62,203 bases of DNA from Desulfobulbaceae bacterium (GTDB lineage Bacteria; Desulfobacterota; Desulfobulbia; Desulfobulbales; Desulfobulbaceae), in contig JAABTP010000008.1 in the NCBI GenBank assembly GCA_011389815.1, positions 1 to 62,203 on the forward strand, written 5' to 3'. This document shows positions 1 through 62,203 of this stretch, piece after piece. Below the pieces are notes generated by a model that did not search any database, was not told the origin of the DNA, and worked only from the letters and a program-made list of their open reading frames with translations. Position 1 is the first letter of the stretch. Each line of letters opens with the position of its first letter. Made by a program: the position numbers and the translations under genes.

Positions 1-9
1 GTGGCTAAA

Positions 10-189
10 TTAATTTTCTGAATTCTCAATAAATACAACTCGTTCATAAAGGCCAAGCCTTAAAGTCGTGCCATTAGCTGGTGACCCTTTTTTTGTGCCT
101 ATCAGAAAGTCAGAATCTAAAAAAACACCTCTTTTGTAAGGGAGACCCCAATAATTCCAATTGTGAATTCGAATATTATACGAAACATA
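10..189 (-). pseudogene. 5'-truncated coding remnant at the window edge
   Basis: On the minus strand the frame that stops at the TAA at 10-12 is open for about 59 codons back to a TGA at 190-192. Its composition looks like protein (rich in Trp, Tyr and Gly, for example IHNWNYWGLPYKRG and GTTLRLGLYERVVF). There is no ATG, GTG or TTG start in it. I read it as the 3' end of a gene whose 5' part has been lost. I do not recognise the family. A chance open frame in AT-rich DNA cannot be excluded. Confidence 0.35.
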
Positions 190-643
190 TCATTCATATC
201 ATGAATATCATCTTATTGTATCAACATAACGTATACTATTAGCTGCCATATAAACAATAAGAATAAAAAATATATAATGATGTATGCCATACATACATAT
301 TTAATATGTCTTTAATAGAACTTTATTTCAATAAATATTTATTACATTACACACACAGATAAAAAGAAAATAAAAACATATATTTCATATTTTATATTTT
401 ACTGTAACGTATACAACTACGTATACAATGTGGTATTCATAATTATATACACTTCTGTATTCAATACATTTATTTTTAATAAAAATAAAAAACACTTTAC
501 AAGGTGATTTTGAATTGCTACAAAGTGAACATGAAGTTTAAAGGTAATGAGCCTTGCTTCGTATCAAATTAATGGTTCTTCTGTTTTTATGTAGCATCTC
601 AGAAGATAATGTCATGTTAATGTAATTTTTTAAGGAGGAAGAA
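190..643. other. AT-rich intergenic region with short repeats
   Basis: Very AT-rich stretch without a convincing gene. It holds degenerate 9-bp repeats of the ATATCAT type around 186-210 and three GTATAC palindromes (near 229, 408 and 421); the last two lie in a direct repeat CGTATAC spaced by about 13 bp. Such sites could be operators for the gene at 644, but nothing beyond spacing supports this. A strong ribosome binding site, AAGGAGGAAGAA, ends just before 644. Confidence 0.5.
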
Positions 644-1135
644 ATGAAAAGAAGACGTTGTTTTGTAATGAGTATTATCTGCTTTTGTTTAATGTCGTCC
701 CCTGGCACTGGTTTTTCTGCAACACAGATGTTTGAACAGGCACTTCAAGCCTTGCCCCAAGAGGATCGTGAGAAAATTATGGACAAGATGGCTGCGCGGC
801 ATATACGCCTCATGGAAGAACAAAGGGGGCTTAAAGCGTTAGCGGCTCAAGAAAAAGATCAATTGGCAGCAGCAATGGCCGTTCAAGAAAATCCGTTATT
901 ACAGAAGTACCTTGGTAAACGCGCTACTCCAATGCATTTAATGGAAAAAATGAGAAATAAGGTGATGGGAAATATTACCAAGGATATCATTTCCCATAAC
1001 AAAGCATTGTGTATGCCGATTGTTCTGCCGCATTTATCAAAGGAAGTAAGAAAAAGGATCTTGGTGACGACTATCCCGATGTTTACGACAGGGATTATCC
1101 AAAGGGTTCAAAAACGCTTTCCAACAACTCAATAG
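644..1135 (+). CDS. Small secreted helical protein, unknown family
   Basis: 163 aa. The first 26 residues form a signal peptide (basic MKRRR, hydrophobic core, likely cleavage after GFSA), so the product is probably periplasmic or exported. The mature part is strongly charged and helical (Lys, Arg, Met, Gln, Glu), without TM segments or recognisable catalytic motifs. The start is set by a very strong AAGGAGG site 5-8 nt upstream. The next gene (1246) codes for another small secreted, Met/Lys-rich helical protein, so the two may be functionally or evolutionarily paired. Function unknown. Confidence 0.75.
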   Translation: MKRRRCFVMSIICFCLMSSPGTGFSATQMFEQALQALPQEDREKIMDKMAARHIRLMEEQRGLKALAAQEKDQLAAAMAVQENPLLQKYLGKRATPMHLMEKMRNKVMGNITKDIISHNKALCMPIVLPHLSKEVRKRILVTTIPMFTTGIIQRVQKRFPTTQ

Positions 1136-1245
1136 ATGCTTAAACAGGTACTTATGATGTAACTGTTTTTTCTTGAATCAATGGATCAATCAACGACCAA
1201 ACTTCGGAATATTCCGAGGTGTTAACATGAAAATGAGGAAGAAAG

Positions 1246-1599
1246 ATGAAAAAAATAATAGTGATATTAACACTCGGACTGGCTACTGCTATTTTTGTTA
1301 TAGTCGGTTCCGTCTCCGCAGTAGAGGTGGACATCAAAAACCACACTACTGAGATAACAGATGACAAGAAAATTGAAAAGCGGATAGCTGAGATGCAAAA
1401 AGAGATGATCAGAAAAAACTTCTCTGCTCGGCTGCTGAAAAACCAAATGCGTTCCGACATGATGGCAACGCGTATTCCCCAGAAATTCTTGCAGGATAGC
1501 ATTCAACCTGTCATAGCAGAAAAAGCGCGTACTATGATTTTACCTATCATAGCGGAAAAAGTGCGTGCTATGCAAATGAAGGCTTTGATGATTCGCTAA
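1246..1599 (+). CDS. Small secreted helical protein with internal repeat
   Basis: 117 aa. An N-terminal signal peptide (about residues 1-25, hydrophobic IIVILTLGLATAIFVIVG, cleavage near VSA) is followed by a charged helical mature part. Near the C-terminus a 13-residue unit occurs twice in tandem (PVIAEKARTMI then PIIAEKVRAMQ). A GAGGAAGAAAG ribosome binding site precedes the ATG. It lies 110 bp after the preceding secreted-protein gene on the same strand and is followed by a good terminator, so both may share a transcript. I do not recognise a family; a chaperone-like or small-molecule-binding periplasmic role would be speculation. Confidence 0.7.
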   Translation: MKKIIVILTLGLATAIFVIVGSVSAVEVDIKNHTTEITDDKKIEKRIAEMQKEMIRKNFSARLLKNQMRSDMMATRIPQKFLQDSIQPVIAEKARTMILPIIAEKVRAMQMKALMIR

Positions 1600-1663
1600 G
1601 GACTTCAAGGGCATACTCTGTTTTCTCTCTACATCCGTTGAGGAGATAGCAGATTATCGCAAT

Positions 1664-1714
1664 AAAGCTGCAAGGATTGCCGAGGGAACAGGGCAGTCCT
1701 TGTAGCTTTTTTTT
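1664..1714 (+). terminator. Rho-independent terminator
   Basis: An 18-bp near-perfect stem (AAAGCTGCAAGGATTGCC pairing with GGGCAGTCCTTGTAGCTTT, with G-U tolerated positions) followed by a run of eight T. It lies 65 bp after the small secreted-protein gene and closes that plus-strand unit. Confidence 0.85.
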
Positions 1715-1780
1715 GTGGCTCTTCGCAGATTAGCAAATCCATCCTTCATCCCCTTTTTAGGATCAAGAAGTCAAAGGAGT

Positions 1781-1885
1781 GGACCTGTTTATCTAATGAT
1801 TGGATAAAAAAGCCCAGCGATTGGATAAAAAAGTCCAGCTCGTGGACAAAAAGATCCATAACATGGACTTTCTCGTCAAAGGAAT
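1781..1885. repeat. 21-bp tandem array, five degenerate units
   Basis: GGA-starting units begin at 1781, 1802, 1823, 1844 and 1865, an exact 21-bp period. The central units read TGGATAAAAAAGTCCA and TGGACAAAAAGATCCA, short inverted repeats TGGA-N8-TCCA. 21 bp is close to two helical turns, so the palindromes would face the same side of the DNA. The array lies between convergent genes. Compare the larger 21-bp array at 46757. Confidence 0.7.
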
Positions 1886-1941
1886 TGACCAGGAAAAGCC
1901 GAATTTTCCCTTTTTACGCAAAGAGGTTACTCGTTAACAAG

Positions 1942-3657
1942 CTATTGTATACTGTTAGAATCCGACTCCAACAGACTAACAGCCCGCTGAAACTTCATTA
2001 CCCCGCCGGTCTGTTCCGGCAGCAAGGCAACAAGCCCAGTTCCTGTATGGTCCAGCTGGTTTTCCTGATTGATGAGACCAAGGAAGCCCATCGCCTCACG
2101 GGATAGCTCAACAAAGCTTGCCTGCTTAAGAAATTCCACCCGAGTTTGATAAGTAAATAATCCCTCCACATTTTGCGGTAAGGATTCCCGTAAACGATTA
2201 CGGAGTTCAGGCTGTGTAGTCGTTGTAAGATACTCCGGTAAACTACGATGCCCGCAACGGAGCCAGTCATAACGCAACAAATCCAGCAGCAACTTCCCGT
2301 CCTTCCTCTTCCCGAGTAAATCCGCAAGGATCTGAGTCATCAGTTTATGGGTCCGCGATACCTGAAAGAAATTATATTGCCGACAGAGTTGAAGCAGCTC
2401 ATAAAAGAAGGCAAAGGGTTCCTCTCCGGTCTGGAGAAGGTACTGCCAGAGAGAACGAAAAAACCGATTATTATAAAAAGCCTCTACACATTCACAAAAA
2501 TCATACAAATCAGCCAACTGAGTATGATCCAGCCAGCGGGTCGCCAGCACTTCATACGGTGGCTCACTACAATACATCAGGCCAAACTCTTCTGCCTGGC
2601 GAGCAATCTCGGTATCAGGCAGAACCTTGAGCAGGCCCAATTGGATATAATGCGGCCCAAGCCGGAAGACCTGATGAAAAGAATCCCGGAAACTTTCCTC
2701 CGTCTCAAAAGGAAGCCCCAGAATAAGATCCACATGCAGATGAATCGTATCCAGAGCAAGCAGACGCTGGATATTACGGCAGGTCGCCTCAAGGTCCATT
2801 GTCCGGTTTACTGCTGCCAGGGTTGGTGTATGAAAGCTTTGGATGCCGATTTCAAACTGAAACTGATCACAGGGAACAGTGGAGAGCAGAGCAAACATCG
2901 GCGCAGTAAAGCGATCCGGGGCAATTTCAAAATGAAAACGAACCTGCTTTGTCTGCTCAATACAAAATTGCCAGATCGCCAAGGCCCGATCAGGTTGATC
3001 ATTAAAGGTACGATCCACCAGCTTAATAATCATGGGCCTGGCTGCAATGAGTGCTGTCAGCTCCTCTTTGACCAGCTCAACAGGCTTGTGCCGCACCCCC
3101 TTAGAGCCAGAGGAAAGACAGTAGGAGCAGGAAAAGGGGCAACCACGAGATGATTCATAATAGAGCTGGCGATGTTGCAATGCCCCTGTGAAGTCATCCT
3201 CCTTGTAGGGCGAGGGGAAACAAGAGGCTTTCTCAGCCTGATACAATGCTTGTAAACGCCCCTGTTGAAGATCATGATAAAATCCCTGCGGGGCACCCTC
3301 AATTTCCCCGAGAAAAAGCGTACATTGCTCGGGTAATTCTCCCAAGGCCTGGGCTTCAGGACCACCAAGGATAATTATCAGATCAGGTCGGAGCCGGGCC
3401 AGATCGTGAATCAGGCGGTGGACAACTGCATGGTTCCAGATATAGACAGAAAAAAAAACCGCTTTACTCCTTTCCCTGCTGATCCGTAACAAGGTGGGAT
3501 AATAGGGATCATTAATCGTAAACTGACTCAAGAGCAGGGAATGCCCAGGCAAGTGCTGTTCCAATGCATTGCGGACATAAAAAAGGGCCAGGCAGGAATG
3601 GGAAAAGCGACAGTTAATACTGACAAGATGGAACATGGACTTTGTTTGTACTGGCAT
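1942..3657 (-). CDS. B12-binding radical SAM protein (DUF4080 type)
   Basis: 571 aa. The N-terminal about 140 residues look like a cobalamin-binding Rossmann domain (ARLRPDLIIILGGPEAQALG). A radical SAM core follows with the cluster motif CPFSCSYC (CX3CX2C), then a long helical C-terminal region typical of B12-binding radical SAM/DUF4080 proteins. Expected to be a cytoplasmic 4Fe-4S/SAM enzyme; methyl transfer to an unactivated carbon is common in the family but the substrate is unknown. An internal ATG eight codons in (MFHLVSINCRF) is an alternative start, since neither site has a clear ribosome binding site. It lies 56 bp downstream of the next gene on the same strand. Confidence 0.8.
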   Translation of the reverse strand: MPVQTKSMFHLVSINCRFSHSCLALFYVRNALEQHLPGHSLLLSQFTINDPYYPTLLRISRERSKAVFFSVYIWNHAVVHRLIHDLARLRPDLIIILGGPEAQALGELPEQCTLFLGEIEGAPQGFYHDLQQGRLQALYQAEKASCFPSPYKEDDFTGALQHRQLYYESSRGCPFSCSYCLSSGSKGVRHKPVELVKEELTALIAARPMIIKLVDRTFNDQPDRALAIWQFCIEQTKQVRFHFEIAPDRFTAPMFALLSTVPCDQFQFEIGIQSFHTPTLAAVNRTMDLEATCRNIQRLLALDTIHLHVDLILGLPFETEESFRDSFHQVFRLGPHYIQLGLLKVLPDTEIARQAEEFGLMYCSEPPYEVLATRWLDHTQLADLYDFCECVEAFYNNRFFRSLWQYLLQTGEEPFAFFYELLQLCRQYNFFQVSRTHKLMTQILADLLGKRKDGKLLLDLLRYDWLRCGHRSLPEYLTTTTQPELRNRLRESLPQNVEGLFTYQTRVEFLKQASFVELSREAMGFLGLINQENQLDHTGTGLVALLPEQTGGVMKFQRAVSLLESDSNSIQ

Positions 3658-3713
3658 TCTGGTTTCAGGCTGTTCCCTGCTTCATCAGAGAGACAAGCAA
3701 TGACGGATTGATC

Positions 3714-5627
3714 TTATTTTTTCGGCGTGGCCCGCAACACAGTCCCATCAATAACCAGCTCACCCGGCCCTGTGTTACTCCGAATGCCTATGGCCTTATA
3801 GACTTTCAGGCTTTCCAGCACAGGTGAGATAACCTGATCAATAAGAAGTTTACTCGTGGCCCCGGCCTTATGGTCCCGAACAGCAATCATAGTGCCAGCC
3901 CAGGAGGCCAGCTCCTGAAGCGCAGTGATCATCTCTGGAGTGCGGGCAAAGAAGTGGAGATTGGCAGGAACATCCAACCTGGTATCCACAGCTTGGTATT
4001 CATCTCCCTCAGCCAATGGTGCTTTTGGCCTGAGCAGGATATCCCTGATCTGCTCCCTGCTGTCTGCAAGCAAGAGGTATCCATTAAAAAAAGCATAGGA
4101 AGGTTGTAACATCCCCTGGGCCGCAAAAAGAGACACAACCGGAACGCCACCTACCATAGTACGTTTCACCGGAAGATCACCAATAATTTTCTGGAAAAAT
4201 GCATCAACTTTTTTACGATTCAGAATTTCAATACTGAGACAAAGACGAGGAACCGGAAAAAAACCTGCTGTACTGATCCCTGCTATATGGACACTGAAGT
4301 TCTTCCCAAACACACCAAGAAACTGGTCCATGCTCATGTCGGTTTTTGCTTTGATCCAGGCAGCAATCCTGTCCGCAGATGCCAAATCATCTTTTTCTCC
4401 ATGAGCAAGTGTATTTTGCCACCAGAGCCGGGGCTCCAGCCAATTGAACCACAAAGAAAGGAGCAGATCATCCGGCACCTCTTGAAAACTGTGGCTGAGA
4501 CTGGGAAGAGTACTATAGATATGCTGCTGAAAAGGATACAACTGATCTTGTGAAAAATGGACACGGGTTTGGAGATGGTCAATATCTTCTTTGGAATGAT
4601 GATAAAATCCCATAGCTCTCACCCCAGGAGCCCAGGAATAATTGTATTGCTGACTTTTCTTTTTTGAACCGGAGCGGACAAGCAGGGCCTTGAAATGGAG
4701 CTTAAGACGAAATAAATCTGCGTAAAGAAACAAATCTGTTTGGGCTGGTCGCTCTTTCTCCACCCGTATGTACTCTTGATTCAGCAACAGATCCTTTCGT
4801 TGATCCAGAAAATGCCCGAAAAAAAGAGCAATACTTTCCTGTATCCGCTGTTGGGCAAAGGACAGAACAATGTTGCCGCCCATTGCAGTAAGATAGATTT
4901 TTTGCCTCTTTTGCAGCTGTACAACATACACAGTCATGCCTGCGATATTTTGTGCTGTCTGTCTTCCCTGAAAAATTTCAAGCAAGGCTGCAAGTATCGG
5001 CTCAGGATTATCCTGCCCAACGTCCATGACAATAAGGAGATCTTCCAACAACGGCTGTGACTGCTTCTTTTCCTGAATAAATGAAGAAAATGATGAAAGC
5101 TGAGCAATAAAGAGGGGCCTGTTAAAAAGCTGACCAAATAAGGGGTGGCCCAGTACCTCCATCAGGCATGAAGTATTTTGCTCCAGCGATCGACGGAGGG
5201 CACTTTTTATCGTGAGCCGTTGCAAAACAGCAGGCCAGTTGATGGCATTAAGGGTTTGTCCAAACCGGGAATCAAGAAAACTTTTTCCTGTTGCTGCTGC
5301 ATCTGGTAACTCCAGAACGAGCATCGCATGGTGAGGAATCAACTGCTGGGGCCGCAGTGATCGGGAATGGAGGTGCAATTGTTGCGCTATCCCCTGAGCA
5401 ATCACTCGGGATACTGTTGACTGATCGTTTCTGATAAGGCGACGAACAATCCCTGTGTTGAGCAGATCCTCACCTGTGGAAAAAATTTTTTGCCAATATA
5501 TCAGCTGGGCATCTTCCTGGGTATTTCTTCCAGAGGGTTGAATACCCTTCTCAAAATAAACAGCAAACAGAGACAGGACCAGGCACAGAGCAAGAAAGGG
5601 ATAAACAACAAAGAACGAGCGCTTCAT
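3714..5627 (-). CDS. Membrane-anchored DUF3352-like protein, unknown function
   Basis: 637 aa. An N-terminal uncleaved signal or TM anchor (FFVVYPFLALCLVLSLFAVYF) is followed by a long soluble domain, so it should be an inner-membrane protein with a periplasmic body. The segment near residue 530 (FFNGYLLLADSREQIRDILL) resembles the FxxGYLVxA pattern of DUF3352-type proteins, but this is weak. It follows the superoxide reductase gene on the same strand with a 66-bp gap and may be co-transcribed with the radical SAM gene behind it. No catalytic motifs seen. Confidence 0.65.
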   Translation of the reverse strand: MKRSFFVVYPFLALCLVLSLFAVYFEKGIQPSGRNTQEDAQLIYWQKIFSTGEDLLNTGIVRRLIRNDQSTVSRVIAQGIAQQLHLHSRSLRPQQLIPHHAMLVLELPDAAATGKSFLDSRFGQTLNAINWPAVLQRLTIKSALRRSLEQNTSCLMEVLGHPLFGQLFNRPLFIAQLSSFSSFIQEKKQSQPLLEDLLIVMDVGQDNPEPILAALLEIFQGRQTAQNIAGMTVYVVQLQKRQKIYLTAMGGNIVLSFAQQRIQESIALFFGHFLDQRKDLLLNQEYIRVEKERPAQTDLFLYADLFRLKLHFKALLVRSGSKKKSQQYNYSWAPGVRAMGFYHHSKEDIDHLQTRVHFSQDQLYPFQQHIYSTLPSLSHSFQEVPDDLLLSLWFNWLEPRLWWQNTLAHGEKDDLASADRIAAWIKAKTDMSMDQFLGVFGKNFSVHIAGISTAGFFPVPRLCLSIEILNRKKVDAFFQKIIGDLPVKRTMVGGVPVVSLFAAQGMLQPSYAFFNGYLLLADSREQIRDILLRPKAPLAEGDEYQAVDTRLDVPANLHFFARTPEMITALQELASWAGTMIAVRDHKAGATSKLLIDQVISPVLESLKVYKAIGIRSNTGPGELVIDGTVLRATPKK

Positions 5628-5693
5628 GGAGATAAACGGCAGAAGAACATTTTGCCCTCCTGCCGATAAAGGATTATCACTGCTTCTTCCAGG

Positions 5694-6104
5694 TCAAACC
5701 GTGAACTCGGTTACCCAAAGGTCATGGAGATTGCAAAAACTGGTTGCACAGGCCTTGCCTTTATAGCCTTCAGGCAAATCAAAGCTTGATTCCGGTTTAT
5801 CGGCATGAGTGAAGGTCTTACCACCGATAACTGTACCATCTTCAAGCACAACGGTATGGCGAACAATGAAATGCGGTTCTGTCATGGGATGCGCTGTCAC
5901 AACAGAAACCTTACCTTCAGCCACTGTTACTTTGGGCGCATGGCTGCCTGCCTTTCCTTCCCATTTTCCCTGTTGTTGCTCAGTGTACACGATTCCGGCA
6001 TGGGATGCTGCTGTCTCGCCAGCAAACACAGGAACAGTTGAGGCAACAGCAACAGCTGAAGCAGCAACAGCACTGGTTTTCAGGAACTCTCTTCGATCAA
6101 TCAT
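5694..6104 (-). CDS. Tat-exported superoxide reductase (neelaredoxin-like)
   Basis: 136 aa from the chosen start. The N-terminus MIDRREFLKTSA is a twin-arginine signal followed by an Ala-rich hydrophobic stretch. The mature domain has superoxide reductase iron ligands: SHAPKV, HPMTEPHFI and the C-terminal CNLHDLW (four His plus one Cys centre). The N-terminal desulforedoxin Cys4 domain is absent, so this is the one-iron class. It should reduce superoxide to hydrogen peroxide in the periplasm. I chose the start at 6104 because GGAGG lies six nt upstream; a longer frame to 6128 would place that site inside the gene and displace the Tat motif. Confidence 0.9.
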   Translation of the reverse strand: MIDRREFLKTSAVAASAVAVASTVPVFAGETAASHAGIVYTEQQQGKWEGKAGSHAPKVTVAEGKVSVVTAHPMTEPHFIVRHTVVLEDGTVIGGKTFTHADKPESSFDLPEGYKGKACATSFCNLHDLWVTEFTV

Positions 6105-6131
6105 CTTAGATCCTCCAAGTTGTAACATGGT

Positions 6132-6569
6132 TTATGTTTTTTTGTGCAAACGAGATATATCCTGCTCTGGTTTGCACAAAGCTTTGCATCCTTGCTGGGC
6201 TTTGATCTCTTTTCGCATTTCTTCAATCCTGTCATGGGCAGCATGCAGGGCCTCTTTTCGTGTTATTTCAGAGACGTTCTGCTCAATCTTCTCAATAGCT
6301 GACAGCAACTTAAACAACATCAGGAAGACCATGAGAAAACCCATGAGGACCACAGCGTTAAAATTATCAACCACACCCATAATCCGGGCAAGAATCAGGG
6401 TGAAATTAGGGTAAATAGCGATCAAGGCCATTCCGCCCCAGACAGCTAACCGGACAAAGAGCTTGAAAAGGGTCTGACCGGTTTCCCGGTTGACAAACTC
6501 TTTAATGCCCAGATAAAGCATGGTTGATGAAATAGCGACAACAATGACCTGATAAAGGTGTATTTTCAT
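6132..6569 (-). CDS. DUF2304-like membrane protein
   Basis: 145 aa with three TM segments (about residues 6-24, 38-55, 70-88) and a cytoplasmic helical tail that could form a coiled coil. The segment IYPNFTLILARIMGVVDNFN with the following LSAIEKIEQNVSEI matches DUF2304 architecture. Members often accompany glycosyltransferases; none is adjacent here. Its ATG overlaps the stop of the DUF808 gene (ATGA at 6566-6569), implying translational coupling. Confidence 0.7.
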   Translation of the reverse strand: MKIHLYQVIVVAISSTMLYLGIKEFVNRETGQTLFKLFVRLAVWGGMALIAIYPNFTLILARIMGVVDNFNAVVLMGFLMVFLMLFKLLSAIEKIEQNVSEITRKEALHAAHDRIEEMRKEIKAQQGCKALCKPEQDISRLHKKT

Positions 6570-7441
6570 TTTTTCTTTATTTCTGGGGCATGGTGGAGAA
6601 TGAACAGGACAACAGAACCAATCACCAGACCTGCCACAAGACTGGCAAGCATGGTTGGCATAAAATGGAGTCCATCATGCACCACTGCAATATTATGTAC
6701 GTACATGCCTCCACCCACGAGGAGCATGGCGATGGTGCCCACAAATTCGAGCAACCTGATGATCTTCGGGAGCGAGGCTATGAGAAGCTTGCCCACCTTG
6801 GTAAGTATTGTAGACAGCAATCCCGTTATTGACTGTGCATACTGAACCAGATACAACCCCATGTCGTCAAGCTTAACCAACAAAGCAACAAGACCATAGA
6901 CACCAACTGTGGCTAATAAGGCTATGAAACTCACCACCAAAAGCTGCATAACCAATTGCTGATCCATGACTGATTCCAGGGCGATAACGATGATTTCTAT
7001 GGAAAGAATGAAATCTGTTCTTACAGCAGAGCGTATTTTTTCTTTTTCAGAGAGTTTTTTTACGGAGGAGGGATGGGAAGCATCTCCATGCGCATTTTTT
7101 GCAAAACGATGGAGAAGCCATTCGTAAATTTTTTCTGTTCCTTCAAAGCAAAGATAGGCTCCACCCAGGAGAAGAATGGGAACGATGAGTCAATCCATAT
7201 AGGTACTCAGGAGGAGGGCTGCGGGCAGGATGATGATTTTATTGATCAGAGATCCTTTGGTGATGGCCCAGATGACCGGGAGTTCCCGCGAAGCGTGGAA
7301 GCCAATGGCTTTTTCCGCATTGGCCGCTAGATCATCGCCCAGAAGACCAGCGGTTTTCTGGGCTGCTATCTTGCTCATGGCAGAGGCATCGTCCAGCAGC
7401 ATGACTATGTCGTCTAATACTGCAAGTATACCGCTCGGCAT
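6566..7441 (-). pseudogene. DUF808 (YedI-like) membrane protein with in-frame TGA
   Basis: The reading frame from the ATG at 7441 (MPSGILAVLDDIVMLLDD) to the stop at 6566 is continuous, except for one TGA at 7190-7192. Both halves match the DUF808/YedI family: VAKGSLINK-like segment and LLS before the stop; LLLGGAYLCFEG, IRSAVRTDFILS and VGVYGLVALLVKLDDMGLY after it. The TGA sits where relatives have Trp (AFIPW in the E. coli protein), so the simplest reading is a TGG to TGA nonsense mutation. About 291 codons in all, the normal family length. A second, much shorter DUF808 remnant is at 38849. The family is a multi-pass inner-membrane protein of unknown function. Confidence 0.85.
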
Positions 7442-8135
7442 GTTTTATCCTCTCATGAACGTCGATTTTCCTCATATGTTCTTATGTGCTTGTTTGTGGC
7501 GGCAATGGGTAACTGTACTCGTTTTTTCTATTCCATGCAGAGATTTTTTTCTCTCTGGATTCAACTGATAAACGCATGACATGTATTTTCTTGAATATCA
7601 GTTATATAGATAGAGGTTGTAGACTTATTATACGAATTCAGGCTTGCTATCGGGTGTTGTAGAATTTCCGGTTTGTCAGAATGATTTTCAGCGGAACGTT
7701 TCGCATATTTAAGTTTGGCAGTAATAGCGTTATCAGCGATTCACGGGCCGTACAGATATAAATATCTAAAACAACTAAACAAGATTAAGAAAACCTCACG
7801 AAATGATTTTCTATCTTGCTGATTTTATAGAACTAGCTGACCTTTCACTTTCTTTTTATAAAAAAATATCTTACAAAACTCTTTCATTAATTATTTTGCA
7901 ATATACAATAATTACAATATTTTAAGTCGTTTTGGTATAAATTCTCGATAAATACAAGAAAGTAGTAAAATCAAATTGTTACAGACGTAAAGGCACTGTT
8001 ATACACAAGGGATCTAGAAGCTAGATGTAGTAAATCCAGGGTGCTCACGCCTTAATACATTAAAATAGTTAATTTTAAATAAATTGCAAGAAATTACGTT
8101 TTGGTCCGGGAATAGCTGTAGCGTTATCTACCCGC
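7442..8135. other. Gene-free AT-rich spacer
   Basis: About 690 bp without a credible coding frame. It is AT-rich between 7570 and 8100 and marks the left border of the GC-richer island. I saw no inverted repeat pair, tRNA or terminator with convincing structure here. The small hairpin GACGG-AAA-CCGTC at 8144-8156 lies inside the end of the next gene. Confidence 0.5.
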
Positions 8136-9413
8136 TCAGCTAGGACGGCTTTCCGTCTTTACGTGACGGAGCAGTAGCGGACGCCCGAATATAGCGATGA
8201 GCACCAGCAGGCCGAGGAAAACGAGTGCCAACGGATCAGTTGAGATCAAGCGAACAACAAGAGCAACTGAAGCAGCGGTCGCGGCCAAGGCACCCGATCC
8301 TGTGATGATCCGCAGACCTGCCCGCTGCTTGAAAGCAAGGCCGCAGACAACGGCAAATGTGAAGAGAAACGAGAGGCTGGCAGCCTCAACAAGGCTGGTG
8401 AGCGTTCCGACAGCGGCAAGGACTGCTGCCGCCGCACCGAGTCCGACGACCGCCCGATTCGGTATGCCCTTTGCGTTCTTGTGATCCAGCACGGCTGGCA
8501 ACTCGCCATCCTCGGCCACCCTGTATGCGAGACGTGCTGTGGCGAACAGGGTGGCATTGATGGCCGACCCGGTGGAAAATGCCGCAGCAATCGTGACGAT
8601 AATGACACCGACTGTTCCGAATGCCTGTCGCCCGGCAATAGCCAGCGCGACCTCCTTGTGCAGGACCACCTGATCCGCTCCGATCAGCATGGCCGTGCCA
8701 ACGGCAACAGCGATGTACACCACGATCACAACGACAATCGCCGACAACACTGCGCGGGGCAGTGTCTTTTGGGGGTTATCAATATCCTTGTAATCGTAGG
8801 TCAGCAGTTGAAAGCCCTCATAGGCCATGAACACGGATGCCGCTCCGAACAGTGCCGCGCTGATTCCGGCATCCGGCACACCCTGCGAAAGCATCCGGGT
8901 ATCCCACTGTGCAAGACCCCCGCCAGCCAGTCCTACAAGCACGACCAGTTTGAACCACACAAGAAAAATCTCGATACTGCTGGCCTCGCCCACACCCCGC
9001 AGGTTCAGCCCAATAAATAACGCCATGATGGCAACGCCAGCCATACGCGGGAACCAAGGACCAAGTCCCGCGACATGCCCGAGGTACTCCCCGAAGGTAA
9101 ACGCATACACCGCATTTGTGAGCACATACCCGACAATGAGAACCCACGAGAGGCTCCCGGCGATCCCTTCCGCATTGACCTTGCGGAGAAAAGTGAACGC
9201 CCCGCCTCCTTCATCGTAATGGGCGGCTAATTTCACGTAGCTGTACCCGGCGGCTAGGGCGATAAGACCCGCAATCGCAAAACTAAGCCATGCCCATGCA
9301 CCGGCGATTCCGACAACCACACCGAGCGTTGAGAAGATGCCGCCGCCGACCATGCCGCCTACGGCCATCGACCATGTCGCGTTGAAGCCAAGCTTAGATT
9401 TAGACTGATTCAT
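8136..9413 (-). CDS. APC-family amino acid permease (copy 1)
   Basis: 425 aa with about 12 TM segments. The first helix carries the APC glycine motif (GGMVGGGIFSTLG), and SYVKLAAHYDEGGGAFTFLR is the typical TM2-3 loop. A secondary transporter for amino acids or polyamines; the substrate cannot be assigned. It is the intact parent of two remnants in the window: a segment about 95 percent identical at 11930-12015, and a deleted, diverged copy at 19995-20209. No clear Shine-Dalgarno site was seen at the ATG. Confidence 0.85.
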   Translation of the reverse strand: MNQSKSKLGFNATWSMAVGGMVGGGIFSTLGVVVGIAGAWAWLSFAIAGLIALAAGYSYVKLAAHYDEGGGAFTFLRKVNAEGIAGSLSWVLIVGYVLTNAVYAFTFGEYLGHVAGLGPWFPRMAGVAIMALFIGLNLRGVGEASSIEIFLVWFKLVVLVGLAGGGLAQWDTRMLSQGVPDAGISAALFGAASVFMAYEGFQLLTYDYKDIDNPQKTLPRAVLSAIVVVIVVYIAVAVGTAMLIGADQVVLHKEVALAIAGRQAFGTVGVIIVTIAAAFSTGSAINATLFATARLAYRVAEDGELPAVLDHKNAKGIPNRAVVGLGAAAAVLAAVGTLTSLVEAASLSFLFTFAVVCGLAFKQRAGLRIITGSGALAATAASVALVVRLISTDPLALVFLGLLVLIAIFGRPLLLRHVKTESRPS

Positions 9414-9655
9414 ATTAACACTCTTCTAAGTAACAAAAAGTTTATGTTTTTGTTATTTTGAAGTTTGGCCCCGGCCACAGGCCGGGGGGAGCGCATTCAA
9501 ATTGCAAAATACGGTACCCTAGTTCCACTGTGGCAATGGAGCGCAGTGGAATTGCCGTCCGGTGAAGCACCGGGGTATGTGCTCTCATCTTTGCCCAATC
9601 CTGGAACGACTAACATCTCGGGCAGTGAGCGGTAGAACATAGAATTTGCTTATCG
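9414..9655 (-). promoter_or_regulatory. Structured leader or intergenic region before APC permease 1
   Basis: The 240 bp between the two permease genes holds several strong stem-loops: CCCCGGCC-ACA-GGCCGGGG (about 9471-9490), TTCCACTG...CAGTGGAA (about 9523-9550) and CCGGTG-AAG-CACCGG (about 9559-9573). The last two could also pair with parts of each other. It may be the end of the upstream permease transcript plus a structured 5' leader of the next gene. I compared it by eye with the c-di-AMP (ydaO) riboswitch pattern, which often controls such transporters, and did not find a match. Confidence 0.4.
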
Positions 9656-10990
9656 TCATCCATGTTTGTGGCCTTCTGGCACGATAGGATTCTGTCGCAA
9701 AAACAGGGCTTCCATAATCAGGATAGCCAGCATTACGGCACCAGCGACACCAACCACCAGTGGATCGCTAAATATCTTAATCCAGACGAAGCCAGCCAGA
9801 ACGATCAGATCAAGGATAATGGCGGCGATCAGAAAAACGAGTCGAGCACCAATTTCATGCCGGAGATACCGCAATATCCCCCAATGTATCGCAATATCCA
9901 TAATCAGATAAAAAATAATTCCCAAAGCCGCAATGCGCGTCACGTCAAATAATATTGTCAACAGCAAACCAAAAACGATTGTATAGACGAGAGTATGCTT
10001 CTGGATGCTACCGGGCATGCCAAAATGGCTATGGGGAACGAGTTTCATTTCAGTCAGCATAGCCAGCATCCGGGAAACCGCAAATATGCTGGCTATGATG
10101 CCGCCTGCTGTTGCCAACATGGCCAGAACAACCGTAAACCAGACCGCGTATTCGCCAAGGGCAGGCCTTGCGGCTGCGGCAAGCGAGTAATCTCTTGTTT
10201 CGATGATTTCCTGAAGTGATAGGTTACTTGCGACGGCAAAACCAACCAGCGTATAAATCACAACACAAAGAGCGATGGAGATCATGATGGCTCTGCCCAC
10301 ATTTCGTTTCGAGTCTTTCAACTCCGAGCCACTGTTGGTGATCGTGGTGAAACCCTTAAAGGCCAGAATGCCAAGTGCCGTTGCGCCGAGAAAGCCCGCC
10401 ATTGAGGCGTCAGGAACCGCTGTTGAGAAATTCACTTCCACCGTGTCAGCCACCATTACGCCGACAACGCCAAACAAAACGATGCCCCCAATCTTGATAA
10501 ATCCGATCACCGACGCTACACCCTCGATCATACGGTTGGCGGACAGGTTGATCAGAAAAGCCACTAGCAACAATCCTACACCCAGTGTCGGCACCAGCAG
10601 GCTGGTATCGTCGATGTCAAACAGCTGTAATGTATAAGCACCAAATGTACGCGCCAGAAAACTCTGGGCAATCACCATGGAAAAATACATCAAGAGGGAA
10701 TAAAAGGCTGTTGTCACGGTGCTGCCATAAGCCTTTTTCAGGTACATGGCAATCCCGCCAGCCGAAGGATATGCATTCGACATTTTGACGTAAGAGTATG
10801 CGCTGAATGAGACAATCACCGCAGCCGAAAGAAAAGCCAGGGGGAAAAGGCTCCCGGTCATCTGGGCCATCTGACCCGTCAAGGCAAATATGCCTGCCCC
10901 AATCATAACGCCGGTGCCAAGTGCAACTGCACCGAGCAATGTCAGGCTATCTTTACGATAATGCTGTGTCCTATCTTCGTTTTTATTCAT
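9656..10990 (-). CDS. APC-family amino acid permease (copy 2, distinct)
   Basis: 444 aa with about 12 TM segments. TM1 has the APC signature GTGVMIGAGIFALTG, followed by FSAYSYVKMSNAYPSAGGIAMY. It is only distantly related to the neighbouring permease. An inner-membrane amino acid/cation symporter or exchanger with unknown substrate. The gene has a hydrophilic 20-residue N-terminus. It is the first of two consecutive permease genes on the minus strand, separated by 242 bp of structured DNA, so co-transcription is possible but not certain. Confidence 0.85.
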   Translation of the reverse strand: MNKNEDRTQHYRKDSLTLLGAVALGTGVMIGAGIFALTGQMAQMTGSLFPLAFLSAAVIVSFSAYSYVKMSNAYPSAGGIAMYLKKAYGSTVTTAFYSLLMYFSMVIAQSFLARTFGAYTLQLFDIDDTSLLVPTLGVGLLLVAFLINLSANRMIEGVASVIGFIKIGGIVLFGVVGVMVADTVEVNFSTAVPDASMAGFLGATALGILAFKGFTTITNSGSELKDSKRNVGRAIMISIALCVVIYTLVGFAVASNLSLQEIIETRDYSLAAAARPALGEYAVWFTVVLAMLATAGGIIASIFAVSRMLAMLTEMKLVPHSHFGMPGSIQKHTLVYTIVFGLLLTILFDVTRIAALGIIFYLIMDIAIHWGILRYLRHEIGARLVFLIAAIILDLIVLAGFVWIKIFSDPLVVGVAGAVMLAILIMEALFLRQNPIVPEGHKHG

Positions 10991-11080
10991 AAGACCACCT
11001 TATTTATTTTATCCAAAATCGGCGATTGCTATCCTCATTACACAACCGAGATCGAACGGCCAGTTTCCTGACTGACCTCA

Positions 11081-11682
11081 TTATTGTTGGAGATTTGCCT
11101 TTAATTTAATTCGAATTTCTTCAATTCGTTTTCGGTTAACGCCAAAGTCTGAATGTCCAACACGAGATGCCGATCGAATATGTATGATTACATCTTCTTT
11201 TTCAATTGCTGGAAAATAAAACTCAACATCATCAATAAAACGAAACAACTTAGATTTAAACTCTGCTCGAATATAATTATCCTGAACTACGATAATTTTA
11301 CTTCGCTTCCATGCTTTAAGAATCTTCAGGAGCCGGTTTTGTGCCTCTTGCTGTGTACCAACGAGAAGGATGGGTTGGATAAAATGCTTTTCATCTGTCG
11401 CTTGACTGTTAACACAATTTGGCGTTTCCGGGCATTGCATTAGTTGGTCCTTGTCAATTCCTAACGGGTGTGGATCTTTTGCTTCGACGGTCACGAAAAG
11501 TCAGTTAGTTAGTTACGGGTACCATGGTAGTTTTTCTAATAAAATCAATGGTAGTTGTTTTAAAAGAGCCACACCCAATTCCTAACTTAGGCATAGTTCC
11601 TGTACATCCTATTAAAAGAAAACAAATTATTAGAACAGCGGGATGGGCTTTATCATACGGCGATTGTATTTTGCTTATTCAT
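11081..11682 (-). pseudogene. DUF1499 lipoprotein gene split by a 111-bp insertion
   Basis: The downstream part (11081-11494) encodes the DUF1499 domain (QCPETPNCVNSQATDEKHFI) and today could only start at a GTG created near the insertion. The missing start lies upstream on the same strand: a lipoprotein signal with lipobox (VLIICFLLIGC) followed by TGTMPKLGI. Removing 11466-11576 plus one copy of the 10-bp duplication joins the two exactly in frame as MPKLGIDKDQLMQCPE. The signal part is itself one base out of frame with the ATG at 11682, consistent with one extra A in CAAAAT. DUF1499 function is unknown. Confidence 0.8.
11466..11576. mobile_element. 111-bp non-autonomous element (MITE-like) in the DUF1499 gene
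   Basis: Terminal inverted repeats GGGTGTGGATCTTTT (11466-11480) and AAAAGAGCCACACCC (11562-11576) match at 14 of 15 positions. The element is flanked by an exact 10-bp direct repeat AATTCCTAAC (11456-11465 and 11577-11586), a classical target-site duplication. It has no coding capacity, so it must have been moved by a transposase encoded elsewhere. A larger element with related ends lies at 39001-39224. Confidence 0.85.
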
Positions 11683-11687
11683 TGTGA

Positions 11688-11732
11688 TTACGAACCAGCT
11701 ATACCGGCTCCGAAAATGACTATAGATTTCAT
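11688..11732 (-). pseudogene. 5' remnant of an FAD oxidoreductase gene
   Basis: ATG at 11732 begins a 14-codon frame reading MKSIVIFGAGIAGS then stop. The first 13 residues are identical to the start of the intact FAD oxidoreductase at 14243. The DNA differs at about four positions, apparently all synonymous, so this is not a very recent copy. The rest of the gene is missing; the DUF1499 lipoprotein gene begins six bases beyond its stop. Confidence 0.7.
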
Positions 11733-11786
11733 TTTTAATAAATTGATATTTAATTCCAGGTAGTTGTGATGGTCAATATTATTTGG

Positions 11787-11813
11787 CTACCCCGCTGCTC
11801 TGCGGCGGGGTAG
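11787..11813. terminator. Strong GC-rich hairpin
   Basis: CTACCCCGC and GCGGGGTAG pair perfectly over nine bp around a nine-base loop. On the minus strand it lies five bp beyond the chimeric transporter remnant at 11818 and could be the original terminator of an SLC13-type gene. No T run follows on either strand, so efficiency is uncertain. Confidence 0.55.
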
Positions 11814-11817
11814 TTCA

Positions 11818-12018
11818 TTAAAACGGCCATACCCATAACAGCATGGGTACGCTCACCGCGACCACAATGACTTCCAGTGCCAGACCCAGCCGCCAGTAAT
11901 CGCCAAAGCGAAATCCTCCCGGACCAAGGACGACCGCCCGATTCGGTATACCCTTTGCGTTCTTGTGATCCAGCATGGCCGGCAACTCGCCATCTTCGGC
12001 CACCCTGTATGCGAGCAT
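11818..12018 (-). pseudogene. Chimeric remnant: APC permease segment joined to SLC13 C-terminus
   Basis: 66 codons. The first about 30 (LAYRVAEDGELPAMLDHKN...NRAVV) are nearly identical to the middle of APC permease 1 (about 8446-8531, near 95 percent DNA identity). The frame then continues as GPGGFRFGDYWRLGLALEV...WPF, the characteristic end of an SLC13/DASS-type carboxylate or sulfate transporter. Two unrelated transporter genes have therefore been fused by deletion or recombination. It contains about two TM segments and no complete domain, so no function is expected. Confidence 0.75.
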
Positions 12019-12082
12019 TCATCTATTTTTTTACAGGCTGTCGAAGACTGCTTTGAAAATGCTTTTTTAGCTGATGGGAGAT

Positions 12083-12484
12083 TTAGTTAAAATACTCCCG
12101 GACTTTCGCTGCAATCTGGGGGTCTGTCATCTGATCAGCTGTTTCCACCGCTTGGATGAGGTGAGCGAGGTGGTCATCTTCTAAACGATTTTTCAGCTCA
12201 CTTTTTGCCTCTCCAGGACCAAAAAGCAAAATGGATTCGGCGTTACGAAGCGCCGAGATGACCTCATCGTAGTAGCTGTTGAGTTTGTCGGCAAATTTTA
12301 CATCCTGTCTGCCATCCGCTTGAACCTTCTGAGCTTCATAGGGGGTCGTCGAACGTACCCCGTCAAACCGTCCGGGCTGTTTTTCTGCCTTTGATTCGAT
12401 AACGCTTGTTTTCTCGCCCTTGCCCGAAACCGTCACAATCAACGCCTTGCGATGATCAATCCACAATCCCATATTTGTTTTCAT
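12083..12484 (-). CDS. Small baeRF/eRF1-domain-like protein
   Basis: 133 aa, soluble. It begins MGLWIDHRKALIV after two residues and carries LLFGPGEAKSELKNRL and TDPQIAAKVREYF, a pattern I associate with short bacterial proteins related to domain 3 of archaeo-eukaryotic release factors (baeRF superfamily). Members occur in stress and ribosome-rescue contexts, but no reaction is established. A good AAGGGGAAAG site precedes the ATG. A larger baeRF protein is encoded at 24718 in the same island, suggesting a shared theme. Family assignment moderate, function unknown. Confidence 0.6.
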   Translation of the reverse strand: MKTNMGLWIDHRKALIVTVSGKGEKTSVIESKAEKQPGRFDGVRSTTPYEAQKVQADGRQDVKFADKLNSYYDEVISALRNAESILLFGPGEAKSELKNRLEDDHLAHLIQAVETADQMTDPQIAAKVREYFN

Positions 12485-12596
12485 ATCTTTCCCCTTTCTT
12501 CTTGTGATGAATATTTGTGAAATCGCTATGCCTTATGTTCGGATTCATTCCAAACAAATATAAAACAGGTCATTAACCGGATACTGTTGCCGAAAT

Positions 12597-14243
12597 TTAT
12601 GAAAGAAAAAAAAGCCAAAGGAAAAATATAATTAGAGATAAAAAAATACAATCGATAAGTTGTGGTGCTTTAATTGCGTATAAAATATCATCAATTTTGG
12701 ATAAACTTTTAATCCACAGGGGTTGATGTTGGTCTAAAACTTCAACTTTCTCGTCAATCGCTTTTGCGGCTCTTCTGCCGCTTTCCACAGCACCTTCAAT
12801 ACTCCATACTTGAGCTTGCGTCTTCGTGTGGGCTCCGGCTAAAAATAGATTTGAAACCGGCGTTTTCTGGGCAGGTAAATATGCCTGGGTATGCGTTGAA
12901 TTAACCCATTTAGGCTGAAGAGATGTAATCCCTTCAGCGGAAAATTCCCACTCATGCCAAACTTCAATTTTAATAATTGGAAATTCTTTTAATCCTTTAC
13001 CATTATTAGCCTCTTTGATTAATTCATCAAGCGCACCGCAACTTAAAATTTGTGCTTTAACTTCTTCGATAAATTCTTCTTTCATACAAGTATTTACCGG
13101 CTTATGGTAAATCCTTCCCGGAACGCTGCTAATACAAGATGTACCCGTCCAAAGAGATTTAATATCTCGCCCTAAATCCACTTCGTTGCCCCAAACTTGT
13201 TCTTCGGCGAAAAGGGTTAAATTAAATTCGGAATCACTGACCACAACGGCAGTCCTCTTTCGCGGAAATTTAATTTCTTCGGCAAATGCAACTCTAAAAG
13301 AGACTTGAGTATGAGGGCCGTCTTGAATAAGGGGTTTAAATAAATTTAACTCCGCCTGCCTCTCAAGCGCGGGGGTCTGGCTTAAAATATCAGCCGTAAT
13401 AAAAGGATTAATGGCTAAAATATAAATGTCGCCTTGAATTTTTTCTTCGCCACAAAAAGCAGAGATTATAGTCGTTCCATCAAACTCTAATTTTGTCAGA
13501 GCTTTCTCCCAATAGAAGTTTACTCCTTTTTCTTTAAGGTACTTAACCCAAGGATTAAACCAGTATTCACTGCTGGGGCCTGTAAACAGCAGCCAACCGG
13601 CTCCGGTTCCTTGCGTCCACGCGGGACCATATTGATCAGCTTTATGTCGGTGTGCGGCTTTTGTGGTCAGTTGTTTTCTGAAAAAATCACCGGTAGTGTG
13701 TAATGAAACATTTGACCAATCCGAGCCAATCCACGGACCAAAACAGGAACGCCAGGTTTTATAGGCTTTATCTCTAAGTAAAGGTTGCCAGGCTTGAGCC
13801 GCATTACGTCCGGCATATTTTATTTTACTTCGATTATTGGCGGTCCATGTTTTAAGCATCAAATAAGACCATTTAATAAATTCAAACGTGTTCATCCTGA
13901 ACATTTTAGGAATACTTTTAAGTCCTTCGTCGTAAAATTGTGCTTTATCGGTATCAGGGAAAATTCCAAAATCAACGGGGCGGGAGAGGGCTGAATCATA
14001 GATGCTTCCTTTTTCATTAAAAGGAATTTTTTTCATTAAATCAAAAGCATTATGATACCAAGGCCCCATACCGTGCCAGGAATATTCCGAAGGCATATTG
14101 TCTTTACCAAGCCGGGAGCTTCTAAAGAATCCACCCGGCTGATCAAGAGCTTCATACACCGAAACAGTGTATCCTAATTGGATTAATTCATGGGCAGCAC
14201 TCAATCCAGCTATACCAGCTCCAAAAATAACTATAGATTTCAT
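12597..14243 (-). CDS. FAD-dependent oxidoreductase with C-terminal membrane anchor
   Basis: 548 aa. The N-terminal dinucleotide motif VIFGAGIAGLSAAHEL and the downstream GGFFRS segment are typical of the NAD(P)/FAD-binding amine oxidase or phytoene desaturase-like superfamily, and NLFLAGAHTKTQAQVWSIEGAV is the conserved C-terminal FAD site. A final hydrophobic helix (FLSLIIFFLWLFFLS) should anchor it to the inner membrane. Its ATG overlaps the hflC stop by four bases, so it is translated from the hflKC operon. Substrate unknown; desaturation or dehydrogenation of a lipid or isoprenoid is possible. A 13-codon copy of its start lies at 11688. Confidence 0.8.
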   Translation of the reverse strand: MKSIVIFGAGIAGLSAAHELIQLGYTVSVYEALDQPGGFFRSSRLGKDNMPSEYSWHGMGPWYHNAFDLMKKIPFNEKGSIYDSALSRPVDFGIFPDTDKAQFYDEGLKSIPKMFRMNTFEFIKWSYLMLKTWTANNRSKIKYAGRNAAQAWQPLLRDKAYKTWRSCFGPWIGSDWSNVSLHTTGDFFRKQLTTKAAHRHKADQYGPAWTQGTGAGWLLFTGPSSEYWFNPWVKYLKEKGVNFYWEKALTKLEFDGTTIISAFCGEEKIQGDIYILAINPFITADILSQTPALERQAELNLFKPLIQDGPHTQVSFRVAFAEEIKFPRKRTAVVVSDSEFNLTLFAEEQVWGNEVDLGRDIKSLWTGTSCISSVPGRIYHKPVNTCMKEEFIEEVKAQILSCGALDELIKEANNGKGLKEFPIIKIEVWHEWEFSAEGITSLQPKWVNSTHTQAYLPAQKTPVSNLFLAGAHTKTQAQVWSIEGAVESGRRAAKAIDEKVEVLDQHQPLWIKSLSKIDDILYAIKAPQLIDCIFLSLIIFFLWLFFLS

Positions 14244-15199
14244 TTTTCCCCAGGGCTCGCCTGCTTGATATATTGATAGAAGTCGCTGTCCGTGGTGAGG
14301 ATCAGTACTGAATTCTTATTCGTTTTCTCCTTGTAGCTTTCAAGGGTGCGCAAAAAAGCATAGAATTCTGGATTTTTATTGTACGCTTGGCCGTAGATTT
14401 GCGTCGCTTCAGCGTCGGCTTTGCCTTGGACCTCCTGCACTTGGCGGTAGGCCGTTGAGCGGATCTGGCGCAGCTCTTTTTCCATTGTGCCGAGGATCTC
14501 GGCACTGCGGCCCTCACCTTCGGAGCGGAACTGCGCGGCGATCCGTTTGCGCTCGGAGATCATGCGTTCATAGACCTTTTCGCGGACACTTTCCACGTAA
14601 TCCAGGCGTTTGATGCGCACATCCACCAGTTCGATGCCGTATTGCGGGATGATCTTTCGTGCCTCAGTCAATATCGTGCGGGTAATCTCCTCCCTGCCCC
14701 GGGCAATCTCCCTTTTTAGCTCTTCTTCGCGCTCCTTGGGGATTTCCTTCAGAGCCTCGTCCTCGGGCACTTTCCACGATGCGCTGCGCACGAGTTCAAC
14801 GAGTTCACTGCTCGACACCTGGTCGCGTACCACCGAATCGAGTATATCATTCAAGCGCGACTGGGCCCCCTCTTCGCTGGCCACATTCTCCAGAAATTTT
14901 TTCGCATCGGCAATCCGCCATCGGGCGGTGGTGTCCACCCAGATGAACTCGCGCCCCTTGGTGGGAACCTGGTTGGGGTCGCCGTCCCAGACCAGCAGAC
15001 GCTTTTCGAATCGCCGGACCTCCTGCACAAGGGGCAGTTTCATGTGCAGTCCCGCCTTGGTCACCGGTTCCCCGACAGGTCGGCCAAACTGCACGACTAT
15101 GGCCTGCAGACCTTCTTCCAATGTATATAGACCGCCATAGAGTGCGATACCGATCACCAGCACAATCGCGATGATGACTGCCTTCAAGGTAAACTTCAT
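14240..15199 (-). CDS. hflC: HflC, SPFH/prohibitin-family regulator of FtsH
   Basis: 319 aa. An N-terminal TM helix (residues 7-25) is followed by a prohibitin/SPFH domain with the HflC landmark IVVQFGRPVGEPVTKAGLHMKLP, then a long coiled coil. With HflK it forms a large cage in the inner membrane that encloses FtsH protease and modulates turnover of membrane proteins. hflK ends four bases into this gene (ATGA overlap), and this gene overlaps the FAD oxidoreductase in the same way, so three genes are translationally coupled. Confidence 0.93.
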   Translation of the reverse strand: MKFTLKAVIIAIVLVIGIALYGGLYTLEEGLQAIVVQFGRPVGEPVTKAGLHMKLPLVQEVRRFEKRLLVWDGDPNQVPTKGREFIWVDTTARWRIADAKKFLENVASEEGAQSRLNDILDSVVRDQVSSSELVELVRSASWKVPEDEALKEIPKEREEELKREIARGREEITRTILTEARKIIPQYGIELVDVRIKRLDYVESVREKVYERMISERKRIAAQFRSEGEGRSAEILGTMEKELRQIRSTAYRQVQEVQGKADAEATQIYGQAYNKNPEFYAFLRTLESYKEKTNKNSVLILTTDSDFYQYIKQASPGEK

Positions 15200-16242
15200 G
15201 GTTGCCTCCCTTGTGTTGATGGTTGCCCGCTGGATTCCAATGGGAGCCAGGGCACCATGGCCTTCTGGTCCTTATCCACAATATAGAGCCCTTTCATGGC
15301 TGACAGGAAACCGGTCATGGCCTCCAGATACAGCCGCCGGCGTGTGACCTGCGGTGCCTGTTCGTATTGTCCTAAAATGGCCTCAAAACGGGTGGCCTCT
15401 CCTTGGGCCCGGTTTACGCGTTCCAGTGCGTAACCTTCGGCCTCACTGATGCTTTGCGTAGCCACCCCTCGGGCTTTGGGGATTTCCCGGTTGGCCTGTT
15501 CCTGGGCTTTATTAATCGTTTGCTCTTTGTCCTGACGGGACTCGTTGACTTCATTGAAGGCCGGTTTAACCGTATCCGGCGGAGTTACATCCTGAAGTTC
15601 GACGGTAACCAGACGTACTCCGGATTCATAGGTTGTCAGGATTTTCTGGATCTCGTTTTTAGCTTCACTGGCCACTGCCACCCGCCCGGTGGTCAGTACA
15701 TCGCTGCCCAGACGGTTGCCGACCGCTCGGCGCATGACCGCCTCGCTAGTGTCGCGGATTGTTTTCGAAGTGTCGCGTACCTGAAACAGATATCTGATCG
15801 GGTCTTCGATGCGGTACTGGACGATCCACTGAACATCGATGACGTTCAAATCCCCGGTGAGCATCAGCGACTCGTCCTTGTAGGCACCGCGCGTATCATA
15901 GCGGGTCTTTTCACCGGGAACGGTGGAAACCGCGACCGTCCGAAACCCGAACTCTTCTTTGAGTACGCGGGCCGTGGGCAGCAGACTGACCTTTTCGATA
16001 CCATAAGGGAATTTGAAATGCAGTCCCGGATCGGCCGTGCGCATAACCTTGCCGAAGCGCTGTACAATCCCCGTCTCCTCCGGTTGGACGGTGAACCATG
16101 AAGTCCATAAGACCACCACCACGGCAACGACAAGGATGAGGACCGGCCCGCCTTTGAATTTTTCAAACTGTTTTCGAATTTTCTTCAGCACATCATCCAA
16201 CGTCGGTTTGGATCCCCCTAGGGGTTGATTCCGTTCAGTCAT
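15196..16242 (-). CDS. hflK: HflK, SPFH/prohibitin-family regulator of FtsH
   Basis: 348 aa. A charged N-terminal tail is followed by one TM helix (about residues 34-52) and an SPFH domain (VQPEETGIVQRFGKVMRTADPGLHFKFPYGIEKV). The C-terminal third is helical and rich in Glu, Arg and Ala (QEQANREIPKARG), as in HflK proteins. It forms the HflKC cage with the product of the next gene and controls FtsH activity. First gene of the hflK-hflC-FAD oxidoreductase operon; GAGGTAAG lies just before the ATG. Confidence 0.93.
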   Translation of the reverse strand: MTERNQPLGGSKPTLDDVLKKIRKQFEKFKGGPVLILVVAVVVVLWTSWFTVQPEETGIVQRFGKVMRTADPGLHFKFPYGIEKVSLLPTARVLKEEFGFRTVAVSTVPGEKTRYDTRGAYKDESLMLTGDLNVIDVQWIVQYRIEDPIRYLFQVRDTSKTIRDTSEAVMRRAVGNRLGSDVLTTGRVAVASEAKNEIQKILTTYESGVRLVTVELQDVTPPDTVKPAFNEVNESRQDKEQTINKAQEQANREIPKARGVATQSISEAEGYALERVNRAQGEATRFEAILGQYEQAPQVTRRRLYLEAMTGFLSAMKGLYIVDKDQKAMVPWLPLESSGQPSTQGRQP

Positions 16243-16426
16243 AACTTACCTCCTCATTAATGAGCCGATCAGCTTCATCAACGCTTGTTTGTTCAGGGCG
16301 AATACCTTTGGACTATATGGATTCCTGCTCCTCTTCCAAACCGGTTCCTGAGATGGCGGACATGGTTCATGATCTTTGCATAATCCGGCAGGGGTGCTTT
16401 GGTATTTTCAAGATTTAAAGTTAATT

Positions 16427-16741
16427 TTATGATTCCAAATCATTTTTCATCCGGTCAAATTCCTCTTTATTGATTTCACCATTTGCATATCGCCTGTTCA
16501 AAATATCCAAAGGCGTTTCAATGAGCGAACTATCGGAGCCTTTTGATTTTGAAATCCGAATCAGGAAATAAATACCGATACCCGATAAAACCAAAATGAT
16601 TAACCACATAAACCCTCCTCCATAACCGTATCCCATCATATGGCCCCTGCCGCCCATAAAGTTGCCCGGACCCTGTGCACAGGCAACAAACGTCAGTGGT
16701 ATAAGATTTGCCAAAGCAGAGAATATTCTTTTCATAAGCAT
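16427..16741 (-). CDS. SHOCT-domain small membrane protein
   Basis: 104 aa. An N-terminal signal-like segment ends near VACA, possibly a lipobox (TFVACAQ). A Gly/Met/Tyr-rich linker follows, then one TM helix (about 44-62), and a C-terminal SHOCT motif (PLDILNRRYANGEINKEEFDRMKNDL). SHOCT domains are short oligomerisation or tethering modules. It sits between a DUF302 gene and hflK, close to the copper ATPase, an arrangement often seen in copper-handling loci. Function not established. Confidence 0.8.
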   Translation of the reverse strand: MLMKRIFSALANLIPLTFVACAQGPGNFMGGRGHMMGYGYGGGFMWLIILVLSGIGIYFLIRISKSKGSDSSLIETPLDILNRRYANGEINKEEFDRMKNDLES

Positions 16742-16754
16742 TTTCTTTACCTCC

Positions 16755-17144
16755 TTAACTTATTGAATCAAAAACTTTCTTCAACTTCTTTTCGATTGCG
16801 GAAGCAATCTGCTCCAATTCAGCATTGCCGATCATTTTCATAGCCACTTTCGGTTTGATGACTGAAACAACGGTTTTATTCTGCTTTTCGAAAATCACGA
16901 CATTGCAGGGAAGCATCAACCCGATATTTTCCTCGGCAAGAATAGCTTTGTGGGCACTCGGCGGGCTGCATGCACCCAGTATCATGTACTTTTTAAAGTC
17001 GATATCCAGTTTTTCCCTGAATTTTTCCGATACGTTAATTTGTGTCAGGATACCAAAACCTTCCTTTTTCAACTCGTTTGTAACGTTATCCAGTGTTTTT
17101 TCAAACGAAGTGTCAATTTCTTTTGTAAATCCGTAATCAATCAT
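16755..17144 (-). CDS. DUF302 family protein
   Basis: 129 aa, soluble, no signal peptide. The sequence follows the DUF302 fold: GYTxxIDxSFE-like start, EGFGILTQINV, YMILGACSPPSAHKAI and IGLMLPCNVVIFE. DUF302 proteins are small homodimers of unknown activity and are common beside SHOCT proteins and copper or oxidative-stress genes. It is 13 bp from the SHOCT gene and 36 bp downstream of the copper ATPase 3' part, probably one transcription unit originally. Confidence 0.85.
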   Translation of the reverse strand: MIDYGFTKEIDTSFEKTLDNVTNELKKEGFGILTQINVSEKFREKLDIDFKKYMILGACSPPSAHKAILAEENIGLMLPCNVVIFEKQNKTVVSVIKPKVAMKMIGNAELEQIASAIEKKLKKVFDSIS

Positions 17145-17180
17145 TTTTAAACCTCTGTTATAGGGTTTTACGAAAATTCT

Positions 17181-17924
17181 TCAAATCTTGACGTTGCGCA
17201 ACCGCAGTGCATTGCCGATAACCGACACGGAACTGAAACTCATTGCCGCCGCCGCGATCATCGGGCTTAACAGCAGGCCGAAAGCAGGATACAGCACACC
17301 GGCTGCAATCGGCACCCCCACCGAGTTATATACAAAAGCGAAAAACAGATTCTGTTTGATGTTGCGCATGGTGGCACTGCTCAACAAACGGGCGCGGACA
17401 ATGCCCCTGAGATCTCCCTTGACCAGTGTAACGCCCGCGCTTTCCATGGCAATATCGGTACCGGTGCCCATGGCAATACCGACGTGCGCTTGGGTCAGAG
17501 CGGGTGCGTCGTTGACGCCGTCCCCGGCCATGGCCACAATCCGGCCGTCATCTTGAAACTTCTTGATCGCCTCGGCTTTCTGGCCCGGCAGAACTTCGGC
17601 CACCACCTCATCCAGATCGAGTTTGGCGGCCACCGCCCGGGCCGTGGTATCACTGTCGCCGGTCAACATGACAATGCGGATATTATCCTGATGAAGCAGT
17701 TTGATCGCCTCGGCGGTGGTCTCCTTGATCGGGTCTGCCACGCCTATCAGGCCTGCGAGCTTCCCGTCAACCCCGACAAACATGACGGTCTGGCCATCCT
17801 TGCGCATGGTTTCGGCTTTGGAGGCCAGTTCCTGCACATCTATCTTCAATTCCTCAAAAAGTTTGATATTACCGAAGACGATCTGTTTGCCATCCACACT
17901 GCCTTTAACCCAACTTTGTGACAC
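17181..17924 (-). pseudogene. copA: Copper P-type ATPase, 3' part (cut off by insertion)
   Basis: 247 codons encoding the end of the nucleotide-binding domain, the P-domain hinge ([13 protein letters not shown]) and the last two TM helices (ending LRLRNVKI). Its first residues MSQSW come from the inserted element. True copA sequence begins at [14 protein letters not shown]. The upstream part is at 18206-19876. Removing the 310-bp element and one TTAA rejoins the frame as GKGVKGSVDG, exactly the family consensus, so the gene was intact before insertion. Separate expression of this fragment could not give an active pump, since the phosphorylated Asp is on the other part. Confidence 0.9.
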
Positions 17925-18218
17925 GGAGATCGCAATTACTTTGAAATCAACAGGTTAAGTCTTTCGGGAAGTCATTCTTGGCACCACATATTTTTAATTT
18001 TTATTTTTTCTTATAATTCCAATATGATAACATTTTTCTGATGAGCATGACAATAGTATACACGAAAACTCGGTGATTTCAAGCCAAAAGGGCCACTTCT
18101 TGGCACCGCAAAACGGTTAGACAATGTAACTATTAAATATTACGGAAAAAGTAATTTTACACCCAACGAACAATCAGGCAGTTAAATCAAGTTTGATAAT
18201 TATTCTCACAAAGTTGGG
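17909..18218. mobile_element. 310-bp non-autonomous element (MITE-like) in copA
   Basis: Perfect 13-bp terminal inverted repeats: CCCAACTTTGTGA at 17909-17921 and its complement at 18206-18218. TTAA flanks both sides (17905-17908 and 18219-18222), which fits a 4-bp target duplication. No coding capacity. Internally TTCTTGGCACC occurs twice (about 17976 and 18098). Its ends differ from those of the elements at 11466 and 39001, so at least two unrelated element families have been active here. I cannot name the parent IS family. Confidence 0.88.
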
Positions 18219-19876
18219 TTAACACCTTTGCCGGTCTTCGATTCAAAATCGGCGGCTTCGACCAAGTCGATATCTCTTTCTTCGGCACCATTAACGATGG
18301 CCGCTGCCAACGGATGTTCACTCCCTTTCTCAAGACTGGCGGCCAGACGCAGCATTTCCGTCTCATTGCCGCCAGCAACTGTACTGACAGCAACGACCTT
18401 GGGCTTGCCTTCGGTGAGTGTGCCGGTTTTGTCCACTACCAGCGTGTCCACTTTCCGCATGACTTCAATGGCCTCGGCATTTCTGAACAGGATTCCCATG
18501 GAGGCCCCCCTGCCGGTAGCCACCATGATCGACATGGGGGTGGCCAGACCCAAGGCGCAGGGGCAGGCAATAATGAGTACGGCTACCGCATTAATCAAAG
18601 CATGCGCCATTTTCGGATCGGGACCGAATATACTCCACACAATAAAGGTAATGACGGCTGATCCCACGACTGCTGGCACAAAATAACCGGCCACCACATC
18701 GGCCACTTTCTGGATGGGGGCGCGGCTGCGTTGAGCCTCGGAAACCAGGTGGACGATCTGCGCCAACAGTGTCTCTGATCCTACCCGTTTGGCTTCCATG
18801 ATCAGCGTTCCTGTACTGTTGACCGTTGCCCCGATTAATTTGTCACCCTTATTTTTCTCTACAGGCATGGACTCACCGGTGACCATTGACTCGTCGATCG
18901 AGCTTTTCCCTTCAGCGACGACTCCGTCAACCGGTACTTTCTCGCCCGGTCGCACCCGCAACTTATTGCCGGACTGCACCTCTTCGAGTGGAATATCTTC
19001 TTCAGTGCCGTCATCCCGGATTATTCGGGCGGTTTTGGGAGCCAGCTCCAACAGGGCCTTGATGGCTGAGCTGGTCTGGCCGCGGGCCTTCAATTCCAGA
19101 ACCTGCCCCAGCAGAATCAGGGTAACGATGACGGCAGCGGCTTCAAAATAAACAGCCACAGCGCCCTCTTTTCCTCTGAAGGAAGCCGGGAATATTTCCG
19201 GGAATATTGCCGCGATCAGGCTGTAGATGTAAGCAACCGACACACCCAGTCCAATCAGGGTGAACATATTGAGATTCCAGGAAACGACGGACTGCCAGCC
19301 CCGCACAAAAAACGGCCAGCCGCACCACAACACGACGGGTGTGGCCAACACCAATTCGATCCAGACAAGGACATTTTTCGAGACGACCCGCGCCAATGGG
19401 TTACCGGGAACCAGGTCGCTCATGGCCATAATAAAAACCGGCAGCGTAAGGATCAGGCTGACCCAGAACCGGCGGCGCATGTCGGCCAGTTCGGGATTTT
19501 CATCCTCCTGACCCGTCTCACCTTTTGATTCCAGGGCCATGCCGCATTTTGGGCAACTGCCGGGCCGGTCCTCCAAAATTTCCGGGTGCATGGGACAAGT
19601 GTAAAGAACATCTTCTTTTTCGGTAGCATGGACTTCCGGTTCATCACTTTTTGCCGCCTGTTCATGTTTTGCAGGATAAGCCGAGGGATTTTCCTTAAAT
19701 TTTTTCAGGCAATTTTCGCTGCAAAAATAGATTTTCTCTCCTCCCTGTTCGGTATGATGGGGGCTATCCTTGCCGACGTCCATGCCGCAGACCGGGTCTT
19801 TCAGGACGTTTCCCTCTGCCGCTTTATCCGGATGAGGTGTTTGATCATGGTGATGATGCGCGTGCTCCTGATTCAT
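18206..19876 (-). pseudogene. copA: Copper P-type ATPase, 5' part (cut off by insertion)
   Basis: 556 codons. A His-rich start (HAHHHH), a YHS-type metal domain (DPVCGMDVG ... YFCSENC), a second metal-binding domain (YTCPMHPEI ... CPKCGMAL), six TM helices with the CPC motif ([13 protein letters not shown]), the phosphorylation loop [14 protein letters not shown] and the SEHPLAAAI motif. The frame ends in NPTL contributed by the inserted element. Together with 17181-17924 this is one full Cu(I)-exporting P1B ATPase of about 800 residues. AAGGAGAAAAGAAC precedes the ATG. Loss should impair copper export unless another copy exists. Confidence 0.9.
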
Positions 19877-19994
19877 GTTCTTTTCTCCTTTTTTTACAAG
19901 AAAACTTCAGGGTGTGGTTCGTCCAACGCTCCCACTGCTCCATCCTTCGTTTGTTTCTCTTTCCCTGCGCACAAGGCAGGTTCGGCTTCGAGCG

Positions 19995-20209
19995 ATTCGC
20001 AAACGCACGCCAGCACCTTGATAAAAAGCGAGTCCGCACACGACGGCAAACGTGAACAGGAACGTGAGGCTCCAGGCAAACCCCTCTGCATTGATCTCGC
20101 GGAGAAAAGTGAACGCTCCGCCCCCTTTGCCGTAATGGGCGGCAAGCTTCACGTATCTGTACCCCGTAGCCGGGGCAATCAGACCAGCAATTGCGAAACT
20201 GAACCATGC
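19995..20209 (-). pseudogene. Internally deleted APC permease remnant (copy 3)
   Basis: The frame reads AWFSFAIAGLIAPATGYRYV, KLAAHYGKGGGAFTFLREIN and then jumps to LTFLFTFAVVCGLAF. The first parts match the TM2-3 region of APC permease 1 and the last part its C-terminal region, so about 240 residues are missing between them. DNA identity to 8136-9413 is clearly lower (roughly 80-85 percent over the first part) than for the 11930 fragment, so it derives from a different copy. No start codon in a sensible place and no full domain. Confidence 0.75.
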
Positions 20210-20244
20210 ATGATTACTGGATTCATTAGGTCGAACTCAGGTTG

Positions 20245-20991
20245 TTACCAGTATTTCGGACGACCGTAGAAATCGTATAACCGTACTTCATACTCACGGT
20301 TCACCACAGTCGAAGGGTCATATTCCGGGCTGTCCTTGACCTGCTCTCTGGTCAGAGCAACACTCACCTTATTATCCGTCCAGTCTACCGAATCTATCCA
20401 GGTCGGCGGCACCAGCACCTTCTTCCCCGGCAACCAATTGCGGGTGTCTACTACCATATACCGGATAATCCAAGTCTCATCATCTACGATAAAGTCTTCC
20501 ACATGGCCAACCTCATCATCTGTCGCTTGAATGTGGTAACCCGTTACTTCATGAACAGAACGGAGATGATCATCTCCTGAATCCACTTCGGTAGTCTTAT
20601 TTTCTGGCAATATTTGATCATATAACACTCCCGGGTAAGTCACGGCTCCCCATGCATAAGGGCCACCACCCCAGTAATAAGGCCAGCCGTAATATTGGGT
20701 CCAAAGGATTTCATGCTGTCTGCTGACCGGTGCGTCTTTATCAAGTCCCGGTGCTTCTTCGATCCGTTTTTTCGTCAACCGGATTGGAAAAACTCTGGAA
20801 CTCCAGTCGGGTTCGCCAAGTGAAATGGGAGATAAAAGGACCTTTCGTCCCGGTAACCATTTGCCCGTGTCCGCCACCATGTACCGAATGGTCCAAAAAC
20901 GGTCATCAAATAATAAATCTTTGCAACGGCCGATCTCCCCATCTTCTGCCTGTAGGACATAATTGTGAATCTCTTTTACACTGCGTAACAT
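20245..20991 (-). CDS. Protein with two PRC-barrel domains
   Basis: 248 aa, soluble. Two PRC-barrel-like repeats: residues about 1-80 (LRSVKEIHNYVLQAEDGEIG ... RYMVADTGKWLPGRKVLL) and 145-225 (LRSVHEVTGYHIQATDDEVG ... RYMVVDTRNWLPGKKVLV). They are joined by a Tyr/Trp/Gly-rich linker (YYGWPYYWGGGPYAWG), and the protein ends in a similar DFYGRPKYW. PRC-barrels bind RNA or protein partners; this two-domain form is common in environmental bacteria, without a proven role. AGGAGATAAAAA precedes the ATG. It lies downstream of atpG on the same strand after 128 bp. Confidence 0.85.
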   Translation of the reverse strand: MLRSVKEIHNYVLQAEDGEIGRCKDLLFDDRFWTIRYMVADTGKWLPGRKVLLSPISLGEPDWSSRVFPIRLTKKRIEEAPGLDKDAPVSRQHEILWTQYYGWPYYWGGGPYAWGAVTYPGVLYDQILPENKTTEVDSGDDHLRSVHEVTGYHIQATDDEVGHVEDFIVDDETWIIRYMVVDTRNWLPGKKVLVPPTWIDSVDWTDNKVSVALTREQVKDSPEYDPSTVVNREYEVRLYDFYGRPKYW

Positions 20992-21072
20992 TTTTTATCT
21001 CCTTTCTGAATTTGTATAATAAGTGCATAACCTCCACAGATCCCCTGATACAGGGGGAACAGCTTTTAATAA

Positions 21073-21098
21073 CGTCAATACCCGCCGTCAATACCTGC
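21073..21098. repeat. Two tandem 13-bp units
   Basis: CGTCAATACCCGC is followed immediately by CGTCAATACCTGC (one mismatch), just downstream of atpG. A short hairpin TCCCCTG-ATA-CAGGGGGA lies nearby at about 21041-21058. Possible operator pair or end-of-operon signal. Confidence 0.45.
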
Positions 21099-21119
21099 CG
21101 TATCATTTTTCCTTGATGT

Positions 21120-22007
21120 TCAGCTATTCTTCAGCGATTCAAAACCCGAGACGACATCGAACAGTTCCTCGTCAATGCCGCTCTGGCGCAAACTATGGAA
21201 CGTCCGATTGAGGCTCTCCAGCAATTCGTCGATGTTTTTGTCGGCACGCTGCATTGCCGCTAGGCGGCTCGCGTTTTCGCTTGCAAGTGATTCGGCGCAG
21301 GCCCGGAAGAGCGAAACAAAAAGATATTCGCGGATGAGTGCGCGCAGAGTCGTGCTGTCGCCCATGATCTCGGGTAAGTTTCCTGTCGGCCAAGGAAGCT
21401 TGGCGAGCTTGCGTCGCCAGTTTTCATCCAAAGGCAGCAACCGCTGACTAACCGGTGCATAAACCGAGCCCGATCCGGGGCGGTTGTAGAAAAGGTAAAG
21501 CGGCGCAACGCCCTCGTCCGGGCTGCGACCTGCCTCGCTTTCCACCAGAATCTGCCCGACGAGCGGGGTGATGGCCTTGACGGAATTCGGTACCCCGAAG
21601 AGGCCGACCAAAGGCAGGCCCGCATCGGTCAAACGTGCATGAACACGTTCGCCGACAGCCCAGACCTGAAGTCTGCCGGGCAGCGTTGCGAGGGTCTTCA
21701 TCGCGTAATCGGCCACCACGTCATTAAATTGGCCCACCAATCCCTGATCGGAACCGAACACGACCGCGTTTACCTCAACCGTATCCGCTTGTCCTGTGCC
21801 TCCAGTTAAAAATGCCGTTGAACCGGCACCACGGAAACAGACGCTCAACCCCAGCTCCACCGTGCGATTGTAGTCGGCCAACGCACTCACCGATTTTTCG
21901 TATTGTCCGATGCTCGAAGCGGCCAAGGCCTTCATCGTGCGGACGACGGATTGGAGATCTCCGGCACTGCTGATTTTTCGGCGCAGACTCGCCGTAGTCT
22001 CGCTCAT
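21120..22007 (-). CDS. atpG: N-ATPase subunit gamma
   Basis: 295 aa. The N-terminal helix MSETTASLRRKISSAGDLQSVVRTMKALAA and C-terminal helix (MQRADKNIDELLESLNRTFHSLRQSGIDEELFDVVSG) form the central rotor shaft expected of an F-type gamma subunit. It couples rotation of the c-ring to catalysis in the alpha/beta hexamer. In N-ATPase operons atpG normally follows atpA directly. Here baeRF, methyltransferase and AI-2E-type genes lie between them, and a 5' fragment of atpG remains just behind atpA. GAGGAAAC lies before the ATG. Confidence 0.92.
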   Translation of the reverse strand: MSETTASLRRKISSAGDLQSVVRTMKALAASSIGQYEKSVSALADYNRTVELGLSVCFRGAGSTAFLTGGTGQADTVEVNAVVFGSDQGLVGQFNDVVADYAMKTLATLPGRLQVWAVGERVHARLTDAGLPLVGLFGVPNSVKAITPLVGQILVESEAGRSPDEGVAPLYLFYNRPGSGSVYAPVSQRLLPLDENWRRKLAKLPWPTGNLPEIMGDSTTLRALIREYLFVSLFRACAESLASENASRLAAMQRADKNIDELLESLNRTFHSLRQSGIDEELFDVVSGFESLKNS

Positions 22008-22115
22008 GATGTTTCCTCGGGTTTAGGCGTATCATCGCCTTATACGTTGAACTTGCCGCCGGGTGTGGATCTCCCGGTTTATCAGTCACTATTCAACGAT
22101 TATTATCAATAGATA

Positions 22116-23330
22116 TCAATGCTTCTCGCGCAGAACCATTTGTGATAGACGATCCAGGTCTGCGTCCGTTACCGTTGGAAGAAAGCGTTTTCGATAAAGC
22201 TCGTCGTGTACGATATTTACAATGGCAACCAGGGGTGCGGCGATCAAAACCCCCAGCACCCCGAAGGCGGCGACGCATAAGAGCATGGAAAAGATCACCG
22301 CCACCGAATGGAGCTTCATGCTACGCGCCATGATCAGGGGGCAGATTATATTGTTTTCTAAGACCTGCACGGCGAGGTAGGCGAGCAAAACCCAGAATGG
22401 CGTTATGCCGCCTTCGCCCATAGCGAACAAGAGGGCAGGTACCGCGCTCAGAATGGGCCCTAGGTAGGGAATCGCTTCGAAGAATCCCGCGATCACCCCC
22501 AGCACCAAGGCATCCCAAAATCCGAAGAAGAGCCACATGAGGAGAAACACCAACACGCCGACTGACAGCATCGCCAGCAGTGTCGCAAATGCCCAAGTGG
22601 GAACAAATCTTCCAACCCGTTGCAGGATGATCAAGGTCTGTTCATGGTGGCGCTCAGGTACAATCAAAAAAAAGGTGCTGAAAATCGGGCGTGGATTCAT
22701 TAGCGTAAAGATTACGCCGAAGAAGATCGTCGCCAGTACGATCAGCACCTGAGCCGTGTTGAACGCAACCACTGTGAAGCTGCCGACCACACCCTGAATC
22801 ATCTGGCTTAGCCTAGAACGAATAGATTCCGATTCTTTCCTAGTTTTTGGCGAAACCGGTTGAGAGGTTTGTCGAGCGGCTTCGGGTTTGACCTCATCTG
22901 TCGCAGTCCGGGCAATTTCAGTGGTGACTTCTGTCTGGAGTTTTTCCTCGGAAAGCACTGCTTGTTGCTCCATTTTGATCAGGGGCTTTTGGAGACGTTC
23001 CCAGTAAGAGGGTAACCGTTCCGAGAGCTTGGTGATAGCGTTATTCATCGGCCCAAAGAAAGCCCAGCCCGTCAAGGCAATTACCACAACTAATGCCGAC
23101 ACGATCAGCCCGGTCGCGCTTTTTCTTCCGGCCTTCAAAGCCCGCATCCGTGAGATCACCGGATTGACTGCGAGCGAGATCAACACAATCATCAGAAACG
23201 AAAACAGAATAGGAGACAGCAGCGAGAATGTTTGGATGAACGCAAACAGCACCGCTCCCGGTATTAAATAGGAAAGGAACGAGCGCGGCCTTTCTTCTAT
23301 TTTTTGATTGTTTGGCATGTTTTTTTCCAT
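22116..23330 (-). CDS. AI-2E family (PerM-like) membrane transporter
   Basis: About 404 aa from the chosen ATG. Seven to eight TM segments with a large loop after the third, and the family signature near the end (FFEAIPYLGPILSAVPALLFA; MARSMKLHSVAVIFSMLL). AI-2E family proteins export small molecules or catalyse Na+/H+ exchange in some members. I prefer the ATG at 23330 (AGGATAAC upstream) over a longer TTG-initiated frame from 23360. The DNA just upstream resembles the DNA upstream of atpG over about 40 bp. It lies in the three-gene block inserted between atpA and atpG. Confidence 0.85.
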   Translation of the reverse strand: MEKNMPNNQKIEERPRSFLSYLIPGAVLFAFIQTFSLLSPILFSFLMIVLISLAVNPVISRMRALKAGRKSATGLIVSALVVVIALTGWAFFGPMNNAITKLSERLPSYWERLQKPLIKMEQQAVLSEEKLQTEVTTEIARTATDEVKPEAARQTSQPVSPKTRKESESIRSRLSQMIQGVVGSFTVVAFNTAQVLIVLATIFFGVIFTLMNPRPIFSTFFLIVPERHHEQTLIILQRVGRFVPTWAFATLLAMLSVGVLVFLLMWLFFGFWDALVLGVIAGFFEAIPYLGPILSAVPALLFAMGEGGITPFWVLLAYLAVQVLENNIICPLIMARSMKLHSVAVIFSMLLCVAAFGVLGVLIAAPLVAIVNIVHDELYRKRFLPTVTDADLDRLSQMVLREKH

Positions 23331-23402
23331 TGTTATCCTGTCACCCGATTTGTCAGTCAAAATTCAACGGTTAATATCCATAAAATAGGACCAAGCCCCA
23401 GA

Positions 23403-24578
23403 TTATGAAGTGCTGACAGACTCAGTATGCTCCAGAACTACCCGGTACGCATCCATCCCGCGACTGCGAAATGCCTCAGCTGATCCCCAGAGATACAGTC
23501 GAAAACGACGATAAAGCATGTCTCCCCAGCGGTTGATAATTTCATCACGGGCGGCTTCCAGGTTCTCAGCCCATGCTTTGCAGGTGAGGTAGTAATTTCG
23601 CCGGTCGTTATAGACCTCCAACACCTCCCACGGGCTTTTCGCCACTTCGGCCAGGAACGCGTGCAGGCAGAAGTAGGCATGGTCGCCCGGAAAGATGTAA
23701 CGGGACACGAAAGTGGCTTTGGAATACTTTTCTCGGTAGGCGCTGGCATCAAGATAGACGCGCCCTCCGGGTTTCAGCAACTCTTGTAGATGCCTCAGCA
23801 CCGCCGAATAGTCGGGCAGATGCTCCATCACCCCAAGAATAACAATGGCATCGTAAGGAGCGGGGGAACTGTGCTCCCAGAAATCCTGGTTAAACACTTT
23901 ACAGGGAAGCTGCTGCTTTGCTATCAGGTCGGTCAGAAAGATATTGGACTGCTGTGAAATGGTCAGGGAAGTGACCTGAATGCCGCGTCGTCCGGCATGT
24001 TCTGTGAAACTGCCCCAGCCACCACCAACATCCAGGACGCAATCTCCCGGTTTCAGCCCGCAGGCATTGATGGCAAAATCAAGTTTGCGTCGTTGGGCGG
24101 TTTTCAGGCTCTCGTCGTCCCCTGCGAAAACGGCTTGCGAATAGCAGCGGGTCTGGTCCAGGAACTTGAGATAAAATTCGTTGCTGAAGTCATAGTGTCC
24201 TGCAATGGCCTGCCGGTTGCTCCGTACCCGGCCGACAAAGTATGGCGCTATTCGCTGCCACATGGATTGCAGCGGATGGCGGTCGCTCAATAGCCCGCGG
24301 AGACTGGCAAACCCCAGCATGTCACCGGCAACATCCAGACTGCCTGCCATGTACGCTTCGCAAATTTTCACCTCATCCAATTTGAGCAGCGCCGCCAGGC
24401 CCTGACGATCCTCCACCAGTATCTTGACTGCGGGATCACCTTTTCCCAGACGATAGACTTGCCCGCCCCATAACTGGATCTCAATCGGGAGCCGTAGCTT
24501 GTCGGCGATCCGTTTTTGAATCCGCTGGAAGATTCTGTCATAACGCGTTGCCAATGAAACTTCGGAAAATTGTTCCAT
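23403..24578 (-). CDS. Cyclopropane-fatty-acyl-phospholipid synthase-like methyltransferase
   Basis: 391 aa. The SAM-binding motif is VLDVGGGWGSF, and HYDFSNEFYLKFLDQTRCYSQAVF is the characteristic CFA-synthase segment. An N-terminal about 120-residue domain precedes it as in bacterial CFA synthases. Expected to transfer a methylene from SAM to unsaturated acyl chains of membrane phospholipids, lowering proton permeability, though many family members methylate other substrates. GAAAGGAGATAAGG precedes the ATG. It lies inside the block separating atpA from atpG, so membrane modification may be co-expressed with the pump. Confidence 0.85.
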   Translation of the reverse strand: MEQFSEVSLATRYDRIFQRIQKRIADKLRLPIEIQLWGGQVYRLGKGDPAVKILVEDRQGLAALLKLDEVKICEAYMAGSLDVAGDMLGFASLRGLLSDRHPLQSMWQRIAPYFVGRVRSNRQAIAGHYDFSNEFYLKFLDQTRCYSQAVFAGDDESLKTAQRRKLDFAINACGLKPGDCVLDVGGGWGSFTEHAGRRGIQVTSLTISQQSNIFLTDLIAKQQLPCKVFNQDFWEHSSPAPYDAIVILGVMEHLPDYSAVLRHLQELLKPGGRVYLDASAYREKYSKATFVSRYIFPGDHAYFCLHAFLAEVAKSPWEVLEVYNDRRNYYLTCKAWAENLEAARDEIINRWGDMLYRRFRLYLWGSAEAFRSRGMDAYRVVLEHTESVSTS

Positions 24579-24717
24579 CCTTATCTCCTTTCAGAAAAGG
24601 CCTCTTCCGCAGAATTTGTGGTTAGAGGTCGGTGAACTCCGCGAATTTCGTCCCGTATGGGGACGGGGCAGCCCCGCGACTCTTTTGATAGCGCAACCGC
24701 CCGATGGTCTTATTGGC

Positions 24718-25893
24718 TCAATACCGGTAGATTGCGGCCAGTCCCGACAGCCCCGGCATCTGCTCGGTCGGAATGATCAGGACCTGCCCGGTCGACTTCT
24801 GTACCAGTTCGCCCAGATCGTCAAGCAGATCGTCGAATAGGTCATCGACTTGCGGGTGGCTCAGGTTCGCAACTTCGACCCGCCCTGTCAAGCGGTCGAG
24901 CCGGCCGGCGATTTGGCGGTCGGCCTCGATCAGCAGCGTAGCGACCCGCCCGGTGACCACAGCCCGTGCAACCTCTGCCAAGTCCTCACTGCCAAGCCCC
25001 TTGGATTTCGCCACAGCGAATCCGTCGGTCAGTGCGGCCATCCGCGCCTGATACTGCGGCTTGATGACTTGCCAGGCGCGTTCCCGAAGTTCATCGATCG
25101 GCAGGGCATCAGGATTGATAGTGAGTCCTTCTGTCATCAGAAACGGATTATGGCTGATCTGGTGGAAAAGATGATGATACTCCGGCAACGCCGCCAGGAT
25201 CAACGGCAGACAGGATGTGCGGGAATGGTGTTCGAGCACTGCACGGTCGACGGCTCGAAAAAACCGCTCCGTATCAATTTTCAAGTCGTCCTTTTTACCG
25301 CCATGTCCATGGTGCGCCGACGTGCTCGCCTGACCGACACCGCCATAAGAGGCGACGGTCAGATGAGAGTCGGTCAGCTCATCGCCCAGTGCCTCGGTGA
25401 TTGTCTGCGGGACTCCCGGTGCTGGATCGATCTCGTCGAATGCGTCGCGGTTCCCCTCGAAGAGCTGGATATTGTCAAGGCTCAATCCCAGAACCTGATA
25501 GCGGTCGACCGATTGCAGAAAACGACGCAAGGGATTGGTGTGAAAGCTGTCGGCCGCGACGGTTAATTCGACAACCGGCCGCTGAAGCCGGAACACTCGA
25601 AACAGGTCCGGCCCGCCCAGCACGGCCAATCCATCCAGCGTAAGGTTCCAGAAGGCATGATCGTCAGCCAGGGCTTCAAACGGTTCCAGAAGGAGCCGGG
25701 GCTCGACCCCCGGATACTGTTGCTGGAGCGACATCTTCAGCTCTTTTACAAGATTTCCAAAACGGATTCGGTCCTGTTGATTATCGGGATGATGCCGATG
25801 GGTCGGCTGGTAAAGTGAGAGACAGGGCGGCTGGTGAGCCGATGCCAATTCGGCCAATGACTCGATAGTAAGCAAAGTAGTCTTCTGTGTCAT
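24718..25893 (-). CDS. baeRF-family protein (release-factor-like)
   Basis: 391 aa, soluble. It starts with TIESLAELASAHQPPCLSLYQPTHRHHPD and ends with a domain like eRF1 domain 3 (GRVATLLIEADRQIAGRLD ... VDDLFDDLLDDLGELVQKSTGQVLIIP). This matches my memory of the bacterial archaeo-eukaryotic release factor families proposed to act in ribosome rescue under stress. No GGQ motif is visible, so peptidyl-tRNA hydrolysis is not demonstrated. An AAGGAG site precedes the ATG. First gene of the block inserted between atpA and atpG. Confidence 0.75.
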   Translation of the reverse strand: MTQKTTLLTIESLAELASAHQPPCLSLYQPTHRHHPDNQQDRIRFGNLVKELKMSLQQQYPGVEPRLLLEPFEALADDHAFWNLTLDGLAVLGGPDLFRVFRLQRPVVELTVAADSFHTNPLRRFLQSVDRYQVLGLSLDNIQLFEGNRDAFDEIDPAPGVPQTITEALGDELTDSHLTVASYGGVGQASTSAHHGHGGKKDDLKIDTERFFRAVDRAVLEHHSRTSCLPLILAALPEYHHLFHQISHNPFLMTEGLTINPDALPIDELRERAWQVIKPQYQARMAALTDGFAVAKSKGLGSEDLAEVARAVVTGRVATLLIEADRQIAGRLDRLTGRVEVANLSHPQVDDLFDDLLDDLGELVQKSTGQVLIIPTEQMPGLSGLAAIYRY

Positions 25894-25916
25894 TTTCGTT
25901 TCTCCTTTTTCGTGAT

Positions 25917-26036
25917 TCAGTCACGACAAAAACTCAAAAATTGCCAAACAGAAATGTAGGAAATGTAAGATCGCCAACATTGAATATCTTCGGTGTCGCT
26001 GATATACGGGCGCAGACTCGCCCTGGTCTCGCTCAA
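25917..26036 (-). pseudogene. 5' remnant of atpG directly behind atpA
   Basis: From a TTG at 26036, seven bases after the atpA stop, the frame reads LSETRASLRPYISDTEDIQ. This parallels MSETTASLRRKISSAGDLQ at the start of the intact atpG (22007). Similarity stops after about 22 codons and the frame ends at 25917. The position is exactly where atpG stands in canonical N-ATPase operons, so this is probably the stump of the original gene or one side of a duplication made when the three-gene block entered. Confidence 0.75.
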
Positions 26037-26043
26037 GTGTCGC

Positions 26044-27660
26044 TCAAGACTCCTCCTCGGACGCAGACTGAACCTCCGGTTGGTCTTTCGGCTCCTCCTC
26101 CGGTTCCGACACGGGCTGGAATCCTTTGAGCGATTTGCGGGCGATTGCAATGATCGTTGCACGATCTTCGTCGCTCAACTTGTCGGCAGTCTCCAGTCGC
26201 TCGCAGACCTCCGCCGGGATATCCGCTGCCGCCTTGCGCACGGCCTGCTCCGCATCCGTCATCCGCTCCGGCGGCACCTTGTCGAACAGCTCGGCGGTTA
26301 AGGCCAGCAGCACGGCGATTTGTGCGGGCACGGCCACCGGGGTGAATTCCGGCTGCTTGAGGCAGGCGCGGATTCGCCGTCCATGTTCGATAATCTTGCG
26401 GGTATCTTCATCCAGGCGGGCACCGAACCGGGCAAAGGTCTCCAGTTCCTCGAATTGAGCATAAGCAAGCTTAAGGTCGCCCGCCACCGCGCGGAAGGCC
26501 GCTCGTTGCGCCTTGCCGCCGACCCGCGAAACGGATTTGCCCACATCAACCGCAGGCAGCACGCCCAATTCAAACAGGGACGGCGAAAGGTAGATCTGCC
26601 CGTCCGTGATGGAAATCAGGTTGGTTGGAATGTAGGCGGAGATGTTCTGCGCTTCGGTTTCGATGATGGGCAGGGCAGTGAGCGAGCCGTTGCCGAGTTC
26701 CTCGCGCAGATGGGTTGCGCGTTCCAGCAGCCGCGAGTGGATATAAAAGATATCGCCGGGAAAGGCTTCGCGACCGGGCGGACGGCGCAACAGGAGCGAG
26801 AGTTCGCGGTAGGCCCGGGCGTGATGGGTGAGATCGTCGTACACTATCAGCACGTCTCGACCCGCTTCCATGAAATGTTCCGCAATGCTGGTCGCGGCGT
26901 AAGGAGCGATGTAGGTAAGGCCGGGCGGGTCGTTGCCCTCGGTCACCACAAGGACGGTGTAGTCCATCGCGCCTTTTTCCCGCAGGGTGGCCACGGCCTT
27001 GGCCACAGCGGACGCACGCTGGCCGATGGCGCAATACACGCACAACACATTCTGGTCGCGCTGGTTAAGAATGGTGTCAATGGCAATGGTCGTCTTGCCG
27101 GTCTGCCGGTCACCCAGAATCAACTCGCGCTGGCCGCGCCCGATGGGAATAAGCGCATCAATGACTTTGAGACCGGATTGAAGCGGCACAGTAACAGGTG
27201 CGCGGTCCATGATGGGCGGGGCAGGTCGTTCGATGGGCAGACGTTCCTTGGCGGGCACCGGCCCGTTGCTGTCAAGAGGCCGACCGAGCGGATCAACAAC
27301 GCGTCCCAGCAATCCTTCACCCACGGCCACGTCCATGACCCGGCCTGTGCGTCGGACTTCATCGCCCGCATGGAGCTGCCAGTATTCGCCGAGCAGGACC
27401 ACACCCACTTCATCTGCATCCACGTTGAACGCGATGCCCGGCACATCTCCGGGAAACATCACTAATTCATCAAAGCCCACGCCGGGCAGGCCGGACACCT
27501 TGGCGATACCGGTGGCGATGCTGGTGATCGTGCCCACCTCACGGGGTATTAGTTGCGGCGTGAAGGCTTCCCGCACCTGACTTATTTGGGCAAACGCGCT
27601 GTCGAAAACGTTCTGGAGGCCCTCAGCTTCCTCAGTTTCCATGCTTATCGGTTCCTTCAT
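26044..27660 (-). CDS. atpA: N-ATPase subunit alpha
   Basis: 538 aa. P-loop [16 protein letters not shown], the [12 protein letters not shown] segment, and the C-terminal helical domain of F-type alpha subunits. It carries an acidic C-terminal tail ([20 protein letters not shown]) not found in standard F1 alpha. It forms the non-catalytic nucleotide sites of the alpha3-beta3 head, here probably working as an ATP-driven ion pump. The ATG lies two bases after the stop of the small Pmp3-like gene. A 5' atpG remnant follows immediately. Confidence 0.95.
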
Positions 27661-27662
27661 CC

Positions 27663-27842
27663 TCAGTTTGTTTTTCTTGTAATAATCCAGATCGCATGAA
27701 TCAGCCCCGGAATATAGCCCAATAAGGTCAGGAGAATATTGATCCAGAAATGGAGACCGAAACCGACCTGCAAAAAGACCCCTACCGGCGGAATGATGAC
27801 AGACAGGATGATACGCAAAAAATCCATAGTATTTTCTTCCAT
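27663..27842 (-). CDS. Pmp3/YqaE-family small membrane protein
   Basis: 59 aa, starting [20 protein letters not shown], with two TM segments and the family motif [10 protein letters not shown] ... [20 protein letters not shown]. Pmp3/YqaE (UPF0057) proteins are stress-induced membrane proteins; loss of the yeast member hyperpolarises the membrane and raises sodium and potassium sensitivity. Placement between atpF and atpA, two bases from atpA, is unusual for N-ATPase operons and suggests co-expression with the pump. A short tandem array precedes it. Confidence 0.85.
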
Positions 27843-27902
27843 GTTATACCCTCGTTATATGATGAAAAGTTACGCGGTTGAACCGCAAGAATGCATTCGA
27901 TT

Positions 27903-27990
27903 GGATCGAAACCATGCAATCGGTCGGATCGAAACCATGCATTTGATTGGATCGAAACCATGCATTTGATCGGATCAAAACCATGCTCAA
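27903..27990. repeat. 23-bp tandem array, four units
   Basis: GGATCGAAACCATGC (last unit GGATCAAAACCATGC) starts at 27903, 27926, 27949 and 27972, an exact 23-bp period. Each unit holds GATC and is well conserved. It sits inside the N-ATPase operon, between the end of atpF and the Pmp3-like gene, within the transcribed strand region. Possible roles are protein binding, mRNA processing or a slipped-strand array; the sequence does not decide. Confidence 0.8.
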
Positions 27991-27994
27991 CAGC

Positions 27995-28016
27995 GTAACG
28001 CCTCATGGCGTGTTAC
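27995..28016. terminator. Hairpin over the atpF stop codon
   Basis: GTAACGCC-TCAT-GGCGTGTTAC forms an eight- to nine-bp stem that covers the atpF stop on the minus strand. No T run follows, so it may be an mRNA stabiliser or attenuator that sets the relative amounts of subunits rather than a true terminator. Confidence 0.45.
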
Positions 28017-28798
28017 ACTTCGGCTTCCGGTATATCCTTTGCGTGCAGGATGTCATTGACCCCCTTTTCCAGCGATGCCAGATAATCCGCAATGCTCCAG
28101 GCCACCTTTTGTCCGTTCGCGGTGAGTTCAATACCGCCGATCAGGTCCGGCTCGGTCTTGAACCGGAGGTGGATGTCAGCCGAAAAGGTTTCGTTGACCG
28201 CCTTTTGTATTGCCGCACGCTGCTCGGCAGGCAGATCACCTCCGCTCCGCACAAGCGCAGGCTCGGTCTCGGATGTTTTTTCCAGGGCCTTGGCAAGTCC
28301 TGCTTTTGCCTGGTCGTCCATTTTGCGCAAGCGGCGTGTAAACGCCTCGCCCAGGCGTTCTTCCAAACTCGTCCCGGCGAGATCGGTCAGCGTCCGGCGT
28401 GCGATGGCAAAAACTTCCTGCTGCGTCCGATGGATGAGTGCCTGATGCAGGTTCTCTTGTTTGTTTCTCAAAGTTTCCTGTTGTGTTGCACGTAAAGCCG
28501 CAGCAGCCTGCCGCGCTTCGTCAAGGAGACGATCATGTTCGGCCTGTGCCTCTTCTGTTGCCTTGCTCAACAACGCGGCACGCTGCCGGTCCATTGCCTC
28601 ATTCTTATCCCGGAACTCGTCGCGTTCCTGTCGGGCCTCGGCCTTTGTCGCGTCGGCATTTGCCAATTCCGTGGCGATCCGCTCTTCCCGCGCATCAATG
28701 GCGTGCAGGATGGGCTTGTACAGAAATCGCTTCATCAGCCACACCAGGACAAGAAAGTTGAGTGCCTGCGCACCCACGGTAAACCAATCGATTAACAT
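28013..28798 (-). CDS. atpF: N-ATPase subunit b (with delta-like C-terminal part)
   Basis: 261 aa, longer than a normal b subunit (about 160). One N-terminal TM helix (FTVGAQALNFLVLVWLM) and a long charged coiled coil rich in Ala, Arg and Glu follow the usual plan. The last 60 residues (DIHLRFKTEPDLIGGIELTA ... SIADYLASLEKGV) resemble the C-terminal segment of F-type delta subunits. N-ATPase operons lack atpH, so this extended b subunit probably takes over the delta function in the peripheral stalk. Confidence 0.9.
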   Translation of the reverse strand: MLIDWFTVGAQALNFLVLVWLMKRFLYKPILHAIDAREERIATELANADATKAEARQERDEFRDKNEAMDRQRAALLSKATEEAQAEHDRLLDEARQAAAALRATQQETLRNKQENLHQALIHRTQQEVFAIARRTLTDLAGTSLEERLGEAFTRRLRKMDDQAKAGLAKALEKTSETEPALVRSGGDLPAEQRAAIQKAVNETFSADIHLRFKTEPDLIGGIELTANGQKVAWSIADYLASLEKGVNDILHAKDIPEAEV

Positions 28799-28802
28799 AG
28801 GT

Positions 28803-29084
28803 CTACTGTCCCGCAGCTTGGGCGATAACGTAATTCCAGAACGGGTTGGCGAAGATCAGAATCATCGAGACCACAAAGCAGTAAATGGCTGTGGATTCGA
28901 TCATTGCCAGACCGACAAACAGGGTCCGGGTTATCGTGGCCGAGGCGTCGGGCTGCTGTGCCAGCGAACTCAGGGCTGTCGCGACAGCTTTACCTTCAGC
29001 CAGGGCAGGCCCCAAGCACCCGAAACCGGTGGTAATGCCGGCAATGACAATGGATGCCACCGCAATAATAGTCATGTCGTACAT
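28803..29084 (-). CDS. atpE: N-ATPase subunit c (rotor ring)
   Basis: 93 aa, two TM helices. Helix 1 has GFGCLGPALAEGKAV and helix 2 has the ion-binding carboxylate in IESTAIY. The EST..Y pattern is that of sodium-binding c subunits, while helix 1 carries Glu where the sodium-type Gln stands. This two-carboxylate arrangement is typical of N-ATPases, for which both sodium and proton transport have been discussed, so specificity stays open. AAGGAGATACC precedes the ATG. Confidence 0.93.
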   Translation of the reverse strand: MYDMTIIAVASIVIAGITTGFGCLGPALAEGKAVATALSSLAQQPDASATITRTLFVGLAMIESTAIYCFVVSMILIFANPFWNYVIAQAAGQ

Positions 29085-29123
29085 GGTATCTCCTTTGCTT
29101 GTTCTCGTTCATGCTGCAACGGT

Positions 29124-29810
29124 TTACTGCGCTTTAACCTTGGTCTTGTGGACTTGGGCGGCGGCCGCGATATAGACTGCGGCCAGGATGCTGAAAATGT
29201 AGGCCTGCACCATGCCGGTGAGCAGACCGAGCAGCGTCATGACAATGGGAAAGAGGAACGGCGTGATCGTTAACAAAATCGCGATAATCATGGCCCCGCT
29301 CATCATGTTGCCGAATAAACGGACGGCCAGGGCCAGTGTCCGTGAAATTTCGCTGATGATGTTAAAAGGCAGTATGATGAACGTCGGCTGCACATAGGAT
29401 TTGAGAAAACCGCCTATCCCCTGCTCGGCAATGCCGAACAGCGGCACAGCCACAAACACGCACAGCGCAAGTGCCGTCGTGGTCGAGAGCGAACCCGTGG
29501 GCGGCTCAAAGCCCGGAATAACGGTGCCGAGGCTGGCTGCGGCGACAAATAGGAAGAGCGTGCCCAGAAAGCCGAGATATGTCCGAGGCTGGGTCAGGCC
29601 CACCTCTTTGATTTGCTGCTCAATGCCGGTCACCACGATTTCCAGCAGGTTCTGCCAGCGGGAACGTTTCAGGTCAACGGACAGTTTGTGCGTGATGAGT
29701 CGGGCGCCGATGGCCAGCACGAGCATCAGCACCCAGGTAAAGATAATGGTGGCGTTGAGTTTGAAAAAACCGAGTTGCCAGAAAATAATCTCGTCAGGAC
29801 TGAGTCGCAT
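29124..29810 (-). CDS. atpB: N-ATPase subunit a
   Basis: 228 aa from the chosen ATG, with five to six TM helices. The essential Arg is in LALAVRLFGNMMSGAMI, and the C-terminal helices follow the F-type a-subunit plan. It forms the ion half-channels against the c-ring. I chose 29810 because AGGAGGTCAACG lies directly upstream; the frame opens eight codons earlier inside atpR without a binding site. It overlaps the end of atpR by 17 bases. Confidence 0.92.
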   Translation of the reverse strand: MRLSPDEIIFWQLGFFKLNATIIFTWVLMLVLAIGARLITHKLSVDLKRSRWQNLLEIVVTGIEQQIKEVGLTQPRTYLGFLGTLFLFVAAASLGTVIPGFEPPTGSLSTTTALALCVFVAVPLFGIAEQGIGGFLKSYVQPTFIILPFNIISEISRTLALAVRLFGNMMSGAMIIAILLTITPFLFPIVMTLLGLLTGMVQAYIFSILAAVYIAAAAQVHKTKVKAQ

Positions 29811-30141
29811 CGTTGACCTCCTGTGTCTCTGCATCAGATATGCGTGTTGTCGTAAGCCGTGTCACCCGTGTCACCCGTGTCACAATCGGGCGGGCCATGA
29901 CAAAGCCCAGAAGACACATCAGCAGCCGTTGCCACTGGCCTCCCGCGACAAAGTAAAATCCGGTCAGGGCAAGGCTCATCCGCAGCAGCCAGCTGCTGAA
30001 AAACCACAAAGCCGGTCGTGTGGACGAAACTGCCTTTTGCACTGTCCACCACAGTCCGCCGAAGAACATTGCTCCGAGTGCTCCTCCGGCAACCCAGGCC
30101 GGTGTCAGCATCAGTGTCAAGGTCAGTGTTTCAGTCATCAT
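29794..30141 (-). CDS. atpR: N-ATPase accessory subunit AtpR
   Basis: About 115 aa with three TM segments (TLMLTPAWVAGGALGAMFFGG; ALWFFSSWLLRMSLALTGFYF; RLLMCLLGFVMARPIV). N-ATPase operons encode AtpR between AtpQ and subunit a; its Arg-bearing helix is thought to interact with the c-ring. The C-terminus contains a small repeat (VTRVTRVTRLTTTR). The start at 30141 follows CAGGAGG and overlaps the end of atpQ by 11 bases, so the genes are translationally coupled. Confidence 0.85.
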   Translation of the reverse strand: MMTETLTLTLMLTPAWVAGGALGAMFFGGLWWTVQKAVSSTRPALWFFSSWLLRMSLALTGFYFVAGGQWQRLLMCLLGFVMARPIVTRVTRVTRLTTTRISDAETQEVNDATQS

Positions 30142-30470
30142 TGTCCCCCGTATCCTCCTGTTCCTCGTGCATGGCTTGGTCTTCTTTGGCAATCCAAATC
30201 CAGACATTGAAACAGCCGATCACAAGTCCGGCCATTAACAGCGCCAGGGTCCAGGAATACTGGCCCGGATGCCGGTTATCCAACCAAAGACCAAGCACCG
30301 CACCAAGTAAGGTCGGCACGGCCACGGACCAGCCGACCAGTCCCATCATGCCCAGGCCGAACCAGACACCCGGTGTGGCGTTACGTTGCGCTTTGAGCTT
30401 ACGTGCCGCCTTTGTGCCGATTTCCCGACTGAACGCTGTCCCCTCTTGCGCCTGCTTGCTGTCTGATTGT

Positions 30471-30478
<8 letters not shown>
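30131..30478 (-). CDS. atpQ: N-ATPase accessory subunit AtpQ (AtpI/Gct-like)
   Basis: 115 aa. Two TM helices (GVWFGLGMMGLVGWSVAVPTLLGAVLGLWLD; WTLALLMAGLVIGCFNVWIWI) around a short loop, as in AtpI-type putative magnesium or assembly proteins and AtpQ of N-ATPases. The N-terminus is basic, the C-terminus acidic (EEQEDTGDNDD). It overlaps atpC by eight bases and atpR by 11. Its likely role is assembly of the c-ring. Confidence 0.88.
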
Positions 30479-32412
<1,934 letters not shown>

Positions 32413-32481
32413 TTATGACCGGATTTTTTTTGCGGTGTTCTGGCGTCCGACTTGAGCGACGGCAATCTTTACAATACCGTC

Positions 32482-33345
32482 TCAGAGCTTTTTGCGAATC
32501 TCCTGCAATTCACGGCGGCGTTTGGCGGTGGTCTTAGGATAGGCCATTTCAAGTTCGTTGAACGCATCAAGGATGATTTGAGAAACAATCAGCCGGGCGT
32601 TCTTTTTATTGTCGGCAGGAACGACATACCAAGGCGCGGTAGCGGTGCTCGTGGCACTCAGGCACGCCTCATAGGCCTGCCTGTAGAGGGGCCAGCTTTT
32701 CCTCTCGCGAACGTCTGCAAGGTTGAACTTCCAGTTTTTGTCCGGTTCATCAATGCGGTCAAGGAAGCGCTTTCGTTGTTCGTCCTTTGACAGGTGGAGA
32801 AAGAATTTGATGATCCGCGTGCCGTTGCGGTGGAGATGCTTTTCCAGATCCACAATGGAGCGATACCGGTCTGTCCAGATCGTCTTCCCTTGGGGCAGCT
32901 CCTGCGGAAGGTTTTGGCTGCTGAGAATATCGGGATGCACACGGACAACAAGCACCTCTTCATAGTAGGAACGATTGAAGATACCGATCCGTCCGCGTTC
33001 CGGCAGACGGCAGGTCGCGCGCCAGAGAAAATCATGTTCCAGCTCGTCGGCACTCGGCTGTTTAAAACTGAAAACCTGACAGCCCTGCGGGTTGACCCCG
33101 GACATCACATGCCGGATGGCGCCGTCCTTGCCGGCGGCGTCCATCGCCTGGAAGATCAGCAGCAGCGAGTAGCGATTGGAGGCGTAGTGGAGGCGTTGCA
33201 GAGAACTTAACTGATCAATGTGTTGCTCCAGAATTTTGTGATACTTCTTCTTTGACTTGTACAACGGCTTCACCTGCGTCGGCCATTGTTTGAGCTTAAC
33301 CGACTTCCCCGCAGGAACCCGAAAATCTTTTGCATTGATCTTCAT
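32482..33345 (-). CDS. Polyphosphate kinase 2 family enzyme
   Basis: 287 aa. Walker [10 protein letters not shown], the lid-region [21 protein letters not shown] and [18 protein letters not shown] identify a PPK2-family polyphosphate:nucleotide phosphotransferase, most like the single-domain class that phosphorylates AMP or ADP. It could regenerate nucleotides from polyphosphate and thereby feed the ATP-driven pump encoded immediately downstream (97 bp). Cytoplasmic, no signal. Which nucleotide it prefers cannot be told from sequence alone. Confidence 0.9.
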
Positions 33346-33494
33346 ATCAAGTCCTTTATATTTGGTTGATCGTTTGTCGAAGCTGGCTCCGCTACAATCC
33401 CCGCCACGTATTTGCTCTTGAAATTCTTTTCACAACCGCGATGATTGAGGGGGCAGCTCCGGCCCATCTTTCATGGTAGCACGGTTACCCCATA

Positions 33495-33592
33495 TTAGCT
33501 CTGGATTTCGGTACCAAATGCTTGTTTTTCTTTTGAGGTCGAATTCGCCGACTCCTCCTGGGTTTGTTTCGGTTGCCAACGCTCCTGCAACG
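33495..33592 (-). pseudogene. 3' remnant of a trkA-like gene
   Basis: On the minus strand the frame reads PALQERWQPKQTQEESANS and runs to a TAA at 33495-33497. The intact TrkA protein (36626-37342) ends with ALQERWQPKQAREESADS plus a tail. Only this 3' piece is present; sequence before it is unrelated. One of several duplicated gene ends in the island. Confidence 0.7.
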
Positions 33593-33624
33593 CAGGCGAC
33601 CGGCAATTTACTCAGACCACTGTT

Positions 33625-33681
33625 TTATTTATGAATGTTAAGGATTTCTTCCTTTTCATCCAGCCAGTCAGAAATTTTCAT
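33625..33681 (-). other. 18-codon frame with good ribosome binding site, likely truncated gene start
   Basis: ATG at 33681 preceded by GGAGAGGAAAAACAA encodes MKISDWLDEKEEILNIHK then stop. The start and binding site look genuine, and the peptide reads like the N-terminus of a longer acidic protein, so I take it as a remnant after a deletion or stop mutation. It could also be a genuine small protein. The surrounding 33346-33855 holds only this and the trkA 3' remnant. Confidence 0.35.
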
Positions 33682-33855
33682 TTGTTTTTCCTCTCCTTCA
33701 GCAATCCAAAACGGTTCAAGGACTCTTTCCGGGTTCCTTTCTATGAAAGTGGTCAGCGAAGCTGATCAAGCCTCCCTTCTTTCATGTTTTGTTGTCCCGG
33801 TCGGTTGAGCCGGAATGCAGGGTATACAGAAAACGTCTCTGCGCAACTTTGAAAG

Positions 33856-35022
33856 CTAATAACTCTTGCCGCCAAGTCCCGCCAGACCAAGCAATAATCG
33901 GGCAACGCCATAAGCACTCCAGTTGATGATGCGTCGCCACAGCGGCTGACTGTGCCATGAGTCCTGATCCACTTTCAAGGCCCCATCCTGAATATGCTGA
34001 CAAAGGCTGATGCGTAATTCTTCGGCAAACTGCGAATCATCGATGATGGCATTGGCTTCGCGGGCTAACAGCAGGCTGAAGGGATCAATATTGGAAGAAC
34101 CGACCGTGGACCATCGTCTATCAATCACCGCCACCTTGGCATGCATGAAGCTTTTCCGGTAGTCGTATATTTCGACCCCGGCATTGAGAAAGGCTCCGTA
34201 AAGTGCATGGGAAGCGTAATGCAACAAGACATATTCCGTGCGTCCCTGTAACAGCAGAATAACCCGTACGCCACGCCCGGCCGCCCGTCGAAGCGCACGC
34301 CGAAAATGCTTGCCGGGAAAGAAATACGCGTTGACGATGATGATTTCTTCCTGTGCCCGGTTGATGGCCTCAAGATAGGCATCTTCGATATCGGAACGGT
34401 GGCGCAGATTGTCGCGCACCACCAGGGCGGCACGCTGCTTGCCGGAGGGAACGGCTTCGGGTATGGAGTGTGGTCGAGTCCGCCATTCCAACTTGAAATT
34501 GAGCAGGGCTATCCTGTTCCACAACCTTTCGTTCTCTTTTGCGAGCATCGCCAGCAAGCGGCCTTCGATGCGCACGGCGTAATCGTAGCGGATCGACGGA
34601 TCCTCCGGGGAGGAGTTCATGTCGTCAATGATGTTGATGCCTCCGACAAAGCCCAGACGATAGTCGATCATGACCAGCTTGCGGTGCAGTCGCCGCAGAC
34701 GGTTTCGTCGCAGAGTGAAGGGGGATATCTTCGGGTGGTAAATCAGCACCTGCACCTTGTCGATCAAGAGCTGTCGATGTATAGCGTCGAATATTTTATT
34801 TGAGCCGAAGCCGTCCACCAGAACACGCACGGTCACCCCGCGCTTTACGGCCCGCGTCAGAGCCGCCGCCATGCGCCTGCCCGTTTCGTCGTCGGCAAAG
34901 ATGTAGGTCTCAAGGAAAACGACATGTTGAGCGGTATTGATGGCCTGCTCAAGGGCCAGGAAGTAGGCAGCACCGTTTGTCAGCAACTGGAGACTGTTAC
35001 CGTTAATAAATTGGGGTTTCAT
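33856..35022 (-). CDS. Phospholipase D-family cardiolipin synthase (ClsB-like)
   Basis: 388 aa without N-terminal TM helices. Two HKD motifs: HRKLVMIDYRLGFVGGINI (about residue 115) and HAKVAVIDRRWSTVGSSNID (about residue 295). Together they form the phosphatidyl-transfer active site. It should condense phosphatidylglycerol with another lipid or alcohol to make cardiolipin, as in ClsB-type enzymes. It lies between DUF2254 and PPK2 genes on the same strand; lipid remodelling fits the envelope-stress theme of the island. Confidence 0.88.
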   Translation of the reverse strand: MKPQFINGNSLQLLTNGAAYFLALEQAINTAQHVVFLETYIFADDETGRRMAAALTRAVKRGVTVRVLVDGFGSNKIFDAIHRQLLIDKVQVLIYHPKISPFTLRRNRLRRLHRKLVMIDYRLGFVGGINIIDDMNSSPEDPSIRYDYAVRIEGRLLAMLAKENERLWNRIALLNFKLEWRTRPHSIPEAVPSGKQRAALVVRDNLRHRSDIEDAYLEAINRAQEEIIIVNAYFFPGKHFRRALRRAAGRGVRVILLLQGRTEYVLLHYASHALYGAFLNAGVEIYDYRKSFMHAKVAVIDRRWSTVGSSNIDPFSLLLAREANAIIDDSQFAEELRISLCQHIQDGALKVDQDSWHSQPLWRRIINWSAYGVARLLLGLAGLGGKSY

Positions 35023-35068
35023 AGCAGTTCAAGCTCCGCATTCAACGTGCTGCCTGCGTACGTGCATT

Positions 35069-36439
35069 TTAGAGGCCGGAATCTGCCGACTTGTTCAACA
35101 TCTGCTTCGCGGTCCGGTAGCGCTTTTCCACTTCTTGGCGGTCGTCGTTTTCCGACAGCCCGCCGCGTGCCCCTCGGACGATCATCTTGGCGTGCCGTAA
35201 CAGTGTGGCCTGGTCCTCCAGCCGATGTGTGAATCCTGCGACCACGGTGATTGTTTCCAGCATGCGGATGGTCACTGCGGCACTAGAGCGGCCATATTGC
35301 CGGATCTGGTTGAACGCCGCGTCCGTGAGGTCCGAAAACGTGACGACAGGCATAATGACCCGAAGCTGATCCTGAGAATCACGGCAAAAAGGCAACGGCA
35401 TGTCTCGACGAACCAAACGACACAGCGCAGAACCCAGGTGATCCACACACATCATTGCCGTGAACGGGTCATTTATTCCGGGGGAGAGGGCACGTACCGC
35501 GATTTCGACGAGCTGGTTGACCATGAACTCAATGTCCTGCCTGGACGTTCGCTGGTTACCCAGGACAAAGGCGGCATTGACGCGGTCCGCGAACCGGTCG
35601 GACAGCCGCTCTCCCGGCCATATCAGTGCCAGCGGGCAACCGGTCGCGACATAGTGTCCGGGACCCTGCTTCAGTCGAAGAAGGACATCTTCCTCCACGG
35701 CCAGAGCGATCAGGGCAGCTGTATCAATGAACTGGATATAGCCGTCCCCGGTCGCGATCAAAGGAGAGGCTTCCTGAGCAAACACGTCCGGGAGAGCGGC
35801 ATCGGGCGGTTCCGTCGGAATCCGTGTCGCAGCCTGTTCCGCCCCATGTTCCGTCCCCTGTGCGATGTTTTCCGGGAACATCCGCTCTATACCCGCGATC
35901 AGCTCGGTTCCGACCACTGCCACGATTTCGTTGGCCTGAATAGAGACGGACACATGATGGATGAAATAGATCAACACCCCCACGCTCACCACTGCGAGCA
36001 GTACGCCCAGGGAGGCCGACAGGTGGGGGACGAAGAGGACTTCATCAGCACGGCGGACGGTGCGCAGGACGAGCAGGCAGTAGAGGAAGGTGGCGATAAA
36101 GGTGCCGAGGACCGCCTGGGTCGTGGTGTCGCGCATGAAATTGCGAAGCAGACGGGGGCCGAGCTGTGTCGAGGCCAGCGACAGGGTGACCAGGGTCATG
36201 GAGAAGACGACACCGGCAAGAGTAATCATGGAAGCGGCAATGCACCCCAGCACGGCGCTTGTCCCCTCGGCTCCGCCGGTAAATGTCCAGCTCCAGTTAC
36301 GCTGCACCCAGTTTGTCACTGGCGCATCAAGGGCAACGGTCAGAAAGGCCAACGCTATTGCCCCGCCCGCCATGACTGCCGGGAGAAACCAGAAGCTGGA
36401 ATGAACGCGATCCCATGTTTTGAAAATCTGTGCTCTCAT
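35069..36439 (-). CDS. DUF2254 membrane protein
   Basis: About 456 aa from the chosen ATG. Four TM helices in the first 165 residues (FWFLPAVMAGGAIALAFLTV; ASMITLAGVVFSMTLVTLSL; LGTFIATFLYCLLVLRTV; SLGVLLAVVSVGVLIYFIHH) and a large soluble C-terminal domain, the DUF2254 plan. The start at 36439 (MRAQIFKTWDRV) follows GGAGAGG; an earlier start 30 codons upstream lacks support. Function unknown; similar proteins are found with ion and stress genes. Confidence 0.85.
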   Translation of the reverse strand: MRAQIFKTWDRVHSSFWFLPAVMAGGAIALAFLTVALDAPVTNWVQRNWSWTFTGGAEGTSAVLGCIAASMITLAGVVFSMTLVTLSLASTQLGPRLLRNFMRDTTTQAVLGTFIATFLYCLLVLRTVRRADEVLFVPHLSASLGVLLAVVSVGVLIYFIHHVSVSIQANEIVAVVGTELIAGIERMFPENIAQGTEHGAEQAATRIPTEPPDAALPDVFAQEASPLIATGDGYIQFIDTAALIALAVEEDVLLRLKQGPGHYVATGCPLALIWPGERLSDRFADRVNAAFVLGNQRTSRQDIEFMVNQLVEIAVRALSPGINDPFTAMMCVDHLGSALCRLVRRDMPLPFCRDSQDQLRVIMPVVTFSDLTDAAFNQIRQYGRSSAAVTIRMLETITVVAGFTHRLEDQATLLRHAKMIVRGARGGLSENDDRQEVEKRYRTAKQMLNKSADSGL

Positions 36440-36625
36440 GACGGTTTCACCGTATCCTCTCCAAAATCCAGGGTTATAGGATATTTTCAGGCAGAATTTG
36501 AAGCAGTATGCTGAGATAATGGATGCCAAGGAGGGCTTTCGTACTTTTGGCTCATACGGTCATGAATGAGTCTGTTGATGAACCCATCCATATACTCAGA
36601 ATCAACTTAACTATTTTAAATAATG

Positions 36626-37342
36626 TTATTTATTTGTAAAAAAGCTTGACGGTGTAGCAGGTGACATGTCGGAATCCGCCGACTCCTCCCGTGCCTGTTT
36701 CGGTTGCCAACGCTCCTGCAGCGCGGGTATATTCTTGCTATGTGTGAGAATCACAACTTCGTCGCCTGTTCGAAATGTTGTCTCTTCATCGGCGTGTGCA
36801 AACGTGCCGTCACGGTAATAGCAGATGGCCTTGGCTGCGGCAGGCAATTTCAGATCTTTGGCCGCGACCGCATCTTCCTCTTCGGCAATCAGAATGAAGA
36901 ATCGGGCCTCGTCCTTGATGACCGTGGAGAGTTCGATATTTTCGCCGCCGCCCACCATATCCACCAGATAACGGCTGATTGTGCGGGAGGGAATGATTGT
37001 GTCCTTCAGACCCAACTCATGGCAGATGCCCTCGAACTGCGGATCACCGATGCTCGTCACGACTCGCTTGAATCCGAGAGAACGACCGACAAGGCTGGCA
37101 ATGAGGTTGGCCTGATCGCTGTCGGTCAGGCAGAACAGGAAGTCGGTCTGTTCAGGATTCACTTCGCGCAGGATGTCGGGCTGGCTGCCGTCACCCTGCA
37201 GGAAACTGCAATCCATCTCTTCGGACAATTCATCAATCTTGGCCTTATCGGTCTCGATGATAATGACTTCGTGGCCCTTCTTGACGAGTGCCCGAGCGGT
37301 TTCAATGCTGACTTCGCCGGCTCCGATAAACACAGTTCTCAT
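36626..37342 (-). CDS. trkA: TrkA-type potassium uptake regulator
   Basis: 238 aa. The N-terminal Rossmann domain (FIGAGEVSIETARALVKKGHEVIIIETDKAKID) binds NAD/NADH, and a TrkA-C-like domain follows (LKLPAAAKAICYYRDGTFAHADEETTFRTGDEVVIL). It should gate the TrkH channel in response to nucleotides. The start at 37342 overlaps the trkH stop as ATGA, so the pair is coupled; longer frames are not supported. Its last 30 codons have a duplicate at 33495. Confidence 0.88.
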   Translation of the reverse strand: MRTVFIGAGEVSIETARALVKKGHEVIIIETDKAKIDELSEEMDCSFLQGDGSQPDILREVNPEQTDFLFCLTDSDQANLIASLVGRSLGFKRVVTSIGDPQFEGICHELGLKDTIIPSRTISRYLVDMVGGGENIELSTVIKDEARFFILIAEEEDAVAAKDLKLPAAAKAICYYRDGTFAHADEETTFRTGDEVVILTHSKNIPALQERWQPKQAREESADSDMSPATPSSFFTNK

Positions 37343-38803
37343 GTTTCCGCCATTTTTCTGCCAAACCACGTTCCCGGATATAACAGCACCAACCACGCCA
37401 TGATTTCCAGTCTTCCCATCAGCATGTCAACGCATAAAATTCCCTTGAGCAATGGGGGCAAAGCCGCACTTGTCAGTCCTGCGGACAGCCCCGCCGTTCC
37501 TGTTGCCGAAACCACTTCAAACAGCGAGTCCAGCGGGCTGTAAGCCCATTGCCACAAAGGGCAGCCAGGACAGCGCGACTATGGTGACGAACAGCACGAT
37601 CAGCAGCAGGGCCGCGCGGATCTCTTCGTCCTGTAACCGGCGGCCTGCCAGCCGGGGTTGGATGACCGCGTGTTTCGGCAGACAGGTCCGCAGGATGATC
37701 AGGCGCAACACGCTCGCCGCGATCAACAGCCGCAACAGTTTGAATCCGCCTGCGATCGATCCTGCACCGCCTCCCGCAAGCATCGAGAAAATCAGGATCA
37801 GCTTCGAACCCGCATCAAGTTGCTCGCACGGCATTGAGGAAAATCCGGCCGTGCTCTGGGCGGAAAGGGCGAGCAGGGGCGCGTGGCGGAATACCTGCGG
37901 CCATGCCATGCCGGCACTCAGCCGCATGGAGGCTCCAACCGCCAGCGCAACGATCAGGGAAGCGATGAGGACGGCCCGGAGTTGCAGGAAATCCACGGCA
38001 ACCCGTTGCTTTTCCTTGAACATGCGGTAATAGAGGGCCAGCGGGATTGCACCGGCGAGGCAGATAAGGCTAATCCACATCTGGGCGGGCCAATCGAACA
38101 TCGCAAGGCTGCCGTCATGCGGGGCAAAGCCCCCGGTCGAGATTGCCGCGAATGTATACAGCACTGCATCGAATAACCCGATTCCTGCGAACAGGGAGCC
38201 GATGATGCCCAAGGCGGTTAAAACGCCATAGACGACCAAGGCCCGCCGTGCGTGTGCCCATATGCCGCCGATCAGGTCGTCGCTTTCCGCCTCTGTGACA
38301 GCCAGGCCCTTTGCCACCAGACCCGGCTGCATAACGAGTGCCAGGGAGAGGACAACGACACCCAGTCCCCCGTACCACTGCATCCAGGCCCGGGCAAAAA
38401 GAAAGGTCTGCGGCGCGTTAACGAGCGTCGCCTTTGTACTCAGTCCCGTGGTTGTCACGCCGGAAACGGCTTCGAAGAGGGCATCCGGAAACGTTAATCC
38501 TGAACCCATCATCGGGTAGGACATCACAAGCGGGGTAAAGAGAAACATCAGCGTGACCAGCACCATGCCTTCATTGGCCTGTACCCTGGCAGGAGCCTTC
38601 AGCCGGGCCAAGCCACCTCCCAAGGCTGCCAGCCCGCCGATCACAACGCTATACCGCAGACTGATGGGTATGTCGCCGAAGATCAGCGACACTGCCAACG
38701 GCACCAGCGTCAGCGCGGCAAGCACAAGACATAGTTGACCGAAATACTTGAAGACCACGCGCAGTCGGACCGCATACCTGAGTTCTGTTGCCTGTTGAGC
38801 CAT
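37339..38803 (-). pseudogene. trkH: TrkH potassium transporter, frameshifted near the 3' end
   Basis: The 5' frame (38803-37517) covers most TrkH pore repeats (ALFEAVSGVTTTGLS, TFAAISTGGFAPHD, ALSAQSTAGFSSM) and ends prematurely in SWLPFVAMGLQPAGLAV. The fourth pore loop and last helix (LDSLFEVVSATGTAGLSAGL ... GRLEIMAWLVLLYPGTWFG) continue one frame over to 37339. One extra T in GGCTTACAGC (37542/37543) explains it; removing it gives FVAMGYSPLDSLFEVV, the expected sequence. Everything else is intact, so this is a very recent mutation or a sequencing error. Without the fourth pore loop the channel should not work. Confidence 0.85.
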
Positions 38804-38848
38804 AAACGAATCCTTCTCCTTTACGCCAAGGAGGCAGGCGATCAGATT

Positions 38849-38923
38849 TCAGTGTCGTCCGGCAGCACGGCTTATGAACAGTACGGCTATGTCGTCTGAT
38901 ATTGTAAAGATACCACTTGGCAT
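38849..38923 (-). pseudogene. 5' remnant of a second DUF808 gene
   Basis: ATG at 38923 preceded by AAGGAGAAAAAC encodes MPSGIFTISDDIAVLFISRA and stops after 24 codons. The first 15 residues match the start of the DUF808 gene at 7441 (MPSGILAVLDDIVML). Everything downstream is lost. It lies next to the start of trkH and an inverted-repeat element. Confidence 0.65.
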
Positions 38924-39000
38924 GTTTTTCTCCTTGGATTTCCTTGGTTACTCCTATGAGTGCTAAAGCTCTGCATCAGCCGCCAAGTTGCCAGGGAATT

Positions 39001-39224
39001 TGGGTGCGGCTCTTCTAGTTTAATATTAACATTCTGATATCATAACAATAGTCACATTAAAATTGTATAGATTCACTTGAACTACTCGCCTTTTAAGAGG
39101 GTAAAAATATACCTCATATTTACCACCACATTAAAAGGATCAATTCAAGCGAAAACATCTTAAGTGAAATAAAGAACTGACACTTTTTCAAGATGATAGT
39201 CACTCTTTAAAAGAGCCGCACCCA
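39001..39224. mobile_element. 224-bp inverted-repeat element, related to the 111-bp element
   Basis: Ends TGGGTGCGGCTCTTCTA (39001) and TAAAAGAGCCGCACCCA (ending 39224) are inverted repeats with one mismatch in 17. The core GGGTGYGGCTCTTTTA is shared with the element at 11466-11576. The interior is AT-rich and non-coding. No clear target duplication flanks it; the flanks instead carry a short inverted AAGTTG/CAACTT. It could be an older copy or a rearranged one. Confidence 0.65.
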
Positions 39225-39286
39225 TCAACTTTACGTAACTTTTGTTAGAATAATTTTGGTCGGGTACTTACATCTCTTTAACTGGA

Positions 39287-42200
39287 CTACAAATATTTCC
39301 TCAGAATGGCTTCTTTTTGAGCAGGAATATCGTTGATTGTCGCTTCCATTTTAGCGATTTGGTTTTCGATTTTTTCTATCTTTTTGACGATTTTCTGTTG
39401 TTCGTTGAATGAAGGCGTTTGGATAATTACCTTATTCAAATTTTGCACAGATAGACCAGGTTGAGCTATTCCCGTTGCATATTGATTAAGATTCGACTCT
39501 CTCAGCTTATAGTATAGCCAAGTCACATCTGTGTCTAAAAGTGAAGTTACTACAACAGCGTGTTCGGTTGCGTGGAATTTTCCATTAACAAAACAGACAT
39601 TACCACATAATGCCCCCTGTCTTCCAATAAGGGGGTATTTACCTTCGTGGGTAAAAGTTTCTGTATAACCGCGTTGTCCATTTCCACCGTAACAAGGATA
39701 GCGGTCATCAGCATCTTGATCAAAGATATCGTGTGCCGATACAAACTTACCTGCCTTCATAGAACATATTTCAGCAAGTGGCTTTGAAGCACCTTTTGCC
39801 ATGTTTATTTCAGATATGATTTTGTTTTGAGCTTCCTCAACACTCTCTTTCGCCTTCTTTTCCTGATCCTCAAGGCCAGCGATTTCTGCAACGATCTTCT
39901 CCTGAATGTCTTTAGTTGGCACAGGGACTGAGAATCTAAGAATTTCATCTTTATCACCGCGTGGCATCTTAATCCCTTGTTTACCAGACATAACATAGTC
40001 AAAAAAATGATCCGTGCTTAAGATATTAAAGAGATATTTAGGTAGTATTTGATCTGGATTTAAGCTCCGAAATACTAAAACATCATTGGAACAACCTCCA
40101 GCTTTGTTGGCAAACCAGATTTTTTTAAGATAGGGGCGAATATTTGACAATAAGATGTCGTCGGTCTGATATTTTGTAACTCTGGAAATACTTGGAACTC
40201 CCTTAAAATCAACAAGTCCATTTCTGTTTTGTTGCAAATTATCGGTAGTAACATAATCGGACAGCTGAATATCAGACGATGGTATTTTTTCTGTAACATA
40301 AGGAGCAATCTTACCAAGTCTTTCAGTGTCCCATCGTGTTTCTAACTTAATTTTTTTTTCAGCGGACAAACTCAAGGACTTGTCAAACTCCGCACGACCA
40401 AGATTTAACATATCGACTAAATCAACACGACGAACATTCTCTTTCAGGCTCTTATCAATATCTCTCGAATAGTTGCCAGCAAAAGCATCGTAAATGTATG
40501 TACTTGCTTTTTCTTTATTGTCAAAGCAGTCTGCATCATAGAGTTTGGTACACTCGTCAATTGATTTTCCCCGCTGAATCGGGTGAATACCTTCACTGCC
40601 ACGACGGTTGCTGAACTCATATCCAAGAAACGCTTTTTCCGCTTTCTTCTCACCGGACTTTACAAGAACAGTCTGCTGACCGTAGGTAAGAATAAAGTAA
40701 ACCAGCTTCTCTTTTTCACGCTGAATTATTTCATTGAGAAGAGCCGTGTCGCTCAGATTGATTTTCTGGTTATACTCTTGGAAAATCTCGTGTGCTTTTA
40801 CTGCATCAATAGGAGCTTTTTGAAAAAGAGTACGGTAGTCATCAAAGGTTAGCCCTTCCCACACTTGGGCAACATACTTTGCAACAGGTTTTTCAATACC
40901 ATTGACTGTAATATCCTGAAGGGTGGTGGCAAAATTGTTTACACAGTTTTCAATATCTTTGGCTAAACGATTTTTACGACGACGGAGAAAGAGCGTTACC
41001 GTATTTGTATTTGTTGCCATAAAGGTATTTGAACCGAGTTCGGCAATAGCGATGACCTCAAAACAGCGAAGAATAATTTCACGGGTTTTAGTGTAGATAC
41101 CACCATTGCTGAGAATAGAACTCGGCAGAATAATTCCCGCTACACCGTTATCTTTAAGAAGCTGTTTGGTACGCTCAATAAAGAGACACTCAATTTCACT
41201 ACTCTGATCAGTGAGCTTGTTGTAAAGTTCAAAATCTTTTTCGTTGTAATATTTGCGGGCGTTGTTACGAAATGCTGAAACAGAGTAGGGTGGATTAGAG
41301 ACAACGATATCAAACTGGCGGTTATCCTGCGAATTATCAGAGTCAACAACTTTGAGTTTTCGATTATACTCTTTTGTTTTTTTGAAATTCCCAAGCCCGT
41401 CACTGTGAACTACATTTGCGATTCCATCACCGTGAAGATAACAGCCAACCTTACCGACTTTAACCAGACGATAATCTTTTTCGATGCCATGGATGTATTG
41501 ATTTGCCCACTCAAAATGGTCTGTTTTCCACGATTTCAGTTTTCTGCTGGTATCTGAAATATAGTCATCTGGTTCAGATGCGTTAATAAGCTCCTGAATA
41601 ATGTGCATAGACTCCGTAAGGAAGTGTCCACTACCAGCAGCATAGTCAATAAGCGTCGGAAGAAGATTGTTTTTTTCACCAGCTTCAAGTTTCTGTTTGA
41701 CGATTGTGTCAATAGGAAGACTGCGAATAACAAACTGAGCAACGGGTACGGGAGTGAAGAATTGCCCTGATTCCTGTTTAAGTCCTGTAGTAAGAAGCAG
41801 TTCAAAAAAATCACTGAGGTACTGCTGTTTTTTCGTATAGCGAATTTTGTAGTTTTGAAGGAGTTCCACAACCTCTTTTACAACTTTTCCGTTATCTTCA
41901 AATGAGTCGTGGTCGAATACCTCTTTAATTGCAAATTCGTTGTTTTTCTCAAGACGAAGACGGGTAAACTCTTTCAGTAGAGCATCTTTCACAGAAGCAT
42001 CAATGTCATTTCCGAATTTGTCATCAAAGTTTTTTTCAGAAAAGTCGGTAACCCTTTTGTCAAGAAACTCCTGCATTCCTTTTGTGTAAAGATCGGTGAG
42101 TCTTTTTTGGAAAATTACATTATTGTCAACACCTTCTATCCACTGGAATTTGAGTTCGTCGTTTGGCTTTGTGGATTTTTCATCATAGATTTTGCAGAGA

Positions 42201-42967
42201 AAGAGCGTAAAGATCTTATTAAATGCGTTTGGCTTGTCCGACACAACATTGTGACGAAGGATTTCAAGAAAGCGATTGAAAATCTTACTGCTGTCTTCCT
42301 GCGTAATGTTTTTGAGGTGTTTAGGAGTGAGCGCCTTACTCTTAAAGTGATACGGTGCAATACCTTCTTCAAGAATTCCGTTGTTCTTGGTGAGCTTATT
42401 CCAGATATCGTAAAGATCTTTTACATTGTCTGTCTGGCGATAATCGTCTTCAATTTTGATAATTTCGTTGGAGTAAGAAACAGTGTTGTCTTTGAAAGAT
42501 GACGCATACACCATCAGATAATCGGAAGAACTGTCCTGCTGAAAGTAGCTGAAAAGCTGTCCGCCGTCTTTGTTAAGCTTCTTCAACTCTTTTTCATACT
42601 CTATCCCATCGGTTTTACATTCAATCATCAAGAATGAACTGCCATCTTCACGGGTGACAAGAATATCAAGATAGATATTAGAACCTCGTCCAACAGGATA
42701 TGATTTTTCGAGGATGATGTGCTGTGGCTGGTAGCCCTGTTCGAGGAGACGATTCACACACTCAAAGACTACCCAGCTTTCAGGTTGTGAGAAATTCAGG
42801 GTAGTTTCACGCTCTGCACGAATGAGTTCGCCGTAGTTGAACCTTTCGTTTTTAAAGTCAACTTCAAGTGCGTAGTTGTCAGCTTTGGAGTATTTCTTTT
42901 CAAAAACTCCCGTGGTTCCATTCTTAGGTGTGAAACCTATCGCTTTTACTAATTTTTTATGATTCAT
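39287..42967 (-). CDS. Single-chain restriction-modification enzyme (R-M-S, type IIG/IIB-like)
   Basis: 1226 aa. Residues about 90-120 hold a PD-(D/E)xK nuclease core (D101, E116, K118 in LMIECKTDG). Next comes a type I-like N6-adenine methyltransferase with GQFFTP (about 401), SAM motif DYAAGSGHF (about 441) and NPPY (558-561). The C-terminal 400 residues contain two HsdS-type target recognition modules with connecting helices (IQEKIVAEIAGLEDQ; NEQQKIVKKIEKIENQIAKM). So cutting, methylation and specificity sit on one chain, as in AloI-like enzymes. No separate subunits are needed. All motifs look intact, and a ribbon-helix-helix remnant overlaps its start. Confidence 0.9.
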   Translation of the reverse strand: MNHKKLVKAIGFTPKNGTTGVFEKKYSKADNYALEVDFKNERFNYGELIRAERETTLNFSQPESWVVFECVNRLLEQGYQPQHIILEKSYPVGRGSNIYLDILVTREDGSSFLMIECKTDGIEYEKELKKLNKDGGQLFSYFQQDSSSDYLMVYASSFKDNTVSYSNEIIKIEDDYRQTDNVKDLYDIWNKLTKNNGILEEGIAPYHFKSKALTPKHLKNITQEDSSKIFNRFLEILRHNVVSDKPNAFNKIFTLFLCKIYDEKSTKPNDELKFQWIEGVDNNVIFQKRLTDLYTKGMQEFLDKRVTDFSEKNFDDKFGNDIDASVKDALLKEFTRLRLEKNNEFAIKEVFDHDSFEDNGKVVKEVVELLQNYKIRYTKKQQYLSDFFELLLTTGLKQESGQFFTPVPVAQFVIRSLPIDTIVKQKLEAGEKNNLLPTLIDYAAGSGHFLTESMHIIQELINASEPDDYISDTSRKLKSWKTDHFEWANQYIHGIEKDYRLVKVGKVGCYLHGDGIANVVHSDGLGNFKKTKEYNRKLKVVDSDNSQDNRQFDIVVSNPPYSVSAFRNNARKYYNEKDFELYNKLTDQSSEIECLFIERTKQLLKDNGVAGIILPSSILSNGGIYTKTREIILRCFEVIAIAELGSNTFMATNTNTVTLFLRRRKNRLAKDIENCVNNFATTLQDITVNGIEKPVAKYVAQVWEGLTFDDYRTLFQKAPIDAVKAHEIFQEYNQKINLSDTALLNEIIQREKEKLVYFILTYGQQTVLVKSGEKKAEKAFLGYEFSNRRGSEGIHPIQRGKSIDECTKLYDADCFDNKEKASTYIYDAFAGNYSRDIDKSLKENVRRVDLVDMLNLGRAEFDKSLSLSAEKKIKLETRWDTERLGKIAPYVTEKIPSSDIQLSDYVTTDNLQQNRNGLVDFKGVPSISRVTKYQTDDILLSNIRPYLKKIWFANKAGGCSNDVLVFRSLNPDQILPKYLFNILSTDHFFDYVMSGKQGIKMPRGDKDEILRFSVPVPTKDIQEKIVAEIAGLEDQEKKAKESVEEAQNKIISEINMAKGASKPLAEICSMKAGKFVSAHDIFDQDADDRYPCYGGNGQRGYTETFTHEGKYPLIGRQGALCGNVCFVNGKFHATEHAVVVTSLLDTDVTWLYYKLRESNLNQYATGIAQPGLSVQNLNKVIIQTPSFNEQQKIVKKIEKIENQIAKMEATINDIPAQKEAILRKYL

Positions 42968-43085
42968 CGGTTCCCTCTTTCATCGTTCCAAGATACTGTC
43001 CTATAGCCTCACGAACAACCTATGCAATGGAGGCTTTCTTATTATCTGCTATTTTTTTAAGTTTAAGTACTCGTGCAAAGATGGG
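42957..43085 (-). pseudogene. Ribbon-helix-helix (CopG/antitoxin-like) remnant
   Basis: The minus-strand frame reads RVLKLKKIADNKKASIA, then TAG, then VVREAIGQYLGTMKEGTDES and TAA. Relatives have Gln or similar at the stop, so CAG to TAG fits. The pattern (basic strand, KKASIAxVVREAI helices) is that of small RHH DNA-binding proteins. Its stop overlaps the ATG of the R-M-S gene (ATGAATCATAA), so it may once have been a coupled regulator of that gene. No start is visible. Confidence 0.55.
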
Positions 43086-43094
43086 TCCATTATA

Positions 43095-43493
43095 CTACTC
43101 AGGTTGTTCCCTAATTCGCCAGAGAAAGAAAAGAAGGGCAAAAGCGATCCCGATCAATAACATTTTAATATAAATATTATTTTTCAAAAAGAAGAGTGAT
43201 ATTGAAAAAACAATAATAATCAAAAAAGACGCTTTATATTTTATTTTTCGTGATAAGGTTCTTGTTTCTTCCCATTCTCGGATAATCGGGCCAAACCATC
43301 TATTATTTAAGAGCATCTGGTGAAACCTTGGCGAACTTTTCACAAAAAGTGCAGAGGCGATAAGTAAAAACGGTGTGGTTGGAAGCAGAGGAAGCAGTAT
43401 ACCTATTATCCCAAGGAGAACAAAGAACCAACCGAGAAGAATGAACAGATGTATTTTGAAAAAGCTTTTCAGATCTGAAAATATTGCACGCAT
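43095..43493 (-). CDS. DUF454 (YbaN-like) inner-membrane protein
   Basis: 132 aa with three to four TM helices. The family signature LGWFFVLLGIIGILLPLLPTTPFLLIASALFVKSSPRFHQMLL is complete, followed by NRWFGPIIREWEETRTLSRKIK. DUF454 members are small inner-membrane proteins of unknown function. The start is one base from the end of the type III restriction remnant. It is a housekeeping-looking gene stranded among restriction-gene debris. Confidence 0.88.
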   Translation of the reverse strand: MRAIFSDLKSFFKIHLFILLGWFFVLLGIIGILLPLLPTTPFLLIASALFVKSSPRFHQMLLNNRWFGPIIREWEETRTLSRKIKYKASFLIIIVFSISLFFLKNNIYIKMLLIGIAFALLFFLWRIREQPE

Positions 43494-43992
43494 CAGAATG
43501 TCACGTTGTATCGCATGGGCTGATTAACTGTACTGGCTTTTGTGTCCTTGTACTCCCGGAAGCCCTGCAAAACATCGGCAAAAGTCCTGGGGCTGTATTT
43601 CTCGAAACCGGCATCGTCCACAAAGGCGAAATCATATTGGGCTTGCGACTGCGCCTTGTTGACATCCTCGCACCATTGCCGCAAACGTGCCATCTTCGGC
43701 GGCACGTCCAGATCTGCCTGCCCCTTGGTTTCAACGACCACCATGCGCCCATCCTGCAACCGCACGATGAAATCTGGATAGTAGTTCGAGATGTCGCCGT
43801 CCGCCTTGACATAATCCAACTTGAAATGCACCGCAAGATAGTTCTTGGCATAGGCGGCCACGTCCGGGCATTGTTCAAGGAAAGCAGCAAACTCCAGCTC
43901 AAACTGACTGTCACCAATCAGTCGGTTGAACACGGATTTCTGGGGAATTATGTAGCTCTGGTCTTTTACAACAAAAGGCCTGGTCGTGCGCA
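43493..43992 (-). pseudogene. C-terminal remnant of a type III-like restriction subunit (res)
   Basis: From about 43992 the frame reads TRPFVVKDQSYIIPQKSVFN, then RLIGDSQFELEFAAFLEQCP and YYPDFIVRLQDGRMVVVETKG, the C-terminal PD-(D/E)xK nuclease part of type III-like helicase/endonuclease subunits (D in PDF, ExK in ETKG). The helicase domains are missing. Upstream of 43992 the DNA belongs to a KilA-N gene in another frame, so the open frame reaching 44071 is a fusion artefact. It pairs logically with the mod-like N-terminal remnant at 46425. Confidence 0.75.
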
Positions 43993-43994
43993 GC

Positions 43995-44316
43995 TTGGTA
44001 GAGCTTGAACTCCACGGAAATCCATAATGCGAACTCAAAGGCGATGTCCCGATGGGCAAAGGTGCCTCCATAGCGGCCTGCTTTGGAGACGATGCCCTTG
44101 GCGTTGGTGCGGGTAATCCATTGTTTCGGGGTCAAGGTAAAGCTATTCAACCCAGCCTGCATTTTAAACCCGTCGAATTCGACGGAATTAAAAATGGGGT
44201 TGTGGATCCCTTCTCATATTCCCAGTAATTACAGCGCATTCAGGTTGCGCACTCAATTCTGGATAATGTAGTCGCCCCGCTCCACATCCCAGTGGCGGAC
44301 GATGGTCTGGTTTATT
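43995..44316 (-). pseudogene. KilA-N domain gene remnant with in-frame stops
   Basis: The frame contains HNPIFNSVEFDGFKMQAGLN, SFTLTPKQWITRTNAKGIVS and AGRYGGTFAHRDIAFEFALW, a clear KilA-N domain. Upstream the same frame continues through TGA, TAA and TGA (QN*VRNLNAL*LLGI*EG); the two TGA fall at positions where KilA-N proteins have Trp. At 43992 it is fused to the res remnant. KilA-N proteins are phage- or mobile-element-associated DNA-binding proteins. Clearly non-functional. Confidence 0.75.
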
Positions 44317-44322
44317 GATTTG

Positions 44323-45378
44323 TTAGCTGTTTTTTTGTAAAAAATTATCTACTATTTTATATTGGTTCTCGTTAAGAGTTGATTTACTATGTTTCAGACA
44401 TAAAGATTTCCATAGCATCTGTTTATTATGAATACCATTGCTTGTGTCAATCCCCCAATAATGTTTGATATCGTTATTTTGTATAGATATTATCTCAGTT
44501 AATATTTCATTTAGATTATGGAATATATGTTCAAATATACGAGGGAATTTTGCAGCACCAAAATTGATTTTACCTCCAGCACTAAAGGTATCTCTCAAGG
44601 CGTGATTAACAATTCCAAAACGTGAAACTAACCAAGTGGCTAAACGAGTATATTTTTTAGAATCACCCCCTAAAAGACTTGGGAAATATGCTAACGCAAT
44701 AACTCTTAATTTGTCTTTTTCTTTGGGAGGCAGATTCCCCCAAAGCTTTACACTTACGTCACGTACATTCTCTTCGTTGTTATCTATCCACCATAAATCA
44801 TCACCTTCTTTGAGGTTAGATCTGAAATAATCTTTAATTGGATCAAATGGATTTGATAAATTTCTAAGTGTATTGTATTCAATGCCTACTTTTGCAAAAA
44901 TAGATTCGCCAATACCAATATCCATGTCTATTAAATAACGTGGGGAGTGCGTAATTGCGACATCGTATAGGCATTCATCATATTTACGGCATCTAAACTC
45001 GATAGGGTTTGACAATTTCCCAAAAAGAAGATGTATGTTTTCAACATGTTCAATTCTCGTTCCTTCAAAAATACTACTTCCTACAGATTTCCATTTATTG
45101 TCTTTTGTTGTTTTTATCTCAAGACCATATGCTTTGCTCTGATTTACATAAGCAACAATATCTGGAAATTTTTGCCCTGAAACCAACTCAATATTATTTT
45201 TGAATACAGTTTTTTGGGCTTTTACATTCAATATTTCATAAACGTCTTTCTCAAGATGTGTTCCACCTCTTGCAAGGTAATACTGATTTCTTGCAAGTGC
45301 ATCTTTTTGCAAATGTTCAACAGATGATTGTAACAATTGTTTAAAAACTTTGTAATCACTATTGTGGGCTATGATCAT
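44323..45378 (-). CDS. Type II restriction endonuclease partner of the C5 methyltransferase
   Basis: 351 aa from the chosen start (MIIAHNSDYKVFKQLL). A PD-(D/E)xK-like core is visible: FPDIVAYVNQSKAYGLEIKTTKD (D ... ExK) near residue 85. The rest is unlike families I can name. It directly follows the cytosine-5 methyltransferase gene on the same strand (about 16 bp), the usual arrangement of a type II restriction pair. GAGGTG lies seven bases before 45378, so I prefer it to the ATG five codons earlier. The recognition sequence is not predictable. Confidence 0.75.
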   Translation of the reverse strand: MIIAHNSDYKVFKQLLQSSVEHLQKDALARNQYYLARGGTHLEKDVYEILNVKAQKTVFKNNIELVSGQKFPDIVAYVNQSKAYGLEIKTTKDNKWKSVGSSIFEGTRIEHVENIHLLFGKLSNPIEFRCRKYDECLYDVAITHSPRYLIDMDIGIGESIFAKVGIEYNTLRNLSNPFDPIKDYFRSNLKEGDDLWWIDNNEENVRDVSVKLWGNLPPKEKDKLRVIALAYFPSLLGGDSKKYTRLATWLVSRFGIVNHALRDTFSAGGKINFGAAKFPRIFEHIFHNLNEILTEIISIQNNDIKHYWGIDTSNGIHNKQMLWKSLCLKHSKSTLNENQYKIVDNFLQKNS

Positions 45379-45394
45379 GAGATTACACCTCATA

Positions 45395-46357
45395 TTATTG
45401 TTTAGTTTTTAAAAATTTTTGCATACCTTTAGCCAAATGCCAAGCTAAAACGGGCGGAACAGCATTACCGATTTGCTTGTATGCACTGGATGTAGATGGG
45501 CAAAAAATAAAATTGTCAGGAAATGATTGTATTCTTGCCGCCTCGCGTGCTGATAGTCTTCGCTTTCCATTCCAGTGAAACTCAATATTTCCATGATGTT
45601 CTGCCCTCATAGTTGGCCCTGGCTTGTCAGAAATGACTGAATTATTTCCCTGTCCTTTGTTTTTTTTGGCTTTCGACCAGTAGTGATTATCTGTTTCTCC
45701 TTCCTCTTTACTTTCCAGATCACCTATTGCAGTTTTTAAATCCATCCAATTTTTATTTTCTGGCAGGTAGTCTGAAAATGAAAATTTTGGTAGAATATCC
45801 TTTCTACTGCCAATAATTATAACCCTTTCACGTTTTTGGGGTACTTCAAAATCAGCCGCCAATAAAAGTTTACAAGACACATGATACCCTAATCTTTTAA
45901 AATCACTTGTTATTTTATCTATTACAGTCCCATTATTAATTGTGAGTAATCCTTTAACATTCTCTGCCAGAAATACTTTTGGTTTAGTTTGTGAGATAAC
46001 TTCGCACATGGCCTCGTACAGGGTTCCTCTTTCACTATTAAAACCTTTTCTTTTACCTGCATGACTAAAATCCTGGCATGGGAAACCACCAAGGACAATA
46101 TCTGCTTCTAAAGGAACTGGAGCATCAAACAACCCAATATATTTATTGGCAAGTAAATCTCTAATATCAGCACAAACGATATGATGCTTGAAATTTTTCA
46201 GATAAGTTAGACATGCATTTTTTTCAATGTCGTTTGCCCATATGATATCAAAATTGTTAGCTGGATAGTTTTTGTTCAGAAAAGTAAACCCACCCAAAAA
46301 ACCCAAATCTAAACCACCACAGCCGCTGAATAATGAAATTACAGTATATCTTTTCAT
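45395..46357 (-). CDS. DNA cytosine-5 methyltransferase
   Basis: 320 aa. Motif I (ISLFSGCGGLDLGFLGGF), motif IV with the catalytic Cys (VLGGFPCQDFSHAGKRKG), motif VI (FLAENVKGLLTI), motif VIII (QKRERVIIIGSR) and motifs IX-X (LSAREAARIQSFPDNF; QIGNAVPPVLAWHLAKGM) are all present in order. The target recognition region between VIII and IX is short. It should methylate cytosine at C5 and protect the genome from the adjacent endonuclease. Confidence 0.95.
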   Translation of the reverse strand: MKRYTVISLFSGCGGLDLGFLGGFTFLNKNYPANNFDIIWANDIEKNACLTYLKNFKHHIVCADIRDLLANKYIGLFDAPVPLEADIVLGGFPCQDFSHAGKRKGFNSERGTLYEAMCEVISQTKPKVFLAENVKGLLTINNGTVIDKITSDFKRLGYHVSCKLLLAADFEVPQKRERVIIIGSRKDILPKFSFSDYLPENKNWMDLKTAIGDLESKEEGETDNHYWSKAKKNKGQGNNSVISDKPGPTMRAEHHGNIEFHWNGKRRLSAREAARIQSFPDNFIFCPSTSSAYKQIGNAVPPVLAWHLAKGMQKFLKTKQ

Positions 46358-46424
46358 TTTAACTCACCGATTGCTCAATAAAAAATGCATAAAATTAATT
46401 AAAATTAATATTTATTAATATAAA

Positions 46425-46541
46425 TCAAAAAGTTATAAAGAAAAACCAAAATATAAAATACCGATACTTTTCCGGTAACTCCTTGCCCGCTTCCAGATAT
46501 CGAACGATCTCCTGTTTTTCCTGATCAGTCAATTTCAGCAT
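46425..46541 (-). pseudogene. N-terminal remnant of a type III-like DNA methyltransferase (mod)
   Basis: ATG at 46541 begins MLKLTDQEKQEIVRYLEAGK, then ELPEKYRYFIFW. This is the typical opening of adenine-specific type III-like modification subunits (LEAGKPLPEKYRFLLF). Similarity stops after about 33 codons, and the frame ends at 46425 in AT-rich DNA before the C5 methyltransferase gene. With the res C-terminal remnant at 43493 in the same orientation it brackets the present restriction pair, as if that pair replaced the middle of a mod-res operon. Confidence 0.7.
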
Positions 46542-46756
46542 GTATTGTCCTTATCTGTATTCATGATGCCGCTCCCTCGGACATTGGGAATATATAATGG
46601 GCTGGTCAGCCTTGTAAAATGCGGATTCCGCACCAACAGGATATTTTCTGGTTCTCAAAGTCCGGCCTGGGACCCCTTATTGTTGAAGCTCTACTTCCTT
46701 GGATAAAGCCAAGCTTCACGATGTCTTAGGAAAGAATTTCTTTGTCAGGAGGAAAC

Positions 46757-46966
46757 AACCTTCTCCTGATAACTGAGAACCTATTATCAGAAGTAAACAA
46801 CCTTGTGTTGATAACAAATAACCTTCTCTTGATAGCTACGAACCTTCTGTTTGTAGCAAACAACCTTTTATTTATAACCAACAACCTTCTGTTGGTAGCT
46901 GCGAACCTTCTGTTTGTAACAAACAACCTTTTATTTATAACCAACAACCTTCTGTAAATAAACCAC
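46757..46966. repeat. 21-bp tandem array, ten units
   Basis: AACC starts at 46757, 46778, 46799, 46820, 46841, 46862, 46883, 46904, 46925 and 46946, a perfect 21-bp period. Units resemble AACCTTCTGTTKRTARC plus a short linker. As 21 is a multiple of three, both strands stay open and translate as heptads (NNLLFIT on one strand, NKRLFVT on the other), but there is no credible gene context. 21 bp is about two helical turns, so binding sites would be in phase. Confidence 0.85.
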
Positions 46967-47056
46967 ACCCCTTGCTTAATTCAATCACAAAGAAGCAAAA
47001 ATACTCACAAACAGAATAAGATAAATATTGCGGAGCTTCACGGTGTCTTAGGGGAG

Positions 47057-47192
47057 TCAGCAGAAATATCTTGCCCATTATGCTGGGCATCACAGGGGCG
47101 AAACTATGTGTTCGCCCTGGTATACCGGGCAGACACGCAGGTCTGCCCCTACAGCCCTCAAGCGAGGGCGGAATATTTATTTTCTGCTACCC
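47057..47192. repeat. REP/BIME-like palindrome cluster
   Basis: Three adjacent hairpins: TGCCCATTATGCTGGGCA (about 47075), GGGGCGAAACTATGTGTTCGCCC (about 47096) and GGGCAGACACGCAGGTCTGCCC (about 47127). The block is bounded by inverted AGCAGAAATA/TATTTTCTGCT. This looks like a dispersed REP-type element. Nearby, AGCTTCACRRTGTCT occurs at about 46709, 47036 and 48123, flanking the array and the TPR gene. Confidence 0.55.
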
Positions 47193-47214
47193 CCCCGGAA
47201 AACCTCCTTATTCG

Positions 47215-48090
47215 TTATGCATATAAATCAAGGTCTCCTGTCAACACATTGAACTCCTGGCAATCTCTTAATTTTTCAAAATTCGATTCTGATGCCAACT
47301 CGTCTTTCAGTGCAGCTGAAAGCTCCAGTGCTTTCTTTATATCTGCCAAAGCCTCATTAACAAGATCCAGTTTCGCCTCTGCACAAGCTTTCTGCCAATA
47401 CGCCATAGCATATTCGCTGTCGTTCTGCAGGGCCTGATTGACTAACGATAACGCCCTGGAATCTTCACCAATATCTAAAAGTGTATCTGCCTTGTAGGTT
47501 AATGCCTCAACGTCACCAGGATAGATCTCTAAAATCTGGTCGTAAATCTTTATTTTTTCCTGGTCATTTATTTCAAGGCCAGCTCTCATCCATAATGAAT
47601 GAACAAGAGTGCTATTAGAAATATCTTGCTGGGCCGCTACAATTTGTTCAGAACGTTTTTTTAGCGCAGCTTCCATATTGTTGAGCCTGTTTTCATATTC
47701 TGCAGTAAGCTCTTCCACCCTTTTTCCTGTTATTAATTCAACATTTTCTTTTATGTCTCTCAATGATTTCCAGCCCACCAGAACCAACAGAGAGGCTGTT
47801 GCTGTGATGATGTAAAAGATATTATTTGTTGTATCTGTTGTATATCTGATTGCTCTATCCGAGGCTTCCAGTTTTGCAGCAACTACCTTTTCCGTCACCT
47901 CCGCTTTCATCGCCTGCTGATCCTGCCGCAGCTGCTTGAGCTCATCAAGAATATATCGTTCGATAAAGGGTTTGTATAATGGTTCCTTTATCGTTTCTGC
48001 TTCAGTAGTTGAGGCATGAACCTGAAACAGGCCACTGCAAATAATTATCAGGAACAATAAAGTAATTGATCGAATGCGTAATACCAACAT
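47215..48090 (-). CDS. Exported or membrane-anchored TPR protein
   Basis: About 291 aa from the chosen ATG (MLVLRIRSITLLFLIII). A signal peptide (cleavage near VHA), a charged helix, a TM segment (about residues 98-115, IFYIITATASLLVLVGW), a coiled coil (EELTAEYENRLNNMEAALKK), then two to three TPR-like repeats (EIYPGDVEALTYKADTLLDI; QNDSEYAMAYWQKACAEAKL). Probably an inner-membrane scaffold. The frame opens 29 codons earlier, but that part looks like repeat DNA. REP-like repeats flank it on both sides. Partner unknown. Confidence 0.65.
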   Translation of the reverse strand: MLVLRIRSITLLFLIIICSGLFQVHASTTEAETIKEPLYKPFIERYILDELKQLRQDQQAMKAEVTEKVVAAKLEASDRAIRYTTDTTNNIFYIITATASLLVLVGWKSLRDIKENVELITGKRVEELTAEYENRLNNMEAALKKRSEQIVAAQQDISNSTLVHSLWMRAGLEINDQEKIKIYDQILEIYPGDVEALTYKADTLLDIGEDSRALSLVNQALQNDSEYAMAYWQKACAEAKLDLVNEALADIKKALELSAALKDELASESNFEKLRDCQEFNVLTGDLDLYA

Positions 48091-48229
48091 AGTAAATGTG
48101 CTCTCTCTTCTTGTATAAAACGGAGCTTCACAATGTCTGTACCAAAGCAGAGCGTGGGCACGAGTACAGAGTTTCACCCCTGAGCCTTCAGGCGGTGCGG
48201 AAACCGCACCCTATCAGATTCCCTCTCCA

Positions 48230-48904
48230 TCAGGCAACCATCTTCCAGACCATCCTGTACAGGGTCACAAGACCGTTCAGAAAACCCTGCTTGGTCTTCT
48301 TGCCCTTGGAGTACTCAGTATAGCGGGTATGCACCGGAACCTCGGTAAAACGGAGGCGATTATTTTTAATCTCCCGGATGACCTTGCTGTCGTATTCATA
48401 TTTATCTGCCTTGGTGTCAATAATCAGGGCTGCATAGCGGGAGTAAGCCCGAAAACCGGACTGGCTGTCTGAAACCAATAAGCCGTAGAAAAGCCAGGTA
48501 AAAAAGTTTCCTACATTATTGGCAAGTACTTTGATCTTGGGCATCTCCTCCCGCTGGAGGAGACGGGAACCCAGCACCACATCACTCTTCCCTTCAAGGA
48601 TCGGGGTAATCAACGGCCTGATATCTGCCGGATCATGCTGGCCATCACCATCCATGGTCACCACAACATCTGCATCCAACAGATTGGCCGCCATAATACC
48701 GGTCTTGACCGCAGCTCCTTTGCCGCGATTCACCTTGAGGCGTAGAGCCAGTGCGTCATGGGCAGAGGCCACGCACCAGCTCTCATCCTTGCTGCCATCG
48801 TCAACCACAACAATATGTTGGAAACCGTGGGCACGTACATCCTCAATAACCTGGCCAACAACCCTGGCCTCATTATAGACCGGAATAACAATAACTGTAT
48901 TCAT
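48230..48904 (-). CDS. Family 2 glycosyltransferase (dolichyl-phosphate mannosyltransferase-like)
   Basis: 224 aa. VIPVYNEARVVGQVIED, VVVDDGSKDES, GKGAAVKTGIMAA and the metal site MDGDGQHDPADI are the GT2 signature of polyprenyl-phosphate sugar transferases. No C-terminal TM domain, so it acts on the cytoplasmic face. It likely attaches a sugar to undecaprenyl phosphate for envelope glycans. The next gene upstream on the same strand is the DUF4139 protein (15 bp gap). Confidence 0.88.
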   Translation of the reverse strand: MNTVIVIPVYNEARVVGQVIEDVRAHGFQHIVVVDDGSKDESWCVASAHDALALRLKVNRGKGAAVKTGIMAANLLDADVVVTMDGDGQHDPADIRPLITPILEGKSDVVLGSRLLQREEMPKIKVLANNVGNFFTWLFYGLLVSDSQSGFRAYSRYAALIIDTKADKYEYDSKVIREIKNNRLRFTEVPVHTRYTEYSKGKKTKQGFLNGLVTLYRMVWKMVA

Positions 48905-48919
48905 CTACGATCAGTACAG

Positions 48920-50362
48920 TTAATATTTCACCCGGACCCGCCAGGTCAGAGTGGTACTGGATTTTGGTTCCACCGTGATCTGCCAGACCGCAGCACTGGA
49001 ACTCTCCTTGTCATGCGGGGCAGACTCCTCAATGATCTCCCAATCTCCAGGCATTGGTTCCTGTACCCGCACAGTCACGGCCTCTTCCTTGGCATTTTTC
49101 AGAATAATTTCATAGGCTGTTTCAAAGGCATAGTTATAACGGCTGAAACCAGAGAGCTTTTTAAAGTCTGTCTGCTTTTTATCTGCGGTCACATCAAAGG
49201 CATCGCCCAGTTTCAAACGAATGGTCTCATTTTCCGGGGTATGGTCGATCCGATCCTCACCAACAAATTGGAGGCTGCCAGAGCTGTCTTTTTTATAGAC
49301 CCGCATAATTCCAGCAGGTAAGGGCTGACCAATGCCTGCTTCTTTGGAGTTTTTCAACTCAACAAAAACCCCGACCTTGATTTTCTTTCCCAGGTCTCCG
49401 ACTCGGCTGCTGTAGTAATAATTCTGACCATTGAGAAGAAACTCTTTCTTGACCTGGACGCCATTGGCCTGCATCAAAGCGACCTGCTTGGACTGTTTCT
49501 CCTTAATGGTGGTGGGCCGGTTCAGGGTGTAGAGATGGTATTCAAACATGGATTCTTCAGCCATGCCACCCAATGATTCCTCATCCAGTGCAGCCTCCAT
49601 CCTCATCACCGCCCTGGGCTGCGGTCGTTCTTTTACCTGGTTCACATCACCAGCCACAAGCTTGAGTTGCGCATTTTCATAGGTTGCACCGCTTTCATTG
49701 TTCAGGGTGACCCAGCCGTTAAGATCAAGGGTGGTATCGTCCTCCCCCAGTTCGGCAACATAATCAGCCTTCCAGGAAAGCCCACCGGTCAGATAACTGA
49801 GAACCACTGGCTGCGGCTCCCCGGCCTTGCTTTTCACCAGCATGGTCAGGGTTGGACGGTCACGCAGATTTTCCGGCACAGAGGGAAAGATCAAACGTCC
49901 TGGAATGCCGGACTCAATGTGATCCCCCACCCGAAGTACAGTACCGCTTCCGTTACTCAGGACAAAGGCTTCCTGCTCAGTCTCTTCACCCGTGGTGGGA
50001 TGGGTTTTGACAAGGGTTACTGTTTGGCCTACATATTTCTTCAATAAAGATTGCGGAGAGAGCAGGTCATACTCAAAATTTTGCTCCAACACCTCAAGGC
50101 CTGGTGCTGCCAGAAGAGCTGTCTGGGGACGAATTTTTGCGCTGACTTCACGAAAGGCCAGGGTGTGCAGGCCAGGCTCCACCCCTAACTTACGGGCATC
50201 ACGAACCAAGGCGAGATCCTGATTATAGATAGTGACAGCAACAGAAGTTTGATCATTAAGGGTGGAAACGATTTCTCTGGTATTTTTTTCAGGCATGGCA
50301 GAAACTGTGGATAAAGGGAGCAGAACAAGCAGACAAAGACATATGGTATGAAACATAAGCAT
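48920..50362 (-). CDS. DUF4139 domain secreted protein
   Basis: 480 aa with a signal peptide (LCLLVLLPLSTVSA). The mature protein begins with a DUF4140-like part (VAVTIYNQDLALVRDARKL) and carries the DUF4139 beta-rich domain (LTGGLSWKADYVAEL ... TLDLNGWVTLNNESGATYENAQLKLVAGDVN), ending in WQITVEPKSSTTLTWRVRVKY. No enzymatic motif. Probably periplasmic, function unknown. It is followed after 15 bp by the glycosyltransferase gene. Confidence 0.85.
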   Translation of the reverse strand: MLMFHTICLCLLVLLPLSTVSAMPEKNTREIVSTLNDQTSVAVTIYNQDLALVRDARKLGVEPGLHTLAFREVSAKIRPQTALLAAPGLEVLEQNFEYDLLSPQSLLKKYVGQTVTLVKTHPTTGEETEQEAFVLSNGSGTVLRVGDHIESGIPGRLIFPSVPENLRDRPTLTMLVKSKAGEPQPVVLSYLTGGLSWKADYVAELGEDDTTLDLNGWVTLNNESGATYENAQLKLVAGDVNQVKERPQPRAVMRMEAALDEESLGGMAEESMFEYHLYTLNRPTTIKEKQSKQVALMQANGVQVKKEFLLNGQNYYYSSRVGDLGKKIKVGVFVELKNSKEAGIGQPLPAGIMRVYKKDSSGSLQFVGEDRIDHTPENETIRLKLGDAFDVTADKKQTDFKKLSGFSRYNYAFETAYEIILKNAKEEAVTVRVQEPMPGDWEIIEESAPHDKESSSAAVWQITVEPKSSTTLTWRVRVKY

Positions 50363-50742
50363 CTCCTGATAAAAGGGATTAATATTGAAAAGGGACTTGA
50401 AAGCAGAGAACTAATACTGTAAAAATATTCTTTCTCTTTGTATATTGCTCTTTACTGAACCACAGATTACGCTGAAATTACACAGGTGTCAATCGAACAG
50501 TTCAGACGATTCCTGGAATGTCAACAACTGGTTGAGTGTATTTTTTTTTAAACAGCTCCCATCTCGGCTCTCTTGCCCGAGACAATACAACATAAAGCAT
50601 GAAAGGCGGTTGATGATTCCAGGGAGTACGTCCGTACTTTTATATAACTCTTATCCTGCCCCTTGGGGAGAGATAACAACAAAATGAATGTTGACAGGGC
50701 AACCCGGATTACCCCCGCACTTTCATATAAATAAACAATATA
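50363..50742. other. Divergent promoter region
   Basis: 380 bp between the diverging DUF4139 and ExeA-like genes. No coding frame with family resemblance, no strong hairpin and no repeat seen. It must hold promoters for both directions. The sequence before the plus-strand ATG (AAATAAACAATATA) lacks a good Shine-Dalgarno, so translation of that gene may be weak. Confidence 0.4.
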
Positions 50743-52815
50743 ATGTATCTTCAGCACTTTGGCCTTGAATCTTTTCCGTTCACCCGCCAACCCAATCCCG
50801 ATGTGTTTTTTACTCAGGCCGGACGAAAAAATATTCTGCAAGCCCTGCGTCATGACCTTCAGCAAGGGCATGCTGCCATGCTTCTTACCGGGCCACAAGG
50901 GGCTGGTAAAACCATTTTCTGTCAATTGATTCGCCATCGCCTGAAGGGCAGTTCATGCAAGGTTGTTTTTCTAAATAATCCAGTTGGCTCCTTTGAGGCT
51001 CTGCTCAAACAGATTTGTGAGCAATTAGGCATGACCTCAACAACAGATACAGGGCAGGATATTACAGCAACCTTACAGACGTTACAAACCTTACTGCAAA
51101 AACAAAAAGATCAGGGACGACGGGTTCTTCTGCTCATTGATGAGGCGGAAAAGATGTTCCTTGCTGCGCTGGAACGCCTGTTTCGCCTCTTGAACGAGAC
51201 CAATACTACCTATGGAATGCAGATCCTCTTAGCGGGCCAAACTGCTCTGAATGCCTCCATTGAACAGCTCAGCAGTTATTGCGAAGACGTTCGGATCACA
51301 TCAATCTATGAATTAGAATCCTTTTCCAAAGAGGAAACCGCTGCATACCTTACCTATCGCCTTCGGGCTGCAAAAAGCATAAAAGAAAAAAAAGGGGGAA
51401 AAGGGGCAAGTGCCCCTGTTTTTTCAGAGGATGCTGTAGAAAAAATTACTCGTCTTGGCAAAGGGATTCCTGGCCTCATGGATGAAATCGCAGAAACATC
51501 GCTGAAAAAGGCCGCTTCAAACAAAGCTGATACTGTCCAACAACGCCATGTTTCCCTGCCAGAGAAACCCCAAACCCCTTCTGCCCCCCTTGATGATAAT
51601 AAGGCTGGAAAAAGACGGACAGGCCTCCTCTTCTTACTTCTCCTGCTCCTTCTTATTCTTTTCTTTTTTGCCCGGCCCTCTTTCTTTACCACGCAAAAAG
51701 AAACACCCCAGTCGCCCCTTCAGCCTTCCACAACGCTTTCTCCTGAAAATAAAGAAATTGCAATTGGAACAGCTCAAGAAGAAGACACGGCATTCCCCTT
51801 TGCTATTATAGAAGAACCTGGAACGGTTGACCCGCTTACAGAGCCACCACCTTCTTCCTCAAGCGAGGAAGAAAAACCGTCCCTGCTTCCGCTTCCTGTT
51901 CCCCAGCGTCCAGATTTTAAGCAACAAGAGGAAGAAGATGACAGGACAAGAGAGGATAATAAGATTACTGTAAAGGAGCAGGAGGCAGGTCTGCCCCGGC
52001 AAGACACTTCAAACAGGTCTGAAGAAACTGAAAACAAAGATCAGGAACAGACTCTCCAGCAAGCTCCTGATGCAACGGAACAAGAGGAAGAAGAAACTGT
52101 ACCAGTGCTTTCGCCAGAAGAATTAAAAGAAACCGTACAAACAGACTCTACCAGCGAAGGAGACACCGAGAGCTTAACAACAGCAAAAAGACTCCCTGTT
52201 ATTCAGCCAGCCTCAATCATTGAACTCAAACCAGGCATGAGAAAGACGAAACCGCCTGCCCCAGAAAATTCTTCCCCGGAAACAAAGAACAATACAAATG
52301 CGGCCCCACCAAAGCAGAAAACCCTGATGCCGGTTGCTTCTGCGCAAGGAATCAGCCCCACGGCCAGAGAGGCTGAAGCCGCTCAGCTGCCGAAAATTAC
52401 AATAACTCCGATTTCTTCCCCCTCCCGTGCAATCACAGCAGATCAACTTTTTGCTCGCTATCTTGAGGCAGGAAACCGATGGAACAAGGAAAAATATGGA
52501 GATAAGTTTACAGTCCAACTCCTTGTCCTGTCTTCAAATGATGCTGTCGAAAAGATAAAAAAAATGATCATCCGGGATGAGTATCAAGAACATACAAGAA
52601 AACTCCATATTCTCCGCAGGGAAACTCTTCCACCGACTCTTTTTGTCTGCTATGGAGTGTACAAGAGTATTAACGAAGCGCGGAACGCCAGAAACGCTAT
52701 GCCGCTTTTTCTTCGGAAACATCACCCCTATGCCCTTTCTATCTCTGATGTATTGGCAAAGGCAAGGGATGAGGAGTCTCTTCTGACTGAACAACAAAAA
52801 ACCGGCTCGCCATAG
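50743..52815 (+). CDS. ExeA-type AAA ATPase with TM helix and SPOR-like C-terminus
   Basis: 690 aa. The N-terminal 250 residues are an ExeA/GspA-like ATPase: start YLQHFGLESFPFTRQPNPDVFF, Walker A GPQGAGKTIFC, Walker B LLLIDEAEKM and the FSKEETAAYLTYRL sensor region. A TM helix of Leu repeats follows (GLLFLLLLLLLILFFFARP, about residue 288), then 270 residues of Glu/Pro/Thr-rich disordered periplasmic linker, and a C-terminal SPOR-like fold (KFTVQLLVLSSNDAVEKIKK ... ARNAMPLFLRKHHPYAL). It probably links cytoplasmic ATP hydrolysis to peptidoglycan binding, as in secretin assembly. No secretion genes adjoin it. Confidence 0.85.
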   Translation: MYLQHFGLESFPFTRQPNPDVFFTQAGRKNILQALRHDLQQGHAAMLLTGPQGAGKTIFCQLIRHRLKGSSCKVVFLNNPVGSFEALLKQICEQLGMTSTTDTGQDITATLQTLQTLLQKQKDQGRRVLLLIDEAEKMFLAALERLFRLLNETNTTYGMQILLAGQTALNASIEQLSSYCEDVRITSIYELESFSKEETAAYLTYRLRAAKSIKEKKGGKGASAPVFSEDAVEKITRLGKGIPGLMDEIAETSLKKAASNKADTVQQRHVSLPEKPQTPSAPLDDNKAGKRRTGLLFLLLLLLLILFFFARPSFFTTQKETPQSPLQPSTTLSPENKEIAIGTAQEEDTAFPFAIIEEPGTVDPLTEPPPSSSSEEEKPSLLPLPVPQRPDFKQQEEEDDRTREDNKITVKEQEAGLPRQDTSNRSEETENKDQEQTLQQAPDATEQEEEETVPVLSPEELKETVQTDSTSEGDTESLTTAKRLPVIQPASIIELKPGMRKTKPPAPENSSPETKNNTNAAPPKQKTLMPVASAQGISPTAREAEAAQLPKITITPISSPSRAITADQLFARYLEAGNRWNKEKYGDKFTVQLLVLSSNDAVEKIKKMIIRDEYQEHTRKLHILRRETLPPTLFVCYGVYKSINEARNARNAMPLFLRKHHPYALSISDVLAKARDEESLLTEQQKTGSP

Positions 52816-52867
52816 GCTCTTGCGGATTCCTTCTCCAGGAGCCAACCAGGCCACAGATTCAGCATTC

Positions 52868-55036
52868 CTATCCCAGACCGAGCACAGTACCCAGTTGAAA
52901 AATTCCAACCGCCATACTAAAGGCAAAAACGGTATTAAATCCCATGGAAAAAAACGCCCATTTCCAGGATCCAGCCTCTTTTGCTATGGCAACCACTGTA
53001 ACAAAGCAGGGGGAATAAAACATAATAAAAAAGAGAAATGCCAAAGCGGCAACAGGATTCCAGTGCTTATCGCTGGCAAGTCGGTCTGTTAAGGAGGTTG
53101 TCTCTTCTGGATCTACTTCACCCAGGGAATAGGCTGTACCTAGAGTAGAAACAATAACCTCTTTGGCTGCAAATCCACCCACCAGAGCAATATTGGTTCG
53201 CCAGTCAAAACCTGCAAAATGGCTGATCGGTTCTAAGGACATACCAATACGACCAGCTATGGAATGCCGGAGCCCGGCCTCTGCTTCCAGCTGATCAATC
53301 CGCAGAAGTTCCTCAGCCTTATCAGCAGAAGTCACAACCTGCTGGCGCATGGCTTCAAAATCAGCAACCTTATCTGAAGGCAAGCCAGGATAGGTCATCA
53401 TAGCCCAAAGCAGGATAGAAATACCCAGAATCACCGTACCAGCTTTTTTAATATACTGCCAGGTTCGCTCCCAGGTATGGATGAATAATCCCTTTAGGGT
53501 AGGAACCCGATACGGGGGTAATTCCATAACAAAGGGGGTGGATTCACCTCTGAGCAAGGTCATACGCAGCAGTTTGGCGACCAGCAAGGCCACCAGCCAG
53601 GCAACAAGGGTTGCCAAAAACATGTACCGGGCTTGATGGGCAGGAAAGAAGGCCGCGATAATCAAGGTCAAGACCGGTAACTTAGCCCCACAATTCATAA
53701 AAGGCACAGTCAACAAGGTGGCCATTCGCTCCTTGGGTGAGCGCAGGGTTCTGACAGCCATTACACCGGGTACAGCACAGCCCCCGGCAATTCCCCCGGA
53801 AATAATAAACGGCATGACCGAAGACCCGTGCAACCCAAAAAAATGAAAGATCCTATCCATCATAAAGGCAACCCGGGCCAGATAGCCAGAATCCTCTAAC
53901 AAGGCGATACCAAAGAACATGAACATAATGATGGGCACAAAGCCAAGCACACCACCGACTCCGTCAATAACCCCGGAAATAATCATGGATTTGATCGGGC
54001 CATCTGGCAAAGCGCTTTCAGCCAAAGAGCCAAGAAACGCAAAACACATACCCATCCAATCAACCAGAAAACCAGACCAGTTAAACGTAAAACTATACAG
54101 GCCAAAAAGAATCGCTGCCATCAAGAGCGGACCAACCACCCGGTTGGTCACAACTTTATCAATCTGATCCGAGGCATAGAGTCTGTCCTGATCTGTGATA
54201 CGGGTCACCTCGCCCTGGCGAAGAATAGAACGAACAAACCCGTAACGGTGATCTGCAATGACTGTTTCAGGGTAGGCATCAATGGTATCCTGAAGATGAC
54301 GGGCCAGGGTCTCGCTTCGATCAACCAGTTCTTGCCCCACCTTCATATTCTCCAGCATAACCTTAGCCACGATCTGCTCATCGTTCTCTAAAATCTTCAA
54401 AGCAGTCCAGGATGCAGGATAGGCCGAACCAAGAAGCTTATGCTCTTCAAGGACCGGGATCAAATCTTTCAGAGCCTCATCAATATCAGCTCCGTAACGA
54501 ATCAGAGTTCGGGGAGGTGCAGCACCTGTCTGACTAACCTTTTGCACGGTTTTCAGCAGCTCATTAACTCCTTTTCCTGAACGGGCAATAACAGGTACAA
54601 CCGGCACCCCTGTAAACTCACTGAGTTTTTCAGTATCAATACGAATACCACGCTTTTCAGCAACATCAATCATATTTAGCGCTATGACCAACGGCACGCC
54701 CAGCTCAAGAAACTGACAACTCAGATACAGATTGCGCTCCAGATTAGAGGCATCAACAATATTAACCACCACATCTGGTTGTTCATTCACCAAATAATCA
54801 CGAGCAACCAATTCTTCCACAGAATATGCGGTCAATGAATAGGTTCCAGGGAGATCAACTACCCGAATCTCATTTCCTTCGTGGGTGCAGATACCTTCTT
54901 TTTTCTCAACCGTCACACCGGGATAATTCCCCACATGTTGATGTGCTCCGGTCAGATTATTGAACAGCGTGGTCTTACCAGCATTGGGATTACCGGCAAG
55001 AGCGATATGTAATGAATCTTTCGCGGTCATCTTCAT
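52868..55036 (-). CDS. feoB: Ferrous iron transporter FeoB
   Basis: 722 aa. The N-terminal G domain has G1 GNPNAGKTTLFN, switch GNYPGVTVEKKEG, G3 DLPGTYSL and G4 NMID. A GDI-like helical region follows, then eight or more TM helices with the two Gate motifs (NCGAKLPVLTLII; FFIMFYSPCFVTVVAI). It imports Fe(II) across the inner membrane. ATGA overlap with feoA (55033-55036) couples the two. Last gene of the feo cluster and convergent with the ExeA-like gene. Confidence 0.95.
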   Translation of the reverse strand: MKMTAKDSLHIALAGNPNAGKTTLFNNLTGAHQHVGNYPGVTVEKKEGICTHEGNEIRVVDLPGTYSLTAYSVEELVARDYLVNEQPDVVVNIVDASNLERNLYLSCQFLELGVPLVIALNMIDVAEKRGIRIDTEKLSEFTGVPVVPVIARSGKGVNELLKTVQKVSQTGAAPPRTLIRYGADIDEALKDLIPVLEEHKLLGSAYPASWTALKILENDEQIVAKVMLENMKVGQELVDRSETLARHLQDTIDAYPETVIADHRYGFVRSILRQGEVTRITDQDRLYASDQIDKVVTNRVVGPLLMAAILFGLYSFTFNWSGFLVDWMGMCFAFLGSLAESALPDGPIKSMIISGVIDGVGGVLGFVPIIMFMFFGIALLEDSGYLARVAFMMDRIFHFFGLHGSSVMPFIISGGIAGGCAVPGVMAVRTLRSPKERMATLLTVPFMNCGAKLPVLTLIIAAFFPAHQARYMFLATLVAWLVALLVAKLLRMTLLRGESTPFVMELPPYRVPTLKGLFIHTWERTWQYIKKAGTVILGISILLWAMMTYPGLPSDKVADFEAMRQQVVTSADKAEELLRIDQLEAEAGLRHSIAGRIGMSLEPISHFAGFDWRTNIALVGGFAAKEVIVSTLGTAYSLGEVDPEETTSLTDRLASDKHWNPVAALAFLFFIMFYSPCFVTVVAIAKEAGSWKWAFFSMGFNTVFAFSMAVGIFQLGTVLGLG

Positions 55037-55266
55037 GCTCCTTCTTCGATACGTACTTCAATAAAATTTGCTTCATTATTGCGCAGGGTCAATGTTTGCC
55101 CGTTTATGCGCAATTTAACCGGATCGTACAAAGGAGCACGACCAGTAATCCTGATTTTTGTTCCTGGAACCAAGCCCATTTCTCTGATCCGCAGGCCCAG
55201 AGGCCCGCCAATTTTCACTGCCGAAATAATTCCGGTTTGACCGCTCTGCAAGGTACGCAGATTCAT
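55033..55266 (-). CDS. feoA: FeoA protein (copy 1, coupled to FeoB)
   Basis: 77 aa SH3-like protein: LRTLQSGQTGIISAVKIGGP, LGLRIREMGLVPGTKIRITG, RAPLYDPVKLRINGQTLTLR. FeoA binds the cytoplasmic part of FeoB and supports iron uptake. Its stop overlaps the feoB start. A GGAGAGGAG site precedes the ATG. Nearly the same protein is encoded at 55421, so a tandem duplication is evident. Confidence 0.92.
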   Translation of the reverse strand: MNLRTLQSGQTGIISAVKIGGPLGLRIREMGLVPGTKIRITGRAPLYDPVKLRINGQTLTLRNNEANFIEVRIEEGA

Positions 55267-55310
55267 TATCTCCTCTCCTTCCTTTATCTATTAAGGTAGT
55301 TTTAAAAAAT

Positions 55311-55324
55311 TTAGTTGCAACTAA
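55311..55324. promoter_or_regulatory. Perfect 14-bp palindrome upstream of feoAB
   Basis: TTAGTTGCAACTAA lies 45 bp before the feoA start in the 154-bp gap between the two feoA genes. It is a likely operator. It does not fit the classical Fur box but has the TTAG...CTAA outline of DtxR/MntR-type sites. GTTGCAAC recurs at about 55427, inside the end of the second feoA. Confidence 0.55.
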
Positions 55325-55420
55325 CTTTGAGAATAAAAAAAATGACGAATCACAAAAAAAACGGCTATCTCTAAAAAATCACCAAAGTGTAGCTTGTACA
55401 AGACAATCAAAGATTCCACA

Positions 55421-55645
55421 TCATTTTGTTGCAACGTCAATATGATCAGCCTCGCTATTGCGCAAGGTCAGGGTTTGCCCATTAATACAAATCTTCACAG
55501 GATCGTATAAAGGAGCACGACCTGTTACGGTAATCTCGGCACCCGGTACAAGCCCCATCTCTCTGATCCGTAATCCAAGACTCCCACCTATCTTCACAGA
55601 AGCAATGGTACCAGACTGCCCGGTTTGCATTTTCCGTAAGTTCAT
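55421..55645 (-). CDS. feoA: FeoA protein (copy 2)
   Basis: 74 aa, about 75 percent identical to copy 1 (LRKMQTGQSGTIASVKIGGS; LGLRIREMGLVPGAEITVTG). It overlaps the Cys-rich membrane protein gene by four bases. The last residues (DHIDVATK) differ from copy 1 (NFIEVRIEEGA). It may be a second, differently regulated FeoB activator. The 154-bp spacer with a palindrome to copy 1 suggests an internal promoter. Confidence 0.9.
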   Translation of the reverse strand: MNLRKMQTGQSGTIASVKIGGSLGLRIREMGLVPGAEITVTGRAPLYDPVKICINGQTLTLRNSEADHIDVATK

Positions 55646-55827
55646 TTTTTCTCTCCCTGCTCATCCTGTTGCTTAGCCTGAGGAAAACATCCTGTCTTTG
55701 TATCTTCTCCACAGCCCGAGCAACCACTGGAACAGGAACATTTTCCAGACCGATAAAAGCGAAACAGAGACCTCCCAACAAAAATGCAGGCAATAAGGAC
55801 AACCAGCATGACAATGAAATCTTGCAT
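55642..55827 (-). CDS. FeoB-associated Cys-rich membrane protein
   Basis: 61 aa. One N-terminal TM helix (FIVMLVVLIACIFVGRSLF) is followed by a Cys cluster (CSCSSGCSGCGEDTKTGC, seven Cys) and a charged tail. This is the small membrane protein often found beside FeoB and proposed to replace FeoC as an iron or redox sensor. Its stop overlaps the feoA copy 2 start as ATGA. Confidence 0.85.
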   Translation of the reverse strand: MQDFIVMLVVLIACIFVGRSLFRFYRSGKCSCSSGCSGCGEDTKTGCFPQAKQQDEQGEKK

Positions 55828-55886
55828 AACCTTTCTCTTGAGAAACTTATTTAGTCAGTACTAAAAAAACCACAAAAAAATACTGG

Positions 55887-56195
55887 TCAAACAGGACAAA
55901 CAAGAATATTTTGGGCCGTTAATGTATCAAGACTCAGGGTTCCCCCATTAATCCGTATCATACACTGTTTTCGTCCCCGCCCCCGCGCAGGGCAAAGTAA
56001 CTCCAGTACCGTTCCGGGCAGTACCCCCAAGGAGGCCATCCTGCCACAAGCTGTACGATCGCCACTCACTTTGCACACCCGAACTCTGCTACAGGCGCAG
56101 CATTCCGACAAAGGGCGTATTTCATCTAAGGGCTGTTCACACCGCTTTTTTATTCTGCGCAGACAACAAGAAAATACATTGCGTCTCTTCATCAT
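55887..56195 (-). CDS. FeoA-domain protein with Cys-rich N-terminus (copy 3)
   Basis: 102 aa. The C-terminal 60 residues form a FeoA/SH3-like domain (GRMASLGVLPGTVLELLCPA; MIRINGGTLSLDTLTAQNIL). The N-terminal 45 residues contain seven Cys (FSCCLRRIKKRCEQ; ECCACSRVRVCKVSG), unusual for FeoA and suited to a metal or Fe-S site. First gene of the feo cluster. Possibly a regulator that senses iron and acts on FeoB. Confidence 0.8.
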   Translation of the reverse strand: MMKRRNVFSCCLRRIKKRCEQPLDEIRPLSECCACSRVRVCKVSGDRTACGRMASLGVLPGTVLELLCPARGRGRKQCMIRINGGTLSLDTLTAQNILVCPV

Positions 56196-56503
56196 GACAT
56201 TTTTTTCTCACAAAAAGTTAATGGAAGTTAAATGTTAAATGTTAAATGTTAAATGTTAGGTACAGCAAACTTTCCTTCCTGTCAACATCTTTTACAAGGA
56301 TTTTTTGCGAAAATCAAGTATGATCAAAGAGGATTTAACAAAGTAACAGCATCCTCTTAAAATTTTTCCTGTTATACAGTTTTCATTCAAGCTTGTTTTT
56401 ACAGGCCTGACATGATATTTTATCTATAATCATTGAGAGTTTTTAAGATGTCTCCTCAAACATCCGCCTGCCCGCAAGCTTATACAGACAGGACGAGCAA
56501 CGT
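56196..56503. other. Divergent intergenic region with 7-bp repeat
   Basis: 308 bp between the feo cluster (minus) and the diguanylate cyclase (plus). At 56227-56254 GTTAAAT is repeated four times in tandem (a simple repeat able to vary in number) close to the feo start side. No Fur box recognised. No coding frame. Confidence 0.6.
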
Positions 56504-57778
56504 ATGACCAAAGTTACTCCGCCGAAAAAAGGTCAGCACCCATCGTCAAGAAAGGGATTATTCTTTGAAAAAACTGACACCCAACCTTCTGTCCCTTATG
56601 AGAAAAGCTCTCCGTTCTATTCTTTACTTAACGGTCAGCGGGTTGGTCAGATCCCCATAGATGAACATAAAGAAATTGACAAAGAAGAACTGATTGGCTA
56701 CCGCAGGACAGTTGCGGGCTTAGAGTGGCTCTTACTGCTCCTTGTTCTTCTTTGTACCAACCTCCCTTGGGTACATGTTCCAGAACCGATGGTGCTCTAC
56801 GTCAGCATGGCGTCCTTTGCCATCTTTGTCTGTACACTTCACTATATGTGGCGCAGTCATGACGAAACACGCTGGAAGTTATCCCTGAATATGTGGGGGA
56901 TGACCTTTTTTATCACAGCTGTTGTCTGGGAAACCGGTTCCCTCTCAAGCCCTCTCCTCCCCCTTTATTTTGTTGTCATTATGCTGGCAGGTACCACTCT
57001 CGGGGCCCTCTCAACCATTCTGGGTACCTTCCTGATTACTGCATGCTATATATTTCTTGGTGCTGCTGAACTGGGCTTTTTCCTGAATAGTGCCTCAGTC
57101 ACCTTTCAGGCAGAGCATCTTACCCAGCCCATTATCCAGCTCTTTCTCCTCTGGTTGCTTGCTTATTTTGTCACCCTGATCTCCCAAGAAACAGACAGAA
57201 CCAAGGATAAAATCCGGCAATTATCGCGCACAGATCAGCTGACAGGACTGTGGAATATGAAGATGTTGCTCATTTTTATGCAGCGGGAATATCAACGAAT
57301 CCTGGCAAAAACCGGAAAATTTTCTGTTCTTATGATTGATGCTGATAGTCTGAAGGCGGTCAATGATCTCCATGGCCATCATGCCGGAACCCTGCTCATC
57401 GTTACTATTTCAGAAACCATGCGCACGGTATTGCGAGAAGAGGATATGCTCGCCCGCTTTGGCGGCGATGAATTTGTGGCCTTTCTCCCGGATACAACCC
57501 GTGATACAGCATTTGAAATCGCAGAAAGAATGCGTATAAAGATAGCTGAAGCCCCTATTAATTACGAAGGAAATATACTTAGGATAACAGTAAGTTGCGG
57601 TATTGCCTGCTATCCTGAACATGGCCAGGATCTGACTCAAATAATGAAAATGGCAGACAAGGCACTATACCAGAGTAAGGGCTACGGAAAAAACAAATGT
57701 ACCATTTTTGATCCTACAAAAGCTACCCGACCTGTACCTGCGGATGCGAACAAACAAAAAATGCGGCATTCAATTTGA
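56504..57778 (+). CDS. Membrane diguanylate cyclase (GGDEF)
   Basis: 424 aa. An N-terminal cytoplasmic tail of about 70 residues, five to six TM helices (about 72-230), then a GGDEF domain: LSRTDQLTGLWN, active site RFGGDEFVAFLP, and ISVSCGIA-like TVSCGIACYPEHG. The inhibitory site RxxD (REED) lies five residues before GGDEF, so product inhibition is expected. The membrane part lacks a known sensor name. It should make c-di-GMP in response to a membrane or small-molecule signal. Confidence 0.92.
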   Translation: MTKVTPPKKGQHPSSRKGLFFEKTDTQPSVPYEKSSPFYSLLNGQRVGQIPIDEHKEIDKEELIGYRRTVAGLEWLLLLLVLLCTNLPWVHVPEPMVLYVSMASFAIFVCTLHYMWRSHDETRWKLSLNMWGMTFFITAVVWETGSLSSPLLPLYFVVIMLAGTTLGALSTILGTFLITACYIFLGAAELGFFLNSASVTFQAEHLTQPIIQLFLLWLLAYFVTLISQETDRTKDKIRQLSRTDQLTGLWNMKMLLIFMQREYQRILAKTGKFSVLMIDADSLKAVNDLHGHHAGTLLIVTISETMRTVLREEDMLARFGGDEFVAFLPDTTRDTAFEIAERMRIKIAEAPINYEGNILRITVSCGIACYPEHGQDLTQIMKMADKALYQSKGYGKNKCTIFDPTKATRPVPADANKQKMRHSI

Positions 57779-57851
57779 GGACTGAAAAAGTATGAAAAAC
57801 ATTCTACGTTGGTGCCCACCTTACAACAACAGTGGGATCCTTCCAACCCAC

Positions 57852-57878
57852 AAGCCCGACCCCGCAAGATCGGGCTTC
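57852..57878. terminator. Bidirectional hairpin between convergent genes
   Basis: AAGCCCGA and TCGGGCTT pair perfectly (eight bp, ten-base loop) between the ends of the diguanylate cyclase and hisHF genes. Likely serves both directions. Confidence 0.65.
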
Positions 57879-57890
57879 AAACCCATATGT

Positions 57891-59468
57891 TCAGCAGGAT
57901 CTGACTTCCACCTCATTATCCCCCAAAAACTGCTTCACCTCTCCAATGGGAACTTCTTTCCGGTGAAAGATTCCAGCAGCAAGGGCTGCCTCAGCATCTG
58001 TTTTTTGAAAGACTTCCAGAAAGTGCTCAGAGCAACCTGCCCCACTTGAAGCAATGACCGGAATAGTGACAGCCTCCTTGACGGCATTAATCAGCTCCAG
58101 ATCAAAGCCGGAATTGGTTCCGTCTTTATCAATACAGTTGAGGAGGATTTCACCGGCTCCGAGCTGTTCACAGACCTTTGCCAGAGTAACAGCATCCAGA
58201 TCACGACCTTCACGCCCTCCTTTAACCGTGCACTGGTACCAACAGTACTGCTCTCCCTCTGGTCCTGGAAAAACGGTTTTCACAACAGGGTGCGATGTAT
58301 CTTCCGGCTGCTGGACATACACCCGCCTCGGGTCCACAGAAATGACCACAGCCTGATTACCGTAGACCCGTGCTATCTGTTCAATAGAACTCAGCCCTGT
58401 GGCCTTACCGGTTTTGAGCACCTCTTCGACAATCAGCACAGCATCAGAGCCAATGGAGACCTTATCTGCTCCGGAACGAAAATACTCTGAAGCAACCTCA
58501 AGGGCTGAGTACGATTTGCCGTTACAATCGATAAAGTCACGGATTCCACCACCAACGGTCAAAGGAACAAAAACCTTTTCCGAGGTCCTTTGCAACACCT
58601 CCATCATCGGCATATCCTGGAGAGGAAAATCACGAAAAGCAGTGATATTAAGAAAGGTTACCTCGTCAGCTCCTTGCTCATAATAATCATGGGCCAGCTC
58701 AACCGGCATTCCCAGGTTACGTACATCCCCGTCCTCGCGCACATCATACTGATCCCCCTTGGTCACAACCAGATCACCTTGGTCATTGGAACGAACATCA
58801 AGGCAGGCAATAATACGCTCAGCCAGCTTGGTCTCTGTTGGACAGGATTGCGGAATAACAGCTTCCCGGCTGCTATCAAGAAAATTCTCCAGCAACTTAA
58901 GACCAGCCTTACCGCTCTTTTCCGGGTGAAATTGGGTGGCAATAATATTGCCCTTCTGGACAGCGCTGACAAATTCACAGCCATAATCCGTGGTCGTGAG
59001 CACATCAGCAGTATGGGCTGTTTCCACATGATAAGAATGGACAAAATACAGTTTTTCCTGACCAGTAAAGCCGTGAAAGATCCTTGATGGTTGATGCACC
59101 TTGATCCCGTTCCAGCCGATATGGGGAATCGCCAACTCGGTGTCAAACCGCTTCACCCGCCCCGGAATAATGCCCAGCCCGGCCTCTTTCGGGGCCTCTT
59201 CACTGGACTCGAACAGGGCCTGAAGCGCAACACAGATCCCAAAAAAAGGTCGGTCTTCATGGAGATACCGCAGGAGCGGCTCAATAAGCTGCTGTTGCCG
59301 CAGGCTGTGCATCATGGCACCGTAGTTGCCTACTCCGGGAAAAACCAGCCGCTCCGCTTTTTCAATATCAGCGGGCGAATTGACCCTGACCACTGTTTCG
59401 CCCAAGCTCTCAAGGGCATTGACAACTGAGCGTACATTACCAGCACCGTAATCTAGCAGGGTAATCAT
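57891..59468 (-). CDS. Bifunctional imidazole glycerol phosphate synthase HisH-HisF
   Basis: 525 aa from the chosen start (MITLLDYGAGNVRSVVNALE). Residues 1-205 are the HisH glutaminase with nucleophile Cys (FFGICVALQALFE) and the His-Glu pair (TQFHPEKSG). The rest is HisF cyclase (IIACLDVRSNDQGDLVVTKG; VISVDPRRVYV; GAGEILLNCIDKDGTNSGFD; IPVIASSGAG). The fusion and the insertions in HisF (WYQCTVKGGREGRDL) closely resemble yeast HIS7 and plant enzymes rather than separate bacterial HisH and HisF. It converts PRFAR plus glutamine to IGP and AICAR in histidine synthesis. AAGGTGG precedes the ATG; the longer frame to 59531 lacks support. Confidence 0.93.
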   Translation of the reverse strand: MITLLDYGAGNVRSVVNALESLGETVVRVNSPADIEKAERLVFPGVGNYGAMMHSLRQQQLIEPLLRYLHEDRPFFGICVALQALFESSEEAPKEAGLGIIPGRVKRFDTELAIPHIGWNGIKVHQPSRIFHGFTGQEKLYFVHSYHVETAHTADVLTTTDYGCEFVSAVQKGNIIATQFHPEKSGKAGLKLLENFLDSSREAVIPQSCPTETKLAERIIACLDVRSNDQGDLVVTKGDQYDVREDGDVRNLGMPVELAHDYYEQGADEVTFLNITAFRDFPLQDMPMMEVLQRTSEKVFVPLTVGGGIRDFIDCNGKSYSALEVASEYFRSGADKVSIGSDAVLIVEEVLKTGKATGLSSIEQIARVYGNQAVVISVDPRRVYVQQPEDTSHPVVKTVFPGPEGEQYCWYQCTVKGGREGRDLDAVTLAKVCEQLGAGEILLNCIDKDGTNSGFDLELINAVKEAVTIPVIASSGAGCSEHFLEVFQKTDAEAALAAGIFHRKEVPIGEVKQFLGDNEVEVRSC

Positions 59469-59601
59469 GGGAATCTGTCCACCTTGTCTATCTAAAATTT
59501 TCTGAGGATTATCTTCGTTGCAAATTACCAAAAAGATACTTAGAAAGGTTTGCGGGACAAGTCAAGAAGTATGGCTTTGGGAAGGGAATTTTCTTGCGAT
59601 G

Positions 59602-59634
59602 CTCCGGCCTCTCGACTGAGCAGTGAAGCCGGAG
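59602..59634 (-). terminator. Hairpin downstream of the radical SAM gene
   Basis: CTCCGGC and GCCGGAG form a seven-bp stem with a long loop, 45-77 bp past the radical SAM stop on the minus strand. No T run, so a weak terminator at best. Confidence 0.4.
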
Positions 59635-59678
59635 TTTACGAGAAGTAAAGAGAAGACTTTTCGACGTAATCAAGCCAA

Positions 59679-61163
59679 TCAAGCAAAAGAGGGAGAATTC
59701 AACTTTTGCAACAAAGCCTCCGCCTTATCACGCTGTCCGATCTCCATATACACAGCGGCAAGATCATGATAGGGATCTAAAAAGTTCTCAGGTGCGGTAT
59801 CAATAGCCTTTTGGAGACAACGAATACCCTTTTCTGTCTGCCCCATTTTATGAAGGGATAAACCAAGGCCCTTATTCGCATAAGAATTGTCAGGTTCTTT
59901 GGCAAGAATCCTTTCGTTTGCCTCTTTGGCCTCTTCGTAATTACTCATAAAAAAATGGGTAAATCCCAGCAAGGACAGAGCATCAATACGCTCGGAATCT
60001 TCTTTGACAAGATGCTCAAGAATGAGAGCAGCCTCCTGAAAGGAATTTTCCTGAGCAAATCTTTGTGCGGTTGTAAACAGGGCATCTCTGTCCTGATAAT
60101 CAGCTATTTTTTCCTGCAACTTCAGCCTTGCGGTACGGTAAACACAATACGGGTTGGCAGACTTCATGGTCTTATTCATCGTTAACCGGGTATTAGGACA
60201 ACCTCCCAGACATACATCGCCGTAGGTACAGGTCTTGCACTCTCCTCCAAGATCTGTCTTTTTCATATTGCGTGACCACTTGAATGCATCAGAACCATTC
60301 CATATATCGACAATACTTTTGTCCCGAATATTTCCTTCGATAAAGCTACGATCTCTGATGGAAGTACAACCCAATACATCGCCATTATGCAGAATACCAA
60401 AACCACGGGTACCTGCATTACATCCTGCCCATTCTCCGGCGGAAGCTGGTCCAAGACTGTGCATGCGAATAAGTTTTTCTTTTTCAGTATAATACCCTAA
60501 ACAGTCTGCCGGGTAGATAGTGATCTTTTTCTCTTTGGCCACTTCAAGGCAGAAATCCAGAATACCATCAACCTCATCAGGATCAATAAGCTCATCCTGA
60601 TGGTTCACCATATTCCCCATGGGAATACAAATCTGTATTTGCCAGGAATTTACCCCATGCGCAACAAGAGCATTTTTTATCTCTGGAAGTTCTTTAATAT
60701 TTTTCTTATTAACACTGGTAATGGCACCGGAATATTGACCATATCTTCTCATCAGATCAAATGATCGCATATTTCTGGCAAAAGACCCGGCTTTCCTGAT
60801 GGCATCATGGGTTTTCTCAACACCGTCCAGGCTGATGGCAACCGTGCCGATATCGCAGGCTCTCATTTCCTGCACAGTCGCATCATCAAGCAACCAGCCA
60901 TTGGTGATCATATTGGTAATAATGCCATTCTGTTGTAGGCGGCGGGCCAACTGAGGCCAGTCCTGACGGGTCAGAGGCTCCCCGCCGGACAGGGTGATCC
61001 ATTGCATACCCAATTTCCCCAGATCATCACACAGGGCAAAGGCCTCTTCTGTGCTCAATTCATCAGGCAGGGCCTGGGCGCAAGCCGAACCGCAATGCAT
61101 GCAGCGCATATTACAGGCCATAGTGGTTTCCCATACTGCTGTGACAGCTTGATAGTCAGACAT
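59679..61163 (-). CDS. Radical SAM/SPASM enzyme with TPR tail (putative peptide maturase)
   Basis: 494 aa. The cluster motif CNMRCMHC (C17, C21, C24) and TLSGGEPL identify a radical SAM core. A SPASM-type auxiliary cluster region follows (CKTCTYGDVCLGGCPNTRL, about residue 310). The last about 130 residues are three to four TPR repeats (LVKEDSERIDALSLLGFTHF; LAKEPDNSYANKGLGLSLHK; AIDTAPENFLDPYHDLAAVY). SPASM enzymes typically modify peptides or proteins; the TPR tail could hold a repetitive substrate. The gene upstream encodes a Cys- and Tyr-Asn-rich repeat protein. Substrate assignment is inference. Confidence 0.88.
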   Translation of the reverse strand: MSDYQAVTAVWETTMACNMRCMHCGSACAQALPDELSTEEAFALCDDLGKLGMQWITLSGGEPLTRQDWPQLARRLQQNGIITNMITNGWLLDDATVQEMRACDIGTVAISLDGVEKTHDAIRKAGSFARNMRSFDLMRRYGQYSGAITSVNKKNIKELPEIKNALVAHGVNSWQIQICIPMGNMVNHQDELIDPDEVDGILDFCLEVAKEKKITIYPADCLGYYTEKEKLIRMHSLGPASAGEWAGCNAGTRGFGILHNGDVLGCTSIRDRSFIEGNIRDKSIVDIWNGSDAFKWSRNMKKTDLGGECKTCTYGDVCLGGCPNTRLTMNKTMKSANPYCVYRTARLKLQEKIADYQDRDALFTTAQRFAQENSFQEAALILEHLVKEDSERIDALSLLGFTHFFMSNYEEAKEANERILAKEPDNSYANKGLGLSLHKMGQTEKGIRCLQKAIDTAPENFLDPYHDLAAVYMEIGQRDKAEALLQKLNSPSFA

Positions 61164-61179
61164 AATAACTTTCCCTGTT

Positions 61180-61215
61180 AAAAAATAAAAAGGTGCCGCC
61201 TGTCAGACAGCACCT
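61180..61215 (-). terminator. Terminator between repeat protein and radical SAM gene
   Basis: On the minus strand AGGTGC...GCACCT (six bp, possibly extended by TGTC/GACA in the loop) is followed by TTTTTATTTTTT. It stands 56 bp after the repeat-protein stop and 17 bp before the radical SAM ATG. A partial terminator here would give much more substrate mRNA than enzyme mRNA. Confidence 0.75.
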
Positions 61216-61270
61216 GTAATGACGCATCGTTATTTTTTCGATATTCTGCCGTTGTTGAACAGCAAGGAGA

Positions 61271-61957
61271 TTATCTTGAAGGGAAATTATACCGCATCAT
61301 CGGGGGAAAGTTGTATCTCATCATCGGCGGGACGTTGTACCGCATTGTTGGAACATTGTACTTCATTGTCACTGGCGGGTTACAACAACAGTCATCACCC
61401 TCGCAAACAGGCGGCTGTATACCGTATTTGGGCTGTGGCTGATTGCAGCAGTCGTCACCAGGAGGACATACGCCATAGTAGAGGCATGGATCAATAGGCG
61501 CAGAGTAAACAGGCTGCGGAATATTGACGTTATACAGCGGTGTCGGGGGATTTACATTATACTCCATTACTGGTACACCCGATGCGGCACCACGAACCGT
61601 TGCTGTTGGTCTTGCTGTAAAGCCTTCAAGTCGCAAGGCATCATCTGTATCAGCATCCTTGGCTTTCACCACTGTAAAGGTATAGACAACTTTCTTTTTC
61701 GGTTTTTCAACTTTCCAGGGAGCTGTCAGGACAAAAACAGCCTTACCGCTTCCTTCACCAATCCCACGAAAGCTGAATATCTGGATGATCGGGGCGACAG
61801 GCCGTGTTGAGGTAGGGTGAACAGATGTTCCCACGAGATTAACGTCACCTTCAAGGGAAGCCAGCTCCCAGCCATACCCGGTGGACCCCATCATGGATTC
61901 TAATGACACATCTACAGATTGACCAACTTCAAGTTTAACTTCTTCCTGGATCGCCAT
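61271..61957 (-). CDS. Chagasin-like domain protein with Cys- and YN-repeat tail (candidate modified substrate)
   Basis: 228 aa, no signal peptide. Residues 1-100 look like a chagasin/I42-type beta-sandwich (LEVGQSVDVSLES; GSTGYGWEL; GSGKAVFVLTAPWK). From residue 130 the sequence is repetitive: EYNV, LYNV, KYGI, KYNV, RYNV, RYNF, RYNF with Pro/Met spacers, the last four Tyr about 7-8 residues apart. Between them are two GDDCC blocks (C170-C171 and C190-C192) and further Cys at 158, 164 and 185. An AAGGAG site precedes the ATG. The following gene is a radical SAM/SPASM enzyme. I infer a ribosomally made, post-translationally modified product with the folded domain as recognition part; a plain cysteine-protease inhibitor is the alternative. 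Confidence 0.75.
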   Translation of the reverse strand: MAIQEEVKLEVGQSVDVSLESMMGSTGYGWELASLEGDVNLVGTSVHPTSTRPVAPIIQIFSFRGIGEGSGKAVFVLTAPWKVEKPKKKVVYTFTVVKAKDADTDDALRLEGFTARPTATVRGAASGVPVMEYNVNPPTPLYNVNIPQPVYSAPIDPCLYYGVCPPGDDCCNQPQPKYGIQPPVCEGDDCCCNPPVTMKYNVPTMRYNVPPMMRYNFPPMMRYNFPSR

Positions 61958-62009
61958 GTGTATGCTCCTTTTGAAAAATGATTAACATTGCATTGATGAG
62001 TGAGTGCTA

Positions 62010-62111
62010 TTAATTATTTGCCGAAAGATAACAAATAACTCCTCTGTCGAAAAGATTAATCCAGCCAAGGCCGTGCCAGATCACATCGTAGATCGGGTTG
62101 GCTATGGGCAT
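62010..62111 (-). pseudogene. N-terminal remnant of an Rpn/PD-(D/E)xK transposase-like gene
   Basis: ATG at 62111 encodes MPIANPIYDVIWHGLGWINL and stops after 33 codons. MPIANPIYDV is the standard opening of Rpn-type PD-(D/E)xK nuclease family proteins (relatives continue VFKYLMED). The rest does not match, so the gene is truncated or rearranged. Confidence 0.5.
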
Positions 62112-62143
62112 TGATTCCCCCTCGTTTTTATTTCATCGTAGAA

Positions 62144-62190
62144 AACCACCCCCTCTGGGGGTGGTCAGAGTTCAACGGCTCTGCCTGTTG
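62144..62190. other. Two hairpins at the window edge
   Basis: ACCACCCCC-TCT-GGGGGTGGT (about 62144-62165) and GTTCAAC...GTTGAAC (about 62169-62191) are strong palindromes next to the Rpn-like remnant. They may be the end of a repeat or a terminator of a gene outside the window. Confidence 0.45.
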
Positions 62191-62203
62191 AACAGTCATG
62201 TTT

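Follow-up and report, generated by a model that had tools for sequence, protein, structure and literature searches.

A chagasin-domain protein with a repetitive tyrosine-motif tail beside a splicease-clade radical SAM/SPASM enzyme: a candidate protease inhibitor with many warheads

The closest described counterparts of the gene pair reported here are the PlpX-type spliceases, and PlpX itself belongs, according to PMC11002830, to the SPASM subclass IPR026482. In the PlpXY system of Pleurocapsa, the carrier is a Nif11/NHLP leader and several X-Y-G-x-P sites occur per precursor. IPR026482 rests on the NCBIfam family TIGR04103. According to PMC10533398, published splicease sites follow the rule XYG, 939 splicease systems have been predicted, and splice tags of the form GGPIRP[L/G]YGLPI or such as GGPIRPGYGLPI have been employed, whereby ten residues can suffice, the leader is dispensable and in FtsZ only a minority of the tried tag positions was accepted. 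The products, called spliceotides, are described as protease inhibitors in PMC10373908 and PMC11117315, both citing Scott et al. 2022. Two other groups of systems have related enzymes. The GDL/DUF1843 systems of Azospirillum and Aureibacter, with a TIGR03913 maturase, have small precursors in which Y-G, Y-A or Y-M stands near the N-terminus, and the clostridial PLYGI-repeat systems have peptides of about 45-110 aa with repeated PLYGIxP cores. We found no description of a chagasin combined with a radical SAM enzyme in the literature searched, chagasin was absent among the matches listed for the RiPP literature, and no paper was found there that brings together three or more of ketoamides, tyramine, radical SAM enzymes and cysteine protease inhibitors; the survey of Scott et al. 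2022 (Chem 8:2659) may list the system.

Here we analyse such a combination in a 62,203-nucleotide stretch of DNA from a Desulfobulbaceae bacterium (the window). A preliminary description had proposed that a repeat protein with a chagasin-type N-terminal domain is the substrate of the radical SAM/SPASM enzyme encoded by the next gene, and that a terminator separates the two genes. The features of the locus are as follows.

61271-61957, minus strand: open reading frame of the 228-aa substrate-like protein
61634-61957, minus strand: chagasin-type (I42) domain, residues 1-108, with STGYGW and APWK loop motifs (Pfam, AlphaFold2, fold matches)
61274-61633, minus strand: disordered repeat tail, residues 109-228 (pLDDT, motif counts, shuffles)
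61274-61363, minus strand: C-terminal block KYNVP-TMRYNVP-PMMRYNFP-PMMRYNFP-SR, without amino-acid differences among three genomes of the genus
61191-61215, minus strand: hairpin and T-run between the two genes, a possible leaky terminator (11-bp stem)
59679-61163, minus strand: 494-aa splicease-clade radical SAM/SPASM-TPR enzyme (Pfam, NCBIfam, trees, structure model)
61092-61115, minus strand: CxxxCxxC radical-SAM cluster motif, C17, C21 and C24 (alignments)
60225-60422, minus strand: SPASM domain (Pfam and 73-row alignment)
59700-60089, minus strand: C-terminal TPR region, about residues 359-488, a candidate substrate dock (Pfam TPR; helices in the model)

As proposed, the 494-aa enzyme combines all three domains, with Pfam matches to Radical_SAM (5.2e-20), SPASM (1.2e-10) and TPR repeats. 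C17, C21 and C24 are invariant in an alignment of six rows and conserved to at least 90% in one of 73 rows. A SPASM domain follows a seven-Cys rule, and seven Cys columns are invariant in the larger alignment (C248, C266, C309, C312, C318, C322 and C340). C340 lies just past the Pfam SPASM match. With the CxxxCxxC motif and these seven Cys, the enzyme is a radical SAM/SPASM protein. Its structure model has a mean pLDDT of 94.3, and SuiB, SkfB and PqqE lead its PDB matches, followed by BlsE and anSME; no solved structure named as a splicease was among six sequence matches up to 1e-15.

The best NCBIfam match of the enzyme is TIGR04103 (nif11-class maturase 3, 1.1e-70), whereby the score of 238 bits against a cut-off of 725 places it outside strict equivalog membership. 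The second match, TIGR03913 (GDL motif), lies far below its cut-off, TIGR04133 ranks fourth and DynA reaches 75 bits. All 73 aligned relatives match both TIGR04103 and TIGR03913 at 1e-40 or better. Kinship was examined in a tree of 32 enzymes comprising a TIGR04103 enzyme of Nostoc, GDL-type enzymes of Azospirillum and Aureibacter, and NirJ, MftC, TIGR04053 and TIGR04347 as outgroups. The window enzyme, the Nostoc enzyme and the GDL-type enzymes form one 28-row group against the four outgroups with support 100/99, and the group was recovered with support 100/100 when an AhbD-like enzyme from the window's own genome (436 bits, family cut-off 500) replaced MftC; both trees carry long-branch warnings and were built from a set that excludes TIGR04133 and the known cyclophane maturases. 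The trees place the enzyme in the wider clade of PlpX-type spliceases. Within the 28 rows, the Nostoc and GDL-type enzymes branch off together, which makes the window enzyme a relative of the PlpX type, not a descendant. A signature W[QR]x[QN]x(2-4)PMG occurs in 68 of 76 tree rows, including Nostoc, and in none of five outgroup enzymes; it is missing in three GDL-type enzymes, five more distant rows and locus L071. A GYY motif, considered as a mark of the branch of the window enzyme, was discarded, as it is found in 55 of 76 rows but also in two GDL-type enzymes. Family searches with TIGR04133 in 58 genomes of the order and with TIGR04103 at E 1e-90 in 297 genomes of the phylum gave no match, and the respective control genomes likewise gave none.

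Compared to PlpX, the window enzyme has a TPR tail, scores far under the TIGR04103 cut-off and has no PlpY-like partner that we could find. In the Nostoc locus, a Nif11 precursor ending in ALYGLPPELF is followed by the enzyme and then by a 71-aa protein, which we took for the PlpY counterpart by its position. Used as a single-sequence query, this protein found only itself across the window and the 20 loci with the gene pair, and it had no match in the window's own genome in a search run without a positive control. In contrast to the GDL/DUF1843 systems, with their short DUF1843 precursors, the window pair has an I42 domain in the substrate-like protein and the PMG signature in the enzyme. The clostridial enzymes are closely related and mostly have tails of TPR length; their peptides differ from the window protein in being short, in having mostly Gly after Tyr and in lacking an inhibitor domain. 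The preliminary description had taken the modification class for an undescribed one. This part does not stand, as the enzyme groups with the PlpX-type spliceases and the tails of its relatives carry XYG sites like those of the published tags; by this analogy, the system probably works like a splicease.

The chagasin-type assignment of the N-terminal domain was confirmed by a Pfam Inhibitor_I42 match with E 2.6e-10 and 40.9 bits against a cut-off of 27.2. AlphaFold2 models residues 1-97 as a beta-sandwich, and the ten highest PDB matches of the domain (Z 9.0-11.9) are all ICP/chagasin proteins or a scaffold derived from one, among them EhICP2, amoebiasin, chagasin, PbICP-C, an inhibitor-based scaffold and Leishmania ICP; the next match, at Z 8.6, is an unrelated protein. 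The window protein therefore has the fold in common with the chagasin/ICP inhibitors (MEROPS I42, PF09394), and also their main loop motif; we take the STGYGW and APWK loops to have a role in inhibition. Unlike the window protein, 31 other bacterial I42 proteins examined have no repeat tail. By eye, no signal peptide is visible on the 228-aa protein, which suggests that it is cytoplasmic.

Residues 114-228 have pLDDT values below 50. The tail contains eight Y[NGS]x(1-2)P sites, as well as six YN, two YG and eight Cys (counted over residues 113-228). The two GDDCC blocks noted earlier are both present; of the seven Tyr-Asn-Val/Phe-like repeats counted at that time, six are exact YN[VF] and four read [KR]YN[VF]P, so that the repeat tail itself stands and its count is corrected. 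The repeat exceeds chance. Shuffling the 120-residue tail (residues 109-228) 20,000 times never yielded as many as the eight observed Y[GNAMSQ]x(1-2)P sites (shuffled mean 1.04), the six YN[VF] (mean 0.10) or the four [KR]YN[VF]P (mean 0.0015). When three genomes of the genus are compared pairwise, the final 35 codons encode the same amino acids throughout (34, 34 and 35 codons identical; 1, 1 and 0 silent differences), whereas over the first 105 codons amino-acid changes number 13 to 19 and silent ones 22 to 25.

To follow the pair beyond the window, 57 genomes from the same family and order were searched with up to 27 candidates scored per genome. The enzyme was present at E 1e-60 or better in seven, and in all seven a tail protein lies adjacent, as the proposed co-occurrence predicts. 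Within the genus, five of eight genomes have both genes and three have neither, one of the latter being 69% complete; one of the three without the pair (G001) encodes an I42 protein that is lipoprotein-like by eye and has no repeat tail. When named genomes were searched with the enzyme alignment, 80 loci were retained, and 74 of them (all except L096-L101) were scanned for precursors. An I42-like protein lies upstream of the enzyme in 14 of these 74 loci, namely in Bacteroidota (L022-L025), Desulfobacterota (L026, L028, L031 and L059), a Candidatus Aegiribacteria MAG, a Candidatus Thiodiazotropha MAG (Pseudomonadota), a 'Deltaproteobacteria' MAG and three Bacillota. The match at L059 is circular, since this locus is the G013 contig and the HMM used for the I42 search included the G013 protein, and a weak opposite-strand match at L057 (E 0.0051) was excluded from the count. 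Together with the window, G002, G004, G006, G007 and G038, this amounts to 20 adjacent pairs in several phyla. An alignment of 19 of them omits G007, which is nearly identical to G004. Of these 19 pair members, 18 have a Pfam I42 match with E no higher than 0.01, the exception being L050, and the match of L059 falls under the Pfam cut-off; a TGYxW-type loop is present in 17 and degenerate in two. The substrate-enzyme gene pair is thus real and conserved beyond chance, and the system is widely scattered.

In a phylum sample of 395 genomes, the enzyme alignment found the enzyme at E 1e-90 or better in at least one genome among the candidates scored, and I42 proteins occur without the enzyme in 60. 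None of 31 I42 proteins not known to adjoin the enzyme (30 phylum loci and G001) has three or more tail motifs, so that a wide occurrence of the repeat protein without the enzyme, named at the outset as an argument against the pairing, was not observed. The opposite case, an enzyme conserved with other neighbours, does apply in the wider clade, and there the neighbours are short peptides that share the motif. Many Bacillota enzymes of the group adjoin peptides of about 45-110 aa that are rich in PLYGIxP or have single YGV sites, and two single loci have the motif on other carriers, an S-layer-homology protein in L051 and a dockerin protein in L064. PCATs are listed for spliceotides in PMC10885120. 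Three large open reading frames neighbouring sister loci were tested; two encode C39-peptidase ABC exporters (L041, L093) and one a dockerin-bearing cellulase (L040). In the neighbouring genes read beside window-type pairs, no exporter was seen.

The hairpin between the two genes, with its 11-bp stem at 61215-61191, agrees with the terminator proposed earlier. The whole gap has a folding z-score of -3.15, and z is -2 or lower in 10 of 13 pair loci folded (exceptions L019, L030 and L059; set aside were L020, L022, L027, L034, L048, L050 and G002). The intergenic gap of G002 equals that of G006. The terminator scan that included the hairpin gave two terminator-like sites against 2.5 in shuffles. 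A leaky terminator favouring expression of the substrate over that of the enzyme appears plausible.

Of the 227 tail Tyr in the 19 homologues, 160 lie in the motif, compared to three of 52 Tyr in the first 112 residues, which supports the earlier view that the tail is the part likely to be modified. The residue after Tyr at these 160 sites is G (76), A (43), N (22), Q (7), M (7) or S (5), and Pro stands third after Tyr at 141. Lys or Arg precedes Tyr (P1) at 74 sites, preceded in turn by a hydrophobic residue in 67 of the 74; in A-type tails, merely 8 of 48 sites have this basic P1. Where PlpX sites have Gly after Tyr, the window has mostly Asn (six YN, two YG) and some relatives have Ala or Met. 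G-type tails are nearly all YG, A-type tails have 0, 2, 0 and 0 YG, and M-type tails, among them that of an Anaerobacterium pair, have none; no YG at all occurs in L026, L028, L031 and L048, of which the Desulfoluna tails (L026, L028) and L031 carry YA and L048 solely YM. In the same genus as the window, the tails of G004 and G007 read LYGFPP, KYGVP, KYGFP and KYGMP. The tail of G038 has 13 such sites from residue 113 on. Tails of other lineages consist of KYGVP, KYGFP and LYGFPP repeats, with PLYGFPP also read. The repeat number varies among relatives as anticipated. The tails hold 0-15 Cys.

Mapped on the enzyme tree (11 partial or weak loci, L081, L085, L086, L092, L095 and L096-L101, were left out), the substrate class, I42 protein or short peptide, requires one change over 46 labelled rows against a minimum of nine in 1000 shuffles; the 30 of 76 rows that have no substrate label are excluded from these counts. 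The tail type, with four states, requires three changes over 18 rows, the minimum possible, against a shuffle minimum of five; tails were labelled N if they contain YN sites, and in L022, L023 and L025 YG is the more frequent of the two. None of the 1000 shuffles matches the tree for either trait. Because the labels were set by eye and the shuffles ignore relatedness, this mapping shows that both the pairing and the tail type descend together with the enzyme, and it implies no rate of change. The nearest enzymes outside the genus come from Bacteroidota, whereby the L022 enzyme is 64% identical to that of the window compared to 53% for the same-genus G004, which points to horizontal transfer.

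Taken with the enzyme's kinship and the I42 fold, these data are best explained, in a reading that we hold to be reasonably probable, by splicease-made ketoamide warheads on an I42 inhibitor scaffold. The 228-aa chagasin-domain protein would be the substrate of the adjacent enzyme, which would dock it through the TPR tail. By analogy with PlpX, the enzyme would excise the tyramine part (C8H9NO) of Tyr in the motif X-Y-[N/G/A/M]-x-P and rejoin the chain, so that X would become an alpha-keto-beta-amino amide once per repeat. Ketoamides trap Ser and Cys proteases, and the sites would accordingly serve as protease warheads, making the mature protein a protease inhibitor with many warheads on an inhibitor scaffold. 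As to the target, chagasins inhibit papain-like enzymes, and Lys or Arg at P1 after a hydrophobic P2 suits such enzymes; this would fit part of the sites only and hardly those of the A type. In two Bacteroidota loci (L025 and L022) a cystatin-like gene lies upstream; the two products are 35% identical to each other and have a profile match to cystatin 6i1m at E 4.8e-4, with single-sequence searches giving E 0.044 and no match, and Pfam yielding nothing up to E 10. The I42 domain with its conserved TGYxW-type loop and this cystatin-like neighbour point to cysteine proteases as likely targets. A C1 protease of the window's own genome was considered as a target and rejected, as the search gave one partial match above the cut-off (27.1 bits, positions 79-204 of 220). 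In its fullest form, the proposal is of a trap with up to 16 ketoamide sites on the I42 scaffold, beside a cystatin-like protein in the two Bacteroidota loci, made by a splicease branch that would be free of PlpY and in which Asn, Ala or Met would have replaced Gly after the excised Tyr, so that the P1' residue after the warhead would differ by lineage; this we put forward tentatively, as a reading somewhat less likely than not.

The tail could be spliced without the product being an inhibitor. The I42 domain would then be a mere folded leader, and the beta-residues would have a structural role, help to bind metal (at the Cys blocks) or become bioactive upon cleavage. The carrier may indeed be incidental, since related enzymes adjoin quite different ones, with Nif11 leaders, GG-type leaders, S-layer-homology domains or dockerins, and both the wide range in tail Cys and the two degenerate I42 loops would suit such a role. 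A TGYxW-type loop kept in 17 of 19 proteins exceeds, however, what a mere leader needs, and the cystatin-like neighbour in two loci also speaks for inhibition, so that we consider this reading unlikely, though by no means negligible. Less easily sustained is a different chemistry at the tail Tyr, in which the enzyme would link Tyr to Asn or a neighbouring residue, as in a three-residue cyclophane, and leave the backbone uncut. Cyclophane maturases accept aromatic-x-polar motifs, the non-Gly residues of the N, A and M types depart from the XYG rule, and the closest solved folds, SuiB, SkfB and PqqE, are those of general peptide-modifying SPASM enzymes. By NCBIfam scores, and in trees of enzymes other than the known cyclophane maturases, the nearest families are nevertheless the PlpX and GDL types, with DynA at its low score; moreover, Gly, Ala or Met can take the place after Tyr and same-genus relatives have pure YG tails, which makes such a crosslink improbable. 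That an ordinary protein with an unmodified tail merely lies beside an unrelated maturase is very improbable, for although repeat slippage can produce low-complexity Pro/Tyr tails and I42 is common without the enzyme in the phylum sample, the 20 adjacent pairs, the restriction of the tail motif to them among the I42 loci compared, the joint inheritance of enzyme clade and tail type, and a C-terminal block that stayed constant in three genomes whose I42 domains have drifted apart all argue otherwise.

If splicease-made warheads on an inhibitor scaffold are indeed what the pair encodes, bacteria would unite a folded protease inhibitor with many post-translational covalent warheads in one protein, and backbone splicing would have a natural role in whole proteins. 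The splicease rule X-Y-G would widen to X-Y-N/A/M, and an enzyme class used for protein labelling and for making inhibitors would reach new sequence contexts. The correspondence between enzyme clade and substrate motif would moreover offer a testable pairing rule for this family.

Across the junction of the substrate and enzyme genes, one stretch is closer in sequence between species than the inhibitor domain is:

window 61057-61417, 3' end of the substrate gene, gap and start of the enzyme gene

Here, DNA identity to the window amounts to 92-98% between species, whereas that of the inhibitor domain is lower (79-90%), and this higher likeness extends to silent sites. Between G006 and G002, two further genomes that carry the gene pair, identity in the stretch reaches 99-100%. 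Parts of the enzyme gene are also 98% alike between the window and G002. The likeness of the junction may reflect recombination or a constraint acting on the DNA or RNA.

Two relatives of the enzyme are disrupted or altered:

L017:7488-10881 (G002), enzyme gene with an internal transposase-like ORF
L071:5995-7461, Rikenellaceae homologue of the enzyme

In G002 the TPR region is severed by the transposase-like ORF, the radical SAM and SPASM parts remain, and the adjoining substrate gene is intact; this gene is a separation of the TPR region made by nature. The Rikenellaceae homologue has other residues in place of the CxxxCxxC cysteines (NNVRGGHY) and seems to be a radical SAM protein that is inactive or has been put to another use.

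Several loci carry further genes upstream of the inhibitor gene:

L026:3352-4806, B12-binding radical SAM gene (Pfam)
L027:1067-2554, B12-binding radical SAM gene (Pfam)
L031:3641-5092, B12-binding radical SAM gene (Pfam)
L028:3295-4731, putative B12-binding radical SAM gene (position and similar start)
L025:4833-5144, small cystatin-like protein containing QVVAGTNYKF
L022:3394-3681, small cystatin-like protein containing QLVAGMNYRF
L016:7386-7547 (G006), 53-aa ORF

The B12-binding radical SAM gene accompanies all four A-type (YAAP) loci, three assigned by Pfam, and its product may confer an additional modification there, perhaps methylation. The cystatin-like genes belong to two Bacteroidota loci. 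The 53-aa ORF contains SGPGKGACKMAG, a copy of the C-terminal two-cysteine arm of a nearby 106-aa protein, which we take to be DsrC.

Beside enzymes of the clade, the Tyr motif also occurs on other carriers:

L064:807-1382, dockerin-domain protein
L051:1793-2575, S-layer-homology protein

The motif thus seems to be placed on various anchoring domains.
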